This document shows positions 1 through 56,798 of a DNA stretch of 56,798 nt, piece after piece. Every line of letters begins with the position of its first letter. Positions within the stretch are counted from its first letter, which is position 1. Location: assembly GCA_020435995.1 (NCBI GenBank), contig JAGQYO010000017.1, positions 1 to 56,798 on the forward strand, given 5' to 3'. The position numbers and the translations under genes are program-made. The notes beneath the pieces are model-generated. The model worked only from the letters and a program-made list of their open reading frames with translations. It made no database searches and was not told the DNA's origin. This DNA comes from Flavobacteriales bacterium. GTDB taxonomy: Bacteria > Bacteroidota > Bacteroidia > Flavobacteriales_G > Salibacteraceae.

Positions 1-512
1 ACAGATGATCAGAACCTGATTTTATCAAATGATACGTTAAGAATAGAGGATGGAAATTACGTGGTTTTGCCTGCTGCTGCTGCCAATTTGGACAATGATT
101 CTACCAATGAGTTGATTGGTTCTTTTATTATAGTCAACGACTCCATTAAAATTACAGATGCTGGAGGCACTCGTGCAGTTAACCTAAGTTCATATTTGGA
201 CAATACCGATGCTCAAATGTTGTCGCTAAGTGGTGACACTATTTATTTGTCTAATGGCGGATTCATTAAACTACCGGCAGCCACCAGTGGATATGATGGA
301 GACAGCAGCAGTACGAATGAACTTCAAAACCTTGCCCTCATGAGCGATACACTGAGAATCAGCGGAGGAAACTACGTCGTATTGCCAACAGGAACAGTAA
401 ATACAGATGATCAGAACCTGATTTTATCAAATGATACGTTAAGAATAGAGGATGGAAATTACGTGGTTTTGCCTGCTGCCGCTGCCAATTTGGACAATGA
501 TTCAACCAATGA
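1..512 (+). repeat. Near-identical direct repeat pair inside the giant gene (1-111 and 403-512)
   Basis: Bases 1-111 and 403-512 match almost base for base (both begin ACAGATGATCAGAACCTG), with only a few third-position differences. The copies are therefore recent or are kept alike by gene conversion, while other repeat units in the same gene have diverged at the DNA level. Confidence 0.85.
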
Positions 513-3500
513 ACTCCAAGCCATTTCTATTTCGAATGACACTATTTATTTGTCTGATGGCGGTTTTGTAAAACTGCCTGCAGCCACAACAGGATTCGAT
601 GGGGACAGCAGCAGCACCAACGAACTCCAGGCCTTGTCTATGAATAATGATACTTTATACTTGACCAATGGAGGAAAGGTGTATTTGGGAAATTATACTA
701 ATACGGATAACCAAAATTTGATATTAGCTGGCAATAACCTAAGTATAAGTGGAGGTAATTCAGTCGCGCTTCCGTTAGCTCCTGCGAACAACGACAACGA
801 TTCCACCAACGAGTTGCAGAATTTATCGATTTCAGGAAACACAATTTCCATTAGCAATGGAAATAGCATCAACCTTCCTGCGGGAACCGTCAATAACGAC
901 AACGACTCCACTAACGAATACAATACTTCTGTGGGTTTGAGTGGCAACATATTATCGGTGACAGATGGAGGCGGAGCCAAAACAGCCGATCTAAGTGCAT
1001 TGAATCAAAGCGGTGAAGCAGCCACAGTTGATGCCAAGCGCCAAGCCGATTCGACTCAATTTGCAGGGGCAATTAATGGGTTGAATGGTGTGGCCTTTTT
1101 GGATACGAGTGCTTCTAATGAAATCCAAAGCTTATCGCTTTCAGGAAGTACACTTAGTATTTCAGGTGGCAATTCAGTGACCTTGCCGAATGCACCAGCG
1201 AACAATGACAACGACAGCACCAATGAGATTCAAGACTTGCAATTGGTAGGAACGTCGCTGAGTATAACCAACAACAGCTCGGCTACAGTCATCAATTTAG
1301 CACCATTTACTGGAAACAATACAGATAGTCAAAAACTGAGTATTTCAAACGACACCATTTTCTTAACTAATGGCGGTAGTGTAAAACTTCCAGCTGATAA
1401 CGTTAACGATGGTGACACAAGCAGTATAAATGAAATTCAGAACTTGTCTTTAAGTGGAAACGCGTTGTCTATTTCTGGAGGCAATACAATAGTGCTGCCT
1501 AGCGCAGCGGCTAGCCTCGACAACGATAGTACCAATGAATACAATACCTCATTCACTTTGTCGGGAAATAACCTGAGTATAGCTGACGGTGGTGGTTCAA
1601 AATCAGTTGATCTAAGTTCGTTTAAGGACAATACCGACAGTCAATCGTTGTCAGTTTCTGGCAGTAATTTATCGATAAGTGGAGGTAATACAGTAGCCCT
1701 ACCTAGTGTGCCAGTGAATAACGACAACGATTCTACCAATGAACTTGTAACAAGTTTTGGTCTAATAGGAAACTCTTTAAGCCTTACAGATGCTGGCGGA
1801 ACCAAAACGGTAAGTTTGGCAAGCTACCTGGACAATACCGATGCTCAGATGATTAGCATAAGTGGGGATACCATTTTCTTGAGTAATGGGGGAAGCATCA
1901 AACTACCAGCGGCGACTTCAGGATATGATGGAGACAGCAGCAGCACCAATGAATTGATTACCTATTTTGCAATTAATTCTAATAACCTCACCATTTCGGA
2001 CGCAGGAGGAGGAAAATCGGTGAGTTTAGCTCCATACTTGGATAACACCGATTCACAATCCTTGTCTCTGAGCGGCACTACTTTAAGTATTTCGGGAGGA
2101 AACAGTGTGACCTTGCCATCAGGAGCAGCCAACAACGATAATGATTCAACTAATGAATTAAACACTTCGGTTGCGTTTTCAGGAACTACCTTAACCATAA
2201 CAGATGCAGGTGGAGCAAAAACGGCGGATTTGTCTGCCTTAAAGGATAATACAGACTCACAATCCTTGAGTCTAGCTGGAAATATCCTAAGCATTTCGGG
2301 TGGAAACAACGTTACTTTACCATCAGGAACAGCAAGCAACGATAACGATTCAACAAATGAAATTCAAACCATATCCCTATCGGGAAATACGTTGTCGCTC
2401 AACAAAGGAGGGGGATCAACGAACCTTTCGAGTTATTTAGATAATACGGATGCGCAAACCTTGAGTCTCAGTGGAAGTGTTTTGAGTATTTCTGGAGGAA
2501 ATAACGTGACCTTGCCTTCTGGGGCAGCAAACAACGACAATGATTCCACCAATGAGTTAAACTCCTCGGTTGGGTTTTCTGGAACTACTCTGACCATAAC
2601 GGATGCAGGTGGTGCAAAAACTGCTGATTTGTCATCACTAAAAGACAATACGGATAGCCAAACGCTTTCACTCAGCGGAAATACCTTGAGTATTTCAGGT
2701 GGGAACAATGTGACCCTCCCAGCCAGTGCTGCAAACAACGACAACGACAGCACCAATGAGTTAAACACCGCTTTTGCCATTTCTTCCAACAACCTAACGA
2801 TAACTGATGCAGGGGGTGCCAAATCGGTGAGCCTTGCGCCATATTTGGACAACACCGATGCACAAACATTGTCGTTGAGTGGAAACACATTGACCATAAG
2901 TGGTGGAAACAATGTGACCCTTCCGAGTGGAAGCACTTATACTACTAAGGGAATAGATTCGGTTCTAACCGCTGGTAACAATGCAGCTGGATTGAATTTA
3001 ACAAACCTAGGAAGCTTAAGTGTGAACAATGGTGTAACAGCAAGTACGATCCGAATGACCACGGGAGCTGGAGCTAATAAAATTATGACTTCGGATGCTT
3101 CGGGAAATGCAACGTGGCAAACTGCTGCAACTGTAGCTGCTCCATCGGAAATAAAAGATGCCGATAACGATACCAAAATTCAAGTAGAAGAATCTGCGGA
3201 TGAAGACATTATCAGGTTCGATTTGGCAGGAACCGAACAATTTACCATGACCAAAGGGAGGTTTGAGCCACAAAATACAGGTAGAAGTTCTTTTTATGGT
3301 TACCAAGCTGGTTTGGGCGATGATTATACCAATAATGAAAACTCTGCATTCGGTTATCAGTCTTTAAAGAACATCACCACGGGAGTTAGAAACACGAGCA
3401 TGGGAACCTATAGTATGGATCAAACATCAGGTGTAAATAGTGACAACGTGGCGTTGGGAGCTTATTCTTTGCGAAGTGCAAACGGTGCGAATTACAATAC

Positions 3501-5640
3501 CGCCGTTGGTTCACAGGCCATGGAATTTGTCACTTCTGGCGACTACAACTCTGGTGTGGGTTATAGAGCATTAGAAAACATAAATGGTGGTGCCTACAAC
3601 AGTGCTGTTGGTGGTTATGCTGGTACCAGTATCTCTTCGGGAAGCTACAACGCTGCAATTGGCTATGAAGCATTGAGAACAAACACCAATGGCGCAGGCA
3701 ATGTGGCTTTTGGTTACAGGGCATTAAGATCGAATTCTTCAACATCCTACAATGTTGCTATCGGATACGACGCCTTATACAACAGCAACGCAGCAGGAAA
3801 TATAGCCATTGGATTTTATGCGATGCGTGCCAATACATCAGGTACATATAATGTGGCCATGGGATACAGGGCAATGAATAGCAATGTGAATGGTTCTCGA
3901 AATGTCAGTCTTGGGTTTTATTCGATGTACGACATGCTTACAGGTTCCTATAATGTTTCCATTGGTGATTACGCTTTGGCCAACAACATCAATGGAAGTA
4001 ACAATGTGGTACTGGGACGAAATGCCGGTTACAATAATGTTACAGGATCTACGAACGTATTTTTAGGCTACCAAGCTGGCTTTAACGAGCTTGGCTCAGA
4101 TGTTTTGTACATTGAAAACTCGAATTCAAGCACGCCATTGATTTACGGTGACTTTTCCAATGATTCGCTTAGAGTAAATGGCTCACTAACAGTTTCTGGT
4201 AATGTGGTTATACCAACGGGCGCCGGTGCCGGCAAAGTATTGGCTTCGGATGCAAATGGAAAGGCCACTTGGCAAGTGCCTGGGGCTGTATCCTTGGGAG
4301 ACACAACACAGGTTAGTGATTTAGACGGAGACACAAAAATTCAAACAGAAGAATCCTCTGATGAGGATATCATAAGATTCGATATTGCTGGTACAGAAAG
4401 ATGGGTGATGACTGGAGCTAGACTTGAAACTTACAACACTGGTTATTCCGTTTTTATCGGAGAAGATGCCGGTATGAACGATGATTTGAGTAACAATGGG
4501 AATAATTTTATTGGTTACCAAGCGGGTAGAGCCAATTCCACTGGGTCTAACAACGTGGGCATGGGCTATTACGCACTTCGCACAAATTCTACTGGCGCCA
4601 ATAACACCGCGTTGGGTTCCTATAGTTTGTATTTGAACCAAACTGGAAGTTCCAATTCGGCTTTAGGTTATGGCGCTTTGAGGTCAAATGTTACAGGTGA
4701 CTACAATTCCGCTCTTGGTTTATACAGCTTGTATGGTAACAGCACAGGCTCGTACAATGCTTCCACGGGTTATTACTCGCTAGCTGCAAATACTACTGGA
4801 TCGAATAATTCGGCATTTGGAGCCTTGTCGCTTCGTTTAAATACAACAGGTTATGATAACACGGCTCTTGGCGACAGGGCGGGTTATAACAACTCAACTG
4901 GTTACAGAAACATTTACATTGGAAGATGGGCTGGCTACTTCAACACTACGGGATATCATAATGTGTCGTTGGGATATTCTGCACTTTATAGAACCTCTTC
5001 AGGCTACGAAAATGTGGGTATTGGTTACTTAGCTGGAGACTACAACCAGGTTGGGTTAAGAAACACCTATGTGGGTTCTGGTACAGGTCCAAGCTCGGCT
5101 GCCAATTATAATAACTCAACGGCACTGGGTTATGGGGCAATTATTTCTGCCTCCAATCAAATTAGGATTGGTGACAATGCCGTAACAAGTATTGGAGGTT
5201 ACCAAGGTTGGACCAATGTATCGGATGCTAGGTTCAAAAAAGATGTAAATGAAAATGTAATTGGACTTGATTTTGTGATGGCGCTTCGCCCCGTAACCTA
5301 TCATTTAGATATGAACGCCATTGCGGAGTTTAACGGAATATCTGATAGCAGCAGAAACATGGAGGCTGAAATCGAAAAAGGAAAGATGCTTCAATCGGGT
5401 TTTATCGCCCAAGAAGTAGAGGCTTCAGCTAAATTGTTGGGATATGATTTTAGTGGAATTGATGCGCCCAAAAACCCCAATGACAATTATGGCTTGCGTT
5501 ATTCTGAATTTGTAGTTCCCTTGGTAAAAGGAATGCAAGAACAACAGCATATTATCGAAAAGCAACAACAAAAAATTGATCACCAAGAAATGCTTATTAA
5601 TGATCTACTGAAACGAATTGAGGCCCTCGAAGTGAAGTAG
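1..5640 (+). CDS. Giant repetitive surface protein with C-terminal S74 chaperone domain (5' end outside window)
   Basis: The frame is open from base 1, so the start lies to the left; 1879 residues are visible. Residues about 1-1000 are a beta-type repeat with the core DNDSTNE (at least eleven exact copies, plus DGDSSSTNE variants) followed by segments such as LSLSGNTLSISGGN. Two copies of a second module follow: an acidic linker (DTKIQxEES.DEDIIRFD, near residues 1053 and 1438), then short repeats of the type NNVAIGYxAL. From about residue 1736 comes a Peptidase_S74 domain (SDARFK at 1741), known in phage tail spikes as a self-cleaving trimerisation chaperone, and then a coiled coil rich in Gln and Glu. 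I infer a trimeric fibre or adhesin exposed on the cell. The signal peptide is not visible, but the paralogue at 6261 has one. Confidence 0.85.
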   Translation, partial: TDDQNLILSNDTLRIEDGNYVVLPAAAANLDNDSTNELIGSFIIVNDSIKITDAGGTRAVNLSSYLDNTDAQMLSLSGDTIYLSNGGFIKLPAATSGYDGDSSSTNELQNLALMSDTLRISGGNYVVLPTGTVNTDDQNLILSNDTLRIEDGNYVVLPAAAANLDNDSTNELQAISISNDTIYLSDGGFVKLPAATTGFDGDSSSTNELQALSMNNDTLYLTNGGKVYLGNYTNTDNQNLILAGNNLSISGGNSVALPLAPANNDNDSTNELQNLSISGNTISISNGNSINLPAGTVNNDNDSTNEYNTSVGLSGNILSVTDGGGAKTADLSALNQSGEAATVDAKRQADSTQFAGAINGLNGVAFLDTSASNEIQSLSLSGSTLSISGGNSVTLPNAPANNDNDSTNEIQDLQLVGTSLSITNNSSATVINLAPFTGNNTDSQKLSISNDTIFLTNGGSVKLPADNVNDGDTSSINEIQNLSLSGNALSISGGNTIVLPSAAASLDNDSTNEYNTSFTLSGNNLSIADGGGSKSVDLSSFKDNTDSQSLSVSGSNLSISGGNTVALPSVPVNNDNDSTNELVTSFGLIGNSLSLTDAGGTKTVSLASYLDNTDAQMISISGDTIFLSNGGSIKLPAATSGYDGDSSSTNELITYFAINSNNLTISDAGGGKSVSLAPYLDNTDSQSLSLSGTTLSISGGNSVTLPSGAANNDNDSTNELNTSVAFSGTTLTITDAGGAKTADLSALKDNTDSQSLSLAGNILSISGGNNVTLPSGTASNDNDSTNEIQTISLSGNTLSLNKGGGSTNLSSYLDNTDAQTLSLSGSVLSISGGNNVTLPSGAANNDNDSTNELNSSVGFSGTTLTITDAGGAKTADLSSLKDNTDSQTLSLSGNTLSISGGNNVTLPASAANNDNDSTNELNTAFAISSNNLTITDAGGAKSVSLAPYLDNTDAQTLSLSGNTLTISGGNNVTLPSGSTYTTKGIDSVLTAGNNAAGLNLTNLGSLSVNNGVTASTIRMTTGAGANKIMTSDASGNATWQTAATVAAPSEIKDADNDTKIQVEESADEDIIRFDLAGTEQFTMTKGRFEPQNTGRSSFYGYQAGLGDDYTNNENSAFGYQSLKNITTGVRNTSMGTYSMDQTSGVNSDNVALGAYSLRSANGANYNTAVGSQAMEFVTSGDYNSGVGYRALENINGGAYNSAVGGYAGTSISSGSYNAAIGYEALRTNTNGAGNVAFGYRALRSNSSTSYNVAIGYDALYNSNAAGNIAIGFYAMRANTSGTYNVAMGYRAMNSNVNGSRNVSLGFYSMYDMLTGSYNVSIGDYALANNINGSNNVVLGRNAGYNNVTGSTNVFLGYQAGFNELGSDVLYIENSNSSTPLIYGDFSNDSLRVNGSLTVSGNVVIPTGAGAGKVLASDANGKATWQVPGAVSLGDTTQVSDLDGDTKIQTEESSDEDIIRFDIAGTERWVMTGARLETYNTGYSVFIGEDAGMNDDLSNNGNNFIGYQAGRANSTGSNNVGMGYYALRTNSTGANNTALGSYSLYLNQTGSSNSALGYGALRSNVTGDYNSALGLYSLYGNSTGSYNASTGYYSLAANTTGSNNSAFGALSLRLNTTGYDNTALGDRAGYNNSTGYRNIYIGRWAGYFNTTGYHNVSLGYSALYRTSSGYENVGIGYLAGDYNQVGLRNTYVGSGTGPSSAANYNNSTALGYGAIISASNQIRIGDNAVTSIGGYQGWTNVSDARFKKDVNENVIGLDFVMALRPVTYHLDMNAIAEFNGISDSSRNMEAEIEKGKMLQSGFIAQEVEASAKLLGYDFSGIDAPKNPNDNYGLRYSEFVVPLVKGMQEQQHIIEKQQQKIDHQEMLINDLLKRIEALEVK

Positions 5641-5759
5641 GAAATATCATGTAATTAGCTTTTTTTGATACATTCTAAAAGCTTCTTGCTACATTTTACT
5701 ATGCCATTTTTCTGATGGTTTATAAGATTGGGTTAGTTTTATAGCTCTTCTTTAGGGGC

Positions 5760-6254
5760 ATGAAACAAACCATTCTATTTTCACTTTGCGTATTTTTTAG
5801 TGCTACGCTTTATGCACAAAACAGCATTTCGCGAAATTTTGTGGGTGCTGGTGGGGGTGAATACAACACTACTTTCGAAACCATTCAGTATAGCATAGGT
5901 GAGGCGGTTATCGATTTTTACACTGACACCGCGGAAAACTTGATAATTACTCAAGGATATCAGCAGCCATTCTATGTTTTAATGCCGCTCAAATCAAAAA
6001 CACTTTGTCAAGTCGAATTAAGGATTTGGCCCAATCCTACACAACGATTCATTCATGTTGAAATAGGAGATGGGGTAAAGCTCGAGGATGTAACCTGCTA
6101 TTTGTATCATTTAAACGGTTCTTTGGTAGGTAAATTCCGAATGGCGGAGACTAGCGAAATTGATTTATATCAATATGTATTAGATGCTTTTATCCTCCAT
6201 TTTGTAGATCATCAATCCAATTGTCATAAGGTATTTAAAGTCATTAAAAACTAA
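5760..6254 (+). CDS. Small secreted protein with T9SS type A sorting-like C-terminus
   Basis: 164 aa. Residues 1-19 form a signal peptide ending in LYA-Q. The segment around residues 25-75 (FVGAGGGEYNTTFETIQYSI ... ITQGYQQP) matches the pattern of short Bacteroidota exported proteins. The C-terminal part starts with a WPNPT motif at about residue 91 and ends in FKVIKN, the usual layout of a Por/T9SS type A sorting domain, which is cleaved after passage through the type IX system. It ends 6 bases before the S74 paralogue, so the two are probably co-transcribed. Its function beyond export is unknown. A link to fibre assembly or anchoring is only a guess from position. Confidence 0.7.
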   Translation: MKQTILFSLCVFFSATLYAQNSISRNFVGAGGGEYNTTFETIQYSIGEAVIDFYTDTAENLIITQGYQQPFYVLMPLKSKTLCQVELRIWPNPTQRFIHVEIGDGVKLEDVTCYLYHLNGSLVGKFRMAETSEIDLYQYVLDAFILHFVDHQSNCHKVFKVIKN

Positions 6255-6260
6255 ATAGTT

Positions 6261-8477
6261 ATGCGAAAAGTAATTTTGTTTATTGTGTTTGTATCCCTCG
6301 TCCAAGAAGCTTGGACTCAGGCACCTCAGCTCATCAATTATCAAGCGGTCATCCGGGACGCCAGTGGGCATATCCTCGAAAAAAAGGAGATAACGCTGCA
6401 ACTCGCTATCCATACCGAAAAAGCTGGTGGATTATATGTGTATAGCGAAGTGCATCGAGTTTTGACTAACCGCTACGGAATGGTAAACCTACAAATAGGT
6501 GGCGGAGAACCTACGCTTGGTAAACTCCCAGAAATAGATTGGACGAATGGGTCTTATTTTCTGGAGCTAGGTGTAGACCAAAATGCAGGTAACAACTTTA
6601 GAATATTGGGAAGTACCCGTTTTGTTTCGGTGCCTTATGCCTTAAATGCTGGAAATGTGAGCTATAAAGATACTAGTGCCTTCAACGAAATTCAGTGGCT
6701 ATCGATAAGCGGAGATACGCTTCGCCTTTCTGGTGGAAATGAGGTGATTCTTTCCGATATTTCCAAGAGCGATGACAATGACACGACCAATGAAATTCAG
6801 GTGGTTTCATTGGTTAACAACAATTTGTCGCTTTCAAAAAGTGGTGGTAGCATCAATTTGCAGCCTTATTTAGACAACACCGATTCACAACGTTTGGTAC
6901 TGAAAAACGATACCTTATTTATTAGCAATGGAAACTTTATTGTACTGCCTTCAAATTTGAGTTTAGATAATGATTCTACAAATGAACTTCAAGCTATATC
7001 ACTCCTAAACGACTCGTTGTTTTTTTCCAAAAATGGGGGAGTAGTTGGCTTGAAGAATTATTTGGACAATACAGATACCCAGCAATTAGCCATTTCAGGT
7101 GATACTTTGTCTATCCATAACGGCAATCAAGTGATGCTTCCAACTAACTACGATAATGATAGCACCAATGAAATCCAACAAATTTTTCTCTCAAATGATA
7201 CGCTATTCCTGACCAATAGCAATTTTGTTCCGCTTAACAAATTCAATGAGGACTCAACACGAATTGCAGATCGAGATGGCAACACCAGAGTGGAAGTTGA
7301 GGCCAATCCAAATGAAAATATCATTCGATTCAAAATGGATGGTGTACAATATTTGGCACTAGACAGTGGGCGAATTGAAGTTTACAATACTGGCTCATCG
7401 GTATTTTTAGGGGAAGAGGCCGGACTTAATGACGACCGATCATTTAACGACAATGTTTTTCTGGGAAATAGAGCAGGAAAAGGAAATACTGGTGGAATTA
7501 AAAACACAGCTATCGGAAAAGAAGCTATGCTGAACACAACTACAGGCTCATCCAATACCGCTGTTGGTTCGGGAGCAATGAACAACAACACGGTTGGATA
7601 TTATAATGTGGCAATCGGGCGAAATTCATTGTATTCGAATGTAATTTCATACTCCAATATAGCCATTGGGTTCAATGCTCTTCATGACCATATCACAAAT
7701 GGAGGAAACATTGCCATAGGAGAACAAACTTTAGAGCATAACATCTCGGGCTCTAAGAATGTGGCTATTGGATTTAAATCCTTGGATACCAACTCAACTG
7801 GAACCGAAAATGTGGCCATTGGCGGTGAATCGATGAAGGATAACTTGACGGGAAGTGAGAATGTAGCCATTGGATTTAGGGCTGGTTATAGCAGTATGGG
7901 CGACAAAAATATTTTTATTGGAAACTATGCGAGGGCAGATTCAGGCACAAGTTATTCGAACTCTATTTCCATTGGTTATTATTCGAAAAATACGGCATCA
8001 AATCAAGTTAGAATCGGTAATTCAATGTCAACAAGCATTGGAGGACAAGTAGGATGGACAACCATTTCGGATGGTCGATACAAGGAAAATCTAAAAAATG
8101 ATGTTGCCGGTCTTGATTTTATTCTTGAGTTGGAACCCGTAACGTACAATTTGAATACTGAAATGTTATATGAGGGATTGCAGGGAAAAGACGATGATGA
8201 ATTATCTGAATTTGAGGTAACTAGCAGAAATGCAAAAGGTAAAATAGTTCAGTCAGGATTTGTTGCCCAGGATGTGGAGCGTGCCGCAAAAAAAGTGGGT
8301 TATGACTTTAGCGGAGTAGATGCGCCCAAAAGCAAAAATGACATTTATGGCTTGCGTTATGCGGAATTTGTAGTTCCTTTGGTTAAGGGAATGCAAGAGC
8401 AGCAGGAGTTAATCCAAAAACAACAAAAATTGATTGAAGCTTTGAGCCAAAGGCTTGAGGCTTTGGAGCAGAAGTAG
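6261..8477 (+). CDS. Tail-fibre-like S74 surface protein (paralogue of the giant gene)
   Basis: 738 aa. Residues 1-20 are a signal peptide ending in WTQ. Next comes an N-terminal domain (about 21-130, QLINYQAVIRDASG ... FVSVPYALNA) common at the start of Bacteroidota S74 proteins. Residues 130-330 hold about five DNDSTNE-type repeats, 335-380 the acidic linker, 385-580 the NNVAIGF-type repeats, and 590-700 the S74 chaperone domain (SDGRYKENL near 603). A coiled coil closes the protein. The domain order equals that of the giant upstream protein but with fewer repeats and a single linker/head module, so this gene shows what its missing N-terminus probably looks like. The next gene follows after 2 bases. 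Confidence 0.85.
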   Translation: MRKVILFIVFVSLVQEAWTQAPQLINYQAVIRDASGHILEKKEITLQLAIHTEKAGGLYVYSEVHRVLTNRYGMVNLQIGGGEPTLGKLPEIDWTNGSYFLELGVDQNAGNNFRILGSTRFVSVPYALNAGNVSYKDTSAFNEIQWLSISGDTLRLSGGNEVILSDISKSDDNDTTNEIQVVSLVNNNLSLSKSGGSINLQPYLDNTDSQRLVLKNDTLFISNGNFIVLPSNLSLDNDSTNELQAISLLNDSLFFSKNGGVVGLKNYLDNTDTQQLAISGDTLSIHNGNQVMLPTNYDNDSTNEIQQIFLSNDTLFLTNSNFVPLNKFNEDSTRIADRDGNTRVEVEANPNENIIRFKMDGVQYLALDSGRIEVYNTGSSVFLGEEAGLNDDRSFNDNVFLGNRAGKGNTGGIKNTAIGKEAMLNTTTGSSNTAVGSGAMNNNTVGYYNVAIGRNSLYSNVISYSNIAIGFNALHDHITNGGNIAIGEQTLEHNISGSKNVAIGFKSLDTNSTGTENVAIGGESMKDNLTGSENVAIGFRAGYSSMGDKNIFIGNYARADSGTSYSNSISIGYYSKNTASNQVRIGNSMSTSIGGQVGWTTISDGRYKENLKNDVAGLDFILELEPVTYNLNTEMLYEGLQGKDDDELSEFEVTSRNAKGKIVQSGFVAQDVERAAKKVGYDFSGVDAPKSKNDIYGLRYAEFVVPLVKGMQEQQELIQKQQKLIEALSQRLEALEQK

Positions 8478-8479
8478 GA

Positions 8480-10372
8480 GTGAAGTCATATTTTAGAATT
8501 ACCTGCCGTTCGGTAGGTGCCACATTTTTCTTTTTGGTTTTCAGTGTGTTATCGCTCGTAGTAATTGCACAGCCCTTGAGTGAAATCAATGATTCACTCT
8601 ACAAAAACAGTGAATATGCTTTAGCCAAACTGGATTCGATTTTGGCGGTCGAGAATTCGGATACTGTGCTGTATAGAACTTTTGAACTAAAAGGATTGGC
8701 ACTTCACGGTCGAACCAAGTATGGCGAAGCCGTTTTATCCTTCCAAAAAATGTTGGAACTAGCCATTGAAATGAACGATACTTTTCGAATTTATAATGCT
8801 CGAAACCGGTTGTCGGGGCCTCATTTTTATTTAGGTAATTACAAAGAGTGTTTTGAGTTGTACCATCAGAATTATACCATGGTTGAAAACATGAAGGAGT
8901 GCCAGATGCAACCAACCGCCATACTCAATTTAGCCAACATGTATTACTATCTGTCTAAAAAGGACAAGGCATTGCGAATGCAGCATAAGGCCAATCAGGT
9001 AGCTGTGGCGTGTAAGGATAAAAGGGTAACTGAGCTGTCTGCACGAAACATTGCTGCTATTTATACGGAGAAAAAAATGCGAGACAGTGCCATTATTTGG
9101 ATGAAGTATGGCATTGGTCTCATAGAGGAAGGAAACCTTGTTGGGCTTTCGAATGCCACTTCAATTTTGGGCGGGGTGTACAACTATCCAGAAGAAAAGG
9201 ATAGTATGTATTATTACTTCAACCGCGCTAGGCATTTGGCCGAAAAAGCAGGAGATTCCGCCACCATGGCCTTTGTTTACCTAAAGCTATGTTCTTATTA
9301 CATCCAAGAAAACATTCTAGATTCAGCGGCATATTTTGCGAAAGTTCCACTTCGAATTTATCGTCGTCTTGAATTGGTAGACGGCATACAACACGCGCTA
9401 GGGTATCTTGTAGATGTATATCAAAAGGAAGAAAACAAAGAAAAAGCACTCACCAATTTGTGGGAGTTGTTCAGGGTAAGAGATACCATTCTTGATGAAA
9501 TTACAGCCATCAAAACTGCGGAGCTGGAGACCATGTACGAAACCGAGAAAAAGGAAAGAGAAAACCTAGAACTTAAAGCTGAAAATGATAAAAAGGAAAT
9601 AACCATTGCACAAGAAAAAACTGAGAAGAGCTTATTGCTTTTCGGAGCTATTTTGTTTGCGCTGCTCTTGAGCTCAGGGGCGTTTATATGGTTTTTGAGG
9701 GTCCGACTAAAACAAAAGGAAAAATTAGCACAACTAGAAAAGGAAAAAACAGGGGCTATTATTGCTGCCGAAGAAAAAGAAAGAACCCGAATTGCACGCG
9801 AACTACACGATGGTGTGGGGCAGATGCTCAGTGGCTTGAAACTTAACTTCGAACATTTGGCAAACAAAACAATTGACAGGCTTCCTGAAGAACGGGAAGC
9901 TTTTGCATCCTTATTGGCTGTTGTTGATGAGGCTTGTAAGGATGTGCGAACAATTTCTCATCAAATGATGCCCCGAGCTTTACAAGAGCAGGGATTGGTT
10001 TTGGCTATTGAAGAAATGCTTGCTCAAAGTTTAAATCACAGTCCGATTAAGTACCAATTCGAACATTTTCAAATCGACTCGCGATTCGATAACAAGGTAG
10101 AGTTGAGTTTGTATAGAATTTGCCAAGAATTAGTCAATAACATCATCAAACACTCGTCGGCTACCGAACTCAATGTTCAGCTTTACAAAGCTAAAAACCA
10201 GCTTATTATGATAGTAGAAGATAATGGTAAAGGCTTTCAAACTGGTGATAAGAAAGACGGAATTGGCTTGCTCAACATGAATAGCCGCATCGACACCGTT
10301 AAGGGAATAATTAACTTCGATTCGAGCCCCAATAGCGGAACAACTGCAACAGTACGAGTACCTTTGGGTTAG
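8480..10372 (+). CDS. TPR-containing sensor histidine kinase, NarL/LytS-type (HisKA_3)
   Basis: 630 aa with a GTG start 2 bases after the S74 gene; the hydrophobic N-terminus (about 12-31, ending in AQP) is a signal peptide and supports this start. Residues 40-340 are helical TPR-like repeats, predicted periplasmic. A coiled coil (about 345-385), one membrane helix (about 389-411) and a second coiled coil follow. The phosphoacceptor site is ARELHDGVGQ near residue 443 (HisKA_3 family), and the ATPase domain has ELVNNIIKHS, EDNGKGF and GIGLLNM. No response regulator gene is next to it, so the partner is unknown. Its 3' end overlaps the convergent gene by 4 bases. Confidence 0.85.
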   Translation: MKSYFRITCRSVGATFFFLVFSVLSLVVIAQPLSEINDSLYKNSEYALAKLDSILAVENSDTVLYRTFELKGLALHGRTKYGEAVLSFQKMLELAIEMNDTFRIYNARNRLSGPHFYLGNYKECFELYHQNYTMVENMKECQMQPTAILNLANMYYYLSKKDKALRMQHKANQVAVACKDKRVTELSARNIAAIYTEKKMRDSAIIWMKYGIGLIEEGNLVGLSNATSILGGVYNYPEEKDSMYYYFNRARHLAEKAGDSATMAFVYLKLCSYYIQENILDSAAYFAKVPLRIYRRLELVDGIQHALGYLVDVYQKEENKEKALTNLWELFRVRDTILDEITAIKTAELETMYETEKKERENLELKAENDKKEITIAQEKTEKSLLLFGAILFALLLSSGAFIWFLRVRLKQKEKLAQLEKEKTGAIIAAEEKERTRIARELHDGVGQMLSGLKLNFEHLANKTIDRLPEEREAFASLLAVVDEACKDVRTISHQMMPRALQEQGLVLAIEEMLAQSLNHSPIKYQFEHFQIDSRFDNKVELSLYRICQELVNNIIKHSSATELNVQLYKAKNQLIMIVEDNGKGFQTGDKKDGIGLLNMNSRIDTVKGIINFDSSPNSGTTATVRVPLG

Positions 10373-11142
10373 TCAGCATTGGTAAGCCAATGCCAAAATC
10401 TGCCTAGTGGGCCCTTGGCTGTATTTTGTTCTACTGAGTTGCTTTCTGTTACAAAATTCGACCAATTGTCTTTTGCGGTTTCTTTTACCGCTTTTTTATT
10501 CTTTTTCTTTTTTACTTTTTTGGTAGTTTCTTGAACAATTGGCTTGGCTTTTTCAAAATAAGCCTGCTTTTTTCGTTCCTTTTCGGCCTTCCTTTGTTTT
10601 TCTCTCTGTTTTAAGGTTTTTTCGATTTCCTTTTCGCGTTTTTCTCCTTCGGTCGGTTGTATCACTTCCTTTTTCTGACGGTTCTTTTTCTGCTCGCTCT
10701 TTTTGGCTTTTTTCCTAACAGGCTTTGGCTCTGGAGTTTCACCTTCCACAACTGTCTTTTTTTCTTTTACAACAGGTGTAGGTAGCTCTATTTTGCCTAA
10801 AACCTTTGGCCCAGTGAGTTCTGGTATTTCGGCTACTACCTTGCCTTGTGGCACCGGTACATCACTGTTAGTAATGGTTTCAACCTTGGCGTTTTTTTCT
10901 TCTTTTTTGGCCGCAGCTTTCGCTATAATTTTTTCCGTAAAAGCAATTGGATCTGATTCATCAATTTCTTCAACTAATTGCGCTTTCTCTTTTTTGTGGT
11001 TAGCCATCAACCATTCAACTATTTCACTATCCAATTTGAAATTAGGAGAGTTTTCGATGATCAAATCTTTCTCTTTTTTCAATATCTTAACCACCTCAGC
11101 AGCCGTTATTCCTAGTTCTTTGGACAATTTGTTTAATCTCAT
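10369..11142 (-). CDS. Lysine-rich protein with stand-alone IF2_N-like domain
   Basis: 257 aa. Residues 1-55 (MRLNKLSKELGITAAEVVKI ... SPNFKLDSE) match the N-terminal subdomain of bacterial initiation factor IF-2, a small helical fold. No GTPase domain follows. Residues 60-250 are low complexity and very rich in Lys and Glu (KKEEKN, KREKEIEKTLKQREKQ), probably an RNA- or ribosome-binding tail or a coiled coil. An IF-2 fragment is unlikely, because the frame is intact and has its own promoter-like -7 element. The cellular role is unknown. Confidence 0.65.
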   Translation of the reverse strand: MRLNKLSKELGITAAEVVKILKKEKDLIIENSPNFKLDSEIVEWLMANHKKEKAQLVEEIDESDPIAFTEKIIAKAAAKKEEKNAKVETITNSDVPVPQGKVVAEIPELTGPKVLGKIELPTPVVKEKKTVVEGETPEPKPVRKKAKKSEQKKNRQKKEVIQPTEGEKREKEIEKTLKQREKQRKAEKERKKQAYFEKAKPIVQETTKKVKKKKNKKAVKETAKDNWSNFVTESNSVEQNTAKGPLGRFWHWLTNAD

Positions 11143-11164
11143 AGGTACCTTGTTTTTGGGCGCG

Positions 11165-11172
11165 CAAAATTA
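11165..11172 (-). promoter_or_regulatory. Bacteroidota -7 element for the IF2_N-like gene
   Basis: On the minus strand the sequence reads TAATTTTG, an exact match to TAnnTTTG, 22 bases before the ATG at 11142. A TTG lies about 28 bases further upstream. The match is to the known consensus; transcription itself is inferred. Confidence 0.5.
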
Positions 11173-11280
11173 AGCCAGTTGTGCGATAAAATAGACACAA
11201 AACTTATTAAAGATTCTATAATATGAGACAATTAAATAGATGAAATTGAAGAACTTAATCCTCGCTTGAGTTGCTGATGC

Positions 11281-11373
11281 TTAGAGGTTATTTGGGCCGG
11301 CCAAGAGTATTATCTGGACGGAGTTAAAGTTGAAAAAACTCCTTCTGCCAGGGTAAATCTCTTTGAAAACTAA
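11281..11373 (+). pseudogene. Possible 3' remnant of a gene in a 354-base gap
   Basis: The gap 11174-11527 has no complete gene. Within it, 30 codons read LEVIWAGQEYYLDGVKV and on to NLFEN before a stop, with a stop codon two codons upstream and no start codon. The composition looks like real protein rather than random sequence, so this could be the tail of a decayed gene. I do not recognise the family. The rest of the gap shows nothing further. Confidence 0.2.
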
Positions 11374-11527
11374 TCATCTATTTTTTTACCAAATTCCGAT
11401 TCTCGGAGCTTTTGATCATTAGTATTCACACCTAGAGTCTTAAAAAGAGTCAATTTAGCGACCAATGTCCAGATTGAAAAATTGATTTCTATGGTCTTCA
11501 ACTACATTCGCCGTCCGATTGTGAAAT

Positions 11528-12733
11528 ATGGTGTGGAAAGTAGTTTGTCATAATAAAAAGTTAGCCTCGAAAACGATAATATCCGATTCGATAGATTTGG
11601 TAAGAATTGAAGATTGGAAGCAAACCAATTACTTAAATAATATCTACCTCACATCAGAATATTTGTCGGCGATTGAAGAAACTGTTGGCCAAGAATTAGA
11701 CTTTCGATACCTGCAGTTTTATAGCGACAACAATAGCCCCATTGGCATGGCGGTGGTTCAAATTGTGAATTTGAAAGACAGTGTAGAGAACCATGAGGAT
11801 GTGCTTTGCGCTGTGAAACAAAGCATTCGAAAAAAATTGGTGAATACCATTGATGCGCGGGTTATAGTTTGCGGAAATTTGTTTTCATGTGGAGAAAACG
11901 GGTTCTCGTTCCACCCTGATGTGGAACTTCCCGATGCATTAAGTATGCTCAATGCTGGACTCAAAAGAATCAAAGAATCCGAAAACATTAAGGAAAATCA
12001 AATTTCGTATTACCTGCTCAAAGAATTTTGGCCCGATTCGTTCGAAAAAAGTGATTATTTGAGAAAACATGATTTTCGGGATTTTATGATCGATGCCAAT
12101 ATGATTTTACCCATTCATAAGTCATGGAGCAATTTTGAGGATTACTTGGCAAGCATGACCACCAAGTTCAGAACCAAGGCGAAAAGTGCTTTAAAACGCT
12201 CGAATGTGTTATCTACCAAAGAACTAGATCATATATTCCTTGAGCGAAATGCAGAAAAAATTCAGGAACTGTATAGCAACGTCATTGATCAGGCGGATTT
12301 TAAAATAGGCTCTCTTACTGGTGAAAGTTTTTCTAAGCTGAAAAAAAACCTCGGACAAAATTTTCTGATAAACGGGTATTTTTTGGATGAGAAATTAGTG
12401 GGATTCAGTGCTTGTATGGTCATTAACAATCATATTTTAGATGCCAATTATGTGGGAATTGATTACGGGGTAAATCGAGACTTAGCACTTTACCAGCGTA
12501 TGTTGTACGACATGGTGGAGTGTGCCATAGCGAAGGGTTTTACAGAAGTGAGGTACGGACGTACAGCCGAAGAATTAAAAAGCAGTTTGGGAGCTCAGCC
12601 AAGGAATATGAAGCTTTATATCAAGCACAGAAACCACATTTCTAACCAATTATTAAAACCTATGATTGCCAAAATTTCCCCAACAGTTTTTGATTCAAGA
12701 TACCCCTTTAAAGCGGAATTTTCATTTAGTTAA
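11528..12733 (+). CDS. GNAT-like acetyltransferase (BioF2/FemAB-like)
   Basis: 401 aa. The C-terminal half (about 200-370) has the two-lobed GNAT pattern of the Acetyltransf_6 family: DYLASMTTKFRTKAKSALKR, then INGYFLDEKLVGFSACMVIN, then ANYVGIDYGVNRDLALYQRM and the closing EVRYGRTAEELKSSLGA. Such proteins use acyl-CoA or aminoacyl-tRNA donors to modify cell-envelope or small-molecule amines; the substrate here cannot be told. The N-terminal half has no motif I know. The stop codon overlaps the next start (TAATG), so the two genes are translationally coupled. Confidence 0.65.
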   Translation: MVWKVVCHNKKLASKTIISDSIDLVRIEDWKQTNYLNNIYLTSEYLSAIEETVGQELDFRYLQFYSDNNSPIGMAVVQIVNLKDSVENHEDVLCAVKQSIRKKLVNTIDARVIVCGNLFSCGENGFSFHPDVELPDALSMLNAGLKRIKESENIKENQISYYLLKEFWPDSFEKSDYLRKHDFRDFMIDANMILPIHKSWSNFEDYLASMTTKFRTKAKSALKRSNVLSTKELDHIFLERNAEKIQELYSNVIDQADFKIGSLTGESFSKLKKNLGQNFLINGYFLDEKLVGFSACMVINNHILDANYVGIDYGVNRDLALYQRMLYDMVECAIAKGFTEVRYGRTAEELKSSLGAQPRNMKLYIKHRNHISNQLLKPMIAKISPTVFDSRYPFKAEFSFS

Positions 12734-13740
12734 TGGATTCGCTAACCCAAATTGTATTAGGCGCATCGGTAGCGGAGGTAGCGTTAGGCAAGAAAGTAGG
12801 AAACAAGGCCATTCTTTGGGGAGCCATAGCTGGCACTATTCCAGATTTAGATGTACTTGCCAAGCAATTTACTGATATTGTAACAGCCAATGAAATCCAT
12901 CGTGGATTTTCACATTCTATCCTTTTCTGCGTGATAGCTGCCCCCATATTGGGTTGGATAGCCAACAAAATTCACGCAAAGGAAGCAGCTAGTTGGAGGG
13001 AATGGTCCAACCTCATGTTTTGGTGCCTTGTAACTCATCCTTTGCTTGATGCACACACAACATGGGGAACACAGCTCTTTTGGCCTTTTGAGCTGAGGGT
13101 TTCGTACCAGAATATTTTTGTAGCTGACCCATTGTACACGGTCCCATTTTTAGCTTGTGTGGCCATCGCAATGTTCTACAAACGAAATAATCCCAAGCGG
13201 GCTAACATCAATAAGTTAGGAATTATTATAAGTACGTCATATATGGCCATCACCTTGTTGCTCAAGGGCTATACCTACTTTAAGTTTGAAGATAGTTTGA
13301 AACATCAGCAGATCGATTATAACGAAATTTCGAATCGACCAACGCCTTTAAACAGCGTGCTCTGGACGGCAAATGTGGATACCGACAGTTCTTATTTTAT
13401 CGGCTATTACTCCATTTTTGATAAAAGCGACCAGATAGAATTTCAATCATTTGAGAAGAATAGGGGAGCGTTTCGAAATATTCTGGATGAAGACATAGTG
13501 AAAAGGTTGATCAAAATGTGCAAAGGATGGTACCTAATTCAAAAAACAGAGGAGGGGTATACATTCAGTGACATGCGTTTTGGAATGATGGGATTTGGGG
13601 AGCAGACCAAAAACTTTGTATTTCAATACCAATTGAGTTACGATGAACACGGCGAATTAATCGCTACCCATACCCAACCCAAGGTTGAGAATGCCGGTGA
13701 ACTTTTTAGTTTGCTGTGGAAAAGGGTAAAAGGGGTATAA
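12733..13740 (+). CDS. Membrane-bound metal-dependent hydrolase, YdjM/DUF457 family
   Basis: 335 aa. The start MDSLTQIVLGASVAEVALGK, the GTIPDLDVL motif near residue 36 and HRGFSHSILF near residue 56 are the family's metal-binding Asp/His signature. THPLLDAHTTWGTQ (about 99-112) gives a second His/Asp set. Residues about 60-180 hold several membrane helices, and the C-terminal ~140 residues are soluble. Family members are predicted inner-membrane hydrolases, and E. coli YdjM is LexA-regulated; the substrate is unknown. It overlaps the GNAT-like gene by one base and ends in a shared terminator. Confidence 0.8.
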   Translation: MDSLTQIVLGASVAEVALGKKVGNKAILWGAIAGTIPDLDVLAKQFTDIVTANEIHRGFSHSILFCVIAAPILGWIANKIHAKEAASWREWSNLMFWCLVTHPLLDAHTTWGTQLFWPFELRVSYQNIFVADPLYTVPFLACVAIAMFYKRNNPKRANINKLGIIISTSYMAITLLLKGYTYFKFEDSLKHQQIDYNEISNRPTPLNSVLWTANVDTDSSYFIGYYSIFDKSDQIEFQSFEKNRGAFRNILDEDIVKRLIKMCKGWYLIQKTEEGYTFSDMRFGMMGFGEQTKNFVFQYQLSYDEHGELIATHTQPKVENAGELFSLLWKRVKGV

Positions 13741-13772
13741 AAAAGACCTCGAAATTTCGAAGTCTTTTTTAT
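13740..13772. terminator. Bidirectional terminator between convergent genes
   Basis: AAAAAGACCTCGA, loop AATT, then TCGAAGTCTTTTTT form a stem of about 10 bp with T runs on both strands. It lies between the stops at 13740 (+) and 13791 (-). One C-A mismatch on the plus strand becomes a G-U pair on the minus strand. Confidence 0.8.
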
Positions 13773-13790
13773 TGAGTCAAAGTTTTTGTT

Positions 13791-14291
13791 CTACCATTTT
13801 TGACAAACAACACCTCCCATTAGTGCCATTGTAATTATCCAATATCCTGCATTAATGGCTATATACTTAAAGCTTTTTCTTTCGAAAAGGGCGTTGGTAC
13901 CCAAAATAGGTAGCGCGAGTAAAAATCCTGCAACTGTTCCGTGAAGTGCTCCGTGTTTGAAGGTTCTGAAGTTATTTCCAAATCGAGCCATAAAGTCATC
14001 AAAGTACACTTGAATTTCCGATCCAGCTTCTCCAAAACCTGGCGTATTCATTAATATAGATGGTACATGATTTTGATGTACCGCAATGAAATTCATTTCG
14101 AAAGCGAGTAGAAAAGACAAAACAAAAGATATTCCGAATATCATAGCCATGTTGGCTCCTTTCATTTTCTCTTCCGTCATGCCTGCCGCCTCCATCCATG
14201 CGTTGCCTAATACTTTAGGGTTGTACCAGATAAAACCCATTACCAAAGGCACGAAGGCCGCGCCAATAACTGAAATTATATTAATATCCAT
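13791..14291 (-). CDS. DUF1761 family membrane protein
   Basis: 166 aa. The start (about 5-40, AAFVPLVMGFIWYNPKVLGN, W, then MTEEKMKGAN) is the DUF1761 signature. Four hydrophobic segments are visible (about 5-25, 50-72, 112-133 and 143-162), with a soluble loop between the second and third. The function of this family is not known. It lies 20 bases downstream of the LysE-type gene and probably shares its transcript. Confidence 0.75.
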   Translation of the reverse strand: MDINIISVIGAAFVPLVMGFIWYNPKVLGNAWMEAAGMTEEKMKGANMAMIFGISFVLSFLLAFEMNFIAVHQNHVPSILMNTPGFGEAGSEIQVYFDDFMARFGNNFRTFKHGALHGTVAGFLLALPILGTNALFERKSFKYIAINAGYWIITMALMGGVVCQKW

Positions 14292-14311
14292 AAGTGTTTG
14301 TTTTTGAGTGT

Positions 14312-14911
14312 TTAGAGCAAATATAGAAGAAGTCGAAGGCCAAACCCTATCATTAATATACCAATCAACCTAAAGGTCGTTTTAATGATAATTGGGCTTA
14401 AAATATTTTTGATCTGAAAAGCAAAAACTGATTTTAAAGAATCTGTTAAGAATATGGCTAATAGACAAGCTCCAAGAAACACAAAGGAATCGGTCGGGTT
14501 TTCAAATTTCGTTTTAGCTAAAAGCACGATACCCGCCCATACCATAAACACAAATGGATTGATAAAATTAATTGCAAAACCTTTGATAAATGAAGTCGCC
14601 AGATCCATTTGCTTGGCCAATTGAACTTCAAGCATAAGTGCAGGTCGAATGATGTGTTTCAATCCCAATGAAATTAAAAACAAACCACCTATGATTGCAA
14701 ATGAATTCAGGAAGAGAGGGTTTTTTAAAAACTGGTCGAGTCCGTATAAATAAAGTATTACGCAAAGTAAATCGCCTGATATAACGCCTAAGGCAACTGA
14801 CATTCCAGCCTTCCAACCAAATTGTAAACTTGCTTGAATGAGGGTGAAAAATACAGGCCCAATAAAAACGAGCGTACCTAACCCGATTATAAAACCTTCT
14901 AAAAATGGCAT
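14312..14911 (-). CDS. LysE/RhtB family amino acid exporter
   Basis: 199 aa with six hydrophobic segments. The N-terminus PFLEGFIIGLGTLVFIGPVF followed by FTLIQASLQFGWKAGMSVAL is the LysE/RhtB pattern (the GPxxxxxxxxxxxxGxxxG region of the first helices). Members export amino acids or related metabolites across the inner membrane by proton exchange; the substrate is not readable from sequence. It begins 41 bases after the porin gene ends and is followed by DUF1761. Confidence 0.8.
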   Translation of the reverse strand: MPFLEGFIIGLGTLVFIGPVFFTLIQASLQFGWKAGMSVALGVISGDLLCVILYLYGLDQFLKNPLFLNSFAIIGGLFLISLGLKHIIRPALMLEVQLAKQMDLATSFIKGFAINFINPFVFMVWAGIVLLAKTKFENPTDSFVFLGACLLAIFLTDSLKSVFAFQIKNILSPIIIKTTFRLIGILMIGFGLRLLLYLL

Positions 14912-14952
14912 AGGCGGAAAAGTAACAAATGTACTTACGCCAGTATCGATTT

Positions 14953-16116
14953 TTATAGCCCAATTTCCATGTGGAAGCGGTACATAAAATTATTGGCCAC
15001 AGCTCCATGAAAATCCATGTAGGTGGCATCGGTTTGAATCTTGAATTTGTGCCTTACCAAGTACTTCGAAATGGCTAGTGTGTATTCATTGTGGTCGTTT
15101 ATTTTGGTTTCTCGGTCGGGTGTTAAGTTGGTAAACCTCGCGGCTACTCCCCATTGACTTTTCGTAACGTAACCTACTTGTCCATTAAAACCATATCCGG
15201 TAAAAAAGGTACCTGTAACCGTGGGATCGTAGCGTTTTTCGCCTTCTCCAAACGGGTCATCGGTTTCCTTACGAATAAATTCAGAAAAAACTGAAAATCC
15301 CCTGTATTTAAAAATCATGTCGGCCATGTAACTGTTCAGAGACCGTTGAAATTTCAATTCACTTCCGAGCTGTCCTCGTGATTTGCTCGCCATATCATTG
15401 AGATCATACGTTGCGCCAAATGCAATTTTTGGTTTGGGTTCGTGTAGTAAGTCACCGAGAAAATAGTCGCCTTTTTTTGTGAATTCACCCAAGGGTAGAA
15501 TTTCAACTCTACCCGTGTAATCAAGGCCTCCAGCATTGCCTACTGTCCAGTTTCTACCTTCCCCACCGCTAATGGAAGCGGCTTCTTTTATAACCACATT
15601 TCCGAACTTCATTTTATGATGAATTTGGAATCCCATATCTCGGTCAATATTGAAAAAAGCATTTACTGCACTTCGATCAACGGTTTCTAATTGCTGAGAG
15701 GAAACTACCCGCTCACGATTTCCTGGGAGTTTGGTTTGGCCAAACCAAATCCACACATTTTTACTCACATGTTGTTTGACCACCGCATCTAAAATAAGGT
15801 TGCTGCCATTTCCTACATCTAAGTTCGATTGACCAATTTCGACTTTATACACCGTGTTGGGGCTTAAAATCCAGCCATCAAATTTTAATCGGAACCGCCT
15901 TACTAATGTTCTGCTTTCCGCAGGTCCATCCTCAGGAGCGTTAACTACTACCAGATTTTGCATTCTTAGTCCAAACTTGACATAAAACGAGCTATCAGGC
16001 TGTAAGTAAGTAAGCCCCTTCTCATACTTTTCTTTAGTCATTTTTTGGACGTGCTGGGCTTTGATTTGACTTGTAAGTAATGCAATTGTAATAATGAATA
16101 AACTTCTGGATAACAT
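14953..16116 (-). CDS. Outer-membrane porin, phosphate-selective O/P type
   Basis: 387 aa from the ATG at 16116, chosen because MLSRSLFIITIALLTSQIKA is a signal peptide; the open frame runs 26 codons further up without looking like protein. The mature part has the OprO/OprP layout: YVKFGLRMQNLVVV, RRFRLKFDGWILSPNTVYKV, VWIWFGQTKLPGNRERVVSS, and amphipathic strands to the terminal aromatic-rich strand (FMYRFHMEIGL). It is divergent to the Na/Pi cotransporter gene, which supports a role in phosphate or other anion uptake through the outer membrane. Confidence 0.8.
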   Translation of the reverse strand: MLSRSLFIITIALLTSQIKAQHVQKMTKEKYEKGLTYLQPDSSFYVKFGLRMQNLVVVNAPEDGPAESRTLVRRFRLKFDGWILSPNTVYKVEIGQSNLDVGNGSNLILDAVVKQHVSKNVWIWFGQTKLPGNRERVVSSQQLETVDRSAVNAFFNIDRDMGFQIHHKMKFGNVVIKEAASISGGEGRNWTVGNAGGLDYTGRVEILPLGEFTKKGDYFLGDLLHEPKPKIAFGATYDLNDMASKSRGQLGSELKFQRSLNSYMADMIFKYRGFSVFSEFIRKETDDPFGEGEKRYDPTVTGTFFTGYGFNGQVGYVTKSQWGVAARFTNLTPDRETKINDHNEYTLAISKYLVRHKFKIQTDATYMDFHGAVANNFMYRFHMEIGL

Positions 16117-16312
16117 GTAAGACTCTTTAAATTTAACTATGGCGCAAAAATATCTGCATTTCAAAGCATCATTTAATAGAAAAATAATATTCACATAATC
16201 ATAATATAGTTTTTCAATGTTTTAGGGGCTTTGAGAGGTGCCCGCTATGTGATTGTCAAAAACCTAACGTTTAGATAACATTGGGTATGAAAACATTGCC
16301 TTTTGCATGGAG

Positions 16313-16320
16313 TACTTTTG
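16313..16320 (+). promoter_or_regulatory. -7 element upstream of the Na/Pi cotransporter gene
   Basis: TACTTTTG matches TAnnTTTG, 23 bases ahead of the ATG at 16344. No well-spaced -33 TTTG is evident. Confidence 0.45.
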
Positions 16321-16343
16321 TCAAAATATCTTAATAAGATCAC

Positions 16344-18083
16344 ATGGAATTTGGTTTTTTAGACATCATTAAAGTTCTCGGAGCACTTGGGTTCTTCATC
16401 TATGGAATGAAGGTAATGAGTGAAGGAATTCAAAAAGCTGCCGGAGACCAGCTTAAAAATGTTTTGGGCACAATGACCAACAACCGTTACATGGGGGTTT
16501 TGTCAGGGTTTCTAATCACTGCCTTGGTTCAATCGTCATCTGCTACAACGGTAATGACTGTGAGTTTTGTAAATGCAGGTCTATTAACTCTAATTCAGTC
16601 AGCGGGTATTATGATGGGTGCCAATATTGGTACTACTATTACTGCTTGGTTGGTTTCCGCCTTCGGATTTAAAGTTAAAATTGTTTCACTTGCACTTCCA
16701 ATATTTGCGGTTGCCTTCCCTATGATGTTTGTTCGAAAGGGAAATTATCGCTTTTGGGCTGAGTTTTTAATTGGTTTTGCCCTCCTTTTTATGGGTCTCG
16801 ATTTTCTAAAGAGTTCAGTTCCTGATATTAAGCACAATCCCGACATTTTATACTTCCTGCAAAGCTTTGCAGATTGGGGATATGGATCATATCTGATTTT
16901 CATTTTTATTGGCACCTTGCTCACCATTGTTGTTCAATCTTCCAGTGCTTCCATGACTATAACTTTGGTGTTGGTAGCCAAAGGTTGGATAACCTTCGAT
17001 GTGGCTGCGGCTATGGTTTTAGGTGAAAACGTTGGTACCACGATTACAGCGGAGCTAGCCTCTATAGTGGGTAATGTTCACGCCAAAAGGTCGGCCCGAA
17101 TTCATTCAATGTTCAATATTATTGGTGTGACTTGGATGCTCTTGGTATTCCCATTTTTCCTCCAATTGGTAAACTATGTTTGTGTAGGAATGGGCTTTTT
17201 TCCACCACTTGAAACGGGTACAGGGGCAGAGATTTCATCCATGACACCAGAAGCCGCGCGAATGCGAGAATCGTCTGTAACCTTTGGCCTTTCTATATTT
17301 CACACCTTGTTTAACTTAATGAATGTGATAGTACTCATTGGTTTTGCGCACAAATTAGCCGAGTTAGCCGAGCGTCTGATAAAACCAAAGGATGATGATG
17401 ATGAAAAGTTTTCATTGGAATACATCGGTTCTGGTGTTATGGCATCGGTTGAACTATCGCTACTTGAAGCCAAAAAGGAAATCTCCAATTTTGGTTTAGT
17501 AATCAGTAAAATGGGTAAGGAAATGGCCTCACTGCTAACTGAAAAAGACGCGACAAAACTCAAAAAGAGAATCAAAAAAATTAAAAAGCAAGAGGACAAT
17601 TCGGACCAACTCGAACTAGAAGTTGGGCAATACCTCGTGCGGCTTTCAGAAGCAGAATTAACCGAAAAAAGTTCAATACTTATCCGTACCATGTTGAGTA
17701 TGATTAATGATTTGGAGCGTTCCGCTGATGTGATTTATCAAATGGCTAATACGTTTAACAGAAAATCGGATGCTAAAATTTGGTTTACGCCATCACAGCG
17801 GGAAAAACTCGTCGAGTTGTTCAATAAGGTTCAAGAAGGAATAGATCACATGCAGGTTATTTTAGATGGAGATTACGCTAGAGCTGACCTTAAGAAAGCT
17901 CTTGAAATTGAACAAGAAATAAATGATATGAGAACCAAGTTCAGGAAACAACACTTGAAAAGCATTGAAGCAGGAGACTATAACATTAAGGCAGGACTGG
18001 TTTATGTCGACTTAATTTCTTCTGCCGAAAAACTGGGAGATCATATTTACGACGTAGTTCGCGCTACAAAAGGGGAGGTGTAG
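16344..18083 (+). CDS. Na+/phosphate cotransporter with PhoU-like C-terminal domain
   Basis: 579 aa. Two inverted Na_Pi_cotrans repeats are visible: ALVQSSSATTVMTVSFVNAG with MMGANIGTTITAW (about 60-100), and VVQSSSASMTITLVLVAKGW with LGENVGTTITAELAS (about 195-240). The paired QSSSA motifs bind substrate and sodium in the family. The C-terminal 230 residues are charged helices of the PhoU type (NDLERSADVIYQMAN and SAEKLGDHIYDVVRA). The protein imports phosphate, or in some relatives exports it, across the inner membrane. It is divergent from the O/P-type porin. Confidence 0.9.
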   Translation: MEFGFLDIIKVLGALGFFIYGMKVMSEGIQKAAGDQLKNVLGTMTNNRYMGVLSGFLITALVQSSSATTVMTVSFVNAGLLTLIQSAGIMMGANIGTTITAWLVSAFGFKVKIVSLALPIFAVAFPMMFVRKGNYRFWAEFLIGFALLFMGLDFLKSSVPDIKHNPDILYFLQSFADWGYGSYLIFIFIGTLLTIVVQSSSASMTITLVLVAKGWITFDVAAAMVLGENVGTTITAELASIVGNVHAKRSARIHSMFNIIGVTWMLLVFPFFLQLVNYVCVGMGFFPPLETGTGAEISSMTPEAARMRESSVTFGLSIFHTLFNLMNVIVLIGFAHKLAELAERLIKPKDDDDEKFSLEYIGSGVMASVELSLLEAKKEISNFGLVISKMGKEMASLLTEKDATKLKKRIKKIKKQEDNSDQLELEVGQYLVRLSEAELTEKSSILIRTMLSMINDLERSADVIYQMANTFNRKSDAKIWFTPSQREKLVELFNKVQEGIDHMQVILDGDYARADLKKALEIEQEINDMRTKFRKQHLKSIEAGDYNIKAGLVYVDLISSAEKLGDHIYDVVRATKGEV

Positions 18084-18245
18084 AGTCATCCCATCGTATA
18101 TAATTCGGTAATCTAAACAACAATCACTTTAATAGATTTTTGGTCAGGCGGTCATAAAGAATTTTTGTGGCGGTTTAATTGTGTGTTTTTTTCGCAATTA
18201 GAAAAGTCTCTTCTAGTTCCCGCGGAATTTCTAATTGTATTTCAA

Positions 18246-18278
18246 TTTGGCTTTCGCGTACTGTTTTTTGTACTTTTC
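18246..18278 (+). promoter_or_regulatory. Promoter of the DUF6155 gene, almost touching the start codon
   Basis: TTTG at 18246-18249 and TACTTTTC at 18271-18278 fit the -33/-7 pair with a 21-base gap. Only 4 bases separate the -7 element from the ATG at 18283, so the transcript would have little or no leader. Confidence 0.5.
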
Positions 18279-18282
18279 GGCC

Positions 18283-18813
18283 ATGAGTAAACGTGCACTC
18301 ACCAAATATCTTCAAGAGCTTCCTAAAGAAGAGCTCGAATTGCAAATTTTGGATCTTTACAATAGATTGAAAGAGGTAAAAACCTTTTATGATTTTGTAT
18401 TCAACCCAAAAGAAGAGAAGTTGTTTGAAGATGCCAAACTGAAAATTGCGTTAGAGTATTTTCCCGCGGGTCGTCGAAAAAGAGCCAAAATGCGCCGAAC
18501 CGTGGCCTCCAAACTAATTAAGCATTTTGTTCAACTGGGAGCCGATCCCGTTAGAATTCTTGACTTAATGCTTTTTCATATTCAGACTGCACAGGCATAC
18601 AGCCTTGAACGTCCGATCTACCTTGAGAGCTTTTATAAAGCAATGCTCAAATCATTTGAAGATGCGCTTGAATTTGCGAGAGCCAATGGAATTGAGTTGG
18701 ATTTTAAAAACCGATTTGAAGGCATTATGAAGGAGGCAATTGATCAAGATTGGATTAATGCGGAAGGATTTGAAAGGGTTTTGATGCCGAAAGCCATAAG
18801 GAGTGAGTTTTGA
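18283..18813 (+). CDS. DUF6155 family protein
   Basis: 176 aa from the ATG at 18283 (MSKRALTKYLQELPKEELEL). The open frame extends 16 codons upstream, but that stretch is the promoter. The protein is helical and charged, with KEVKTFYDFVFNPKEEKLFE and FPAGRRKRAKMRRTVASK as its most distinctive parts; this pattern is shared by the DUF6155 family of Bacteroidota. No catalytic motif is visible. Nothing in the neighbours indicates a function. Confidence 0.65.
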   Translation: MSKRALTKYLQELPKEELELQILDLYNRLKEVKTFYDFVFNPKEEKLFEDAKLKIALEYFPAGRRKRAKMRRTVASKLIKHFVQLGADPVRILDLMLFHIQTAQAYSLERPIYLESFYKAMLKSFEDALEFARANGIELDFKNRFEGIMKEAIDQDWINAEGFERVLMPKAIRSEF

Positions 18814-19010
18814 ATGTTGAATGTTGAATGTTGAAATTTGAGTTTTGAATTTTCAAAGTTCTGCTGGTTGGTTTGTGTTCATCTGAATAATCTGCGAGAG
18901 GTATAATGTAAAATGTAAAAGGTAAATTGTAAAACACTCCGCGTAGCTCTGCGCCTTCTTCCGCTTTTCGGAACTTCACCTTCGGCTTATTTGCGGCCCT
19001 TTGCGAAACA
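18808..19010. repeat. Degenerate intergenic heptamer repeats
   Basis: The 326-base gap before aspA holds three kinds of low-complexity unit: TTGAATG repeated about four times (18811-18850), AAATGTA-like units (18901-18934), and GC-richer fragments of the TCTGCG / TTTGCG kind (18888-19010). It contains no gene. Similar mini-repeats occur at 46905-46978. Confidence 0.6.
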
Positions 19011-19139
19011 CCCCATATACCCCAAGCTTATCTGCGCTATAACCATCCCAACTACGTTTAAAACCTTGCTTACAACTCTTTCTGCTTTTACTACTTTATG
19101 CTTACCAAAACATTTAATTTCGGAACCAAATTCAGAATA

Positions 19140-20546
19140 ATGAGAAGTACACGTCTTGAGCATGATTTTATTGGCGATTTAGAAATTCCAAATGATAAAT
19201 ATTATGGAATACAAACCTTTAGAGCCCTTCAAAATTTTAAAATTACTGGGATGAAAGTTAGTGCTGAACCACAAATGGTGAAAGCACTCGGATACGTGAA
19301 AAAAGCAGCGGCACTTGCCAACAGAGATTGTGGAGTACTCACTCCAGAAATTGCGGAGGCTATTTCCAAAGCTTGTGACCGTGTTATAGCCGGAGAGTTC
19401 AACAATCAGTTTACCACCGATATGATTCAGGGTGGAGCAGGAACTTCCATTAACATGAACGCCAATGAAGTTATCGCTAATGTTGCATTAGAAATGATGG
19501 GGCACCAAAAAGGGGAGTACGATTACTGCCATCCCAATAACCACGTGAATTGCTCACAATCGACTAACGATGCTTACCCTACAGCTTTTCGAATTGCCCT
19601 TATTAAAAGACTGACCGGATATCAAAAAGAGCTACAAATGCTTTCGGATAGCTTTCTGAAGAAAGGAGTAGAGTTCCAAAATGTATTAAAAATGGGTAGA
19701 ACCCAACTCCAAGATGCGGTACCTATGAGTTTGGGAGACGAGTTTAAAGGTTGGGCCACAACATTGCGAGAAGAAATTATACAGGTTCAGCGTTCTAAGG
19801 ACCTTATCCGAGAAATAAATATGGGTGCTACGGCTATTGGTACAAGGGTGAATGCACCTGATGGTTATCCCGAATTGGTAACAAAATATTTGGCAGAAAT
19901 CACAAATGTTGACTTGGTTTTAGCCGAAGATTTAATTGAAGCCACAAGCGATACAGGAGCCTATGTACAACTGTCTGGCGTGTTGAAACGGACCGCGGTC
20001 AAAGTTTCGAAAATTTGCAACGACCTGAGATTGCTGTCCTCAGGGCCACGAACGGGTTTTAATGAAATAAATTTACCTCAAATGCAGCCCGGTTCTTCTA
20101 TCATGCCAGGAAAAGTAAATCCTGTAATACCCGAAGTGGTAAACCAAACGGCATATTACGTTATAGGTGCAGATACCACAGTTACCATGGCTGCTGAATC
20201 AGGACAACTGCAGCTCAATGTAATGGAGCCGGTTATTGCTTTCAGCTTGTTTACTTCTATTCAATGGATGACAAATGCCTGTAAAGCGCTTCGAACAAAA
20301 TGTGTAGTTGGCATCACTGCCAATGAAGAGCATACCAAAAACATGGTGATGAATAGTGTAGGAATAGTCACGCTACTCAACCCGAAATTGGGTTACGAGA
20401 AATCTGCTACCATAGCAAAAGAAGCCTTAAAAACGGGAAAAACAATTCATGAGATCGTGGTTTTGGAGCAAAAACTATTGACCCAAAAAGAATGGGATTA
20501 TCTGTACTCGTTTGAAAATCTCATTAGGCCAGTTTTTCAATCCTAA
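19140..20546 (+). CDS. aspA: Aspartate ammonia-lyase (aspartase)
   Basis: 468 aa from the ATG at 19140; the family N-terminus (RxExDxxG...IPxxxYYGIQTxRAxxNF) starts exactly there, so the 14 extra upstream codons are probably untranslated. The enzyme interconverts L-aspartate with fumarate and ammonia in the cytoplasm. The fumarase/aspartase signature GSSIMPGKVNP is near residue 317, the substrate-binding loop GGAGTSINMNANEVIAN near 100, and NCSQSTNDAYPT near 137. The length suits the family (about 470). It could supply fumarate as an electron acceptor or feed aspartate to NAD synthesis (nadB lies 13 kb away). Fumarate hydratase is less likely given the strong aspartase-type N-terminus. Confidence 0.9.
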   Translation: MRSTRLEHDFIGDLEIPNDKYYGIQTFRALQNFKITGMKVSAEPQMVKALGYVKKAAALANRDCGVLTPEIAEAISKACDRVIAGEFNNQFTTDMIQGGAGTSINMNANEVIANVALEMMGHQKGEYDYCHPNNHVNCSQSTNDAYPTAFRIALIKRLTGYQKELQMLSDSFLKKGVEFQNVLKMGRTQLQDAVPMSLGDEFKGWATTLREEIIQVQRSKDLIREINMGATAIGTRVNAPDGYPELVTKYLAEITNVDLVLAEDLIEATSDTGAYVQLSGVLKRTAVKVSKICNDLRLLSSGPRTGFNEINLPQMQPGSSIMPGKVNPVIPEVVNQTAYYVIGADTTVTMAAESGQLQLNVMEPVIAFSLFTSIQWMTNACKALRTKCVVGITANEEHTKNMVMNSVGIVTLLNPKLGYEKSATIAKEALKTGKTIHEIVVLEQKLLTQKEWDYLYSFENLIRPVFQS

Positions 20547-20570
20547 AATTCTTTTCCAAAGTTTTCCACC

Positions 20571-20605
20571 ATTGTCGATATAACCTTTAATCCTCCGTAC
20601 TTTTG
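20571..20605 (+). promoter_or_regulatory. Promoter of the RadD-like helicase gene
   Basis: ATTG at 20571 and TACTTTTG at 20598-20605 match the Bacteroidota -33/-7 pattern (gap 23 bases). Transcription should start near 20612, about 22 bases before the TTG start at 20634. Confidence 0.55.
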
Positions 20606-20633
20606 CAGCTAATTAAAAAATCAGAGGGCTACT

Positions 20634-22166
20634 TTGGATAAATTCGAGAAACTTGAGCGTAATACTGGAAAAAAACTATATAAATACCAGCACGATGCTA
20701 TTGACAAAATTCTTGAAAAATTAGAGGATAACGACCATAAGGTCAATTTGCTATACCAACTTCCAACTGGTGGAGGTAAAACCGTAATTTTTTCAGAATT
20801 TGCTCGAAGGTATATCAACGACACCAAAAAGAAGGTCGTAATTCTTACCCATCGTATTGAGTTATGTGGACAAACCTCACGAATGCTGGATGAATTTGGT
20901 GTTCCTAATAAAATTATTGATAGCAAAATCAAGGAACTGGACGACCAAGATGATTTCTTGTGTTTTGTGGCCATGGTCGAAACCTTAAATAACCGGCTGA
21001 TAGACCAAAAAATAAAATTGAATGAAGTCGGCCTTGTTATTATAGATGAGGCGCATTACAATTCTTTTCGTAAGCTTTTTAAGTACTTTGAAGGCTCAGT
21101 AGTGCTCGGGGTTACAGCTACACCACTTAGTTCCAATATTAAGCTTCCTATGCGGGATAATTATGACGAGCTTATTGTGGGCGAGTCAATATCGTCCTTA
21201 ATCAAACAAAACTTTTTGGCCAAGGCCAAAACCTATACTTACAACGTCAACCTCAATTCACTTCGAATTGGGGCTAATGGCGATTACACGGTTGCTTCCT
21301 CCGAAAGACTTTATTCCAATTTCTTGATGCAGGAAAAATTGCTTCAGGCATATATGGAAAAGTCTAGGGGATTGAAAACGCTCATTTTTAATAATGGAAT
21401 TCAAACTTCCTTACATGTAGAGTCGACATTTTTAAATGCGGGAATAAATGTCCGACATTTAGACAACACCAATACCGAGAAGGAACGAAGAGAAATCTTG
21501 GATTGGTTTAAAAACACCGATGATGCGGTTTTAACTTCTGTTGGAATCTTAACCACAGGCTTTGATGAACCCACCGTTCGTTCTATTATCCTCAACAGGG
21601 CCACAAGGTCACTAACGCTTTATCACCAAATGATAGGTAGAGGCTCACGCCGCTTACCCAACAAAGATCATTTCATTGTAATTGATTTGGGAAATAACGT
21701 TATGAGATTTGGGCTTTGGGAAACATATATGGATTGGGCGGATATCTTTAAGGCACCAATTTCTTTTCTTAATGGCTTGCAAAGCGACGATGAAATTCAA
21801 AAGAATTTTAAGTACCAAATGCCTGATGAACTAAGAAATAGATTCTCGAAAAGCACCAACATCGATTTTGATATTAAAGAGGAGTATAAGCGGTCTTTTG
21901 CCGCTAGAGAAAAATCTAAAATGGTGATCGAACGCTCGATTCAACAACACATTCAAATTTGTATTGAAAATAGCGAAGATATTGTTGATGCCTTAGAGCT
22001 GGCCGAAGCTTTGAAGGAAGAAATAGAATTCAGAGTAAAAACATTCTCATATTGTATTACAACGACTTCTGACAACTATCGTCAATGGCTGACTGAAGAT
22101 TACACCCGTAAATTGCTTCATGGAATCCGCCAATCCCAACAAAAGAAGGACCTGGCAAAGGCTTAG
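20634..22166 (+). CDS. DEAD/DEAH-type superfamily 2 helicase (RadD-like)
   Basis: 510 aa. The start is TTG at 20634: a stop codon lies seven codons upstream and no earlier ATG exists. Motif I is QLPTGGGKT (about 42-50), motif Ia ILTHRIELC, motif II DEAH (IIDEAHYNSF near 138), motif III GVTATP (near 158), motif V TTGFDEPTVRSIILNRAT and motif VI YHQMIGRGSRR (near 335). This is the layout of the ResIII/RadD group, which acts in DNA repair. The C-terminal ~150 residues are helical without a nuclease motif. It stands alone after aspA and is convergent with the cyclophilin gene, so it is not part of a visible restriction system. Confidence 0.8.
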   Translation: MDKFEKLERNTGKKLYKYQHDAIDKILEKLEDNDHKVNLLYQLPTGGGKTVIFSEFARRYINDTKKKVVILTHRIELCGQTSRMLDEFGVPNKIIDSKIKELDDQDDFLCFVAMVETLNNRLIDQKIKLNEVGLVIIDEAHYNSFRKLFKYFEGSVVLGVTATPLSSNIKLPMRDNYDELIVGESISSLIKQNFLAKAKTYTYNVNLNSLRIGANGDYTVASSERLYSNFLMQEKLLQAYMEKSRGLKTLIFNNGIQTSLHVESTFLNAGINVRHLDNTNTEKERREILDWFKNTDDAVLTSVGILTTGFDEPTVRSIILNRATRSLTLYHQMIGRGSRRLPNKDHFIVIDLGNNVMRFGLWETYMDWADIFKAPISFLNGLQSDDEIQKNFKYQMPDELRNRFSKSTNIDFDIKEEYKRSFAAREKSKMVIERSIQQHIQICIENSEDIVDALELAEALKEEIEFRVKTFSYCITTTSDNYRQWLTEDYTRKLLHGIRQSQQKKDLAKA

Positions 22167-22211
22167 ATGTTTTTTTCACTTCAGTTGAAACAGATTGAAG
22201 AAAAATTATTT

Positions 22212-23006
22212 CTAATAGACCACCACACTATCGATATAAATGTCTTTTAAAGGCCAATCTCTCGAATCTGTTGGAACTTCCGTTAGTTTTTTTACGACTT
22301 CTTGTCCGCTTATTAGTTCACCAAATACGGTGTGCTCTCCATCAATATGAGCCGCACCTAAGTTTCCCGAGGTGTAGTAGTCCAGTTGCTCCTGTGAGTA
22401 GGAATAGTTCTGGGTTTTTTCGTAATGGGCTAGGGTAGGGCGGTTGTAGGTAGTTCCCTCAACAAAATAAAAACGATGGGAGTCCGACCTTTTATCTGGG
22501 TTGTCTTCATAATGGCGGGCCATTCCAATTGCTCCTTGTTTGTGAAAATGAGTTTTCGAGAATTCTGCTGGAATGGTATAATTTCCAATTTCTCTTTTCA
22601 TCTGCATCTGGCTATCCGAACTGGTTGTTCCGCCTTGAGCAATAAAATTAGGTGTAACCCGCATAAATACGCTTCCATTGTAAAAGCCTTTCTTGGCCCA
22701 TAGTAAAAAGCTGGCTCGGTGCAAGGGTGTATCTCGAAACAGTCGGGCTTTGATGAGTCCGAAAGTAGTGTAAATTCTCACGTTGGTTTCTTTGTTTTCC
22801 TTTCCATATCGTGTTAAAAATTCAACAACGTTGGAATCGCTAATCAAGGGTTCTATTTTGGGAGGCTTATCTTTAGGTTTTTCAGGTATTTCTTTTTTAA
22901 TTTGGGTTTTTGTTGCCCTTGTTTTGGTGTTTGTAGGTTCATCCGAGCAAGAACTTAAAAAGATAATAAAGATATAAAGAACACCTGAAAAGAAAAGGTA
23001 TTTCAT
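22212..23006 (-). CDS. Cyclophilin-type peptidyl-prolyl isomerase lipoprotein
   Basis: 264 aa from the ATG at 23006 (a GTG one codon earlier, overlapping the kinase stop by one base, is also possible). A lipoprotein signal ends in FLSSC (Cys near residue 20). The cyclophilin domain spans about 75-264: TTFGLIKARLFRDTPLHRAS, FYNGSVFMRVTPNFIAQGG, GAIGMARHYEDNPDKRSDSHRF split by an insertion, and HTVFGELISGQEVVKKLTEV. It should catalyse proline cis-trans isomerisation during folding of envelope proteins. It follows the TPR kinase directly. Confidence 0.85.
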   Translation of the reverse strand: MKYLFFSGVLYIFIIFLSSCSDEPTNTKTRATKTQIKKEIPEKPKDKPPKIEPLISDSNVVEFLTRYGKENKETNVRIYTTFGLIKARLFRDTPLHRASFLLWAKKGFYNGSVFMRVTPNFIAQGGTTSSDSQMQMKREIGNYTIPAEFSKTHFHKQGAIGMARHYEDNPDKRSDSHRFYFVEGTTYNRPTLAHYEKTQNYSYSQEQLDYYTSGNLGAAHIDGEHTVFGELISGQEVVKKLTEVPTDSRDWPLKDIYIDSVVVY

Positions 23007-23008
23007 CA

Positions 23009-25078
23009 CTAATTAATATACTCTAGGGGCAGAAGAAATGTAAACGTAGAACCAACTTTTTCTTTGGACGTTATTTGACATTTTCCACCATGTAGATCTA
23101 GAAATTCTTTGCACATGATAAGTCCAAGGCCAGTACCTTTTTCTTCATTCGTCCCTTCGGTATGCTGATGGTTTCCCAATCGAAAAAGCCCATCTAGTTT
23201 TTCTTTGTTCATACCTATGCCTGTGTCCGCAACTTGAATTTCTAAAAAAGGCTTTTTGATGGAAGCCGAAAGCGTCACTTTTCCTCCATTTTCTGTAAAT
23301 TTTATGGCGTTGGAGATTAAATTGGCAACCATAGAATTTACCATATAGGAATCAAATCGCGCTTCCAATTTCCCGTTGGATATAAACTCAAGCGCGACTC
23401 CCTTTTTACTTGCCAATTGCGCGTATAGCCCTATGATATCTTTCAATATGGGGGTAACATCTTGAACTTTTGGCTGAAACGGAATTTGATTTTTTTGGAA
23501 CCTGCCCCACTCAAGTAGATTAGTAAGCAACTGGTAAGCCTTAGTGGATGATTCACTAAATGCCTTCAAATAGGTTTGGCGCTCTGGCTCACTTAAGTCG
23601 TGATAGTCTTCCTTGAAGATTTTTATAGACGTGGAAAGCCCTCCAATTGGATTTATTAGATCATGGGCAATAATCGAGAAGAATTTTTTCTTCGCATCAT
23701 TGGCTAGTTGTAATTCGTTATTAAGTTGTTCAAGCTGCTTATTTGCTTTTCGCTTCTGTATCAATTGAAAGATGATGAGACCTAATGCAACCAACGAAAG
23801 CACCAAGATCAGCATGGCTGAGGCTAAGAAAATCCTGTTGACGGAGCCCTCCGCTTCTAAAAGTTCAATTTTCTTTTTGTTTATTTCACTTTCTGCTTGT
23901 GCTTCGAGTCGTGCGAATGCCCTTGCTTTTTCAGCCGATGCCACTTCATTTTTTCGCTTCCAATACCTTTCATTGTATTCCAATGCTTGTTTATAGTTTC
24001 CCAAGGCGACATGAATATCTTTTAGAATGCCATAAATTCTATAATTTCTGTCTCCTATTTCTTCAGAAATCATTTCTGATCTAAGCGCCATTCCCAATGA
24101 CTTATTTAACAATGCCTCCCGCCCGTTAAACATTTCCAATATTTTTTCTCTCTTTTCGGGATTGGCCGTGTCATTTATCACCTGTAAACACAAGGAGCTA
24201 AGCCCAGCCAAATCGAATGCTATTCCCGAATTATTGTTGATGGATTCATCAATTTGTAACGCCTTTTCATAAGCCATGCGTGATTCTAAATACTGGTTCA
24301 TGGAAAGATAAGTGGCCGCTAAGTTTCCATAATTATCAGCTAGGGCGCTTAGATTGTTCAAAAAGCTATCAACGGCGATGGCCTTGTTGTAAAAAAGCAA
24401 TGCTGAATCATATTTCTCTTCATGTTGGTAGGTAAGCCCAATGTTCCCATATAACGCGGCTAAGTGAGCATTGTCATTTTCCTTTTGTAGTATTTCCATG
24501 GCTTTGGAGTAGTAGTTTTTGGCCATGTCAAATTCGTTCAATTGGTCGTATAAATTTCCGAGATTCCCGTAAATAGGGACTAATCTAGCCTTGCTACCAA
24601 ATTCTTTTTCTATGTCAAGAGCTTCCAAAAAATAATAGAGAGCCAAGTTATAGTTTGCCCGCATTTGGTTGAGCACCCCCATGTAGCCAAGTGCATTAGA
24701 AAGATTTCTATAATCTGCAATATCCCTGGCTATTTCAATCCCTTTTTCTAGGGCCTCTTCTGCTAAAATATATTGGTCTGTGATGGTGTAATACAATCCG
24801 ATATTAAGGCGAGCCTTTGCTTCGCCAGCTTTACTTTCAATTTTTTCGGCCAGTATGAGTGCTTCCGTAGCGTAATAAAGGCAAGAATCAGGTTGATATC
24901 TGTGATAATTGAATGAAAGTGCATTTAGAATATCGACTTTGCCTTGGTCATTAGCTAGGTTAAGGGCTGTTCGGAGAGAATCATTTTGCTCATTTCCTTG
25001 CATTGATTGGTAAGGCATCAATACAAGTAGCAATAGGATTACCCTAAGAGAAAGAAACATATTTGATATCATACCCAT
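23009..25078 (-). CDS. TPR-containing sensor histidine kinase, HisKA type
   Basis: 689 aa. A signal peptide (about 8-27) precedes about eight TPR units (residues 40-380, e.g. ANYNLALYYFLEALDIEKEF), which should lie in the periplasm. A coiled coil, one membrane helix (about 412-434) and another coiled coil follow. The H box is FFSIIAHDLINPIGGL near residue 470; the N box NLISNAIKFTENGG, G1 DTGIGM and G2 GTGLGL are all present, so the kinase looks active. No response regulator or receiver domain is nearby. Its architecture parallels the kinase at 8480, though that one belongs to the HisKA_3 class. Confidence 0.88.
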   Translation of the reverse strand: MGMISNMFLSLRVILLLLVLMPYQSMQGNEQNDSLRTALNLANDQGKVDILNALSFNYHRYQPDSCLYYATEALILAEKIESKAGEAKARLNIGLYYTITDQYILAEEALEKGIEIARDIADYRNLSNALGYMGVLNQMRANYNLALYYFLEALDIEKEFGSKARLVPIYGNLGNLYDQLNEFDMAKNYYSKAMEILQKENDNAHLAALYGNIGLTYQHEEKYDSALLFYNKAIAVDSFLNNLSALADNYGNLAATYLSMNQYLESRMAYEKALQIDESINNNSGIAFDLAGLSSLCLQVINDTANPEKREKILEMFNGREALLNKSLGMALRSEMISEEIGDRNYRIYGILKDIHVALGNYKQALEYNERYWKRKNEVASAEKARAFARLEAQAESEINKKKIELLEAEGSVNRIFLASAMLILVLSLVALGLIIFQLIQKRKANKQLEQLNNELQLANDAKKKFFSIIAHDLINPIGGLSTSIKIFKEDYHDLSEPERQTYLKAFSESSTKAYQLLTNLLEWGRFQKNQIPFQPKVQDVTPILKDIIGLYAQLASKKGVALEFISNGKLEARFDSYMVNSMVANLISNAIKFTENGGKVTLSASIKKPFLEIQVADTGIGMNKEKLDGLFRLGNHQHTEGTNEEKGTGLGLIMCKEFLDLHGGKCQITSKEKVGSTFTFLLPLEYIN

Positions 25079-25085
25079 ACTTCGC

Positions 25086-25093
25086 CAAAAATA
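25086..25093 (-). promoter_or_regulatory. -7 element directly before the TPR kinase
   Basis: The minus strand reads TATTTTTG, matching TAnnTTTG, 7 bases before the ATG at 25078. Transcription would start at or next to the start codon; translation could then use Met1, Met3 or Met7. Confidence 0.4.
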
Positions 25094-25284
25094 GGCTCAA
25101 ATAGGTCTCCATCGTCATTTCTAATTACAATCATGGCACTCGATTCAGGAATTTTGTCGCGTAATTGAGGCCGTAGAATTTGTGTTATTTATGAGTTAAT
25201 GCAGGACGACCCAATTTGGATACGTAAAACATTGTGTTGTAATAAATTAATGTCTATAAAAGCATTGTTTTACAAATGAATTTA

Positions 25285-25292
25285 TTAATTTG
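25285..25292 (+). promoter_or_regulatory. -7-like element before the NTF2-like gene
   Basis: TTAATTTG differs from TAnnTTTG at one base and ends 5 bases before the GTG start at 25298, suggesting a very short or missing leader. Confidence 0.35.
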
Positions 25293-25297
25293 GCAGA

Positions 25298-25726
25298 GTG
25301 TATATCGTTTCTAGACTGCGTTTGGTTTTGTTTGTGGGTTTATTAACCGCGCTTCCCGCTTTCGGATTTGGCCAAAGGTCTGTTATTGAACAAGTTTTAA
25401 ACGAACAGGTAGAAGCTTTTAATCAACACGATGTAGCCAGAATGGCACAGAATGTTAGTGACGATTTTGTGTGGTACAGCGTAATGTCGGATTCCGTTAC
25501 AATAGAATCATCAGGCCGAGCTGCCTTCACAAAGGCGATGACTGGGTATTTTAGTCACTATGAAAATGTGAAGTCCACCATTCAATCCACAACCATTTCG
25601 GGAAACAAGATAAGTTTTGAAGAAAATGTGTCATGGCCCGAAGAAGATGTGATTCAGGAACAATCTGCCTTGGGTGTATATGAAATCAAAAACGGTAAGA
25701 TAACCCGAGCTTGGTATTTCTATTGA
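25298..25726 (+). CDS. Secreted SnoaL/NTF2-like protein
   Basis: 142 aa with a GTG start, chosen because residues 1-26 then form a good signal peptide (LVLFVGLLTALPAFGFGQ). The rest has the NTF2-like alpha+beta cone pattern: VIEQVLNEQVEAFNQHDVAR, then SDDFVWYSV, then the closing strands ISFEENVSW and GVYEIKNGKITRAWYFY. SnoaL-like members are small enzymes or ligand binders. No active-site set can be assigned, so the function is unknown. It has no obvious operon partner. Confidence 0.7.
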   Translation: MYIVSRLRLVLFVGLLTALPAFGFGQRSVIEQVLNEQVEAFNQHDVARMAQNVSDDFVWYSVMSDSVTIESSGRAAFTKAMTGYFSHYENVKSTIQSTTISGNKISFEENVSWPEEDVIQEQSALGVYEIKNGKITRAWYFY

Positions 25727-25777
25727 ATATTATCGTACAAGAGGCAAATTGATACACCATAAAACCCTCAATTGATT

Positions 25778-25785
25778 TACTTTTG
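25778..25785 (+). promoter_or_regulatory. -7 element of the cold-shock protein gene
   Basis: TACTTTTG matches TAnnTTTG. The start codon is at 25889, so the leader should be about 97 bases. Confidence 0.5.
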
Positions 25786-25786
25786 T

Positions 25787-25888
25787 AGCTTGGAAAGCTG
25801 CCGTGTAAACACAACTACATTATATTGTAACTTTTCGAAACAAGCCCACTGGGCTTTTATAATTATTAATTAAAACATAGAATACTGA
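25787..25888 (+). promoter_or_regulatory. Structured leader of the cold-shock protein mRNA
   Basis: Visible parts are a small stem-loop at the predicted 5' end (AGCTT/AAGCT, 25787-25799), the 9-mer CATTATATT (25818-25826), and a stem-loop AAGCCC-ACT-GGGCTT followed by TT (25842-25858), 32 bases before the ATG. The DEAD-box gene leader (27770-28004) repeats this order. Regulation by temperature is inferred only from gene identity. Confidence 0.4.
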
Positions 25889-26398
25889 ATGGGGAGATCG
25901 CAACAATCCTTTGGCAAAAAAGAGCGTGAAAAAAAACGCAAAAAGAACAGAGAAGATAAGGCTAAAAAGAGAGAAGAACGTGCCGAAAATAGCGTGAAAG
26001 GCCAAGGATTGGACAGCATGATTGCTTATGTTGATGAGTATGGTTTTCCGACTGACGTGGCTCCAGAGGCACGCAAAAAGGTAGATGCAAAAAGTATTGA
26101 GCTAGGAATTCCCAAAAAGGAAGAAGGCGATGACGATCCAACTAGAACTGGTAAGGTTGCATTTTTTAACCACGATAAAGGATATGGTTTTATATCTGAA
26201 TTAGGTGGAGGTGAAAAATATTTTGTTCACGTTAGTGGTTGTTTAGAACCCGTAGCTGAAAACGACAGTGTTTCTTTTGAGTTGGAAAAAGGACCAAAAG
26301 GAATGAATGCAGTTCGAGTTAAAAAATATGTTGAACCTCCAAAAAAAGTTGAGCCTGTTGTTGATGAAGATAATTCTGAAGAATCAGTAAAAACTTAA
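25889..26398 (+). CDS. Cold-shock domain protein with basic N-terminal extension
   Basis: 169 aa. Residues 1-40 are extremely basic (KKEREKKRKKNREDKAKKRE), and 41-85 form a short linker. The cold-shock domain covers about 87-150, with RNP1-like KGYGFISEL and RNP2-like KYFVHVS, the aromatic motifs that stack on single-stranded RNA or DNA. An acidic tail ends the protein. Typical Csp proteins are about 70 aa; this longer form with a basic extension is the type often seen in Bacteroidota. It is convergent with a DEAD-box RNA helicase; both act on RNA structure. Confidence 0.88.
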   Translation: MGRSQQSFGKKEREKKRKKNREDKAKKREERAENSVKGQGLDSMIAYVDEYGFPTDVAPEARKKVDAKSIELGIPKKEEGDDDPTRTGKVAFFNHDKGYGFISELGGGEKYFVHVSGCLEPVAENDSVSFELEKGPKGMNAVRVKKYVEPPKKVEPVVDEDNSEESVKT

Positions 26399-26451
26399 GG
26401 TACAAAGGAAGATGATACCGCTGAGTAGTTAGCAGCTTGATTTAATAAAAC

Positions 26452-26487
26452 AAAAAATGCCCGCTCTTTTGAACGGGCATTTTTTTT
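26452..26487. terminator. Strong bidirectional terminator
   Basis: AAAAAATGCCCG and CGGGCATTTTTT form a 12-bp stem around the loop CTCTTTTGAA, with T runs on both strands. It serves the convergent cold-shock and DEAD-box genes. Confidence 0.9.
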
Positions 26488-26497
26488 AATTTAAAAG

Positions 26498-27769
26498 TTA
26501 GTCAACAAAAGTAAAAGCCTTGCCTACTTTTCCAGCTCTTCCTGTACGCCCAATTCGATGTATGTAGCTATCATAGGTCATCGGTATCTGGAAGTTAATC
26601 ACATGGGTAATATCCATTACATCAATTCCTCTTGCGGCAACGTCAGTAGCAACCAAAACCTTTACCTTTCCTGCTTTAAAAGCATCAAGTGCCTTTTGTC
26701 TAGCTGCTTGCGTTTTGTTTCCATGAATAGCCTCTGTTTTAAAACCTTCTTTATTAAGGGCTTCGCTCAATTTGTTCACCTTGTATTTAGCCTCATCGAA
26801 AATCAAAACTTTTTCAAAATCTTCGTGATTCAGCATTTCACACAAACGTTTGAATTTTTCCTTCGGATTCGACATGCGAATAATGTCTTGCTCAATGTTA
26901 TCACTTGAGGCTTCTCCGCTTGATACTTTCACCGTTTTTGGCTTGGTAAGGATTTGATTAATCAGGTCTTGTTGATTTACATCAAGAGTAGCTGAAAAGA
27001 GCATGGTTTGTTTTCTGTTTGCCATCAAATGAATCATTCGCTTGATGTCATTTACAAATCCCATATCCAACATACGATCGTATTCATCCAATACAAGCAC
27101 ATTGAATTTTCTAAAATCCAATGATTTTCTTGTGCTAAGGTCTAGGAGTCGGCCAGGCGTACCAATCACGATTTGACTGGCCCTTCTCAATTCATACAAG
27201 TCACGGTTTATGTTGGTTCCGCCTATAAAACATGCAGAAAATAAATCTAGACCTTTGGTAAGGCTCTTAAATTCATCTTCTACTTGTGTGGCAAGTTCTC
27301 TCGTGGGTACCACTATTAAAGCATGAAATGGCCTCTTGTTGTGAAGCAATTGGTCGATGATGGGAATTAGGAATGCCCCAGTTTTGCCGGTACCTGTTTG
27401 TGCTATTCCCAACACATCATGTCCCTCCGTACAAAAATCTAAGGTAGCTTCTTGTATTTCTGATGGACGTTCGTATCCTTTTGCCTTAATATTTGCTTTG
27501 AGTTTTGGATGAAGTTTCATTTCATCAAACAAACGATCGCTTCTAAATTCTTGCTTTTCGACTGATTTTGCCGCCTGAACTAAAAGTCTCGGATCGAGCT
27601 TAGATGGTCCTTGTTTGTTTTTACCACCACCTTGTTTTGGTCTTTTTGATGTTGTTTTGTTCGAGGTCGGTTTATCTCTTTTCCAATGTGGAACAGAGCC
27701 GTTGGTTTTTTTCTTTCCTCCAAATGAGTTTCCATTGGAGTTGTTTCTTTTTGTTCTTGTATTATTCAT
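26498..27769 (-). CDS. DEAD-box RNA helicase (RhlE-like)
   Basis: 423 aa from the ATG at 27769; a TTG five codons earlier is open but less likely. A Lys/Asn/Gly-rich tail of about 70 residues precedes the core. Q motif: FDEMKLHPKLKANIKAKGYE with PSEIQ; motif I AQTGTGKT; Ia VPTRELATQ; II DEYD (VLDEYDRMLDMG) in place of the usual DEAD; III SATL; V ATDVAARGIDV; VI HRIGRTGRAG. It unwinds RNA, probably in ribosome assembly or mRNA decay. The basic extension is at the N-terminus rather than the usual C-terminus, and the protein stops shortly after the second RecA domain. The long leader and the neighbouring cold-shock gene suggest a cold-adaptation role. Confidence 0.9.
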   Translation of the reverse strand: MNNTRTKRNNSNGNSFGGKKKTNGSVPHWKRDKPTSNKTTSKRPKQGGGKNKQGPSKLDPRLLVQAAKSVEKQEFRSDRLFDEMKLHPKLKANIKAKGYERPSEIQEATLDFCTEGHDVLGIAQTGTGKTGAFLIPIIDQLLHNKRPFHALIVVPTRELATQVEDEFKSLTKGLDLFSACFIGGTNINRDLYELRRASQIVIGTPGRLLDLSTRKSLDFRKFNVLVLDEYDRMLDMGFVNDIKRMIHLMANRKQTMLFSATLDVNQQDLINQILTKPKTVKVSSGEASSDNIEQDIIRMSNPKEKFKRLCEMLNHEDFEKVLIFDEAKYKVNKLSEALNKEGFKTEAIHGNKTQAARQKALDAFKAGKVKVLVATDVAARGIDVMDITHVINFQIPMTYDSYIHRIGRTGRAGKVGKAFTFVD

Positions 27770-28004
27770 ATAATGATATAGCAAAGCCTATAAGGCTTTA
27801 TAATGTTTGTAGAGGGATTTGCGCTGGCCCTGTTACGAAAAATATAATGGGGTTTTGAAAACAGAAACGTGAAACTATTTGCGCAATGCTAGTTCGTTTC
27901 TCGAAAATGATATGGGTGGGAAAAGGGTTTGCTAAAGTAGCTCCTAACCACCCATCTGCGCGATCTTAATTTTAGTCGCGCTGCTTAACAGATTCTTTGT
28001 TAAG
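27770..28004 (-). promoter_or_regulatory. Long structured leader of the DEAD-box helicase mRNA
   Basis: This explains the 327-base gap 27770-28096. From the predicted start near 28004 the leader holds a 5'-terminal stem-loop (CTTAACA/TGTTAAG, 27984-28004), the 9-mer CATTATATT (27841-27849 on the minus strand), and a 7-bp stem-loop AAAGCCT-TAT-AGGCTTT (27783-27799) 13 bases before the ATG. The same elements in the same order occur before the cold-shock gene. Both being cold-responsive RNA elements is inferred. Confidence 0.4.
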
Positions 28005-28010
28005 AGGCTG

Positions 28011-28018
28011 CAAAGGTA
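28011..28018 (-). promoter_or_regulatory. -7 element of the DEAD-box helicase gene
   Basis: The minus strand reads TACCTTTG, an exact TAnnTTTG match, about 240 bases before the ATG at 27769. No well-placed -33 TTTG is seen. Confidence 0.5.
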
Positions 28019-28096
28019 ATTGAAAACTCCAGCTAGCAACTAGAATCATAGATTACCCACGTTTTTGCATGAGTTGCTAGGGTGTATTTTAGCTTT

Positions 28097-29908
28097 TTAT
28101 TTTACTTCGATAGTGGCGTGTGCCAATTCTCGGATCTCAAATTCGTAAGCGTTCAGTTCGTTAAGAAAACGCTCTTTTAAGTCCATTTTAAACCCTTGCA
28201 TTTTAGCAAGTAAGTCCTTGTAGTATTGAATACCTTCTGACAAATTAGACTCAAATTTTTCGACGTATTTAACCCGTGCCTTGTTATCAAAATCTAAATC
28301 TAAGATTTGCTCCTTTAAGTAATCTACATACATTCCAAGTTCTTTGATAAACATGTGCGGACGAGAAACTTGACCAAGTATATCAAGCTTGCCATAAATA
28401 TGTTTTATCATTTCTTCAAGCGAATATGTTCTAGAAAAGTAAGCCAAGTTTGGACCAGGGCAAACAGAAACGCCATTACCTTCTAAACTAGCATCAATAT
28501 TATTTACCAGAAGGGAAGAGGTTCCCAAACCAACGCAAATGCAAGCTTTTTCAACAATTTTATTGTAGTTGCGCTCGTACAATTTTGGTTCAAGGTTTTG
28601 CGTTTTTAATTCTGCAATTTTTTTCTCTTGATATTGACGCGAAGCGGTGCAAATGGGAGTTTCTGTAAATTCTGTATTAAACATGAGCTTTTTTCTTATA
28701 CAAGGTGCCCCAGGTTTTCCTTTCTCAATCGCTTCTTGTTTTTGAATGTCTTTTGTATTTCCTTTCACAGAATTGAACGGAACCCCCAAAGGAGAAATAC
28801 CACTTAAGTATAAATCTTCTTCTTTGGCGCCAGCGAGCAAATCAAGTGTATCGTTGTCGATACTAACTGCCTCAGGTACCAGTAAAAAGGGAGAACCCCA
28901 ACCCGTAGAAATAAGGTCATATTCGTTCATTAAAAATTCTTGTTCTTCTGCCGTTCCAATACCGCCTTGAGCCGATACAGTGATGATCGGTGCTTCAATT
29001 GGCGCATTTTTTCCTAAACTATTCAGGGCATTGAGGTAGGTTTCACTAAGTTCCGATTCTAATGCAGCCTTATTAGATTTAAACTCATGAAGAATTGGCC
29101 CCAAAAGAAGACCTTGGGTAGCAAAGGCGTGGCCTCCGCAATTTAACCCAGATTCGATTCGGTATTCTGAAACCCAAATACCTTTGGCCGCAAGAAATTT
29201 ACCTTGAACTGCTGCCGAGCGATAGTCACTCACTTTGAGAATGATTTTTTTGGCAACTATTCCTTCACTGTTTGGGAAAAACGAGTCAAATTGGGTGAGA
29301 TAGGAATAGAGTTTAGGATTGAGTCCTGCCGAAAAAACCAGCGACGAATGAACCTTACTCTTTGCAAACCCTCGTATGGAGGCGTGTGCGTCATTGTATT
29401 CTGCCGGTAGTGCTATTTTACCAGGGCCATAATTCACGTTATCGAGCTTGGTCATCACATTTACGTCAATAGATCCAGCAGTAACAGAGTTTCTTAAATC
29501 TGATTCAAGTTTTGACTTCTCTTCTCCAGAGTTCAACGAAAGCATGCGGAGAAATTCCTGTTTTACAGGGGCAAAATCAGGTAGAAAATCAAAATATTTA
29601 TACAAATCATTTCCTTTAATAAAAGGAAGTGATTTTATCGATTCAATTTGATCTTGAATGTTGTCGTGCAATAGATCTAAATAAGCTGTTATTCTTTTGG
29701 CCCTAAAATCCTCATCTTTTGGTGAAATGAAGGTGTAAAACTGATTGAGTTTTTCGCAATAATGCTTTCGCATTTTTTCCATTAAAGTATCATCGCCAAG
29801 CGAAACAACAGAGCTTATTCCGAATTTCGCCACCTTTAAGGGCGAATCGAGGGTGAATCCAATACCCATCACAGGTATGTGGAACTTATGTTTATTTGAA
29901 TTGTTCAT
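28097..29908 (-). CDS. Conserved protein of unknown function, possibly a TIM-barrel flavoprotein
   Basis: 603 aa, soluble, no signal peptide. The N-terminus (KFHIPVMGIGFTLDSPLKVA then KFGISSVVSLGDDTL) and the central stretch ITVSAQGGIGTAEEQEFLMN with ISTGWGSPFLLVPEA recall the FMN-binding barrel of nitronate monooxygenase and IMP-dehydrogenase relatives (PxxxxGMG start; GGIG.xEx; G.GxxF). The match is loose and the protein is nearly twice as long. The second half has spaced cysteines (CIRKK, CTASRQ, KACICVG, CPGPN) that could bind a metal or Fe-S cluster. It follows nrdJ across a terminator. I cannot assign a reaction. Confidence 0.5.
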   Translation of the reverse strand: MNNSNKHKFHIPVMGIGFTLDSPLKVAKFGISSVVSLGDDTLMEKMRKHYCEKLNQFYTFISPKDEDFRAKRITAYLDLLHDNIQDQIESIKSLPFIKGNDLYKYFDFLPDFAPVKQEFLRMLSLNSGEEKSKLESDLRNSVTAGSIDVNVMTKLDNVNYGPGKIALPAEYNDAHASIRGFAKSKVHSSLVFSAGLNPKLYSYLTQFDSFFPNSEGIVAKKIILKVSDYRSAAVQGKFLAAKGIWVSEYRIESGLNCGGHAFATQGLLLGPILHEFKSNKAALESELSETYLNALNSLGKNAPIEAPIITVSAQGGIGTAEEQEFLMNEYDLISTGWGSPFLLVPEAVSIDNDTLDLLAGAKEEDLYLSGISPLGVPFNSVKGNTKDIQKQEAIEKGKPGAPCIRKKLMFNTEFTETPICTASRQYQEKKIAELKTQNLEPKLYERNYNKIVEKACICVGLGTSSLLVNNIDASLEGNGVSVCPGPNLAYFSRTYSLEEMIKHIYGKLDILGQVSRPHMFIKELGMYVDYLKEQILDLDFDNKARVKYVEKFESNLSEGIQYYKDLLAKMQGFKMDLKERFLNELNAYEFEIRELAHATIEVK

Positions 29909-29923
29909 ATTCTATAAATTAAA

Positions 29924-29957
29924 AGAGCGACTAGGAAAAATTCCTAGCCGCTTTTTG
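29924..29957 (-). terminator. Terminator after nrdJ
   Basis: On the minus strand AAAAAGCGGCTAGGAA, a short AT loop and TTCCTAGTCGCTCTTTT form an approximately 11-bp stem with one G-U pair, ending in a T-rich run between nrdJ and the 603-aa gene. Confidence 0.65.
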
Positions 29958-29987
29958 AAAGATTTGTTTAATTATTTCAATTGTCAT

Positions 29988-32585
29988 TTAACCACATTTT
30001 GAGTGGCCGCAACTCTTACAAGTTAAACAGCCTTCCTCGTATATTAATCCATTCGGGTCTTTACATTCAGGACAGATACGATCTGCCGCCTGAGTCCCAT
30101 TTGGTATAAATTTTTTGAGTGCCCTAATCACACCATTCCTCCAAGTGTTTATGGACTGATCATCAAGATGTAGGTTTTCTATTAGATGCACCACAAATGG
30201 GATGGGCATACCATGCCTGAGTACTCCTGAAATCAATTTGGCGTAATTCCAATATTCTTGGTTGAAGGAGCGCGACAAACCTTCTATGGTTACTCTATAT
30301 CCTTCTCTATCGGTATATCTGAAATCGTATCTATTAGAGCTGTTTTTCTTTTTCTTTTTTACTACCAAACCTTTTTCAACATAAGCAGGAAGTATAAATG
30401 AATGTTCAGCATGTCCTGTAAAAATCTCGTAAGGTTTACCATTCATCAACCCAACTACTGCAATCCATTTCTCGTTGTTGTTTTGAAATCTAACAACTTC
30501 TGCTTCGAGCTTTTTTGGTCTGGGAGGTGGAACACTTTCAATTATTTCTTGAATGCTTTGTTCTTTTGACTTTTCGTCAGATATAAGCACACCAGCTCTT
30601 GATCCGTCACGGTATACGGTTATGCCCTTTAGGCCTTTTTTCCACGATTCGAGATAGATGTTTCCCACCTCTTCAAGTGTAACGTCGTGTGGTAGGTTGA
30701 TGGTTGAACTTATTGAGTGTGTTACGTATTTCTGAACCACACTTTGTAGTGCTATCCTTTGTTTCCAATCAATTTCGTTTGCTGTAGACTGGTAATAAGG
30801 ACTTTGGTTTTCATCCGTTTTCCCACTAATGGTCATCCAGTCCTTTAATTTCTTGTGGTAAACCTTAAACTCTTCCCAGCTGTCGCCCATTTCATCTACA
30901 AAGGCAATATTTTCTTTGTTTTCTGTAGGGTTTACCTTACGTCTTCTAGTATAGGAAAGCATAAAGACAGGCTCTATTCCCGAAGATGTTTGGGCAAGCA
31001 TGCTTAGTGTACCAGTTGGAGCTACGGTGCTAATTGAAATATTTCTTCGACCGTGCTTCATCATTCGTGAATACACTTCAGGTAGCTCCTTTTTCATCAT
31101 TTGCACAAACTCAGAAGTCCTTTCAATCTTAGGATCAAATCCTTCAAATTTTCCTCGGGCTATAGCCATATCAATAGAGCTATCAAATTCTGCTCGAGCC
31201 TTTAGCTTCATTATTTTCTCTATTTCCTTGATGGCTTTTGCAGAGTCAAATTTGAGATTAAGAGCAGCCATAGCATCCGCCAAAGCAGTAAACCCTAAAC
31301 CAGTTCTCCTTCCTTTTTTTCCTGTTTCATACAAGAGTTTCCAAGTGTCTTTTTCTACCTGCTTGGTCGAATCAGGCTCTGGATCACTTTCAATTTTATT
31401 TAAAATTCGCTGAACCGCCTCAAGTTCCAAATCCACAAGGTCGTCCATTAATCGCTGAGATTCATAGGTCACTTCGTAGAATTTTTCCGCATCAAAAGAA
31501 GCTTCGGGAGTAAATGGTTTTTTAATAAAGCTGAACAAGTTGATGGCAATTAAACGACAACTATCGCCTCCTTGCATCGCAATTTCAGAACATGGGTTGG
31601 TAGATACATTTTTAAATTCAGGATAAACCGAAGAAGTAGAATACTTGTGTTGTCGATCCCAGAAAATTAGTCCTGGTTCTGCTGTATTGTGTGCGCATTT
31701 AACTATGGTGTTCCAAAGTTCTCGTGCATCTATCGTTTTTGTGTATTTCGGTTCATTCGAATCAATAGGCCACCTTTGTGTGTACTCAGAATTAGCCTCA
31801 ACTGCTTCCATAAATTCGTCGGACAATCGAATGGAAACATTAGCGCCTGTTACTTTATTTAAGTCTTGTTTTTTAGTAATAAATTCTTCAATATCTGGAT
31901 GTGCAATATCCATGGTGAGCATCAAAGCACCTCGACGTCCATTTTGGGCAACTTCACGGGTCGTATTGGAAAACCTTTCCATAAAAGAAGCTGCACCGGT
32001 TGTGGTACCAGCTGAATTAGAAACAGCAGTTCCTGAAGGACGAAGACCTGAAATATCGATACCGACGCCACAACGCCTTTTAAAAAGCTGCGCCAATTGT
32101 TGGTCTGCCAAAAACACTCCTCCATAAGAGTCGTATAATGCAGGCATTACGATACAATTAGAGAGTGAAGCGAGTCTAAACCTATTTCCCAAGCTCGCCA
32201 TTACACTGCCTTGAGGAATCACATATTTAAAATCTTTGAATAAGTTGTAGATCTTTTCGAAGGTAAGCGCCTTTCTGTTTTGACCGTATGCTGAGAGGAG
32301 GGAGGTACTGCCGTTCAAATGTATTCTTTCATCATATCCAGCTTCAATTCTTGCAAATTCCTTAGCAAGTCTTCGGTGCATGGCATCTGGTGTTGCTTCC
32401 AAAAATTGATCATCTAAATTTGTTAGCGCGTACTTATTCATCCAAGTTGTGGCCGCTAATTCATCACCATCAAAATAGCTCAAGGATTGAGTTAGCACCT
32501 CTTCTTTGCTATAAATCTTTTCATCGCCAAGATGTTGGTCTAATTTCGTCTCTGATGTTCTTTTTGCTATCTGAATTGTGTCCAT
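29988..32585 (-). CDS. nrdJ: Adenosylcobalamin-dependent (class II) ribonucleotide reductase
   Basis: 865 aa. It reduces ribonucleotides to deoxyribonucleotides using B12 and needs no oxygen. Seen: the N-terminal substrate region (SLGNRFRLASLSNCIVMPAL), the NPCSEIAMQGGDSCRL active-site cysteine loop near residue 335, the RRNISISTVAPTGTLSML barrel strand, a TSCPD domain (about 695-810), and a C-terminal zinc ribbon with CPEC and CxSCGxSxCG cysteines, which probably relays electrons. The length suits the family. Working with or without oxygen fits the anaerobic genes nearby. The upstream 182-base gap has no clear Fnr-type palindrome. Confidence 0.93.
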   Translation of the reverse strand: MDTIQIAKRTSETKLDQHLGDEKIYSKEEVLTQSLSYFDGDELAATTWMNKYALTNLDDQFLEATPDAMHRRLAKEFARIEAGYDERIHLNGSTSLLSAYGQNRKALTFEKIYNLFKDFKYVIPQGSVMASLGNRFRLASLSNCIVMPALYDSYGGVFLADQQLAQLFKRRCGVGIDISGLRPSGTAVSNSAGTTTGAASFMERFSNTTREVAQNGRRGALMLTMDIAHPDIEEFITKKQDLNKVTGANVSIRLSDEFMEAVEANSEYTQRWPIDSNEPKYTKTIDARELWNTIVKCAHNTAEPGLIFWDRQHKYSTSSVYPEFKNVSTNPCSEIAMQGGDSCRLIAINLFSFIKKPFTPEASFDAEKFYEVTYESQRLMDDLVDLELEAVQRILNKIESDPEPDSTKQVEKDTWKLLYETGKKGRRTGLGFTALADAMAALNLKFDSAKAIKEIEKIMKLKARAEFDSSIDMAIARGKFEGFDPKIERTSEFVQMMKKELPEVYSRMMKHGRRNISISTVAPTGTLSMLAQTSSGIEPVFMLSYTRRRKVNPTENKENIAFVDEMGDSWEEFKVYHKKLKDWMTISGKTDENQSPYYQSTANEIDWKQRIALQSVVQKYVTHSISSTINLPHDVTLEEVGNIYLESWKKGLKGITVYRDGSRAGVLISDEKSKEQSIQEIIESVPPPRPKKLEAEVVRFQNNNEKWIAVVGLMNGKPYEIFTGHAEHSFILPAYVEKGLVVKKKKKNSSNRYDFRYTDREGYRVTIEGLSRSFNQEYWNYAKLISGVLRHGMPIPFVVHLIENLHLDDQSINTWRNGVIRALKKFIPNGTQAADRICPECKDPNGLIYEEGCLTCKSCGHSKCG

Positions 32586-32767
32586 GCTTATGTGTTTTGT
32601 AAGAATAAAGTGATTTTCTAACTGAGTTTTACCTCAAATTATACTCACAATTATATCAATACACAGGGGGCAAAGGTCGGTATTTTAATTTGATTTATAC
32701 ACGTAATTATCAACATATAACACTGGTAATAAGGCATATAAGAACATGTTATAAGTCATAGTTTTTT

Positions 32768-34258
32768 TCAAAAAGTCTTCAAAGTTTGTTCGATAATTAG
32801 TTGTGCAACTAAGAAAAGATTGTTTGTCTTATGCCACTCTATTGGTTTAAGGGAATTTTTATCCAGATTCCGGAAAGATAAAAACAGGTTGTCCAATTCT
32901 TGTTGAGCATCTAGGACTGAATTTTTAGATTTGATCACACCCACCTTTGAAGTCATCAGATTTTTTAATTCTCTGATGAATTTATTTTCACTTGTATCTG
33001 CTAAACTTGATGGTTTTATCCAAAAAAAGTCAAAGTTCGATGGTCTCCCTGTTTTTTCCATTTTTGAGGAAATGCTTTCGCAAATCTGGTCTGAAAAAAC
33101 CAATGCTTCTAGCAACGAATTTGATGCCAAGCGGTTCGATCCATGTAGGCCTGTATAAGCGCATTCACCTGCGGCGTATAGATTTTCAATATTCGTTTCG
33201 CCATAAATGTTGGTAGCTATACCACCACATAAATAATGGGCTGCAGGAGCAATAGGAAGTAGTTGTTTACTAGGGTCATATCCTACTTCTTTGCACTTTG
33301 TGTAGATTTTTGGGAATTTAGATTTAAAACTAGTTGAATCTAAATGTCGGCAATCGAGATAAACTTTTCGTTTGTTTTTTAATTGTTCGGTCGCAATTCC
33401 AAGAGAAACAATATCTCTCGTAGCGAGTTCACCTCTTTCATCCCAATCAAACAAAAAGCGATCACCCAATTCGTTTACAACATAAGCCCCAAAACCTCTT
33501 ACTGCCTCCGAAATCAAAAAAGTAGGGTTGTTAGGGAAATCTAATGCTGTGGGGTGGAACTGGATATAATTCATGTCCTCTATTTTAACCCCTGCACGAA
33601 GAGCCATAGCAATGCCATCACCTGTGCAAACCACTGGATTGGTTGTGCTGCTAAATACTTGTCCAACTCCTCCTGTGGCCAATACTATGAAATTGGCACT
33701 AAGGGTTATGGAATCTTCTACATTTGGAATCAGACAAGTAATGCCTTTACATATTGTTTGGCCCTTATGGTTGATCTCAACTTGTAAGTCGGTGGCAAAA
33801 AAATGTTCGAATAGCACAATGTTTTCAAGTGAAAGCGCTTTCTTCACTAAGGTTTCATGTATTTCCTTTCCTGTAGAATCTTCATGGTGTACTATTCTGT
33901 TCATGGAATGACCACCCTCTAACCCCAAACTATAATTCCCCTTGGAATCAATGTCGAATTTCATTCCCCAGTTGATTAGCTCATTCATTTTTTGGGCGGC
34001 GTTTTCAACTACATGGTTTACCACCTCTAACTGATTCAAGTATTTTCCAGCTTTTAGGGTGTCATTGGCATGATTGGCAGTGGAGTCGGCAGGGTGAAGG
34101 GCAACAGCAATACCACCTTGGGCTTCATAAGTGCCTGAAACATCGAGCTTATTCTTACACAGTATGATAACACGTTGATAAGGATTCTTCTCGGCTATTT
34201 TAATGGCGATGGAGAGTCCTGCTAAACCGGCGCCTACAATTATGGTGTCTGCTTCCAT
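32768..34258 (-). CDS. nadB: L-aspartate oxidase
   Basis: 496 aa. First step of de novo NAD synthesis: L-aspartate to iminoaspartate, FAD-dependent, using O2 or fumarate as acceptor. The N-terminal dinucleotide-binding motif is VGAGLAGLSIAIKIAEKNP (about 8-26). EAQGGIAVALHPADS is near residue 45, the flavoprotein active region HPTALDFPNNPTFLISEAVRG near 235-255, and the FAD motif AGECAYTGLHGSNRLASNSL near 365. The C-terminal helical domain is shorter than in E. coli. It lies 8 bases behind nadA. Confidence 0.93.
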   Translation of the reverse strand: MEADTIIVGAGLAGLSIAIKIAEKNPYQRVIILCKNKLDVSGTYEAQGGIAVALHPADSTANHANDTLKAGKYLNQLEVVNHVVENAAQKMNELINWGMKFDIDSKGNYSLGLEGGHSMNRIVHHEDSTGKEIHETLVKKALSLENIVLFEHFFATDLQVEINHKGQTICKGITCLIPNVEDSITLSANFIVLATGGVGQVFSSTTNPVVCTGDGIAMALRAGVKIEDMNYIQFHPTALDFPNNPTFLISEAVRGFGAYVVNELGDRFLFDWDERGELATRDIVSLGIATEQLKNKRKVYLDCRHLDSTSFKSKFPKIYTKCKEVGYDPSKQLLPIAPAAHYLCGGIATNIYGETNIENLYAAGECAYTGLHGSNRLASNSLLEALVFSDQICESISSKMEKTGRPSNFDFFWIKPSSLADTSENKFIRELKNLMTSKVGVIKSKNSVLDAQQELDNLFLSFRNLDKNSLKPIEWHKTNNLFLVAQLIIEQTLKTF

Positions 34259-34266
34259 GGCAATAC

Positions 34267-35217
34267 TTAAGAAAGTGCCAGCATTCGCTGTATCGGAATT
34301 AATGCTTCATTAATAAGATGCTGATCGAGGGTTATTTCTGGGGTTTCATTTTTTAAGCACAAATAAAGTTTTTCAATCGAGTTCATTTTCATAAACCCGC
34401 ACTCTGAGCATGCACAAGTATTGTTTTCCTTTGCTGGAGCTGGAATCAGTTTTTTATGGGGTACAACTTGCTGCATTTTGTGTAAAATTCCCGCTTCTGT
34501 AGCTACAATGAATGAAGTACATTCTTGTGTTTTGACGTGCTCGATTAATTGAGAAGTTGAGCCTATAAAATTAGCGACGTCTAGGATAAATCCTTCGGAT
34601 TCGGGATGCGCAATTATTTGAGCTGTTGGATGTTCCTTGTGAAGTGAAATTAATTTGTCCAGCGAAAAGGACTCATGAACTATACATGAACCTTCCCATA
34701 AATCCATTTTTCGGCCAGTTATTTCCATAATATATCGACCAAGGTTCTTGTCGGGTGCAAACAAAATAGGTTTGGTTGCAGGAATCGAACGGATAATTGC
34801 CTCAGCATTAGACGAGGTACAAACCAAATCGCTAAGTGCCTTTACTTCGGCAGAAGTGTTTACATAAGATACTACAATGTGATTGGGGTTTTCAATTTTG
34901 AATTTTTTCAGGTCTTCTGCTGAGCAAGACTCGGCCAAAGAACACCCAGCTGCCAAATCGGGGAGGAGTACTTTTTTTGAGGGGTTCAATATTTTGGCGG
35001 TTTCCGCCATAAAATGAACTCCGGCAAATACAATTATTGAGGCTGTGGTGCTTGCGGCTTTTTTAGACAAATCGAGGCTATCACCCACAAAGTCAGCAAC
35101 TTCTTGAATATCGGGCTGTTGATAATAATGCGCCAATATAACGGCATCCTTTTCGACTCGTAGCCTGTTGATCTCTTCTATCCAATAATTAGTTTGATCT
35201 GATATATTTTGAGACAT
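34267..35217 (-). CDS. nadA: Quinolinate synthase
   Basis: 316 aa. It condenses iminoaspartate with dihydroxyacetone phosphate to quinolinate and carries a 4Fe-4S cluster. Motifs: AHYYQQPDIQEVADFVGDS (about 29-47), DLAAGCSLAESC (Cys92), EGSCIVHE (Cys178) and CACSECGFMKMN (Cys270/273), supplying the three conserved cluster ligands. Length and order fit the NadA family. It is co-transcribed with nadB; nadC is not in the window. The oxygen-sensitive cluster suits an organism that lives partly without oxygen. Confidence 0.94.
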   Translation of the reverse strand: MSQNISDQTNYWIEEINRLRVEKDAVILAHYYQQPDIQEVADFVGDSLDLSKKAASTTASIIVFAGVHFMAETAKILNPSKKVLLPDLAAGCSLAESCSAEDLKKFKIENPNHIVVSYVNTSAEVKALSDLVCTSSNAEAIIRSIPATKPILFAPDKNLGRYIMEITGRKMDLWEGSCIVHESFSLDKLISLHKEHPTAQIIAHPESEGFILDVANFIGSTSQLIEHVKTQECTSFIVATEAGILHKMQQVVPHKKLIPAPAKENNTCACSECGFMKMNSIEKLYLCLKNETPEITLDQHLINEALIPIQRMLALS

Positions 35218-35264
35218 TTTTAATGGGTGTAAATTTTAGTTTGACCAATTTAATGGCAAATTTT

Positions 35265-35897
35265 TCAGGCCATATTGGCGAAAAATTGTTTTTCCTTAAT
35301 CCATACATTTCCCCGAGTAGTGCGAAGAATGCCTTCTTTTTGAAACTGGTCGAGTATTTTTTTGACATATACTGGAGTTGAGCCCACAATATTTGCCAAG
35401 TCTTTGATTGATATTCCTAAAGCCAGCTCTGCATCTTCATTTTGTTCGCTAGTGTAGTGCTTCATTACTGCAATAAGACGCTCTTGTGTATTGGCTTTTT
35501 TAAAATAGAGAATGAGGGATTCGAGATAATTAAGCCTATTGGAAAGCAACCTGAAAAGCTCTGTTTTGAGCTCCAAATCGGATTCAATTAGTTTTTGAAA
35601 AGTAGCCGCAGAAATAAAACGCAATTTACAATTTGTAGATGCCGTTGCTTTTAATTTATAAAGGCCATTTGGGTTAGAAAATGAGGCCAGACCAATAATT
35701 TCATGTACGCTGGCAATCCACAGGGTTGTGTATTTGTTCGCCTTGAATTGTTCGAGTTTTACTTTACCAGAAAGCACAAAGTAGATGCCCAAAAAAGGAG
35801 TATCGTTTTTATAAATAAGATCACCTTTTTTGAAATGACATGTTTTTGTTAAACCCTCACCCATGTTCGATAGTCGGATCTCTAGTTTATTCATCAT
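35265..35897 (-). CDS. Crp/Fnr family regulator without Fe-S cysteines
   Basis: 210 aa from the ATG at 35897 (or 35894). The frame is open to a GTG at 36023, but those 42 codons do not resemble the family and contain a promoter element. A cyclic-nucleotide-type beta barrel (FKKGDLIYKNDTPFLGIYFV ... IIGLASFSN) is followed by a dimer helix and a helix-turn-helix (ISIKDLANIVGSTPVYVKKI). The N-terminal cysteine set of FNR is absent, so any signal is different. It lies behind fnr and before nadA. Confidence 0.8.
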   Translation of the reverse strand: MMNKLEIRLSNMGEGLTKTCHFKKGDLIYKNDTPFLGIYFVLSGKVKLEQFKANKYTTLWIASVHEIIGLASFSNPNGLYKLKATASTNCKLRFISAATFQKLIESDLELKTELFRLLSNRLNYLESLILYFKKANTQERLIAVMKHYTSEQNEDAELALGISIKDLANIVGSTPVYVKKILDQFQKEGILRTTRGNVWIKEKQFFANMA

Positions 35898-35921
35898 CCA
35901 ATTTGAATCAATAGAAGTATC

Positions 35922-35952
35922 CAAATCTAGCGGGAAAGTCAAGTATGACAAA
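35922..35952 (-). promoter_or_regulatory. Promoter of the second Crp/Fnr gene
   Basis: On the minus strand TTTG (35952-35949), 19 bases, then TAGATTTG (35929-35922) match the -33/-7 pair well. It lies 24 bases before the ATG at 35897, supporting that start over the upstream GTG. Confidence 0.55.
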
Positions 35953-36015
35953 TGATGTGGCTCATACAGTTGGCTGGCAAAACTAAAAATATTGACGGGA
36001 AGTGCTAGCAAGTGC

Positions 36016-36723
36016 TTAATCACATAAATTGGCTGTTCGCACCAGCTCTTTTAAATTGACAATTCGAATTTCTTTGCCAACTAGCTCGATAATTCCATCA
36101 CTTTTTAAGGTAGACAACGTTCTAATGCTGGTTTCGGTTGTTACTCCTGCCATATCACCTATTTCTCTTCGAGTAAGTGACACTTTTAATGCACCATTTT
36201 CGTTCATTCCAAACCGCTCCTTCAAAATCAACAATGATTCTGCAATTCGCTCCAAAACGGGCTTTTGTGAGATATTTACTAGTTTTTGTTCTGAGTTTTT
36301 TAAGTCATTTGCAAGCAGTTTTATAATCTCAAATGAGAAGTTGTTGTTTTTTCCAACCAACTCAAAAAAGTTACTCCGAGATATGTGGCATACGTAGGTG
36401 TCTTCCATAGCTGTGGCAGTGCCTCTATAGGTATCACCACTCAATAGTGCGCGGTAGCCCAATACGTCAGATTCGTTGGCAAATCGAACTATTTGGTCCT
36501 TGCCTTCATCTCCGAATTTCGAGATTTTAACCTTGCCTTTGTAAATACAAAACAAGCCATTTGGATGATTGTCTTCATAGAAGATTACCTGTCCTTTTTT
36601 GTAAAAGTTACTGCCTTTGTCGCGCGAGAGTAAATCTTTTTCTTCCATTGAAAGATGGCAGAACACGCCAGTCTTGTTTTCGCATTGATTACAGTCACAA
36701 ATTTCTATTGAATGCCGTCCCAT
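36016..36723 (-). CDS. fnr: FNR-type oxygen-sensing regulator
   Basis: 235 aa. N-terminal cysteines at 9, 11, 14 and 22 (CDCNQC ... FCHL) and Cys112 in TYVCHIS correspond to the 4Fe-4S ligands of E. coli FNR (C20-x2-C23-x5-C29 and C122, the last in a VCEI context). The effector barrel spans about 35-130. The C-terminal helix-turn-helix is REIGDMAGVTTETSIRTLST, with the E-x-S-x-R recognition pattern of FNR, expected to read TGAT half-sites. Such a site lies 80 bases upstream of its own gene. I infer a dimeric activator of nar, nor and related genes that works when oxygen is low and the cluster is intact. Confidence 0.85.
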   Translation of the reverse strand: MGRHSIEICDCNQCENKTGVFCHLSMEEKDLLSRDKGSNFYKKGQVIFYEDNHPNGLFCIYKGKVKISKFGDEGKDQIVRFANESDVLGYRALLSGDTYRGTATAMEDTYVCHISRSNFFELVGKNNNFSFEIIKLLANDLKNSEQKLVNISQKPVLERIAESLLILKERFGMNENGALKVSLTRREIGDMAGVTTETSIRTLSTLKSDGIIELVGKEIRIVNLKELVRTANLCD

Positions 36724-36747
36724 ATCATCTTACTTTATGATGAGGAT

Positions 36748-36755
36748 CAAAGATA
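36748..36755 (-). promoter_or_regulatory. -7 element of fnr
   Basis: The minus strand reads TATCTTTG, an exact TAnnTTTG match, 24 bases before the fnr ATG. The palindrome at 36801 is centred about 66 bases upstream of the expected transcription start. Confidence 0.5.
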
Positions 36756-36800
36756 ATGGTGAGATTTTAGTTAATTGGCCTGAAATCGTCAAGTTGAATT

Positions 36801-36814
36801 ATGATTTAAATCAT
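36801..36814. promoter_or_regulatory. FNR-type palindrome upstream of fnr
   Basis: ATGATTTAAATCAT is a perfect 14-base palindrome with the core TGAT-N4-ATCA. It sits between the norB stop and the fnr promoter and could serve autoregulation. Confidence 0.6.
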
Positions 36815-36815
36815 T

Positions 36816-38156
36816 TTAACTTGTTGCCCCATCAGTTTTTTGAAATAGGTATTTCAGAAACAGGGTAACTAACCATAGGATACTGATGCCAAGAAGGGCC
36901 CCAGCAATGACAAATAGTATAAACCAACTGTATTGGGTATCCTGAAATTCGGAGAAGGAAAGGTCGCTACCGAAGTACTGCCAAATGCTTTTATTTACAC
37001 CAAGCCACACGAGGATTAACAAAAACACAAGCAAAGAAATGTTGAATAAGAAATGGCCCCAATGTGCCATAGCTTTTGAACCTGATGATGACGAGTTATA
37101 ATTGGTATAGAATACATGGCTTAAGGACGCAAACAGAATAGAGGTGTTAATTCCGATTGTGGTTCCCATAGAATGAGCTACCGTAAAGTGAGTTCCATGA
37201 GAATATAGGTTCAAGGCAGGAATTGATATGAGAAGTGCCAAAAAGAGATTCCCAAGAATCCAATAATCTGCAGAAATAAGAAAGCGCATGGCTAACACAT
37301 GTTTTAACTTTGAAGAATCCGATAGGCTTTTTTTCCAAGTGGTAATGATGTGTATAAGAATGATCCACTCAGTCATACTAATTAAGTAGGAAAGATAACG
37401 CACCCATTTAGCGATTGGCACAATGTAAATATGATGTGCCCAGCCAAACATTAGATTGGTTAGTCCTAGAAAATAGAAGAAAAAAGCTAATTTGCCTCTA
37501 CCAACACTTTCATCGCCTTTAATGCGAGCCATGAGGTAAATGGCAGTGCCATAAACCAGTAAATTCCAAGACCCAACAAAAGAGCCATACGATTTCCAAG
37601 TAACTGAAAAGTCTTTTAAATAATCCGTACGGAAGAAATCAAACAACCAAAAATGCGCTTCGCAAATATGAAAGGTCATAAAACAAATTCCGGTTCCCCA
37701 CATCCAGTAATACACAGGCCAATCTTTTACTGACCCTAGCATCGATTTGAAATAATTGATACCAAATAGCACCCATCCCAAAAGAATGGGAATGAGTAAA
37801 AAGGGAACAAACACAAAGTATTCTCTACCTCCGAAAAGGCCCAAACTATAGGTAATGTAAATACATATTCCTGTGATGAGGTACAATGCAAGATGTAACT
37901 TGCCTAGCCACGGCTGAAACAATTGTACTTTTTCTCTTTGTGAGAGATAGAAATAAATACCACCCGTCGCGGTTAAAACAATCCAAGAAACAGCAGAAGT
38001 AACGTGTAGGGGCCTCATTTGACTAAAGTCCAGCGTTCCTTTCAAAAAATCGTGAATAACATACTGCAATGCGGCAAAAAAACCGAACAACACAGTGGCT
38101 CCTAATGAAATAAGGCCTAGAGCTAAAAAATAATATGAAAAATGCCTGCCTTTCAT
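36816..38156 (-). CDS. norB: Nitric oxide reductase large subunit
   Basis: 446 aa from the ATG at 38156, which overlaps the norC stop as ATGA. About twelve membrane helices. The haem-copper oxidase fold is marked by RPLHVTSAVSW (low-spin haem side), MTFHICEAHFW (first Fe-B His plus Glu), FGWAHHIYIVP (the His pair) and SHGTHFTVAHSMGTTIGINT (haem ligands). The HGTHxTVAHxMGTTIGINT pattern is that of NorB rather than of CcoN. It reduces NO to N2O at the inner membrane with electrons from NorC. NO detoxification, rather than full denitrification, is possible, as no nitrite reductase is in view. Confidence 0.85.
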   Translation of the reverse strand: MKGRHFSYYFLALGLISLGATVLFGFFAALQYVIHDFLKGTLDFSQMRPLHVTSAVSWIVLTATGGIYFYLSQREKVQLFQPWLGKLHLALYLITGICIYITYSLGLFGGREYFVFVPFLLIPILLGWVLFGINYFKSMLGSVKDWPVYYWMWGTGICFMTFHICEAHFWLFDFFRTDYLKDFSVTWKSYGSFVGSWNLLVYGTAIYLMARIKGDESVGRGKLAFFFYFLGLTNLMFGWAHHIYIVPIAKWVRYLSYLISMTEWIILIHIITTWKKSLSDSSKLKHVLAMRFLISADYWILGNLFLALLISIPALNLYSHGTHFTVAHSMGTTIGINTSILFASLSHVFYTNYNSSSSGSKAMAHWGHFLFNISLLVFLLILVWLGVNKSIWQYFGSDLSFSEFQDTQYSWFILFVIAGALLGISILWLVTLFLKYLFQKTDGATS

Positions 38157-38581
38157 TTTTTTGTTTCTTCTGTTACCCAACCTGTGTTCTCAATTTTAGC
38201 GTTTAAATTGGGGTAAATTCCTGTTTGATCAACTTGTTCCAAGAAAGCAACAATGGCATCCTTTTCTTCTTCCGTAAAGTGAAATTGAGGCATCATTTTA
38301 ACGCCACTGTTCAAAAATGCTTTGATATAATTTGGCCCTTTTTTGGGGTCTGAATAAATGTTGGTAAGATCAGGGCCTAAATATCCTCCCAATCCGTAAA
38401 TTTGATGGCATGCAGCACAATTGTTTTGTTGCCACAAGTCTTGACCATAAATGGCTTTTGAATTTAATTCTTGATGGTTTTCAGTTGGAGTGCGGTACAA
38501 AACAAGAGAATATATGATAGTACTGAATATTAAAAAACTCAGTACAAAACGATATGTGTTGTTCGTTTTCAATGTTCGCAA
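38153..38581 (-). CDS. norC: Nitric oxide reductase cytochrome c subunit
   Basis: 142 aa. One N-terminal membrane anchor (about 11-29) and one c-type haem site CAACH in the NorC-specific setting QDLWQQNNCAACHQIYGLGG with YLGPDLTNIY; MMPQF supplies the likely distal Met. The start is TTG at 38581: no in-frame ATG or GTG exists before an upstream stop, so an unusual start codon must be used. It passes electrons to NorB, with which it overlaps by 4 bases. A palindrome of the Fnr type lies 75 bases upstream. Confidence 0.85.
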   Translation of the reverse strand: MRTLKTNNTYRFVLSFLIFSTIIYSLVLYRTPTENHQELNSKAIYGQDLWQQNNCAACHQIYGLGGYLGPDLTNIYSDPKKGPNYIKAFLNSGVKMMPQFHFTEEEKDAIVAFLEQVDQTGIYPNLNAKIENTGWVTEETKK

Positions 38582-38655
38582 AAATCTGTGCTTTGAATAG
38601 TGGGATAAATGACTTAAAACATAAAATACATTGAATTAATCTGCACTTAGTCTTA

Positions 38656-38677
38656 TTTAATGATATGGGTCATTAAA
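38656..38677. promoter_or_regulatory. FNR-type inverted repeat upstream of norC
   Basis: Arms TTTAATGA and TCATTAAA around the spacer TATGGG (8-bp arms). The core TGAT-ATGG-GTCA departs from TGAT-N4-ATCA at one base. A second palindrome, TATCATGATA (38690-38699), lies nearby. The region also precedes the divergent gene at 38763. Confidence 0.5.
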
Positions 38678-38762
38678 TGCCTTTTGCACTATCATGATAT
38701 TTGTTCATTCGTAAAGGATTTCATAATGTTGAGCGACTTAAGAAACTGCTATTTATTTTAGC

Positions 38763-39143
38763 ATGAGCATATTTAGCTACAATAGTAATCACAAAATTAT
38801 TACTGCGCTACTAGTTGTAGGATGGGCCGTCTTTCATTTTGTTGGAAACAAAGATGCTGAAAGAACATTTGAAAATGGCCAAGTACGAAGCAGGGGTGGT
38901 ACATTGAACGCTAAAAACCATGGACTTTGGATTTGGTATCATACCAACGGAACTAAAAAAATGCAAGGCCGATTTGAAAATGGAAAAAGACAGGGTGTGT
39001 GGACAAGTTGGAATTCGAAGGGAATAAAAATTTTAGAGTGCACCTATATAGACGATAGATTAGAAGGGGAATATATAACTTGGGATAATTCAGGAGAAAG
39101 GCAAAAAACGGTTGTTTATAAAAACGACAAAGAAATTCATTAG
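38763..39143 (+). CDS. MORN/YwqK-like repeat protein
   Basis: 126 aa. A hydrophobic N-terminus (about 12-29, ALLVVGWAVFHFVG) may be a membrane anchor. The rest has four MORN-like units: GLWIWYHTNGTKKMQGRFEN, GKRQGVWTSWNSKGIKILEC, LEGEYITWDNSGERQKTVVY and a shorter first one. Such repeats are common in YwqK-type proteins of Bacteroidota and have no settled function. It is divergent from norCB and shares the intergenic region with the Fnr-type palindrome, so co-regulation is possible. Confidence 0.6.
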   Translation: MSIFSYNSNHKIITALLVVGWAVFHFVGNKDAERTFENGQVRSRGGTLNAKNHGLWIWYHTNGTKKMQGRFENGKRQGVWTSWNSKGIKILECTYIDDRLEGEYITWDNSGERQKTVVYKNDKEIH

Positions 39144-39249
39144 ATAAAATTCTAAGTTGGGCCATTAAAGTTCGAAAATTGCGAATGGGTTCTTTTTGCC
39201 TCTTATTTTTGATGAATGAGAAATTCAATACCCAACTGAATGTATTAGC

Positions 39250-40302
39250 GTGGAAAGGTATACTCGACAAATAAAACTAAATGAAGTGGGTTTGACTGGG
39301 CAAGTAAAGTTGTCCAAGTCGAGGGTACTCATTGTGGGTGCTGGTGGCCTGGGTTGTCCGGTTGGTATTTATTTATCGGCCGCAGGAATAGGTCATATTT
39401 CACTTGTAGATCACGATATTATTTCTACATCCAACCTCAACCGTCAGGTACTTTTTGGGAAAGCTGATGTGGGGAAGCTAAAAGTGGAGGTTGCAAGACA
39501 AAAAATGTTGCTTCAAAATGATTCCATTGATGTAACAGCTATTCCTTATCGAATTGATTTACATAATGCTATGAAGCTGATCTCTGGTTCGGATTTGGTG
39601 ATCGATTGTACCGATAATTTACCAACAAGATATTTATTGAGCGATGCATGCGAATTAGCCAATAAGCCGTTGGTATTTGGTGGAATACATAAGTTTCAAA
39701 TTCAGATGTCAGTATTAAATCACACGCAGCGAATATCATACAGGGATATTAACCCTTACGACGATCAAAAAGACCGTCCGCTATCATGTAATGAAGTGGG
39801 AGTACTTGGGCCAGTTGCAGGTATTTTGGGAACTTTACAGGCAAATGAAGCGATAAAAGTACTTCTGGGTTTAAAAGGGGTGCTTGATGGAAAAATGTAT
39901 GTGTTTAATACCCTAAACCTAACGGGCAATTTGTTTTCATTAAAAAGAACAAGTGCTCATATAAAGGTCATAGAGGTACGGCCAGAATACGATTTTTTGT
40001 GCTCGACACAAGCTTTGGAGATAAGCGTAGAGGAATTGCTTGACCTTACAGACTTTGATTTAGTGGACATTAGAGACCGAAGTGAGACACCTGATTCGTT
40101 GATCACATGCACTTCTGAACCTGATATGGCAAAATCAAAATTGGTGCTTATGTGTCAAAAAGGCCAAAGGAGCCTAAAGGCGATAAATGAGTTTAAGATA
40201 AAATACCCCAAAAAGGAGATTTATTCCCTGAAAGGAGGAGTTCTTGCGCTGAACGAGAGGGTTGTGCAAAAACAAGTTGAAACGGGGTTATTAAAAAATT
40301 AG
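39250..40302 (+). CDS. moeB: MoeB/ThiF-type adenylyltransferase with C-terminal rhodanese domain
   Basis: 350 aa, GTG start. The E1-like domain (1-235) has YTRQIKLNEVGLTGQVKLSK, the ATP-binding GAGGLGCPVGIYLSAAG, SNLNRQVLF with the catalytic Arg, and DCTDNLPTRYLLSDAC. It adenylates the C-terminus of MoaD or ThiS-like carriers. Residues about 255-345 form a rhodanese domain with CQKGQRS as active loop, which could supply sulfur. The CxxC zinc pairs of typical MoeB are not evident (one Cys in LSCNEVGVLGP). It starts a molybdenum cofactor operon with moaE 3 bases downstream, which favours the MoeB role over ThiF. Confidence 0.8.
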   Translation: MERYTRQIKLNEVGLTGQVKLSKSRVLIVGAGGLGCPVGIYLSAAGIGHISLVDHDIISTSNLNRQVLFGKADVGKLKVEVARQKMLLQNDSIDVTAIPYRIDLHNAMKLISGSDLVIDCTDNLPTRYLLSDACELANKPLVFGGIHKFQIQMSVLNHTQRISYRDINPYDDQKDRPLSCNEVGVLGPVAGILGTLQANEAIKVLLGLKGVLDGKMYVFNTLNLTGNLFSLKRTSAHIKVIEVRPEYDFLCSTQALEISVEELLDLTDFDLVDIRDRSETPDSLITCTSEPDMAKSKLVLMCQKGQRSLKAINEFKIKYPKKEIYSLKGGVLALNERVVQKQVETGLLKN

Positions 40303-40305
40303 AAT

Positions 40306-40755
40306 ATGGAAACGAATAAAAGAAAGCCTAAATCAGTTTTTAGAGAAGGAGCCATTTCAGCGGAGTCAATTGGCGTTTCGATTGGAAATCACCAAACAAA
40401 AACAACAATAGGGGCGCACAGTATATTTCTAGGGCAGGTAAGAGCCGATGAAATTAACGGAAAGCAAGTAGCAGCAATAGAGTATACTGCCAACGTAGAA
40501 ATGGCGGAGGGCGAAATCTTTAAAATAAGAGAGGCAGCTTTTGAGAAGTTTGATTTGACTTGTATGCACATCTATCACAGCTTAGGTATGGTAAAAGTTG
40601 GAGAAATCTGTTTGTTTGTATTTACATCATCAAAACACAGGGCAGAGGCGCAGCGTGCAACAGACTATATCGTTGAAGAAATTAAGAAAAAGGCGCCAAT
40701 TTTTGGAAAAGAGTTATTTGAGGACGAAAGTCATCAATGGAAAGTAAACCGATGA
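40306..40755 (+). CDS. moaE: Molybdopterin synthase catalytic subunit
   Basis: 149 aa. It converts precursor Z (cPMP) to molybdopterin with the sulfur carrier MoaD. Seen: GAHSIFLGQVRADEING (cofactor-binding Arg), AIEYTANVEMAEGEIFKIRE, HSLGMVKVGEICLFVFTSSKHRAEA with the conserved HR pair, and the closing KKKAPIFGKELFED containing the catalytic Lys. Length agrees with the family. moaD and moaA are not in the window. It supplies cofactor for NarG, encoded 6 kb away. Confidence 0.9.
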   Translation: METNKRKPKSVFREGAISAESIGVSIGNHQTKTTIGAHSIFLGQVRADEINGKQVAAIEYTANVEMAEGEIFKIREAAFEKFDLTCMHIYHSLGMVKVGEICLFVFTSSKHRAEAQRATDYIVEEIKKKAPIFGKELFEDESHQWKVNR

Positions 40756-40786
40756 AATATTAATATTGCCTCTAGGCATCAAAGTT

Positions 40787-41695
40787 ATGGTAGACATTAC
40801 ACACAAACACAACACACTTCGTATCGCGATAGCGCAAGCCACCGTTTCGGTTTCAAAACAAGAGACCATTGACGCTATAATAAACAAAACGGTTCCAAAG
40901 GGTGATGTATTTGAAATGGCCAAAGCCGCTGGCTTGTTAGGGGTTAAAAAAACACCTGATCTTTTGCCAGACTGCCATCCACTTCCTATAGAATACACAG
41001 GTATTTCTTATCAAATAGAAGGATTGCAAATAAATATTACGATTGAAGTAAAAACCATTTATAAAACTGGGGTAGAAGTGGAGGCCATGCACGGAGCTTC
41101 AGTTGTTGCACTTACCATGTACGATATGCTCAAGCCTATTGACAAGGGTATTGAGATCAACAACATTCGACTCTTGGAAAAGAAAGGAGGAAAATCAGAT
41201 TGGAAAGATCGTTTTCGGAAAGATTTAACGGCGGCGGTTGTCGTGTGTAGCGATACCATTAGTGCGGGGCAAAAAGAAGATAGAGCAGGGAAAGCAATTA
41301 TTGCTAAGTTGACATCTTGCGACGTAAAAACGGAAAGCTATGTTGTAATTCCTGACGAAATTGCGAGCGTGCAAGAAAAGCTCAATGATTTTAAAAATAA
41401 AGTAAACCTGGTCATTTTTACGGGAGGCACAGGACTATCTCCAAGAGATATTACACCAGAGGCCATCTTACCTCTATTGGATAGAGAAATGGCTGGAGTA
41501 ATGGAAGCAGCAAGGGCTTATGGTCAAGATAGAACACCACTATCTATGCTCTCAAGGGGGGTGGCTGGCGTTGCTGGCAAAACCCTGGTCCTCACTTTGC
41601 CAGGTTCTACCAAAGGTGCGTCAGAAACTATGGATGCACTTTTCCCTTCGTTGCTTCACGTGTTTAAAATAATGGGTGGAGGAAGGCACGATTAA
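40787..41695 (+). CDS. moaC: Fused MoaC - MogA/MoaB protein
   Basis: 302 aa from the ATG at 40787 (MVDITHKHNTLRIAIAQATV, the MoaC N-terminus); the frame is open to a TTG seven codons earlier. Residues 1-145 are MoaC (cPMP synthase second step), with DLLPDCHPLPI, GVEVEAMHGASVVALTMYDM and the closing KKGGKS. Residues 155-302 are MogA/MoaB (molybdopterin adenylation), with AAVVVCSDTISAGQKEDRAG, FTGGTGLSPRDITPEA and LPGSTKGASETMDALFP. Fusing these two non-consecutive steps is known from some bacteria but uncommon. Its stop lies one base from the convergent peroxidase gene. Confidence 0.9.
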   Translation: MVDITHKHNTLRIAIAQATVSVSKQETIDAIINKTVPKGDVFEMAKAAGLLGVKKTPDLLPDCHPLPIEYTGISYQIEGLQINITIEVKTIYKTGVEVEAMHGASVVALTMYDMLKPIDKGIEINNIRLLEKKGGKSDWKDRFRKDLTAAVVVCSDTISAGQKEDRAGKAIIAKLTSCDVKTESYVVIPDEIASVQEKLNDFKNKVNLVIFTGGTGLSPRDITPEAILPLLDREMAGVMEAARAYGQDRTPLSMLSRGVAGVAGKTLVLTLPGSTKGASETMDALFPSLLHVFKIMGGGRHD

Positions 41696-41696
41696 C

Positions 41697-42791
41697 TTAG
41701 GGCTTGGCTAACTCAGGGTTTGAAATAAACTCTGTGTCAGTTAAGGTTTTTAAGTAAGCCACTAAGGCCTCCTTTTGAAACGAAGATAGTTTCAAGCCAT
41801 TTACTCGGTTTCCTTTTTTTAGCAAAGGATCTAAGGAGGCACTTTTTTTTACGCCAGAATCATAGTGTTCAACTACTTCTTCGAGGGTATTAAACCTGTT
41901 GTCGTGCATGTAGGGAGCAGTAAGAGCAATATTTCGAAGGGTGGGAGATTTGAATGCTCCTTTGTCGCTTTCTACTTGTGTAATTAAATATCGACCTAGG
42001 TTTGGCCCCGAAAAGGTGCTGTCCAATCCAATATTGTGAAAGGCGTTGTCTGTCATGAGCGGGTAACCATGACAATGAAAACAATCTCCAGTTTCCGAAT
42101 TGAACAAGTCATATCCAACTCTTTCGAGGTTGGTAAAAGTTCTCCTTTTTTGTAAATACAAATCGAATTTTGAATTTCCTGAAATAAGAGTAGTAAAAAA
42201 TTGCGCCAAGGCAAAGGCAGTGCGTCGCGAGTTAATTTCAGTACTTCCAAAGGCGTTATTATATAATTTTTGATACTCTGAAGAGGCAGCCAAAACCTTC
42301 ATATCGCTTTTAAAAAAATCATCAACTTCGAATGCCATGATATCCTCAAGTCTGCCTTCAATCTTCCCATTCCACAAAAACTTAGAATTCCAAGCTAAAT
42401 TGACATGTGGCAATATGGCTACAGGCCCTCCGGAAACAGTGAAAGAGGTTTTTTGATCATGGCATCCCGAGCATGACATACCCGACAAGGGTCCGCCCTG
42501 AGACAAAAGTGGGTCGTAATACAACTTTCGGCCAAGTGCTATACCTTCAACTGTTAGGGGATTTTCGGGGTGAGCGCTCAGTGCAGGAAAACCAACTGGA
42601 ATCTTGACTTGGTAGGGTGTGGGTCCGTTGGTCTTACTCGAGTCGTTTGGCCCTTGGTTAATACCATTATTAGTTCCGTTGGAATTGGGAGTTTCAGGCA
42701 CTACATTTTGTTCCTTTTTGCAGCCCCAGAGGCTAATTCCGATTATGGCCACCAGTACGATAGAACCAACCCATGTGCTGTTAATTCTCAT
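41697..42791 (-). CDS. Di-haem cytochrome c peroxidase / MauG family lipoprotein (MbnH-like)
   Basis: 364 aa from the ATG at 42791 (an in-frame ATG twelve codons upstream is also possible). A lipoprotein signal ends in LWGC (Cys24). Two haem c sites: CSGCH (107-111) and CFHCH (237-241), in the CCP/MauG layout with LGRKLYYDPLLSQGG before the first and APYMHDNRFNTLEEVVEHYD near the end. It overlaps the MbnP-like gene by 11 bases. In the known pair, MbnH oxidises a tryptophan of MbnP to kynurenine, which then binds copper; ordinary H2O2 peroxidase activity is the alternative. An Fnr-type site ahead of the pair suggests low-oxygen expression. Confidence 0.85.
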   Translation of the reverse strand: MRINSTWVGSIVLVAIIGISLWGCKKEQNVVPETPNSNGTNNGINQGPNDSSKTNGPTPYQVKIPVGFPALSAHPENPLTVEGIALGRKLYYDPLLSQGGPLSGMSCSGCHDQKTSFTVSGGPVAILPHVNLAWNSKFLWNGKIEGRLEDIMAFEVDDFFKSDMKVLAASSEYQKLYNNAFGSTEINSRRTAFALAQFFTTLISGNSKFDLYLQKRRTFTNLERVGYDLFNSETGDCFHCHGYPLMTDNAFHNIGLDSTFSGPNLGRYLITQVESDKGAFKSPTLRNIALTAPYMHDNRFNTLEEVVEHYDSGVKKSASLDPLLKKGNRVNGLKLSSFQKEALVAYLKTLTDTEFISNPELAKP

Positions 42792-43533
42792 CAAAATACT
42801 CTTTAAGTGTGAAGACATTAACACCATTGGCGGTGAGTTTTTTCATGTTTTCTTCAACGGCCATACTGTAGTTTCCATCGATTTCGAAATCATAAAGTTG
42901 CGGAGAATTAAACCATTCATTCAAATTCATGTTGAGGACAAACACCCTATCCTGGTTATTGAGCTGAAACACAGGGTTCAACTTCACTTTAAATTGATAG
43001 CCATTTTCTCCAAGGTGCATGGCGTATCCTGACAACGTATTATCTGGCAATCGATAATGCCCCTCAAACTTCATAAAATGGTAACCTCCGCCCAGCTGTT
43101 CAGGCCAAATCATTTGTAAATGTTCATAGGTGTTTGAAATAAGGTCGTGCTCATTAATGGCTGGAACAAGACCGAATGTAAACTCTATTGAAGAAACAGC
43201 CTCTAGGTTGTTTAATTCGAAGTTGAATTTACTGGGGAATTTAGCATCCACATAGATATATTCTGCCAAATGAATCTTTTTTCCGGAAGTTGATATTAGA
43301 TAGACATCGGAGATGAAATACTCAAGTTTGGTTACACTAATCACGTACTTTTCGATACATGGAAATTTAAGGGTATTAAATTCCAAAGGCTCACCATCGA
43401 GGTGGTGCTCCATCAACAAGGTGAGGGTAATAGGTGCTTGCTTATTGAAGGAATCTTTGGTGCAAGAAGCAAATCCCAAAACCAAAACCAATGTGATAAC
43501 AACACCTTTAATAAAGCGAACGAGCTCTCTCAT
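42781..43533 (-). CDS. MbnP family lipoprotein
   Basis: 250 aa from the ATG at 43533, chosen because the lipoprotein signal (ITLVLVLGFASC, Cys24) then starts normally; an ATG eleven codons upstream is also in frame. The mature part has the MbnP pattern: TLLMEHHLDGEPLEFNTLKF, VTKLEYFISDVYLIS and the hallmark MIWPEQLGGGYHFMKFEGHY (Trp143), ending in a helical tail. Usual members have WxWQ; here the second Trp is replaced by Glu. MbnP proteins bind copper, in the studied case through a kynurenine made by MbnH. No methanobactin gene is visible. An Fnr-type palindrome is centred 57 bases upstream. Confidence 0.75.
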   Translation of the reverse strand: MRELVRFIKGVVITLVLVLGFASCTKDSFNKQAPITLTLLMEHHLDGEPLEFNTLKFPCIEKYVISVTKLEYFISDVYLISTSGKKIHLAEYIYVDAKFPSKFNFELNNLEAVSSIEFTFGLVPAINEHDLISNTYEHLQMIWPEQLGGGYHFMKFEGHYRLPDNTLSGYAMHLGENGYQFKVKLNPVFQLNNQDRVFVLNMNLNEWFNSPQLYDFEIDGNYSMAVEENMKKLTANGVNVFTLKEYFDEN

Positions 43534-43584
43534 TTTATAACTTCTTATTGATACAATTTTAGGCATTAGAAAAATTGAAATCGC

Positions 43585-43596
43585 TGATTTGAATCA
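43585..43596. promoter_or_regulatory. FNR-type palindrome upstream of the MbnP/MbnH pair
   Basis: TGATTTGAATCA, with the core TGAT-N4-ATCA. A -7-like TAAAATTG (minus strand, 43554-43561) would put the site about 43 bases before the transcription start, the usual place for direct activation. Confidence 0.55.
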
Positions 43597-43615
43597 TAGC
43601 TGGCGAATAGAAATG

Positions 43616-43649
43616 AAAAAGGCGCCCGAGTTATGAGTAGGCGCCTTTT
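43616..43649 (-). terminator. Terminator after narI
   Basis: AAAAGGCGCC, a 13-base loop and GGCGCCTTTT form a GC-rich 10-bp stem with A/T flanks, able to work on both strands. It separates the nar operon from the MbnP/MbnH pair. Confidence 0.8.
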
Positions 43650-43692
43650 CACTTGAAAAAAAACAAATCGTTACTTTTAAATAGGCTCGGTA

Positions 43693-44658
43693 TTAATGGT
43701 TTTTAATCTCTTTTCCGAACGTATGTCGGGTAGAATTTCGGATAATTTTACGGTTGTAATTCCACAGTACCAATTGGTAGTTTCTCCAAATATAGTCGAT
43801 AGGTGCAACCAAAAAGTGCATAAATCGGGTAAATGGAATAATGGCGATAATGAAGAATGCCGAAATGATATGAATTTGTACAAACCAAGGCATTGCCGTA
43901 ACAGCAGCTATATCAGGATTGAATGCAAACACCGAACGCAAGTAGGGCGTCATAGAACTAGCAAACCAAGTTGAGCCCCATCGCGCAAATAGTGCGATAC
44001 CCATACCACTCGTAATTTGCGTTAACAAAACTACATACACCATCATGTCCATTTTATTGGTAACCATAATAATTCGTTTGGTGCTAAGCCTTCTGTAAAT
44101 GAGAATACACAACCCGTAAAGAGCTGAAAGTGCAAAAACAAAGGAGCTGATTTCTAGAATAAGCAAGCGGATAGGCTCACCGTTCCAAGCAATAAGTGAT
44201 TTGGGAAACAAAAACGCAATTAAATGGCCAAAGAATATCACCAAAAGGCCCCAGTGAAATGGCTGCGATCCCCAAAACAATTTCTTGCCTTCCAAAAACT
44301 GAGAAGAAAGGGAAGATACTTTAAAGCCTGTATTGCGATAGCGATAAATACTACCTATAATAAATATTGCAAAAGCAACGTACGGGAATGCCGCGAAGAA
44401 TAAGGTATTTAACATACCTACGCCACCCTCGAGACCTACCTTGATAAGGTAAATTGCAAAGCCTGTAATGGCAAGCAAAATCCAAAACGTAAAGGAAAAG
44501 TCCTTTTTTGGCTCTTCCATCACCCCAAATTCATTTTTTAGTTTTTGAGCTCTGAAGTAATAAAATGCAGCCGCAATAACTGCGAAAATGACGAATCCTA
44601 CTAAGGAGTACAATAAAGCTCCATTCAATGCTATAAGTAATGTATTTAAAAGTATCAT
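43693..44658 (-). CDS. narI: Respiratory nitrate reductase gamma subunit with N-terminal extension
   Basis: 321 aa, against about 225 in E. coli. The NarI core starts near residue 82. Haem b ligands appear as FHWGLLVIFFGH (His135, His145) and IHIISAFFIIAIIPFTRFMHFL (a His pair near 270 and 288). It takes electrons from quinol at the membrane and passes them to NarH. The first 80 residues add two membrane helices (about 10-33 and 55-73) not found in E. coli NarI; they might bind another subunit such as the cytochrome c. Its start overlaps the narJ stop by 4 bases. Confidence 0.9.
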   Translation of the reverse strand: MILLNTLLIALNGALLYSLVGFVIFAVIAAAFYYFRAQKLKNEFGVMEEPKKDFSFTFWILLAITGFAIYLIKVGLEGGVGMLNTLFFAAFPYVAFAIFIIGSIYRYRNTGFKVSSLSSQFLEGKKLFWGSQPFHWGLLVIFFGHLIAFLFPKSLIAWNGEPIRLLILEISSFVFALSALYGLCILIYRRLSTKRIIMVTNKMDMMVYVVLLTQITSGMGIALFARWGSTWFASSMTPYLRSVFAFNPDIAAVTAMPWFVQIHIISAFFIIAIIPFTRFMHFLVAPIDYIWRNYQLVLWNYNRKIIRNSTRHTFGKEIKNH

Positions 44659-45371
44659 GATTTTATTTTTTTCGAATCTGGTGAATCAATTGTTTTTTCT
44701 CCTAAGTCACAAGTGTTGCAATTGGTGATAAATGAATCGCTTGCGGGTGGGGCATATTCAATATCGGGGTAAGAGATAGCCTCAAAATCCGTTTGAATTA
44801 CATGCAATAAAGCGTTGAGTGCTTTTTGATAAATATTACCTCCATCCAAGTTTTCGAGGATAATAGCTTTATGCTTGCGCTTCATGATGCGCTTTCTGAT
44901 TTCAATTCGCGAAGCTTCAAATTCTTCCAGCATTTTCTTAATTGCTGGGACAAGAACCAAAACCGCAAGCTGATTTCTGAATTCGTCATCATCAGTCATG
45001 TTAATTAAGGTGAGCACGTGAGGCAAATTATCAGGAAGTTCATCGCCACAATCGTTGCTCACCTTACGTTGTTCATTCTTCATTTGAACTAGAAAAGCAC
45101 CCCTTTTATAGTCCTCTCCAAATAGAACATAGCCAAGATCTAAGAAGCAAATCGCTTGAATGTGAAAGGTTTTATTAAAAATTTCTTCCACTTCATATAA
45201 GGATTTTCTATCGATTAACTCAATAAATGAATCCATTTCGCGTGCAGCTTGGGGATAGTTATATTTCAAAAAATCCCAAACTTCATGCATCTCTTCTTTG
45301 TATCCCACGTCGGGATACTTGAATATTTTGCCCAATAGAGGGTAATGATCGTATGTAATTGTCTCTACCAT
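44655..45371 (-). CDS. narJ: Nitrate reductase assembly chaperone
   Basis: 238 aa, all-helical TorD/NarJ-like pattern: YPLLGKIFKYPDVGYKEEMH, SLYEVEEIFNKTFHIQAICFLDLGYVLFGE (split by linker), RGAFLVQMKNEQ, and ELPDNLPHVLTLINMTDDDE, a motif typical of NarJ. It binds apo-NarG and guides insertion of the molybdenum cofactor and assembly with NarI. It sits in the conserved GHJI order, 1 base after narH and overlapping narI. Confidence 0.88.
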   Translation of the reverse strand: MVETITYDHYPLLGKIFKYPDVGYKEEMHEVWDFLKYNYPQAAREMDSFIELIDRKSLYEVEEIFNKTFHIQAICFLDLGYVLFGEDYKRGAFLVQMKNEQRKVSNDCGDELPDNLPHVLTLINMTDDDEFRNQLAVLVLVPAIKKMLEEFEASRIEIRKRIMKRKHKAIILENLDGGNIYQKALNALLHVIQTDFEAISYPDIEYAPPASDSFITNCNTCDLGEKTIDSPDSKKIKS

Positions 45372-45372
45372 T

Positions 45373-46866
45373 TTACATTCCTCTTTCGGGTCTCATTTTA
45401 AAGCCAAACCCAGTTTCTCCTTTCGCATCGGCTGTAGCTTCAAGCATTTCAATAGATTCTTCTCTATGGCCAGGAGGTATCACAAATCGCTCTTCGAAAG
45501 TGGCAAGTGACGTCAATCTAAAGATGGCATCAGCCGTTTCAGCATTAACCTTCGATTTAGTCATCAGTGCTTTTACTTCCTCATCTGACATATCACCTAC
45601 GGTTTTATTTCTTCTGTGCAGTTTAACGCTCATGAGTTTTTCGTAAACTTCAGTTACTCTTTGCGTATCACCAGCAGTAAATAAAGATGCGAGGTACTTC
45701 ATTGGTAAACGATTTTGATCGATACCAGGGAACATTTTCTCTGATGCTGTTTGATAGATTCCATCTCCGTCAACTTGTGCCATAGCTGGCAACATAGGTG
45801 GAACGTAAAACAAGTTAGGCAATGTTCTGAACTCAGGGTGTAGCGGTAAGGCGATTCCCCATTCTTTCACAAATTTGTACACTGGAGATCTTTGAGCTGC
45901 TTCAATTGTAGAATCATGAACTCCAGCTTTTCTAGCTTCGGCAATAACCTTTGGATCGTTTGGATCTAAGTAAATATCCAAGTGTTTTTGAACCAATTCG
46001 TTTTCGTTGCATGAGGCTACTGCTTCAATTCTGTCTGCATCATAAAGCATAACACCTAGATAACGTATTCTTCCCACGCATGAGTGCATACAAGCAGGTG
46101 CTTGTCCAGTCTCTAATCGAGGGTAGCAAAGGATACATTTTTCTGACTTACCTGTGTGCCAGTTGTAATAAGACTTCTTGTAAGGGCAAGCTGTTACACA
46201 CATTCTCCAAGCTCTACATCTATCTTGATTGATAAGCACAACACCATCTTCACCTCTTTTGTAAAGAGCACCAGAGGGACAAGACCCAACGCACGCAGGG
46301 TTTAAGCAGTGATTACAAATTCTCGGTAAATAATGAAAGGTCATTTGTTCTAATTGGAACATTGCCTCTTGTTCAGAAGGAGTTAAATCCTTGAAATTCA
46401 CATCATTTCTCGCGTAATCTGGCGTTCCACTTAAATCATCATCCCAGTTTGGACCCGACTTAATGTCAATGGGCTCACCTGTAATGAGCGAAACAGCCCT
46501 ACCAATTGGTTGGTCATCGCCTTCAGGAGCCGTAAACAAATCTTGGTACTTGTAGGCCCAAGGATGGTAATAATCTTCCAAAACCGGCATGTGTGGGTTG
46601 TGAAAGATATTTTTAAGTCCTTTGAGCTTTCCAGCTCCTTTTAACGAAACAGAATTACCGTTCTTTTCCCAGCCACCTTTGTAAATATCTTGATCTTCCC
46701 ACTTTGAGGGATATCCAGTACCGGGTTTGGTTTCAACATTGTTCCACCACATATATTCTGCACCTCTACGGTCTGTCCAAATGTTCTTACAAGCAACTGA
46801 ACAGGTATGGCAACCAATACATTTGTCCAGGTGAAAAACCATTGAAACTTGTGCTCTAACGTCCAT
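45373..46866 (-). CDS. narH: Respiratory nitrate reductase beta subunit
   Basis: 497 aa. The iron-sulfur electron relay between NarI and NarG. Cysteine groups: CIGCHTCSVACKNIW (about 16-30), CNHCLNPACVGSCPSGALYK, CRAWRMCVTACPYKKSYYNW (Trp in the third cluster, as in NarH, marking a 3Fe-4S site) and KCILCYPRLETGQAPACMHSCVGR. The C-terminal NarH-specific region starts after TVGDMSDEEVKALM. It is cytoplasmic. It is separated from narG by 112 bases that hold degenerate repeats. Confidence 0.95.
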   Translation of the reverse strand: MDVRAQVSMVFHLDKCIGCHTCSVACKNIWTDRRGAEYMWWNNVETKPGTGYPSKWEDQDIYKGGWEKNGNSVSLKGAGKLKGLKNIFHNPHMPVLEDYYHPWAYKYQDLFTAPEGDDQPIGRAVSLITGEPIDIKSGPNWDDDLSGTPDYARNDVNFKDLTPSEQEAMFQLEQMTFHYLPRICNHCLNPACVGSCPSGALYKRGEDGVVLINQDRCRAWRMCVTACPYKKSYYNWHTGKSEKCILCYPRLETGQAPACMHSCVGRIRYLGVMLYDADRIEAVASCNENELVQKHLDIYLDPNDPKVIAEARKAGVHDSTIEAAQRSPVYKFVKEWGIALPLHPEFRTLPNLFYVPPMLPAMAQVDGDGIYQTASEKMFPGIDQNRLPMKYLASLFTAGDTQRVTEVYEKLMSVKLHRRNKTVGDMSDEEVKALMTKSKVNAETADAIFRLTSLATFEERFVIPPGHREESIEMLEATADAKGETGFGFKMRPERGM

Positions 46867-46904
46867 CGTTTTTATTTTAAGTTCTTTTATTTAGTTTTAT
46901 TTTT

Positions 46905-46978
46905 TTGTGATCTTGGATTTTGGATCTTTGATTCAATCCCATATCTAATATCCAATATCCAACATCTCTCATCTAACA
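46905..46978. repeat. Degenerate heptamer repeats between narG and narH
   Basis: Tandem units ATCTAAT, ATCCAAT, ATCCAAC and ATCTAAC, plus TTGGATTTTGGATC-like units, fill most of the 112-base gap inside the nar operon. Similar in style to 18808-19010. Not coding. Confidence 0.6.
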
Positions 46979-49900
46979 TCAATACTCTACTTTATCCATT
47001 CTTCGCACGAGAACATGTGTATCTCGATTGACGCCTACAGGTCCCCAGTAATTAAAGTGATAGGTAAACTGACCATATCCGCCACACATTAGATTTGGCT
47101 TGAGGTGAACCCTTGTAAACGAGTTGTTCATTCCACCTCGTCGTGGTTCGCCATTTTTACCTCGTCTTTCTTGAGATTTGGCAACATTATAAGTCCTTTC
47201 AACTGCGTGATAAACCAAGCATACTCCTTTTGGAATACGTGCACTCACACATGCTCGAGTAACGTAGGTACCGTGGTCATTATAAACTTCCACGTGATCG
47301 TTGTCTTTAATTCCAAGCTCTGCAGCATCATGTTCGCTCAACCAGCATGGCTCGGCTCCTCGAGAAAGGGTCAACATCCTTAGTGTATCGCCATAGGTAG
47401 AGTGAATATGCCATTTTCCATGTGGCGTTAAACAATTAAGCATCTTCGCTTTTCCATCGTTTATGGTTTGTCTCAAATCGCCATAAGCTTCAGGAGTAGG
47501 AGAGGGCTTATACGTAGATAAATGTTCTCCGAATGCAATGTACGCATCATGGTCTAGGTAAAAATGCTGACGGCCAGTAAGTGTTCTCCATGGAACGAGC
47601 AAATCAACGTTATAAGTGTATGCTGCATAGGTTCTACCATCGTGCATTAACCCAGACCATAGTGGTGAAGAGTTGTAACGTCGTGGCTGGGACTGCAAAT
47701 CGCGGTATTCCATTTCAATCTGCTTGTACTCAGTTCCTAATTCTCCAATTTCTGGCACACCTATTTTTTCCGCCATATTTTTATAACAGCGTTCCGTAAG
47801 TTTTCCATTTGTAAGGGTAGACAATTTCAAAATGGCGTTAATAGCTTCTACATCCGACTTTAGAGATGGGTAGAATTTACCATCAACTTTTTGGACAACG
47901 CCACCTTGTCTTTGATCCAACATTTCTTCGTAAACATCTGCACACTGGTAACTGTTGCCATGGGCACCTAGTCCGGTTTTTCGAATGTTGTCACCAAGTG
48001 AAATGAATTTTTCGTAGACTTTGGTGTAATCGCGCTCTACGAACTTGATGTTGTGCATTGTTTTGCCTGGAATCGCCTCGCACTCACCCTTGCTCCAATC
48101 TTGCAGACGTGGTTGTGTAATTTCATCTGCGCTGTCGTGCTGTAAAGGCACATTCACTACATCCTTCATTGGATGTGGTAAGTAGCGCTTCGACATTTCG
48201 CTCATTTTCTTCGCTAACGCCTGAAAGATTTGCCAGTCAGTTTTTGACTCCCAAACCGGAGGAATTGCCTCAGACAATGGGTGAATAAACGAGTGCATAT
48301 CTGTAGAATTGATATCTGCTTTTTCGTACCACGAAGCTGTGGGAAGTACAATATCAGAGTAGAGGGCAGAGGTGTCCATACGGAAGTTGATATCAATTAC
48401 CAAATCCATTTTTCCTCTAGCGCCGTCTTTTTTAAAGACTATGTCCTTAACGATATCTCCAGCTACCTCATCGGCAATCTTGTTGTTGTGTGTGCCTAAA
48501 TAGTGATCTAGGAAATATTCATGTCCTTTTGCTGAAGTACCAATTGCATTTCCCTTCCAAATAAACCAGTTGCGTGGGAAGTTAATCTCTTCATCAGGCT
48601 CTACAATAGAGTGTTTTAGTTCACCACTTACGATTTGCTTCACAATGTGAGCGCGCATGGCTTCATCCGTTGTGTGCCCCGCAGCTTCTGCATCTTTTAC
48701 AATATCGAAGTTGCTTTTATTGTATTGAGGATAATAAGGCATCCAGCCGTTTCGTACTGCTTTTACAGCCCAATCGGCAGAGTGCATGTTGGCCAATTCA
48801 TTATCTGGCGAGCTGTTGTAGTACTTCTGATTCCCATCATAACGCCATTGACTTGAATTGATGTAGTGCCAAATAGGTCCTTGTTGTAGTCGGGCCACTG
48901 TTCCCCAGTCCTTAGAACTCATAACGGTTGCCCAAGAATCCATTGGTGCCAATTTTTCTTGACCTACGTAGTGGTTCATTCCACCACCATTTTTACCATT
49001 ACATCCAGTGAGCATTTGGGCCATAATAGCAGAACGGTACATCAGGTTGTTGTGAAACCAGTGGTTAATAGCCGCACCAACAATTACCATACACTTACCT
49101 TCGGTAGTTTCAGCTGTGCTGGCCCATTCACGAGCCAATTGAATCACATCTTTTTTGCCAATTCCAGTAAAGATTTCTTGCCAAGCTGGCGTATATGCTT
49201 GATCTTTATCGTCGTAAGACTTAGCAAATTCACCTTCTAAACCACGTCCTACACCATATTGTGACATAGTGAGGTCATAAATAGTAGCTACAGGAACTTT
49301 TCCTCCATCAACTGTTTCGATGTATTTTACAGGAACACCTCTCAGTGCTTTTTTATCCAATCCATATTCAGTGAATTCTACCTGCAATACTTTGTCACTT
49401 TTGTTGAGAAGGGTTAATTCTGGATCGTATGGTGTGTTAAACTCACCATCTTCGTACTTCATGTTCCAATTTCCTTTCTTCTCATCCCAACGATGTCCCA
49501 TACTTCCTTTTGGCATTGCCAAATCTCCAGAAGCAGCATCGTAATTCAAGAATTTCCAATCTCCGTTAGAAACGTCTTTGTATTTGGCAACTCGATTGGC
49601 GCGGAGCATTCTGCCTGGCAAATAATGTCCATTTTCTTCGTGTAATTCAACCAAGAAAGGGCAATCGGTGTATCTTTTTACGTAGTCAATAAAATACGGA
49701 GTTTGTTTGTCCACATGATACTCTTTAAGAATAACGTGAGTAACAGCCATCCAAAATGCGCCATCGGAACCAGCATGAGCAGGAATCCATTGGTCGGCAT
49801 GTTTGGCCACCATACTAAAATCTGGAGACATTACCACAGTTTTAGTTCCGTTGTGTCGAGCTTCTGAAAAGAAGTGAATATCAGGCGTTCTGGTCATTCC

Positions 49901-50623
49901 AAGGTTTGCACCCATCGAAACAATGAACTTAGATTGATACCAATCCGCGCTTTCGCAAACGTCTGTCTGCTCGCCCCAAATCTCAGGGAATGCGTTAGGT
50001 AAATCACAATACCAATCGTAGAAACTCAAATTAATAGCACCCATTAGCTGCAGGTACCTAGCACCAGAGGCATAACTGAGCATACTCTTAGCTGGAATAG
50101 GGGCAAAGCCAGTAATTCTATCCGAGCCATATTTTTTAATCACGTAGATATTGGCTGCTGTAATAAGCTCTTCCAATTCATCCCATCTTACTCTTCTAAA
50201 ACCACCTTTTCCACGTGCTCTTTGGTAGCGATGCCTTTTGGCAGGATCTTCTTGAATACTTGCCCAAGCCGCCACAGGATCATTAACATGTACTTCTTTA
50301 GCTGCGCGATACAAATCGATGAGTGCTCCACGAACGATAGGGTACTTTACTCGAATGGGACTATATAAATACCACGAATAGGAGATACCTCTTTGACATC
50401 CTCTTGGTTCGTAAGGTGGCACCTCTTTGTTAAATTGAGGGTAGTCTACTTGCTGTAACTCCCAAACTACTATTCCATCTTTCACGTGAATAGCCCAAGA
50501 GCAACCACCAGTACAGTTTACACCGTGCGTACTTCTTACCACTTTATCGTATTGCCATCTATTTCTATAGAATTCTTCCCATTTTCTTGTTTTGGGTGAA
50601 ATGATGTCTTCTATCCAGCTCAT
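46979..50623 (-). CDS. narG: Respiratory nitrate reductase alpha subunit
   Basis: 1214 aa. The molybdenum enzyme that reduces nitrate to nitrite. [13 protein letters not shown] and [13 protein letters not shown] (about 33-100) hold the FS0 cluster ligands (His plus three Cys). [20 protein letters not shown] (about 205-225) contains the Asp that coordinates molybdenum. [20 protein letters not shown] and [27 protein letters not shown] (split) are typical NarG stretches. There is no twin-arginine signal, so it faces the cytoplasm like E. coli NarG. It follows the cytochrome c gene after 31 bases and leads GHJI. Confidence 0.96.
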
Positions 50624-50654
50624 AGTATATCGAGTTTATTTAATTCTTAGTTCT

Positions 50655-51542
50655 TTATGAATTTACAGAGTCGTTGCCCTTCAATTGTCTTTTAAAAATA
50701 TCTTCTTTTACAGATTCTTTTTTACGGTTGTTATAGGTTGCGTATATTATGAGTAACCAAAGCAACAGACCTATAAAACCGCCGCCAATCATTTGAAACA
50801 TTCCGAGTTGGCTGGTGTCAGCTTGAGTTCCTGAGTTTTCATTTACAGTTTTAAGAAAAGCTGTGAGTTGAAAAACCTCATCATCGGTCAACGTTTTATT
50901 TTTATAAGCATCGGCCATAGCGGGGAATGGAGGAGCTGAAACAATACTGCTAACACCTGCATCACCTAATCTACCATGAACATTGGTGAGATCTTTTGCC
51001 AATAAACCACCACTAATGATGTCGTCGAATGAAACGTGATGGCAACTGAGACATGATGGCCCGCCTTTTACAAATTTCTTTTTTCCTTCAAATAACAAGC
51101 GCCCAGCCAAGGCATCTTCTTCAGTATACTCAATAGGGACTTCTGGTTCTTCTACTGCTGCCACGGCACCTTCGGCACCACTTTCTGCTCCGGCTTTTCC
51201 AGGAATCACAGACAGAATAGCTTTAATTTCTGCGTCACTTAAAAATCCAAATGCCGTCATAGGAATTTGGTTGTATTCTTCGAAAATAGCAACGGCCTCT
51301 TTGTCACCAGCGTTTACCATTTTCATAGGATCTTTGATCCAATTAATTAACCACTCTTCAGATCTCTTTTCATTGATTCCTTCTAGTCCTGGCCCAACCA
51401 ATCTTTTCGACGTTGTTTTATGACATGAAGCACAATTGGCTTTGTACAGTGCTTCACCGTCCTGAGCCATTACATTCTGATTTACAAAAGGGCCAGCTAA
51501 CATGAAGCCTGCCGATATACCTAATACTTTAAGAATTCGCAT
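50655..51542 (-). CDS. Di-haem cytochrome c at the head of the nar operon
   Basis: 295 aa. Signal peptide (1-26, ending VMA). Haem c site 1 is CASCHK (37-41) and site 2 CLSCHH (164-168), joined by an Ala/Glu-rich linker (about 115-140). A C-terminal membrane anchor lies near 247-270, so the haems face the periplasm. Such a cytochrome is not part of the E. coli system but accompanies narGHJI in some other phyla. It could bring electrons to NarI or pass them from a cytochrome bc-type complex. It is the first gene after the Fnr-type palindrome at 51608. Confidence 0.85.
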   Translation of the reverse strand: MRILKVLGISAGFMLAGPFVNQNVMAQDGEALYKANCASCHKTTSKRLVGPGLEGINEKRSEEWLINWIKDPMKMVNAGDKEAVAIFEEYNQIPMTAFGFLSDAEIKAILSVIPGKAGAESGAEGAVAAVEEPEVPIEYTEEDALAGRLLFEGKKKFVKGGPSCLSCHHVSFDDIISGGLLAKDLTNVHGRLGDAGVSSIVSAPPFPAMADAYKNKTLTDDEVFQLTAFLKTVNENSGTQADTSQLGMFQMIGGGFIGLLLWLLIIYATYNNRKKESVKEDIFKRQLKGNDSVNS

Positions 51543-51607
51543 CTGTGAATGGATTTTACTGTTCTAAATTCTGATGTAAAATTAGATTGGGCGTCAATCA
51601 GCATACA

Positions 51608-51621
51608 ATGATGTGCATCAT
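51608..51621. promoter_or_regulatory. FNR-type palindrome upstream of the nar operon
   Basis: ATGATGTGCATCAT, perfect 14-base palindrome with core TGAT-N4-ATCA. A -7-like TAATTTTA on the minus strand (51577-51584) would place it about 44 bases before the transcription start. Confidence 0.6.
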
Positions 51622-51639
51622 ATTTGCGGCTTGTTGGCC

Positions 51640-51870
51640 TCATGCTTTCTGGCCAAAATAGGGGGTTTCCCAAGAAAGGGCAAAAAACAGAGTGACTAAA
51701 AAGCAAAAAGTGTCGTGATTTTTGAATCGCTCAGGTTGATCTTCTAAATGGTTCCATATATTAATAATGTATGGGATAAAAATTGCCCATTTAGCAATGG
51801 TTTCGAATCCAAAATTTACGACTTTTTGATGGTGTTGCTCTTGGGGTTGATATTGCCTTATGAATAACAT
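51640..51870 (-). CDS. Doubtful small membrane protein
   Basis: 76 aa, lying in the 382-base gap between the nar operon and the 154-aa gene. Two hydrophobic stretches are visible (about 24-41, AKWAIFIPYIINIW, and 54-66, FCFLVTLFFALSW). It has an ATG start, but no promoter or known family could be found. It may be a real small protein of the nar region or a chance frame. Confidence 0.25.
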   Translation of the reverse strand: MLFIRQYQPQEQHHQKVVNFGFETIAKWAIFIPYIINIWNHLEDQPERFKNHDTFCFLVTLFFALSWETPYFGQKA

Positions 51871-51924
51871 AAGTAAGTCAAGTTATTGAATGTTGTGTTG
51901 ATAACAACCATAGGTGAATGCTTG

Positions 51925-52389
51925 CTAAATGGGGAGCTCAAATTGAGTTTCCCATTTTTCGTCAGAATCCTGTTTTTGTAGCGTAATTTTAAAGTAGGAA
52001 TGGTCATCGGATTTGTAGGTCATTCGATCAACCACGGTGCTCAGTCCAGTTTCGTTTTGTGCATCTTCATAAATCTTGTCACCACACCTTGGTAAAAAAG
52101 GATAGAGTATGGTTAGCTTTTCATCCTCGGTGAGAACCATCGGAATGGCTGTTTCAAAAATGATTTCCTCGAATCGCTCTCCAATCATTTCGTCGTTCAC
52201 TTCATCTTTGGCTTTCTCATGAAGATTTGAGCTCCATTCGAAAAATTTGGCAACGGCCCTAACCCGAAGTTCATCTTTAATATACTCAGGAAATGGCGAT
52301 CGAATGTGCTCACTGTCATTAAACCAAAATTGAAAAGTTTGTTCAACGAGTTCACTGCTTTCGAATGAATTGGGATCTAGCTCTTTCAT
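51925..52389 (-). CDS. Protein of unknown function in the nitrate island
   Basis: 154 aa, soluble, no signal peptide or cysteine pair. Acidic, with an all-helical first half (ELVEQTFQFWFNDSEHIRSP, VAKFFEWSSNLHEKAKDEVN) and a more beta-like end (YFKITLQKQDSDEKWETQFE). I do not recognise the family. A perfect Fnr-type palindrome lies 48 bases upstream of its start and a -7-like TTAATTTG just 5 bases before it, so it is probably expressed with nar and nor. A role in cofactor handling or anaerobic signalling is only a guess. Confidence 0.6.
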   Translation of the reverse strand: MKELDPNSFESSELVEQTFQFWFNDSEHIRSPFPEYIKDELRVRAVAKFFEWSSNLHEKAKDEVNDEMIGERFEEIIFETAIPMVLTEDEKLTILYPFLPRCGDKIYEDAQNETGLSTVVDRMTYKSDDHSYFKITLQKQDSDEKWETQFELPI

Positions 52390-52436
52390 AATTCCAAATT
52401 AAGCAGCGAAATTATCATACATAAACAGGTTAATGA

Positions 52437-52450
52437 ATGATTGAAATCAT
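52437..52450. promoter_or_regulatory. FNR-type palindrome upstream of the 154-aa gene
   Basis: ATGATTGAAATCAT, core TGAT-N4-ATCA, exactly 200 bases from the matching site at 52637. The 337-base gap 52390-52726 holds these two sites and divergent promoters, and no gene. Confidence 0.6.
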
Positions 52451-52636
52451 ACAATTGGGCAGGGTGGGGTAGTCCTTCAAGACACAAATGAATACCGATT
52501 TTAACTAAATAAATGCCACCAGAAGATGAATTGACGCTTCATCTATTGTGTTGTTATATGGTTCGATTGAATCGGATGAAATATACCTCAACAACTTTCA
52601 AAAAGAGTTCAATAAAATCATTTCATTCATACGTCT

Positions 52637-52650
52637 ATGATTTGAATCAT
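52637..52650. promoter_or_regulatory. FNR-type palindrome upstream of narK
   Basis: ATGATTTGAATCAT, the same core as the site near 43585 (TGATTTGAATCA). It is 77 bases before the ATG at 52727. Confidence 0.6.
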
Positions 52651-52726
52651 ATAGGGTTGTATAGCAGGTCATTGCGAGCGGGGTGATGCTGTAATTCTTT
52701 TGCGCTGTAATATTTATTTTTTGGCT

Positions 52727-54295
52727 ATGTCAAACGAGCTCAAATTATTTGATTTTTCAAAGCAACCCATTAGGACACTTCATTATACCTGGATTGCATT
52801 TTTTCTCACTTTTTACGTTTGGTTTAATATGGCTCCATTGGCCACCACTATGCTGTCGAGCATTGATTGGCTAACCCGCTCCCATATTAAGGTTCTGTTG
52901 ATTTGCAACGTGGCGCTCACAATTCCAGCTCGGATTATTGTAGGGGCTATGATAGATCGATATGGTCCTCGAAGGGTATTCTCGGTGTTGATGGTGGTAA
53001 TGGGAGTTCCCGCGATTTTCTTCGCGTTCGGCAACTCCTTCATGCAACTCATGATTTCGAGGCTTGTATTGGGTTCAATTGGCGCTGGATTTGTCATCGG
53101 AATTAAAATGGTGGCCAACTGGTTTCCTCACAAAATGGTGGGCAGGGCAGAGGGCTTGTATGCGGGCTGGGGCAACTTTGGCTCTGCTGCCGCGGCTGGA
53201 AGCTTACCCTTCATCACCATTCACATTTTCGACAATATGTTTGGTTTTGGTCCTGAAAGCTGGCGTTGGACCTTGTTTTTCAATGCGCTTATCTGTATGA
53301 TATATGGTGTAGTTTATTGGTTTGTTGTTCAGGATCACCCTCCTGGAAAAGAAGCTCATACGGCTAGGAAAACGGAGCCTATGACGGTTACTTCTTATAC
53401 TGATCTTATACAATATATCGTGTGGTCATTTCCACTTCTTGGTGCAATGGGTGTGCTTGCTTGGAAACTCCAAAAGGTTCAGATTGTTACAGATGGAATT
53501 ACCCACGAGCTTTATTCTCAAGATGTACTCTACATCATTTATGCTGTGTTAGCTATAATGTATATTGTACACGTTATCAAGTTGTTACAAGTAAACCTAC
53601 CCTACCTTAAAGCAGGGGTTCCTGAGAACGAGAAATACCATTGGGGAAGTGTGGCTGCCCTTAACAGTACATACTTTGCCAATTTCGGGGCAGAATTAGC
53701 GGTAGTGTCTATGCTGCCTATGTTTTTTGAAAGTGTATTTGCAACCTTGTTGAATGACTCTGGCGAAAAAATAATGACACCGGCAATGGCAGGTGTAGTT
53801 GCGGGTTCGTTTGCGTTTGTCAATCTTTTTGCGAGGCCATTGGGCGGACTGCTTTCTGACCTAATGGGTAATCGAAAAAGAACCATGCTGATTTATATGT
53901 TCGGCATCGCGGTTGGTTTTTTGGGCATGGCCTTTATTGGTGACTATGGTCCTGTGGTTGATGGTGAGCAAACCATTGTACCCATGTATTCAGGATTGTG
54001 GTGGTTGGCCGTGTCAATCATTATCACCATTGTGTGCTCAATATTTGTGCAAGGTGCCGAGGGTGCCACCTTCGCAGTAATACCCATGGTGAACTCACGT
54101 ATGACGGGTCAAATTGCTGGAATGGCAGGAGCTTATGGAAACGTAGGTGCGGTGATTTACTTGGTCATTTTTTCACTTGTTGATTCTAAAACATTCTTCT
54201 ATATCGTAAGTGCTGGAGCGGCACTCAGCTTTGTGTTCTGTTGGCTTATGCTACAGGAACCTAAAGGTGCTTTCAGCGATGATGAAGGTCATTAA
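52727..54295 (+). CDS. narK: Nitrate/nitrite transporter, NarK1-like (MFS/NNP family)
   Basis: 522 aa from the ATG at 52727; a TTG nine codons earlier is open but less likely. Twelve membrane helices. LHYTWIAFFLTFYVWFNMAP (helix 1), MIDRYGPRRVF (MFS loop motif), GSIGAGFVIGIKMVANWFPH and the second nitrate-signature region GMAGAYGNVGAVIYLVIFSL are NNP-family marks. It has a longer central loop (about 215-300) and so differs from the next gene. It imports nitrate, by proton symport or nitrite exchange. Confidence 0.88.
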   Translation: MSNELKLFDFSKQPIRTLHYTWIAFFLTFYVWFNMAPLATTMLSSIDWLTRSHIKVLLICNVALTIPARIIVGAMIDRYGPRRVFSVLMVVMGVPAIFFAFGNSFMQLMISRLVLGSIGAGFVIGIKMVANWFPHKMVGRAEGLYAGWGNFGSAAAAGSLPFITIHIFDNMFGFGPESWRWTLFFNALICMIYGVVYWFVVQDHPPGKEAHTARKTEPMTVTSYTDLIQYIVWSFPLLGAMGVLAWKLQKVQIVTDGITHELYSQDVLYIIYAVLAIMYIVHVIKLLQVNLPYLKAGVPENEKYHWGSVAALNSTYFANFGAELAVVSMLPMFFESVFATLLNDSGEKIMTPAMAGVVAGSFAFVNLFARPLGGLLSDLMGNRKRTMLIYMFGIAVGFLGMAFIGDYGPVVDGEQTIVPMYSGLWWLAVSIIITIVCSIFVQGAEGATFAVIPMVNSRMTGQIAGMAGAYGNVGAVIYLVIFSLVDSKTFFYIVSAGAALSFVFCWLMLQEPKGAFSDDEGH

Positions 54296-54325
54296 AATAG
54301 TTGTGTTCTAATAAATAAATTCATT

Positions 54326-55957
54326 ATGTCGAAGTTTAACATCTCAGGTTGGAACGTTGAAGACGAAGCCTTTTGGAAGTCCGAAGGAAGTGCTATCGCC
54401 ACCAGAAATTTGTGGACCTCAATTCCCGCCCTATTGCTTTCGTTTGCGATATGGGTAATGTGGGGTGTGCTGATTAAGTACATGAAAGAGTTTGGATTCA
54501 ATTTTGGGCTCTCCGATGGAATAGAAGAGGGCACAGCCGCCTATACAGCGGTTTTGAAAGAAGTGAATAACCTATATTACACCTTACCAGCAATTGCTGG
54601 ATTAGCTGGAGCTACACTACGGCTGCCAAATTCATTTTTAATATCGCTTGGAGGAGGAAGGAATGTCATTTTTACCACAACGGCATTGTTGCTCATTCCC
54701 GCCATTGGAACTGGGATTGCCTTAAGCGATGTTAACTCCCCCTATTTGCTTTTTGCAAGCATGGCTTTACTCTCTGGTTTTGGCGGAGGTAATTTCGCGT
54801 CTTCCATGAGCAACATAAGTTTTTTCTTTCCCAAAAAGATACAAGGGTATTGTTTGGGGATGAACGCCGGCTTGGGAAACTTAGGGGTGGGCATCATGCA
54901 AAAACTGATTCCAATAGTCATTACTTTTTCATTGTTTGGAGGTACGGCAGGTGCAATTGCCACAGCCAAAGGAGCGCCATTTGAAGGGCTACAAAATGCC
55001 GCGTGGGTTTGGGTGCCGATGATTTTATTATCTACAATTGCCGCGTTTCACAATATGAATTGTGTTGATACTGGAACACCTAGTTTGCCAAATACGACTA
55101 CTGGAGTTGGAAAAACGCTCTACATGGTTTTGTTGGGTTTAATTGCGGCCAGTGTGGGCGCATATTTATTGGTAGGAATGCCTTGGGATAACTGGGGAAT
55201 GCAAGGAGCAGCGATGTGGATTGTATTACCCGTAGTGGTTATCCTTACGGTGCTCTTAATGAAACATGCCACGCCAGGCGAAATCAAAGAAAACCTCAAC
55301 AAGCAGTTCTCCATTTTGGGTGATAAGCACAACTGGATCATGACCATTATTTACACCATGACCTTCGGTTCGTTCATTGGGTATTCCATGGTATTTCCAA
55401 AATTATCGCAAGATATTTTTGTGTACACCAACCCTGCTGACCTTTCATGGGCAAACCCAAATTCGCCCAACATTATGCTTTGGGCATTTTTAGGTCCTGT
55501 AATTGGGGCATTGGTTCGTCCTTTAGGAGGGATTATATCTGACCGAGTTAATAGCGGCGCAAAGGTGACTATGTGGAGTACGATATTTCAGATAATTGCA
55601 GCCCTAGCTGTGGCTTACTTTGTTATACAAGCCAAAGTATCGGATACGCCTGAAGATTTTTGGTGGCCATTTTTCGGTGCTTTTATGGTACTTTTCTTAA
55701 CTACCGGAATCGGCAACGGTTCTACGTTCAGAAGTATTCCTTATATCTTTTCTAAGGAAAAAGCTGGGCCAGTACTTGGTTGGACATCTGCCATTGCGGC
55801 CTACGGCGCATTTATAATTCCCATCGTGTTTGGTGAGCAAGTAAAAGCTGGACATGCGGAATATGCGCTCTACGGTTTCGCAGTTTATTACCTCATTTGT
55901 CTTATACTCAATTGGTGGTACTACCAAGGTCCCAAAAGGGAGTTTGACAACCCATAA
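54326..55957 (+). CDS. narK: Second nitrate/nitrite transporter, NarK2-like (MFS/NNP family)
   Basis: 543 aa, starting 30 bases after the first transporter. The start reads like the N-terminus of NarK2-type exchangers (LWTSIPALLLSFAIWVMWGV). NNP signatures: GFGGGNFASSMSNISFFFPK with MNAGLGNLGVGIMQK, and TTGIGNGSTFRSIPYIFSKE with AIAAYGAFIIP. Twelve helices. The two paralogues together match the NarK1-NarK2 pairs (fused in some denitrifiers): one for uptake and one for nitrate/nitrite exchange. Which is which cannot be decided here. Confidence 0.88.
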   Translation: MSKFNISGWNVEDEAFWKSEGSAIATRNLWTSIPALLLSFAIWVMWGVLIKYMKEFGFNFGLSDGIEEGTAAYTAVLKEVNNLYYTLPAIAGLAGATLRLPNSFLISLGGGRNVIFTTTALLLIPAIGTGIALSDVNSPYLLFASMALLSGFGGGNFASSMSNISFFFPKKIQGYCLGMNAGLGNLGVGIMQKLIPIVITFSLFGGTAGAIATAKGAPFEGLQNAAWVWVPMILLSTIAAFHNMNCVDTGTPSLPNTTTGVGKTLYMVLLGLIAASVGAYLLVGMPWDNWGMQGAAMWIVLPVVVILTVLLMKHATPGEIKENLNKQFSILGDKHNWIMTIIYTMTFGSFIGYSMVFPKLSQDIFVYTNPADLSWANPNSPNIMLWAFLGPVIGALVRPLGGIISDRVNSGAKVTMWSTIFQIIAALAVAYFVIQAKVSDTPEDFWWPFFGAFMVLFLTTGIGNGSTFRSIPYIFSKEKAGPVLGWTSAIAAYGAFIIPIVFGEQVKAGHAEYALYGFAVYYLICLILNWWYYQGPKREFDNP

Positions 55958-56212
55958 TAAATAAGAGTACCTGCCCAGATTTTATTTGGGCTCGTGCCCA
56001 ATAATTAGATGAAGCCTATCTGGGGTGCTAAAGTGGCCCAGCGGTTTCGGCTATGAAACGTGTCCCGAAGGGCATGTTTTATAGCGATTGTTGTGCTTTC
56101 GTGTTTTTTTTCTTTCGTCCGTGCCGTGGCGTGAAAGCTCTTTGCAACCGCAGGAACGAGGATTGCAATGTACTTGAAATAGCGGTGGCTTTATGGCCCA
56201 AATTTTCTGTCA
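55958..56212. other. Spacer with long hairpin between narK and hsdR
   Basis: No gene. A weak stem GCCCA/TGGGC (55973-55991) follows narK. The main feature is 56050-56085: GCTATGAAACGTG, a bulged T, CCC, loop GAA, GGG, then CATGTTTTATAGC, giving 16 paired bases with two G-U pairs. There is no T run, so it is not a typical terminator. A structured RNA, a mobile-element end or a recombination site are possible. Confidence 0.5.
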
Positions 56213-56798
56213 TTACGCTACTTTCTGATTGTATAGATGTTCTTGAAATTCTACAAACAGTCTGCTGATGTTTGATACGTCTCCCAATATTTCTTTCGCA
56301 TCTTCTAACGACTGATATTTGTTGGTCAGCAGGATAGGTAGTTTCTCCTGGTCGAGTTCGTCAACGCCTGTGTCAACGTACTTACTCAGTACGAATGCGA
56401 TAAACTCTCTTTGTTTGTCGTTGAGTAAAGCAAAGATGGTCGCTTCTGCGGCTTTTGCCCTCGCTTCTCTGGTCATTGCTATGTAATCGCCATTGAAAAC
56501 GTATTCCAATACATCATATAAGTCACTATTTTCCATATCCACCAACTTCTGCAAAGTCAATAAGTCATCTTTTGGGAAACCTGCTGCATCTAAATTTTCT
56601 AACAAGGTTTTTCTGGTTAGCGGATTGCTCCACAGTTTCCGTAATTCTTCTTCGTCTTTGAATAGTTTGGGCAGTTCTCCAAACAGATTATTCAAAAATT
56701 CTTCTGCCGAAATGGGTTTTCCGTCTGCACTCCAAAAAGAGGTAGAAACCATGTGTTTGATTTCTCTTTCTTTTCCATTTCGAAGTTTGATTTTTACT
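56213..56798 (-). CDS. hsdR: Type I restriction enzyme R subunit, C-terminal part (5' end outside window)
   Basis: The frame is open to the right edge, so 194 residues of the C-terminus are visible. The stretch beginning KIKLRNGKEREIKHMVSTSF and going on through FWSADGKPISAEEF, LRKLWSNPLTRKTLLENL, DLYDVLEYVF and LNDKQREFIAFVLSKYV is typical of the helical C-terminal domain of EcoEI/EcoKI-type HsdR, which contacts the methylase core. The nuclease and helicase domains lie outside. It could mark a defence island to the right. Confidence 0.85.
   Translation of the reverse strand, partial: VKIKLRNGKEREIKHMVSTSFWSADGKPISAEEFLNNLFGELPKLFKDEEELRKLWSNPLTRKTLLENLDAAGFPKDDLLTLQKLVDMENSDLYDVLEYVFNGDYIAMTREARAKAAEATIFALLNDKQREFIAFVLSKYVDTGVDELDQEKLPILLTNKYQSLEDAKEILGDVSNISRLFVEFQEHLYNQKVA

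Follow-up and report, generated by a model that had tools for sequence, protein, structure and literature searches.

The window, by which we mean the whole 56,798-base stretch analysed here, is an entire contig (C87) of the 3.76-Mb, 207-contig draft genome of a marine Bacteroidota bacterium, whose closest named relative among the matches listed in our genome scan is a metagenome genome of the Crocinitomicaceae. Two open reading frames for fibre proteins, at 1–5640 and 6261–8477, lie at its start, and the Peptidase_S74 domain (PF13884) scores 31.0 bits in the first, giant protein and 31.7 bits in the second, against a Pfam cut-off of 22; the Ser-Lys motif is present in both. The giant fibre carries exactly 11 copies of DNDSTNE, where the initial annotation had counted at least eleven, and its 27 anchors are spaced 30–68 aa overall. 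The doubled linker/head module described earlier is likewise present (linkers at aa 1055 and 1442), and SDARFK follows at aa 1741. The second fibre consists of a signal peptide, N-domain, anchors, a single linker/head, S74 (SDGRYK at aa 603) and a coiled coil. It had been described as a paralogue sharing all domains of the giant with fewer repeats; fewer repeats are indeed found (2 versus 11 DNDSTNE, 6 versus 27 anchors), while the sharing of all domains can be compared only through a probable N-terminal part of the truncated giant on another contig. The spacing of 0.6 kb given between the two fibres corresponds to a 620-base gap that is occupied by an overlooked gene at 5760–6254, the stop of which lies 6 nt ahead of the second fibre's start. 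We refer to its product as the partner.

Table 1. Features of the two fibre genes and the partner gene (positions in the window unless a contig is named)
Feature	Position	Strand	Description
Giant fibre gene, 3' part	1..5640	+	ORF, 1879 aa; 5' end beyond contig start
Shaft of giant fibre	1..2943	+	27 half-unit anchors, DNDSTNE / NTDxQ types, mostly 30–39 aa apart
First copy of near-identical repeat	1..110	+	98% identical to 403–512, first 77 bases exact; at assembly break
Second copy of near-identical repeat	403..512	+	
Linker 1	3055..3255	+	GAGANKIMTSDASGNATWQ ... DTKIQVEES ... IRFDLAG; edges approximate
Head 1	3268..4125	+	GxNxAxG-type repeats; edges approximate
Linker 2	4228..4425	+	GAGAGKVLASDANGKATWQ ... 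DTKIQTEES ... IRFDIAG; edges approximate
Head 2	4426..5190	+	Edges approximate
S74 chaperone/protease of giant fibre	5191..5637	+	SDARFK (Ser at 5221), C-terminal coiled coil
Probable N-terminal part of giant fibre	C195:5684–8308		Signal peptide, N-domain, coiled-coil-like spacer
Small partner	5760..6254	+	164 aa; signal peptide, 'GE...ITQGYQQ' beta domain, T9SS-type CTD
Second fibre	6261..8477	+	738 aa, complete ORF
N-terminal domain of second fibre	6324..6680	+	Homologous to Bdellovibrio MAT N-domain
Short shaft	6681..7260	+	6 anchors
Linker + head	7275..8036	+	Predicted beta solenoid/roll
S74 domain of second fibre	8067..8300	+	SDGRYK

Base 1 of the window coincides with the start of contig C87 and the reading frame 1–5640 is open at its 5' end; the giant fibre gene is therefore truncated. 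Another contig of the genome, C195 (8308 bases), stops within an 875-aa open frame that bears the giant's repeat types and is preceded by a small partner gene of its own, and its terminal 55 bases are identical to window positions 255–309. In the related genome G002 (PAVO01000005), a single contig holds in order a partner, a 1967-aa giant, a partner and a 768-aa paralogue. Because of the shared repeats, the overlap between C195 and the window and the gene order of G002, C195 probably carries the missing N-terminal part, and the full giant fibre would be about 2,700 aa or longer if C195 joins C87. A further truncated fibre N-terminus is found on contig C30. Downstream of the fibres, a gene for a TPR sensor histidine kinase (HisKA_3, HATPase_c; 8480–10372) starts 3 nt past the stop of the second fibre; the kinase is absent from the equivalent position in G002. 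A short tandem repeat of 7/21 bases lies at 18804–18860, and a scan for promoter and terminator signals found no excess over shuffles.

The N-terminal domains of the six fibres of this genome align with one another and share invariant YQA..RD and VP.A motifs. The mosaic adhesive trimer (MAT) N-domain model NF053851 matched ten of ten N-domains without signal peptide (E 2e-10 to 3e-7) and 81 of 82 complete fibres, namely the window paralogue and 81 of 90 complete fibres from the scan, the longest being excluded. N-domains of the window genome score about 30–38 bits with this model (window paralogue, 32.9; C195, 31.6), below the curated cut-off of 60 bits for the Bdello_MAT_N subfamily, and we therefore call the fibres MAT-like rather than members of that subfamily. 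By sequence profile, the fibre N-domain is distantly homologous to that of Bdellovibrio MAT. Comparison with PDB sequences by phmmer found none related, a Foldseek search gave no match at E ≤ 0.001, and VIA-align 2 returned common beta-sandwich matches only, which carry no weight as evidence. The tips of the same 82 fibres comprise S74 (19), Lcl_C (14), Fib_succ_major (13) and collagen (12), and more rarely Big_1 (4), Peptidase_G2 (3) and C1q (1). In genome G000, contig C43 (49–57 kb, L043) encodes an N-domain fibre of 2318 aa and its partner, then more tip-like genes and a 1342-aa S74 protein on the same strand. The genome scan confirmed at least 549 relatives, against one in viral contigs, and homologous fibres were found in 50 of 60 related genomes examined. 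The MAT-like surface-fibre system is probably phylum-wide in Bacteroidota. A search of open-access titles and abstract beginnings found no report of MAT fibres in Bacteroidota or of the pairing of fibre and partner.

A single-chain model of the 738-aa fibre gave an all-beta N-domain with high confidence (pLDDT 86–98 for residues 21–120, in blocks of ten), a shaft mostly below 50, a head at about 57–86 and a low-scoring S74 part, as would be expected if the chain folds as a trimer. VIA-align 2 matched the head to YdcK (Z 13.0, 9.9 Å) and to CbpF (9gh5; Z 10.7, rmsd 8.4 Å across 176 residues), loose matches that would fit a beta solenoid or roll. Alignments with a viral structure library were long and poor and were set aside.

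In the model of the window partner, the C-terminal domain is well predicted from residue 81 onwards (pLDDT 88–98, in blocks of ten) and the N-terminal half is weak (55–76). The top fold match is the T9SS substrate CTD 8glk_D (TMt 0.87, 1.8 Å, E 1.9e-3), with further matches of the CTD to 8qb1 and 8gl8; the fold search yielded no match at E 1e-3 or better. With Pfam, the window partner's CTD scores 17.8 bits, below the curated cut-off of 27, and a T9SS sorting domain was matched by 50 of 52 members of the partner family (E ≤ 0.001). As modelled, the C-terminal end of the partner has the T9SS substrate CTD fold. SprA is encoded in the genome (1070 bits, at a contig edge), indicating that the T9SS is present. 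A profile of our own for the T9SS CTD matched none of the 90 complete fibres. An S74 protein of G000 that is cut by the contig start (C137:3–1022, L041) seemingly has a T9SS-like tail after S74, which sets it apart from the cassette fibres. Fibre-adjacent proteins in G036 (C74) and G055 (C71) match the N-terminal half of the partner and not the usual T9SS CTD; by these two cases, the sorting tail of the partner may be exchangeable.

Partner and fibre genes were directly observed to be paired. The window genome has six N-domain fibres and six full-length partners, all six of them adjacent. Among the matches listed for 60 relatives, from which weak matches are missing, 91 of 96 full-length partners lie beside a same-strand fibre: 70 within 150 bases directly upstream, one within 150 bases downstream and 20 within 3.5 kb; the other five lie on a contig without a listed fibre. 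As a control, one of 48 listed rows with a T9SS CTD only lies within 4 kb of a fibre, and that row (G050:C24) is possibly a short partner. Viewed from the fibre, 81 scan loci hold 111 N-domains, 60 of which have a same-strand partner within 6 kb (directly upstream, at ≤ 200 bases, in 44) and 51 of which do not, four of these being near a contig end. By locus, both partner halves are found in 48, the CTD only in 4, the other half only in 1 and neither in 28. The pairing is strong as seen from the partner and partial as seen from the fibre. One Bacteroidales locus (L108) has an array of five N-domain fibres, near which a partner of either half was not found; in another (L062; G017:C2, 416–425 kb), a run of five consecutive fibre genes with N-domains closes with one partner gene, which raises the possibility that one partner serves several fibres.

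The two components also co-vary. Across 71 cassettes, distances of the N-domain and of the mature partner correlate with rho 0.431, a value reached by none of 1000 shuffles of partners among cassettes within a genome (rho 0.139, sd 0.048). Correlation with the N-domain is higher for the non-CTD half of the partner (0.429) than for the CTD (0.314), and the nearest cassette from another genome agrees for N-domain and partner in 24 of 71 cases. Since linkage can produce co-variation, this result establishes joint inheritance of the cassette but not contact between its proteins.

Based on these findings, we propose, with a probability of about 0.6, that the locus holds two consecutive cassettes, each combining a small protein exported by the T9SS with a MAT-like surface fibre docked by it. 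The fibre would be a Sec-exported chain in which a conserved N-terminal beta domain of about 120 aa is followed by a shaft of beta repeats, at least one beta-roll head and an S74 domain, which is predicted to template trimer formation and then to cleave itself off. We infer that, once the T9SS has exported and attached it, the partner holds the N-domain of the fibre, and with it the displayed trimer, at the cell surface. Base and partner would be kept constant, and shaft length and distal tip would be varied by gain or loss of units and by recombination at the conserved linkers. The tips probably adhere to, or recognise, surfaces, cells or glycans. Docking is the step that draws on gene pairing and co-variation, and physical linkage alone could yield both.

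An alternative, which we judge rather unlikely, is that the fibres are MAT-like adhesins anchored by other means, whereas the partner, though linked and co-regulated, is just a surface protein with a separate task. The 28 loci with neither partner half nearby fit this explanation, and the co-variation may stem from linkage. Bdellovibrio is not known to have a T9SS. Its MATs are displayed on the cell surface (PMC10769870). Against it stand the near-constant presence of a fibre beside the partner (91 of 96 among the matches listed, and six of six in the window genome), the lack of a T9SS CTD in all 90 fibres searched, and the fact that it is the non-CTD half of the partner that co-varies most. 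In a stronger form of the docking model proposed above, which we put a little short of even odds, the partner may be a dedicated surface anchor, perhaps also an export carrier, of Bacteroidota MAT-type fibres; its short beta domain would grip the fibre N-domain, with the T9SS carrying the partner out and attaching it.

The shaft varies in length between species. Recombination had been suggested to change fibre length, and this is borne out by same-locus orthologous giants of three congeners, which have 27, 20 and 17 anchors (1998, 1747 and 1676 aa), and by recent unit copies in G022 (units 6/7, 95.5% DNA identity), G002 (units 7/18, 94.6%) and the window (1–110/403–512). Most other unit families within the giant gene are 60–80% identical in DNA, and Tandem Repeats Finder detected no array in 1–8477. 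Four-fold identity between units is 0.305 inside the gene and 0.314 against other genes; the likeness of the units is held by selection on protein, because the unit DNA is mostly saturated, and concerted evolution of the whole shaft was ruled out by the same saturation. Of 46 window/C195 units, 20 have their nearest DNA neighbour within the gene to which they belong (0.43, versus 0.32 expected). By these comparisons, most shaft units appear old and recent copies isolated.

The distal tip has a history of its own in three draft genomes of genus g10 (G025, G022 and G009). Counting sites shared as G025=G022, G025=G009 and G022=G009, respectively, four flanking genes together gave 48/59/562, the partner gene 77/35/36, the N-domain 73/17/11, head 1 207/24/38, linker 2 15/27/30 (235 sites identical in all three), head 2 44/221/53 and S74 12/82/22. 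Flanks, base to head 1, and head 2 to S74 have three differing histories, with the switch at linker 2. Histories differ between head 1 and head 2 (chi-square 264, nominal p 4e-58) and between flanks and partner (chi-square 241, nominal p 4e-53), the sites not being independent in either test. The simplest reading is that the base of the cassette and, separately, its distal tip were exchanged between species, with the equivalent of linker 2 as the recombination joint in this genus. Of the head swapping proposed in the initial annotation, exchange of tips between species is seen in this triplet; swapping between head 1 and head 2 was rejected, each head being orthologous to its own counterpart. 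The conversion tracts expected between the two window fibres were not seen either: four-fold sites of the S74 region are identical at 16 of 33 positions, with no long identical tract, and C-terminal four-fold identity is 18/49 between the paralogues of G002 and 13/36 and 9/37 between orthologues.

Assembly artefacts at repeats could in principle account for both this mosaic and the near-identical repeat pair, which was found as described earlier (1–110 and 403–512, with window 1–77 equal to 403–479). Base 1 of the window is a contig edge at this 77-base exact repeat, the identity of 255–309 with the end of C195 points the same way, and the copy number of the pair is uncertain because the pair is located at the assembly break. 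The mosaic switch falls in the most conserved linker, and since the triplet genomes are drafts, a chimeric contig joined at the linker is a possible source of the mosaic. We nonetheless give artefact a low probability, as 2 of 110 bases distinguish the repeat copies, whose downstream sequences diverge, and the triplet's partner and N-domain, far from the linker, also break the flank phylogeny. The idea that these genes are phage tail fibres or phage/tailocin remnants, for which speak the matches of PHROGs tail-spike models to heads and S74 (phrog_4636, 1.9e-96 and 2.1e-65) and the frequent occurrence of S74 and linked folds in phage, was rejected as highly improbable, because the N-domain occurs at one locus in 2.9 million viral contigs, partner and N-domain had no match in 50,697 phage records, a scan of ten further window proteins gave ordinary chromosomal proteins or no match and none from phage, signal peptides are predicted on fibre and partner, and no cassette was seen within a phage or tailocin cluster.

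According to the Bdellovibrio study (Caulton et al. 2024, PMC10769870), the surface element that binds the MAT N-domain awaits identification. For MAT-like fibres, the small T9SS protein is a concrete candidate anchor. Were the anchor reading true, it would answer this question for Bacteroidota and define a modular system with a constant base-plus-anchor and exchangeable shafts and tips. The pairing also points to a possible route for T9SS display of proteins without a T9SS signal of their own, and tip exchange has left its traces at the linkers of natural genomes.

The window proteins resemble several known systems. Like the endosialidase-type intramolecular S74 chaperone proteins of phage, the fibres carry SDxRxK in an S74 domain that scores above the Pfam cut-off, and they differ from them in being chromosomal and in having a signal peptide and a MAT-like N-domain. 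The head model resembles CbpF (9gh5) of the trimeric autotransporter adhesins (YadA, CbpF), whereas the window chain ends in S74 and a coiled coil and its anchor is probably on the N-terminal side; a Pfam search at E ≤ 0.01 for a C-terminal membrane anchor found only S74, and the model ends in a helix. The partner has the CTD fold of T9SS type A cargo and, unlike such cargo, is only about 165 aa long, its signal peptide and CTD enclosing a single small beta domain. Closest are the prey-recognition MAT fibres (NF053851) of the predator Bdellovibrio bacteriovorus, for which Caulton et al. report S74, C-type lectin and TNF-like tips (PMC10769870). As in those fibres, a homologous N-domain directly follows the signal peptide and the ends are mosaic, with SDxxxK S74 tips in the window fibres and C-type-lectin-like and C1q/TNF-like tips in their relatives. 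Unlike MAT, the window fibres belong to Bacteroidota and score below the curated cut-off, and they combine a DNDSTNE/NTDxQ shaft of up to thousands of residues with doubled heads and a paired small T9SS protein.
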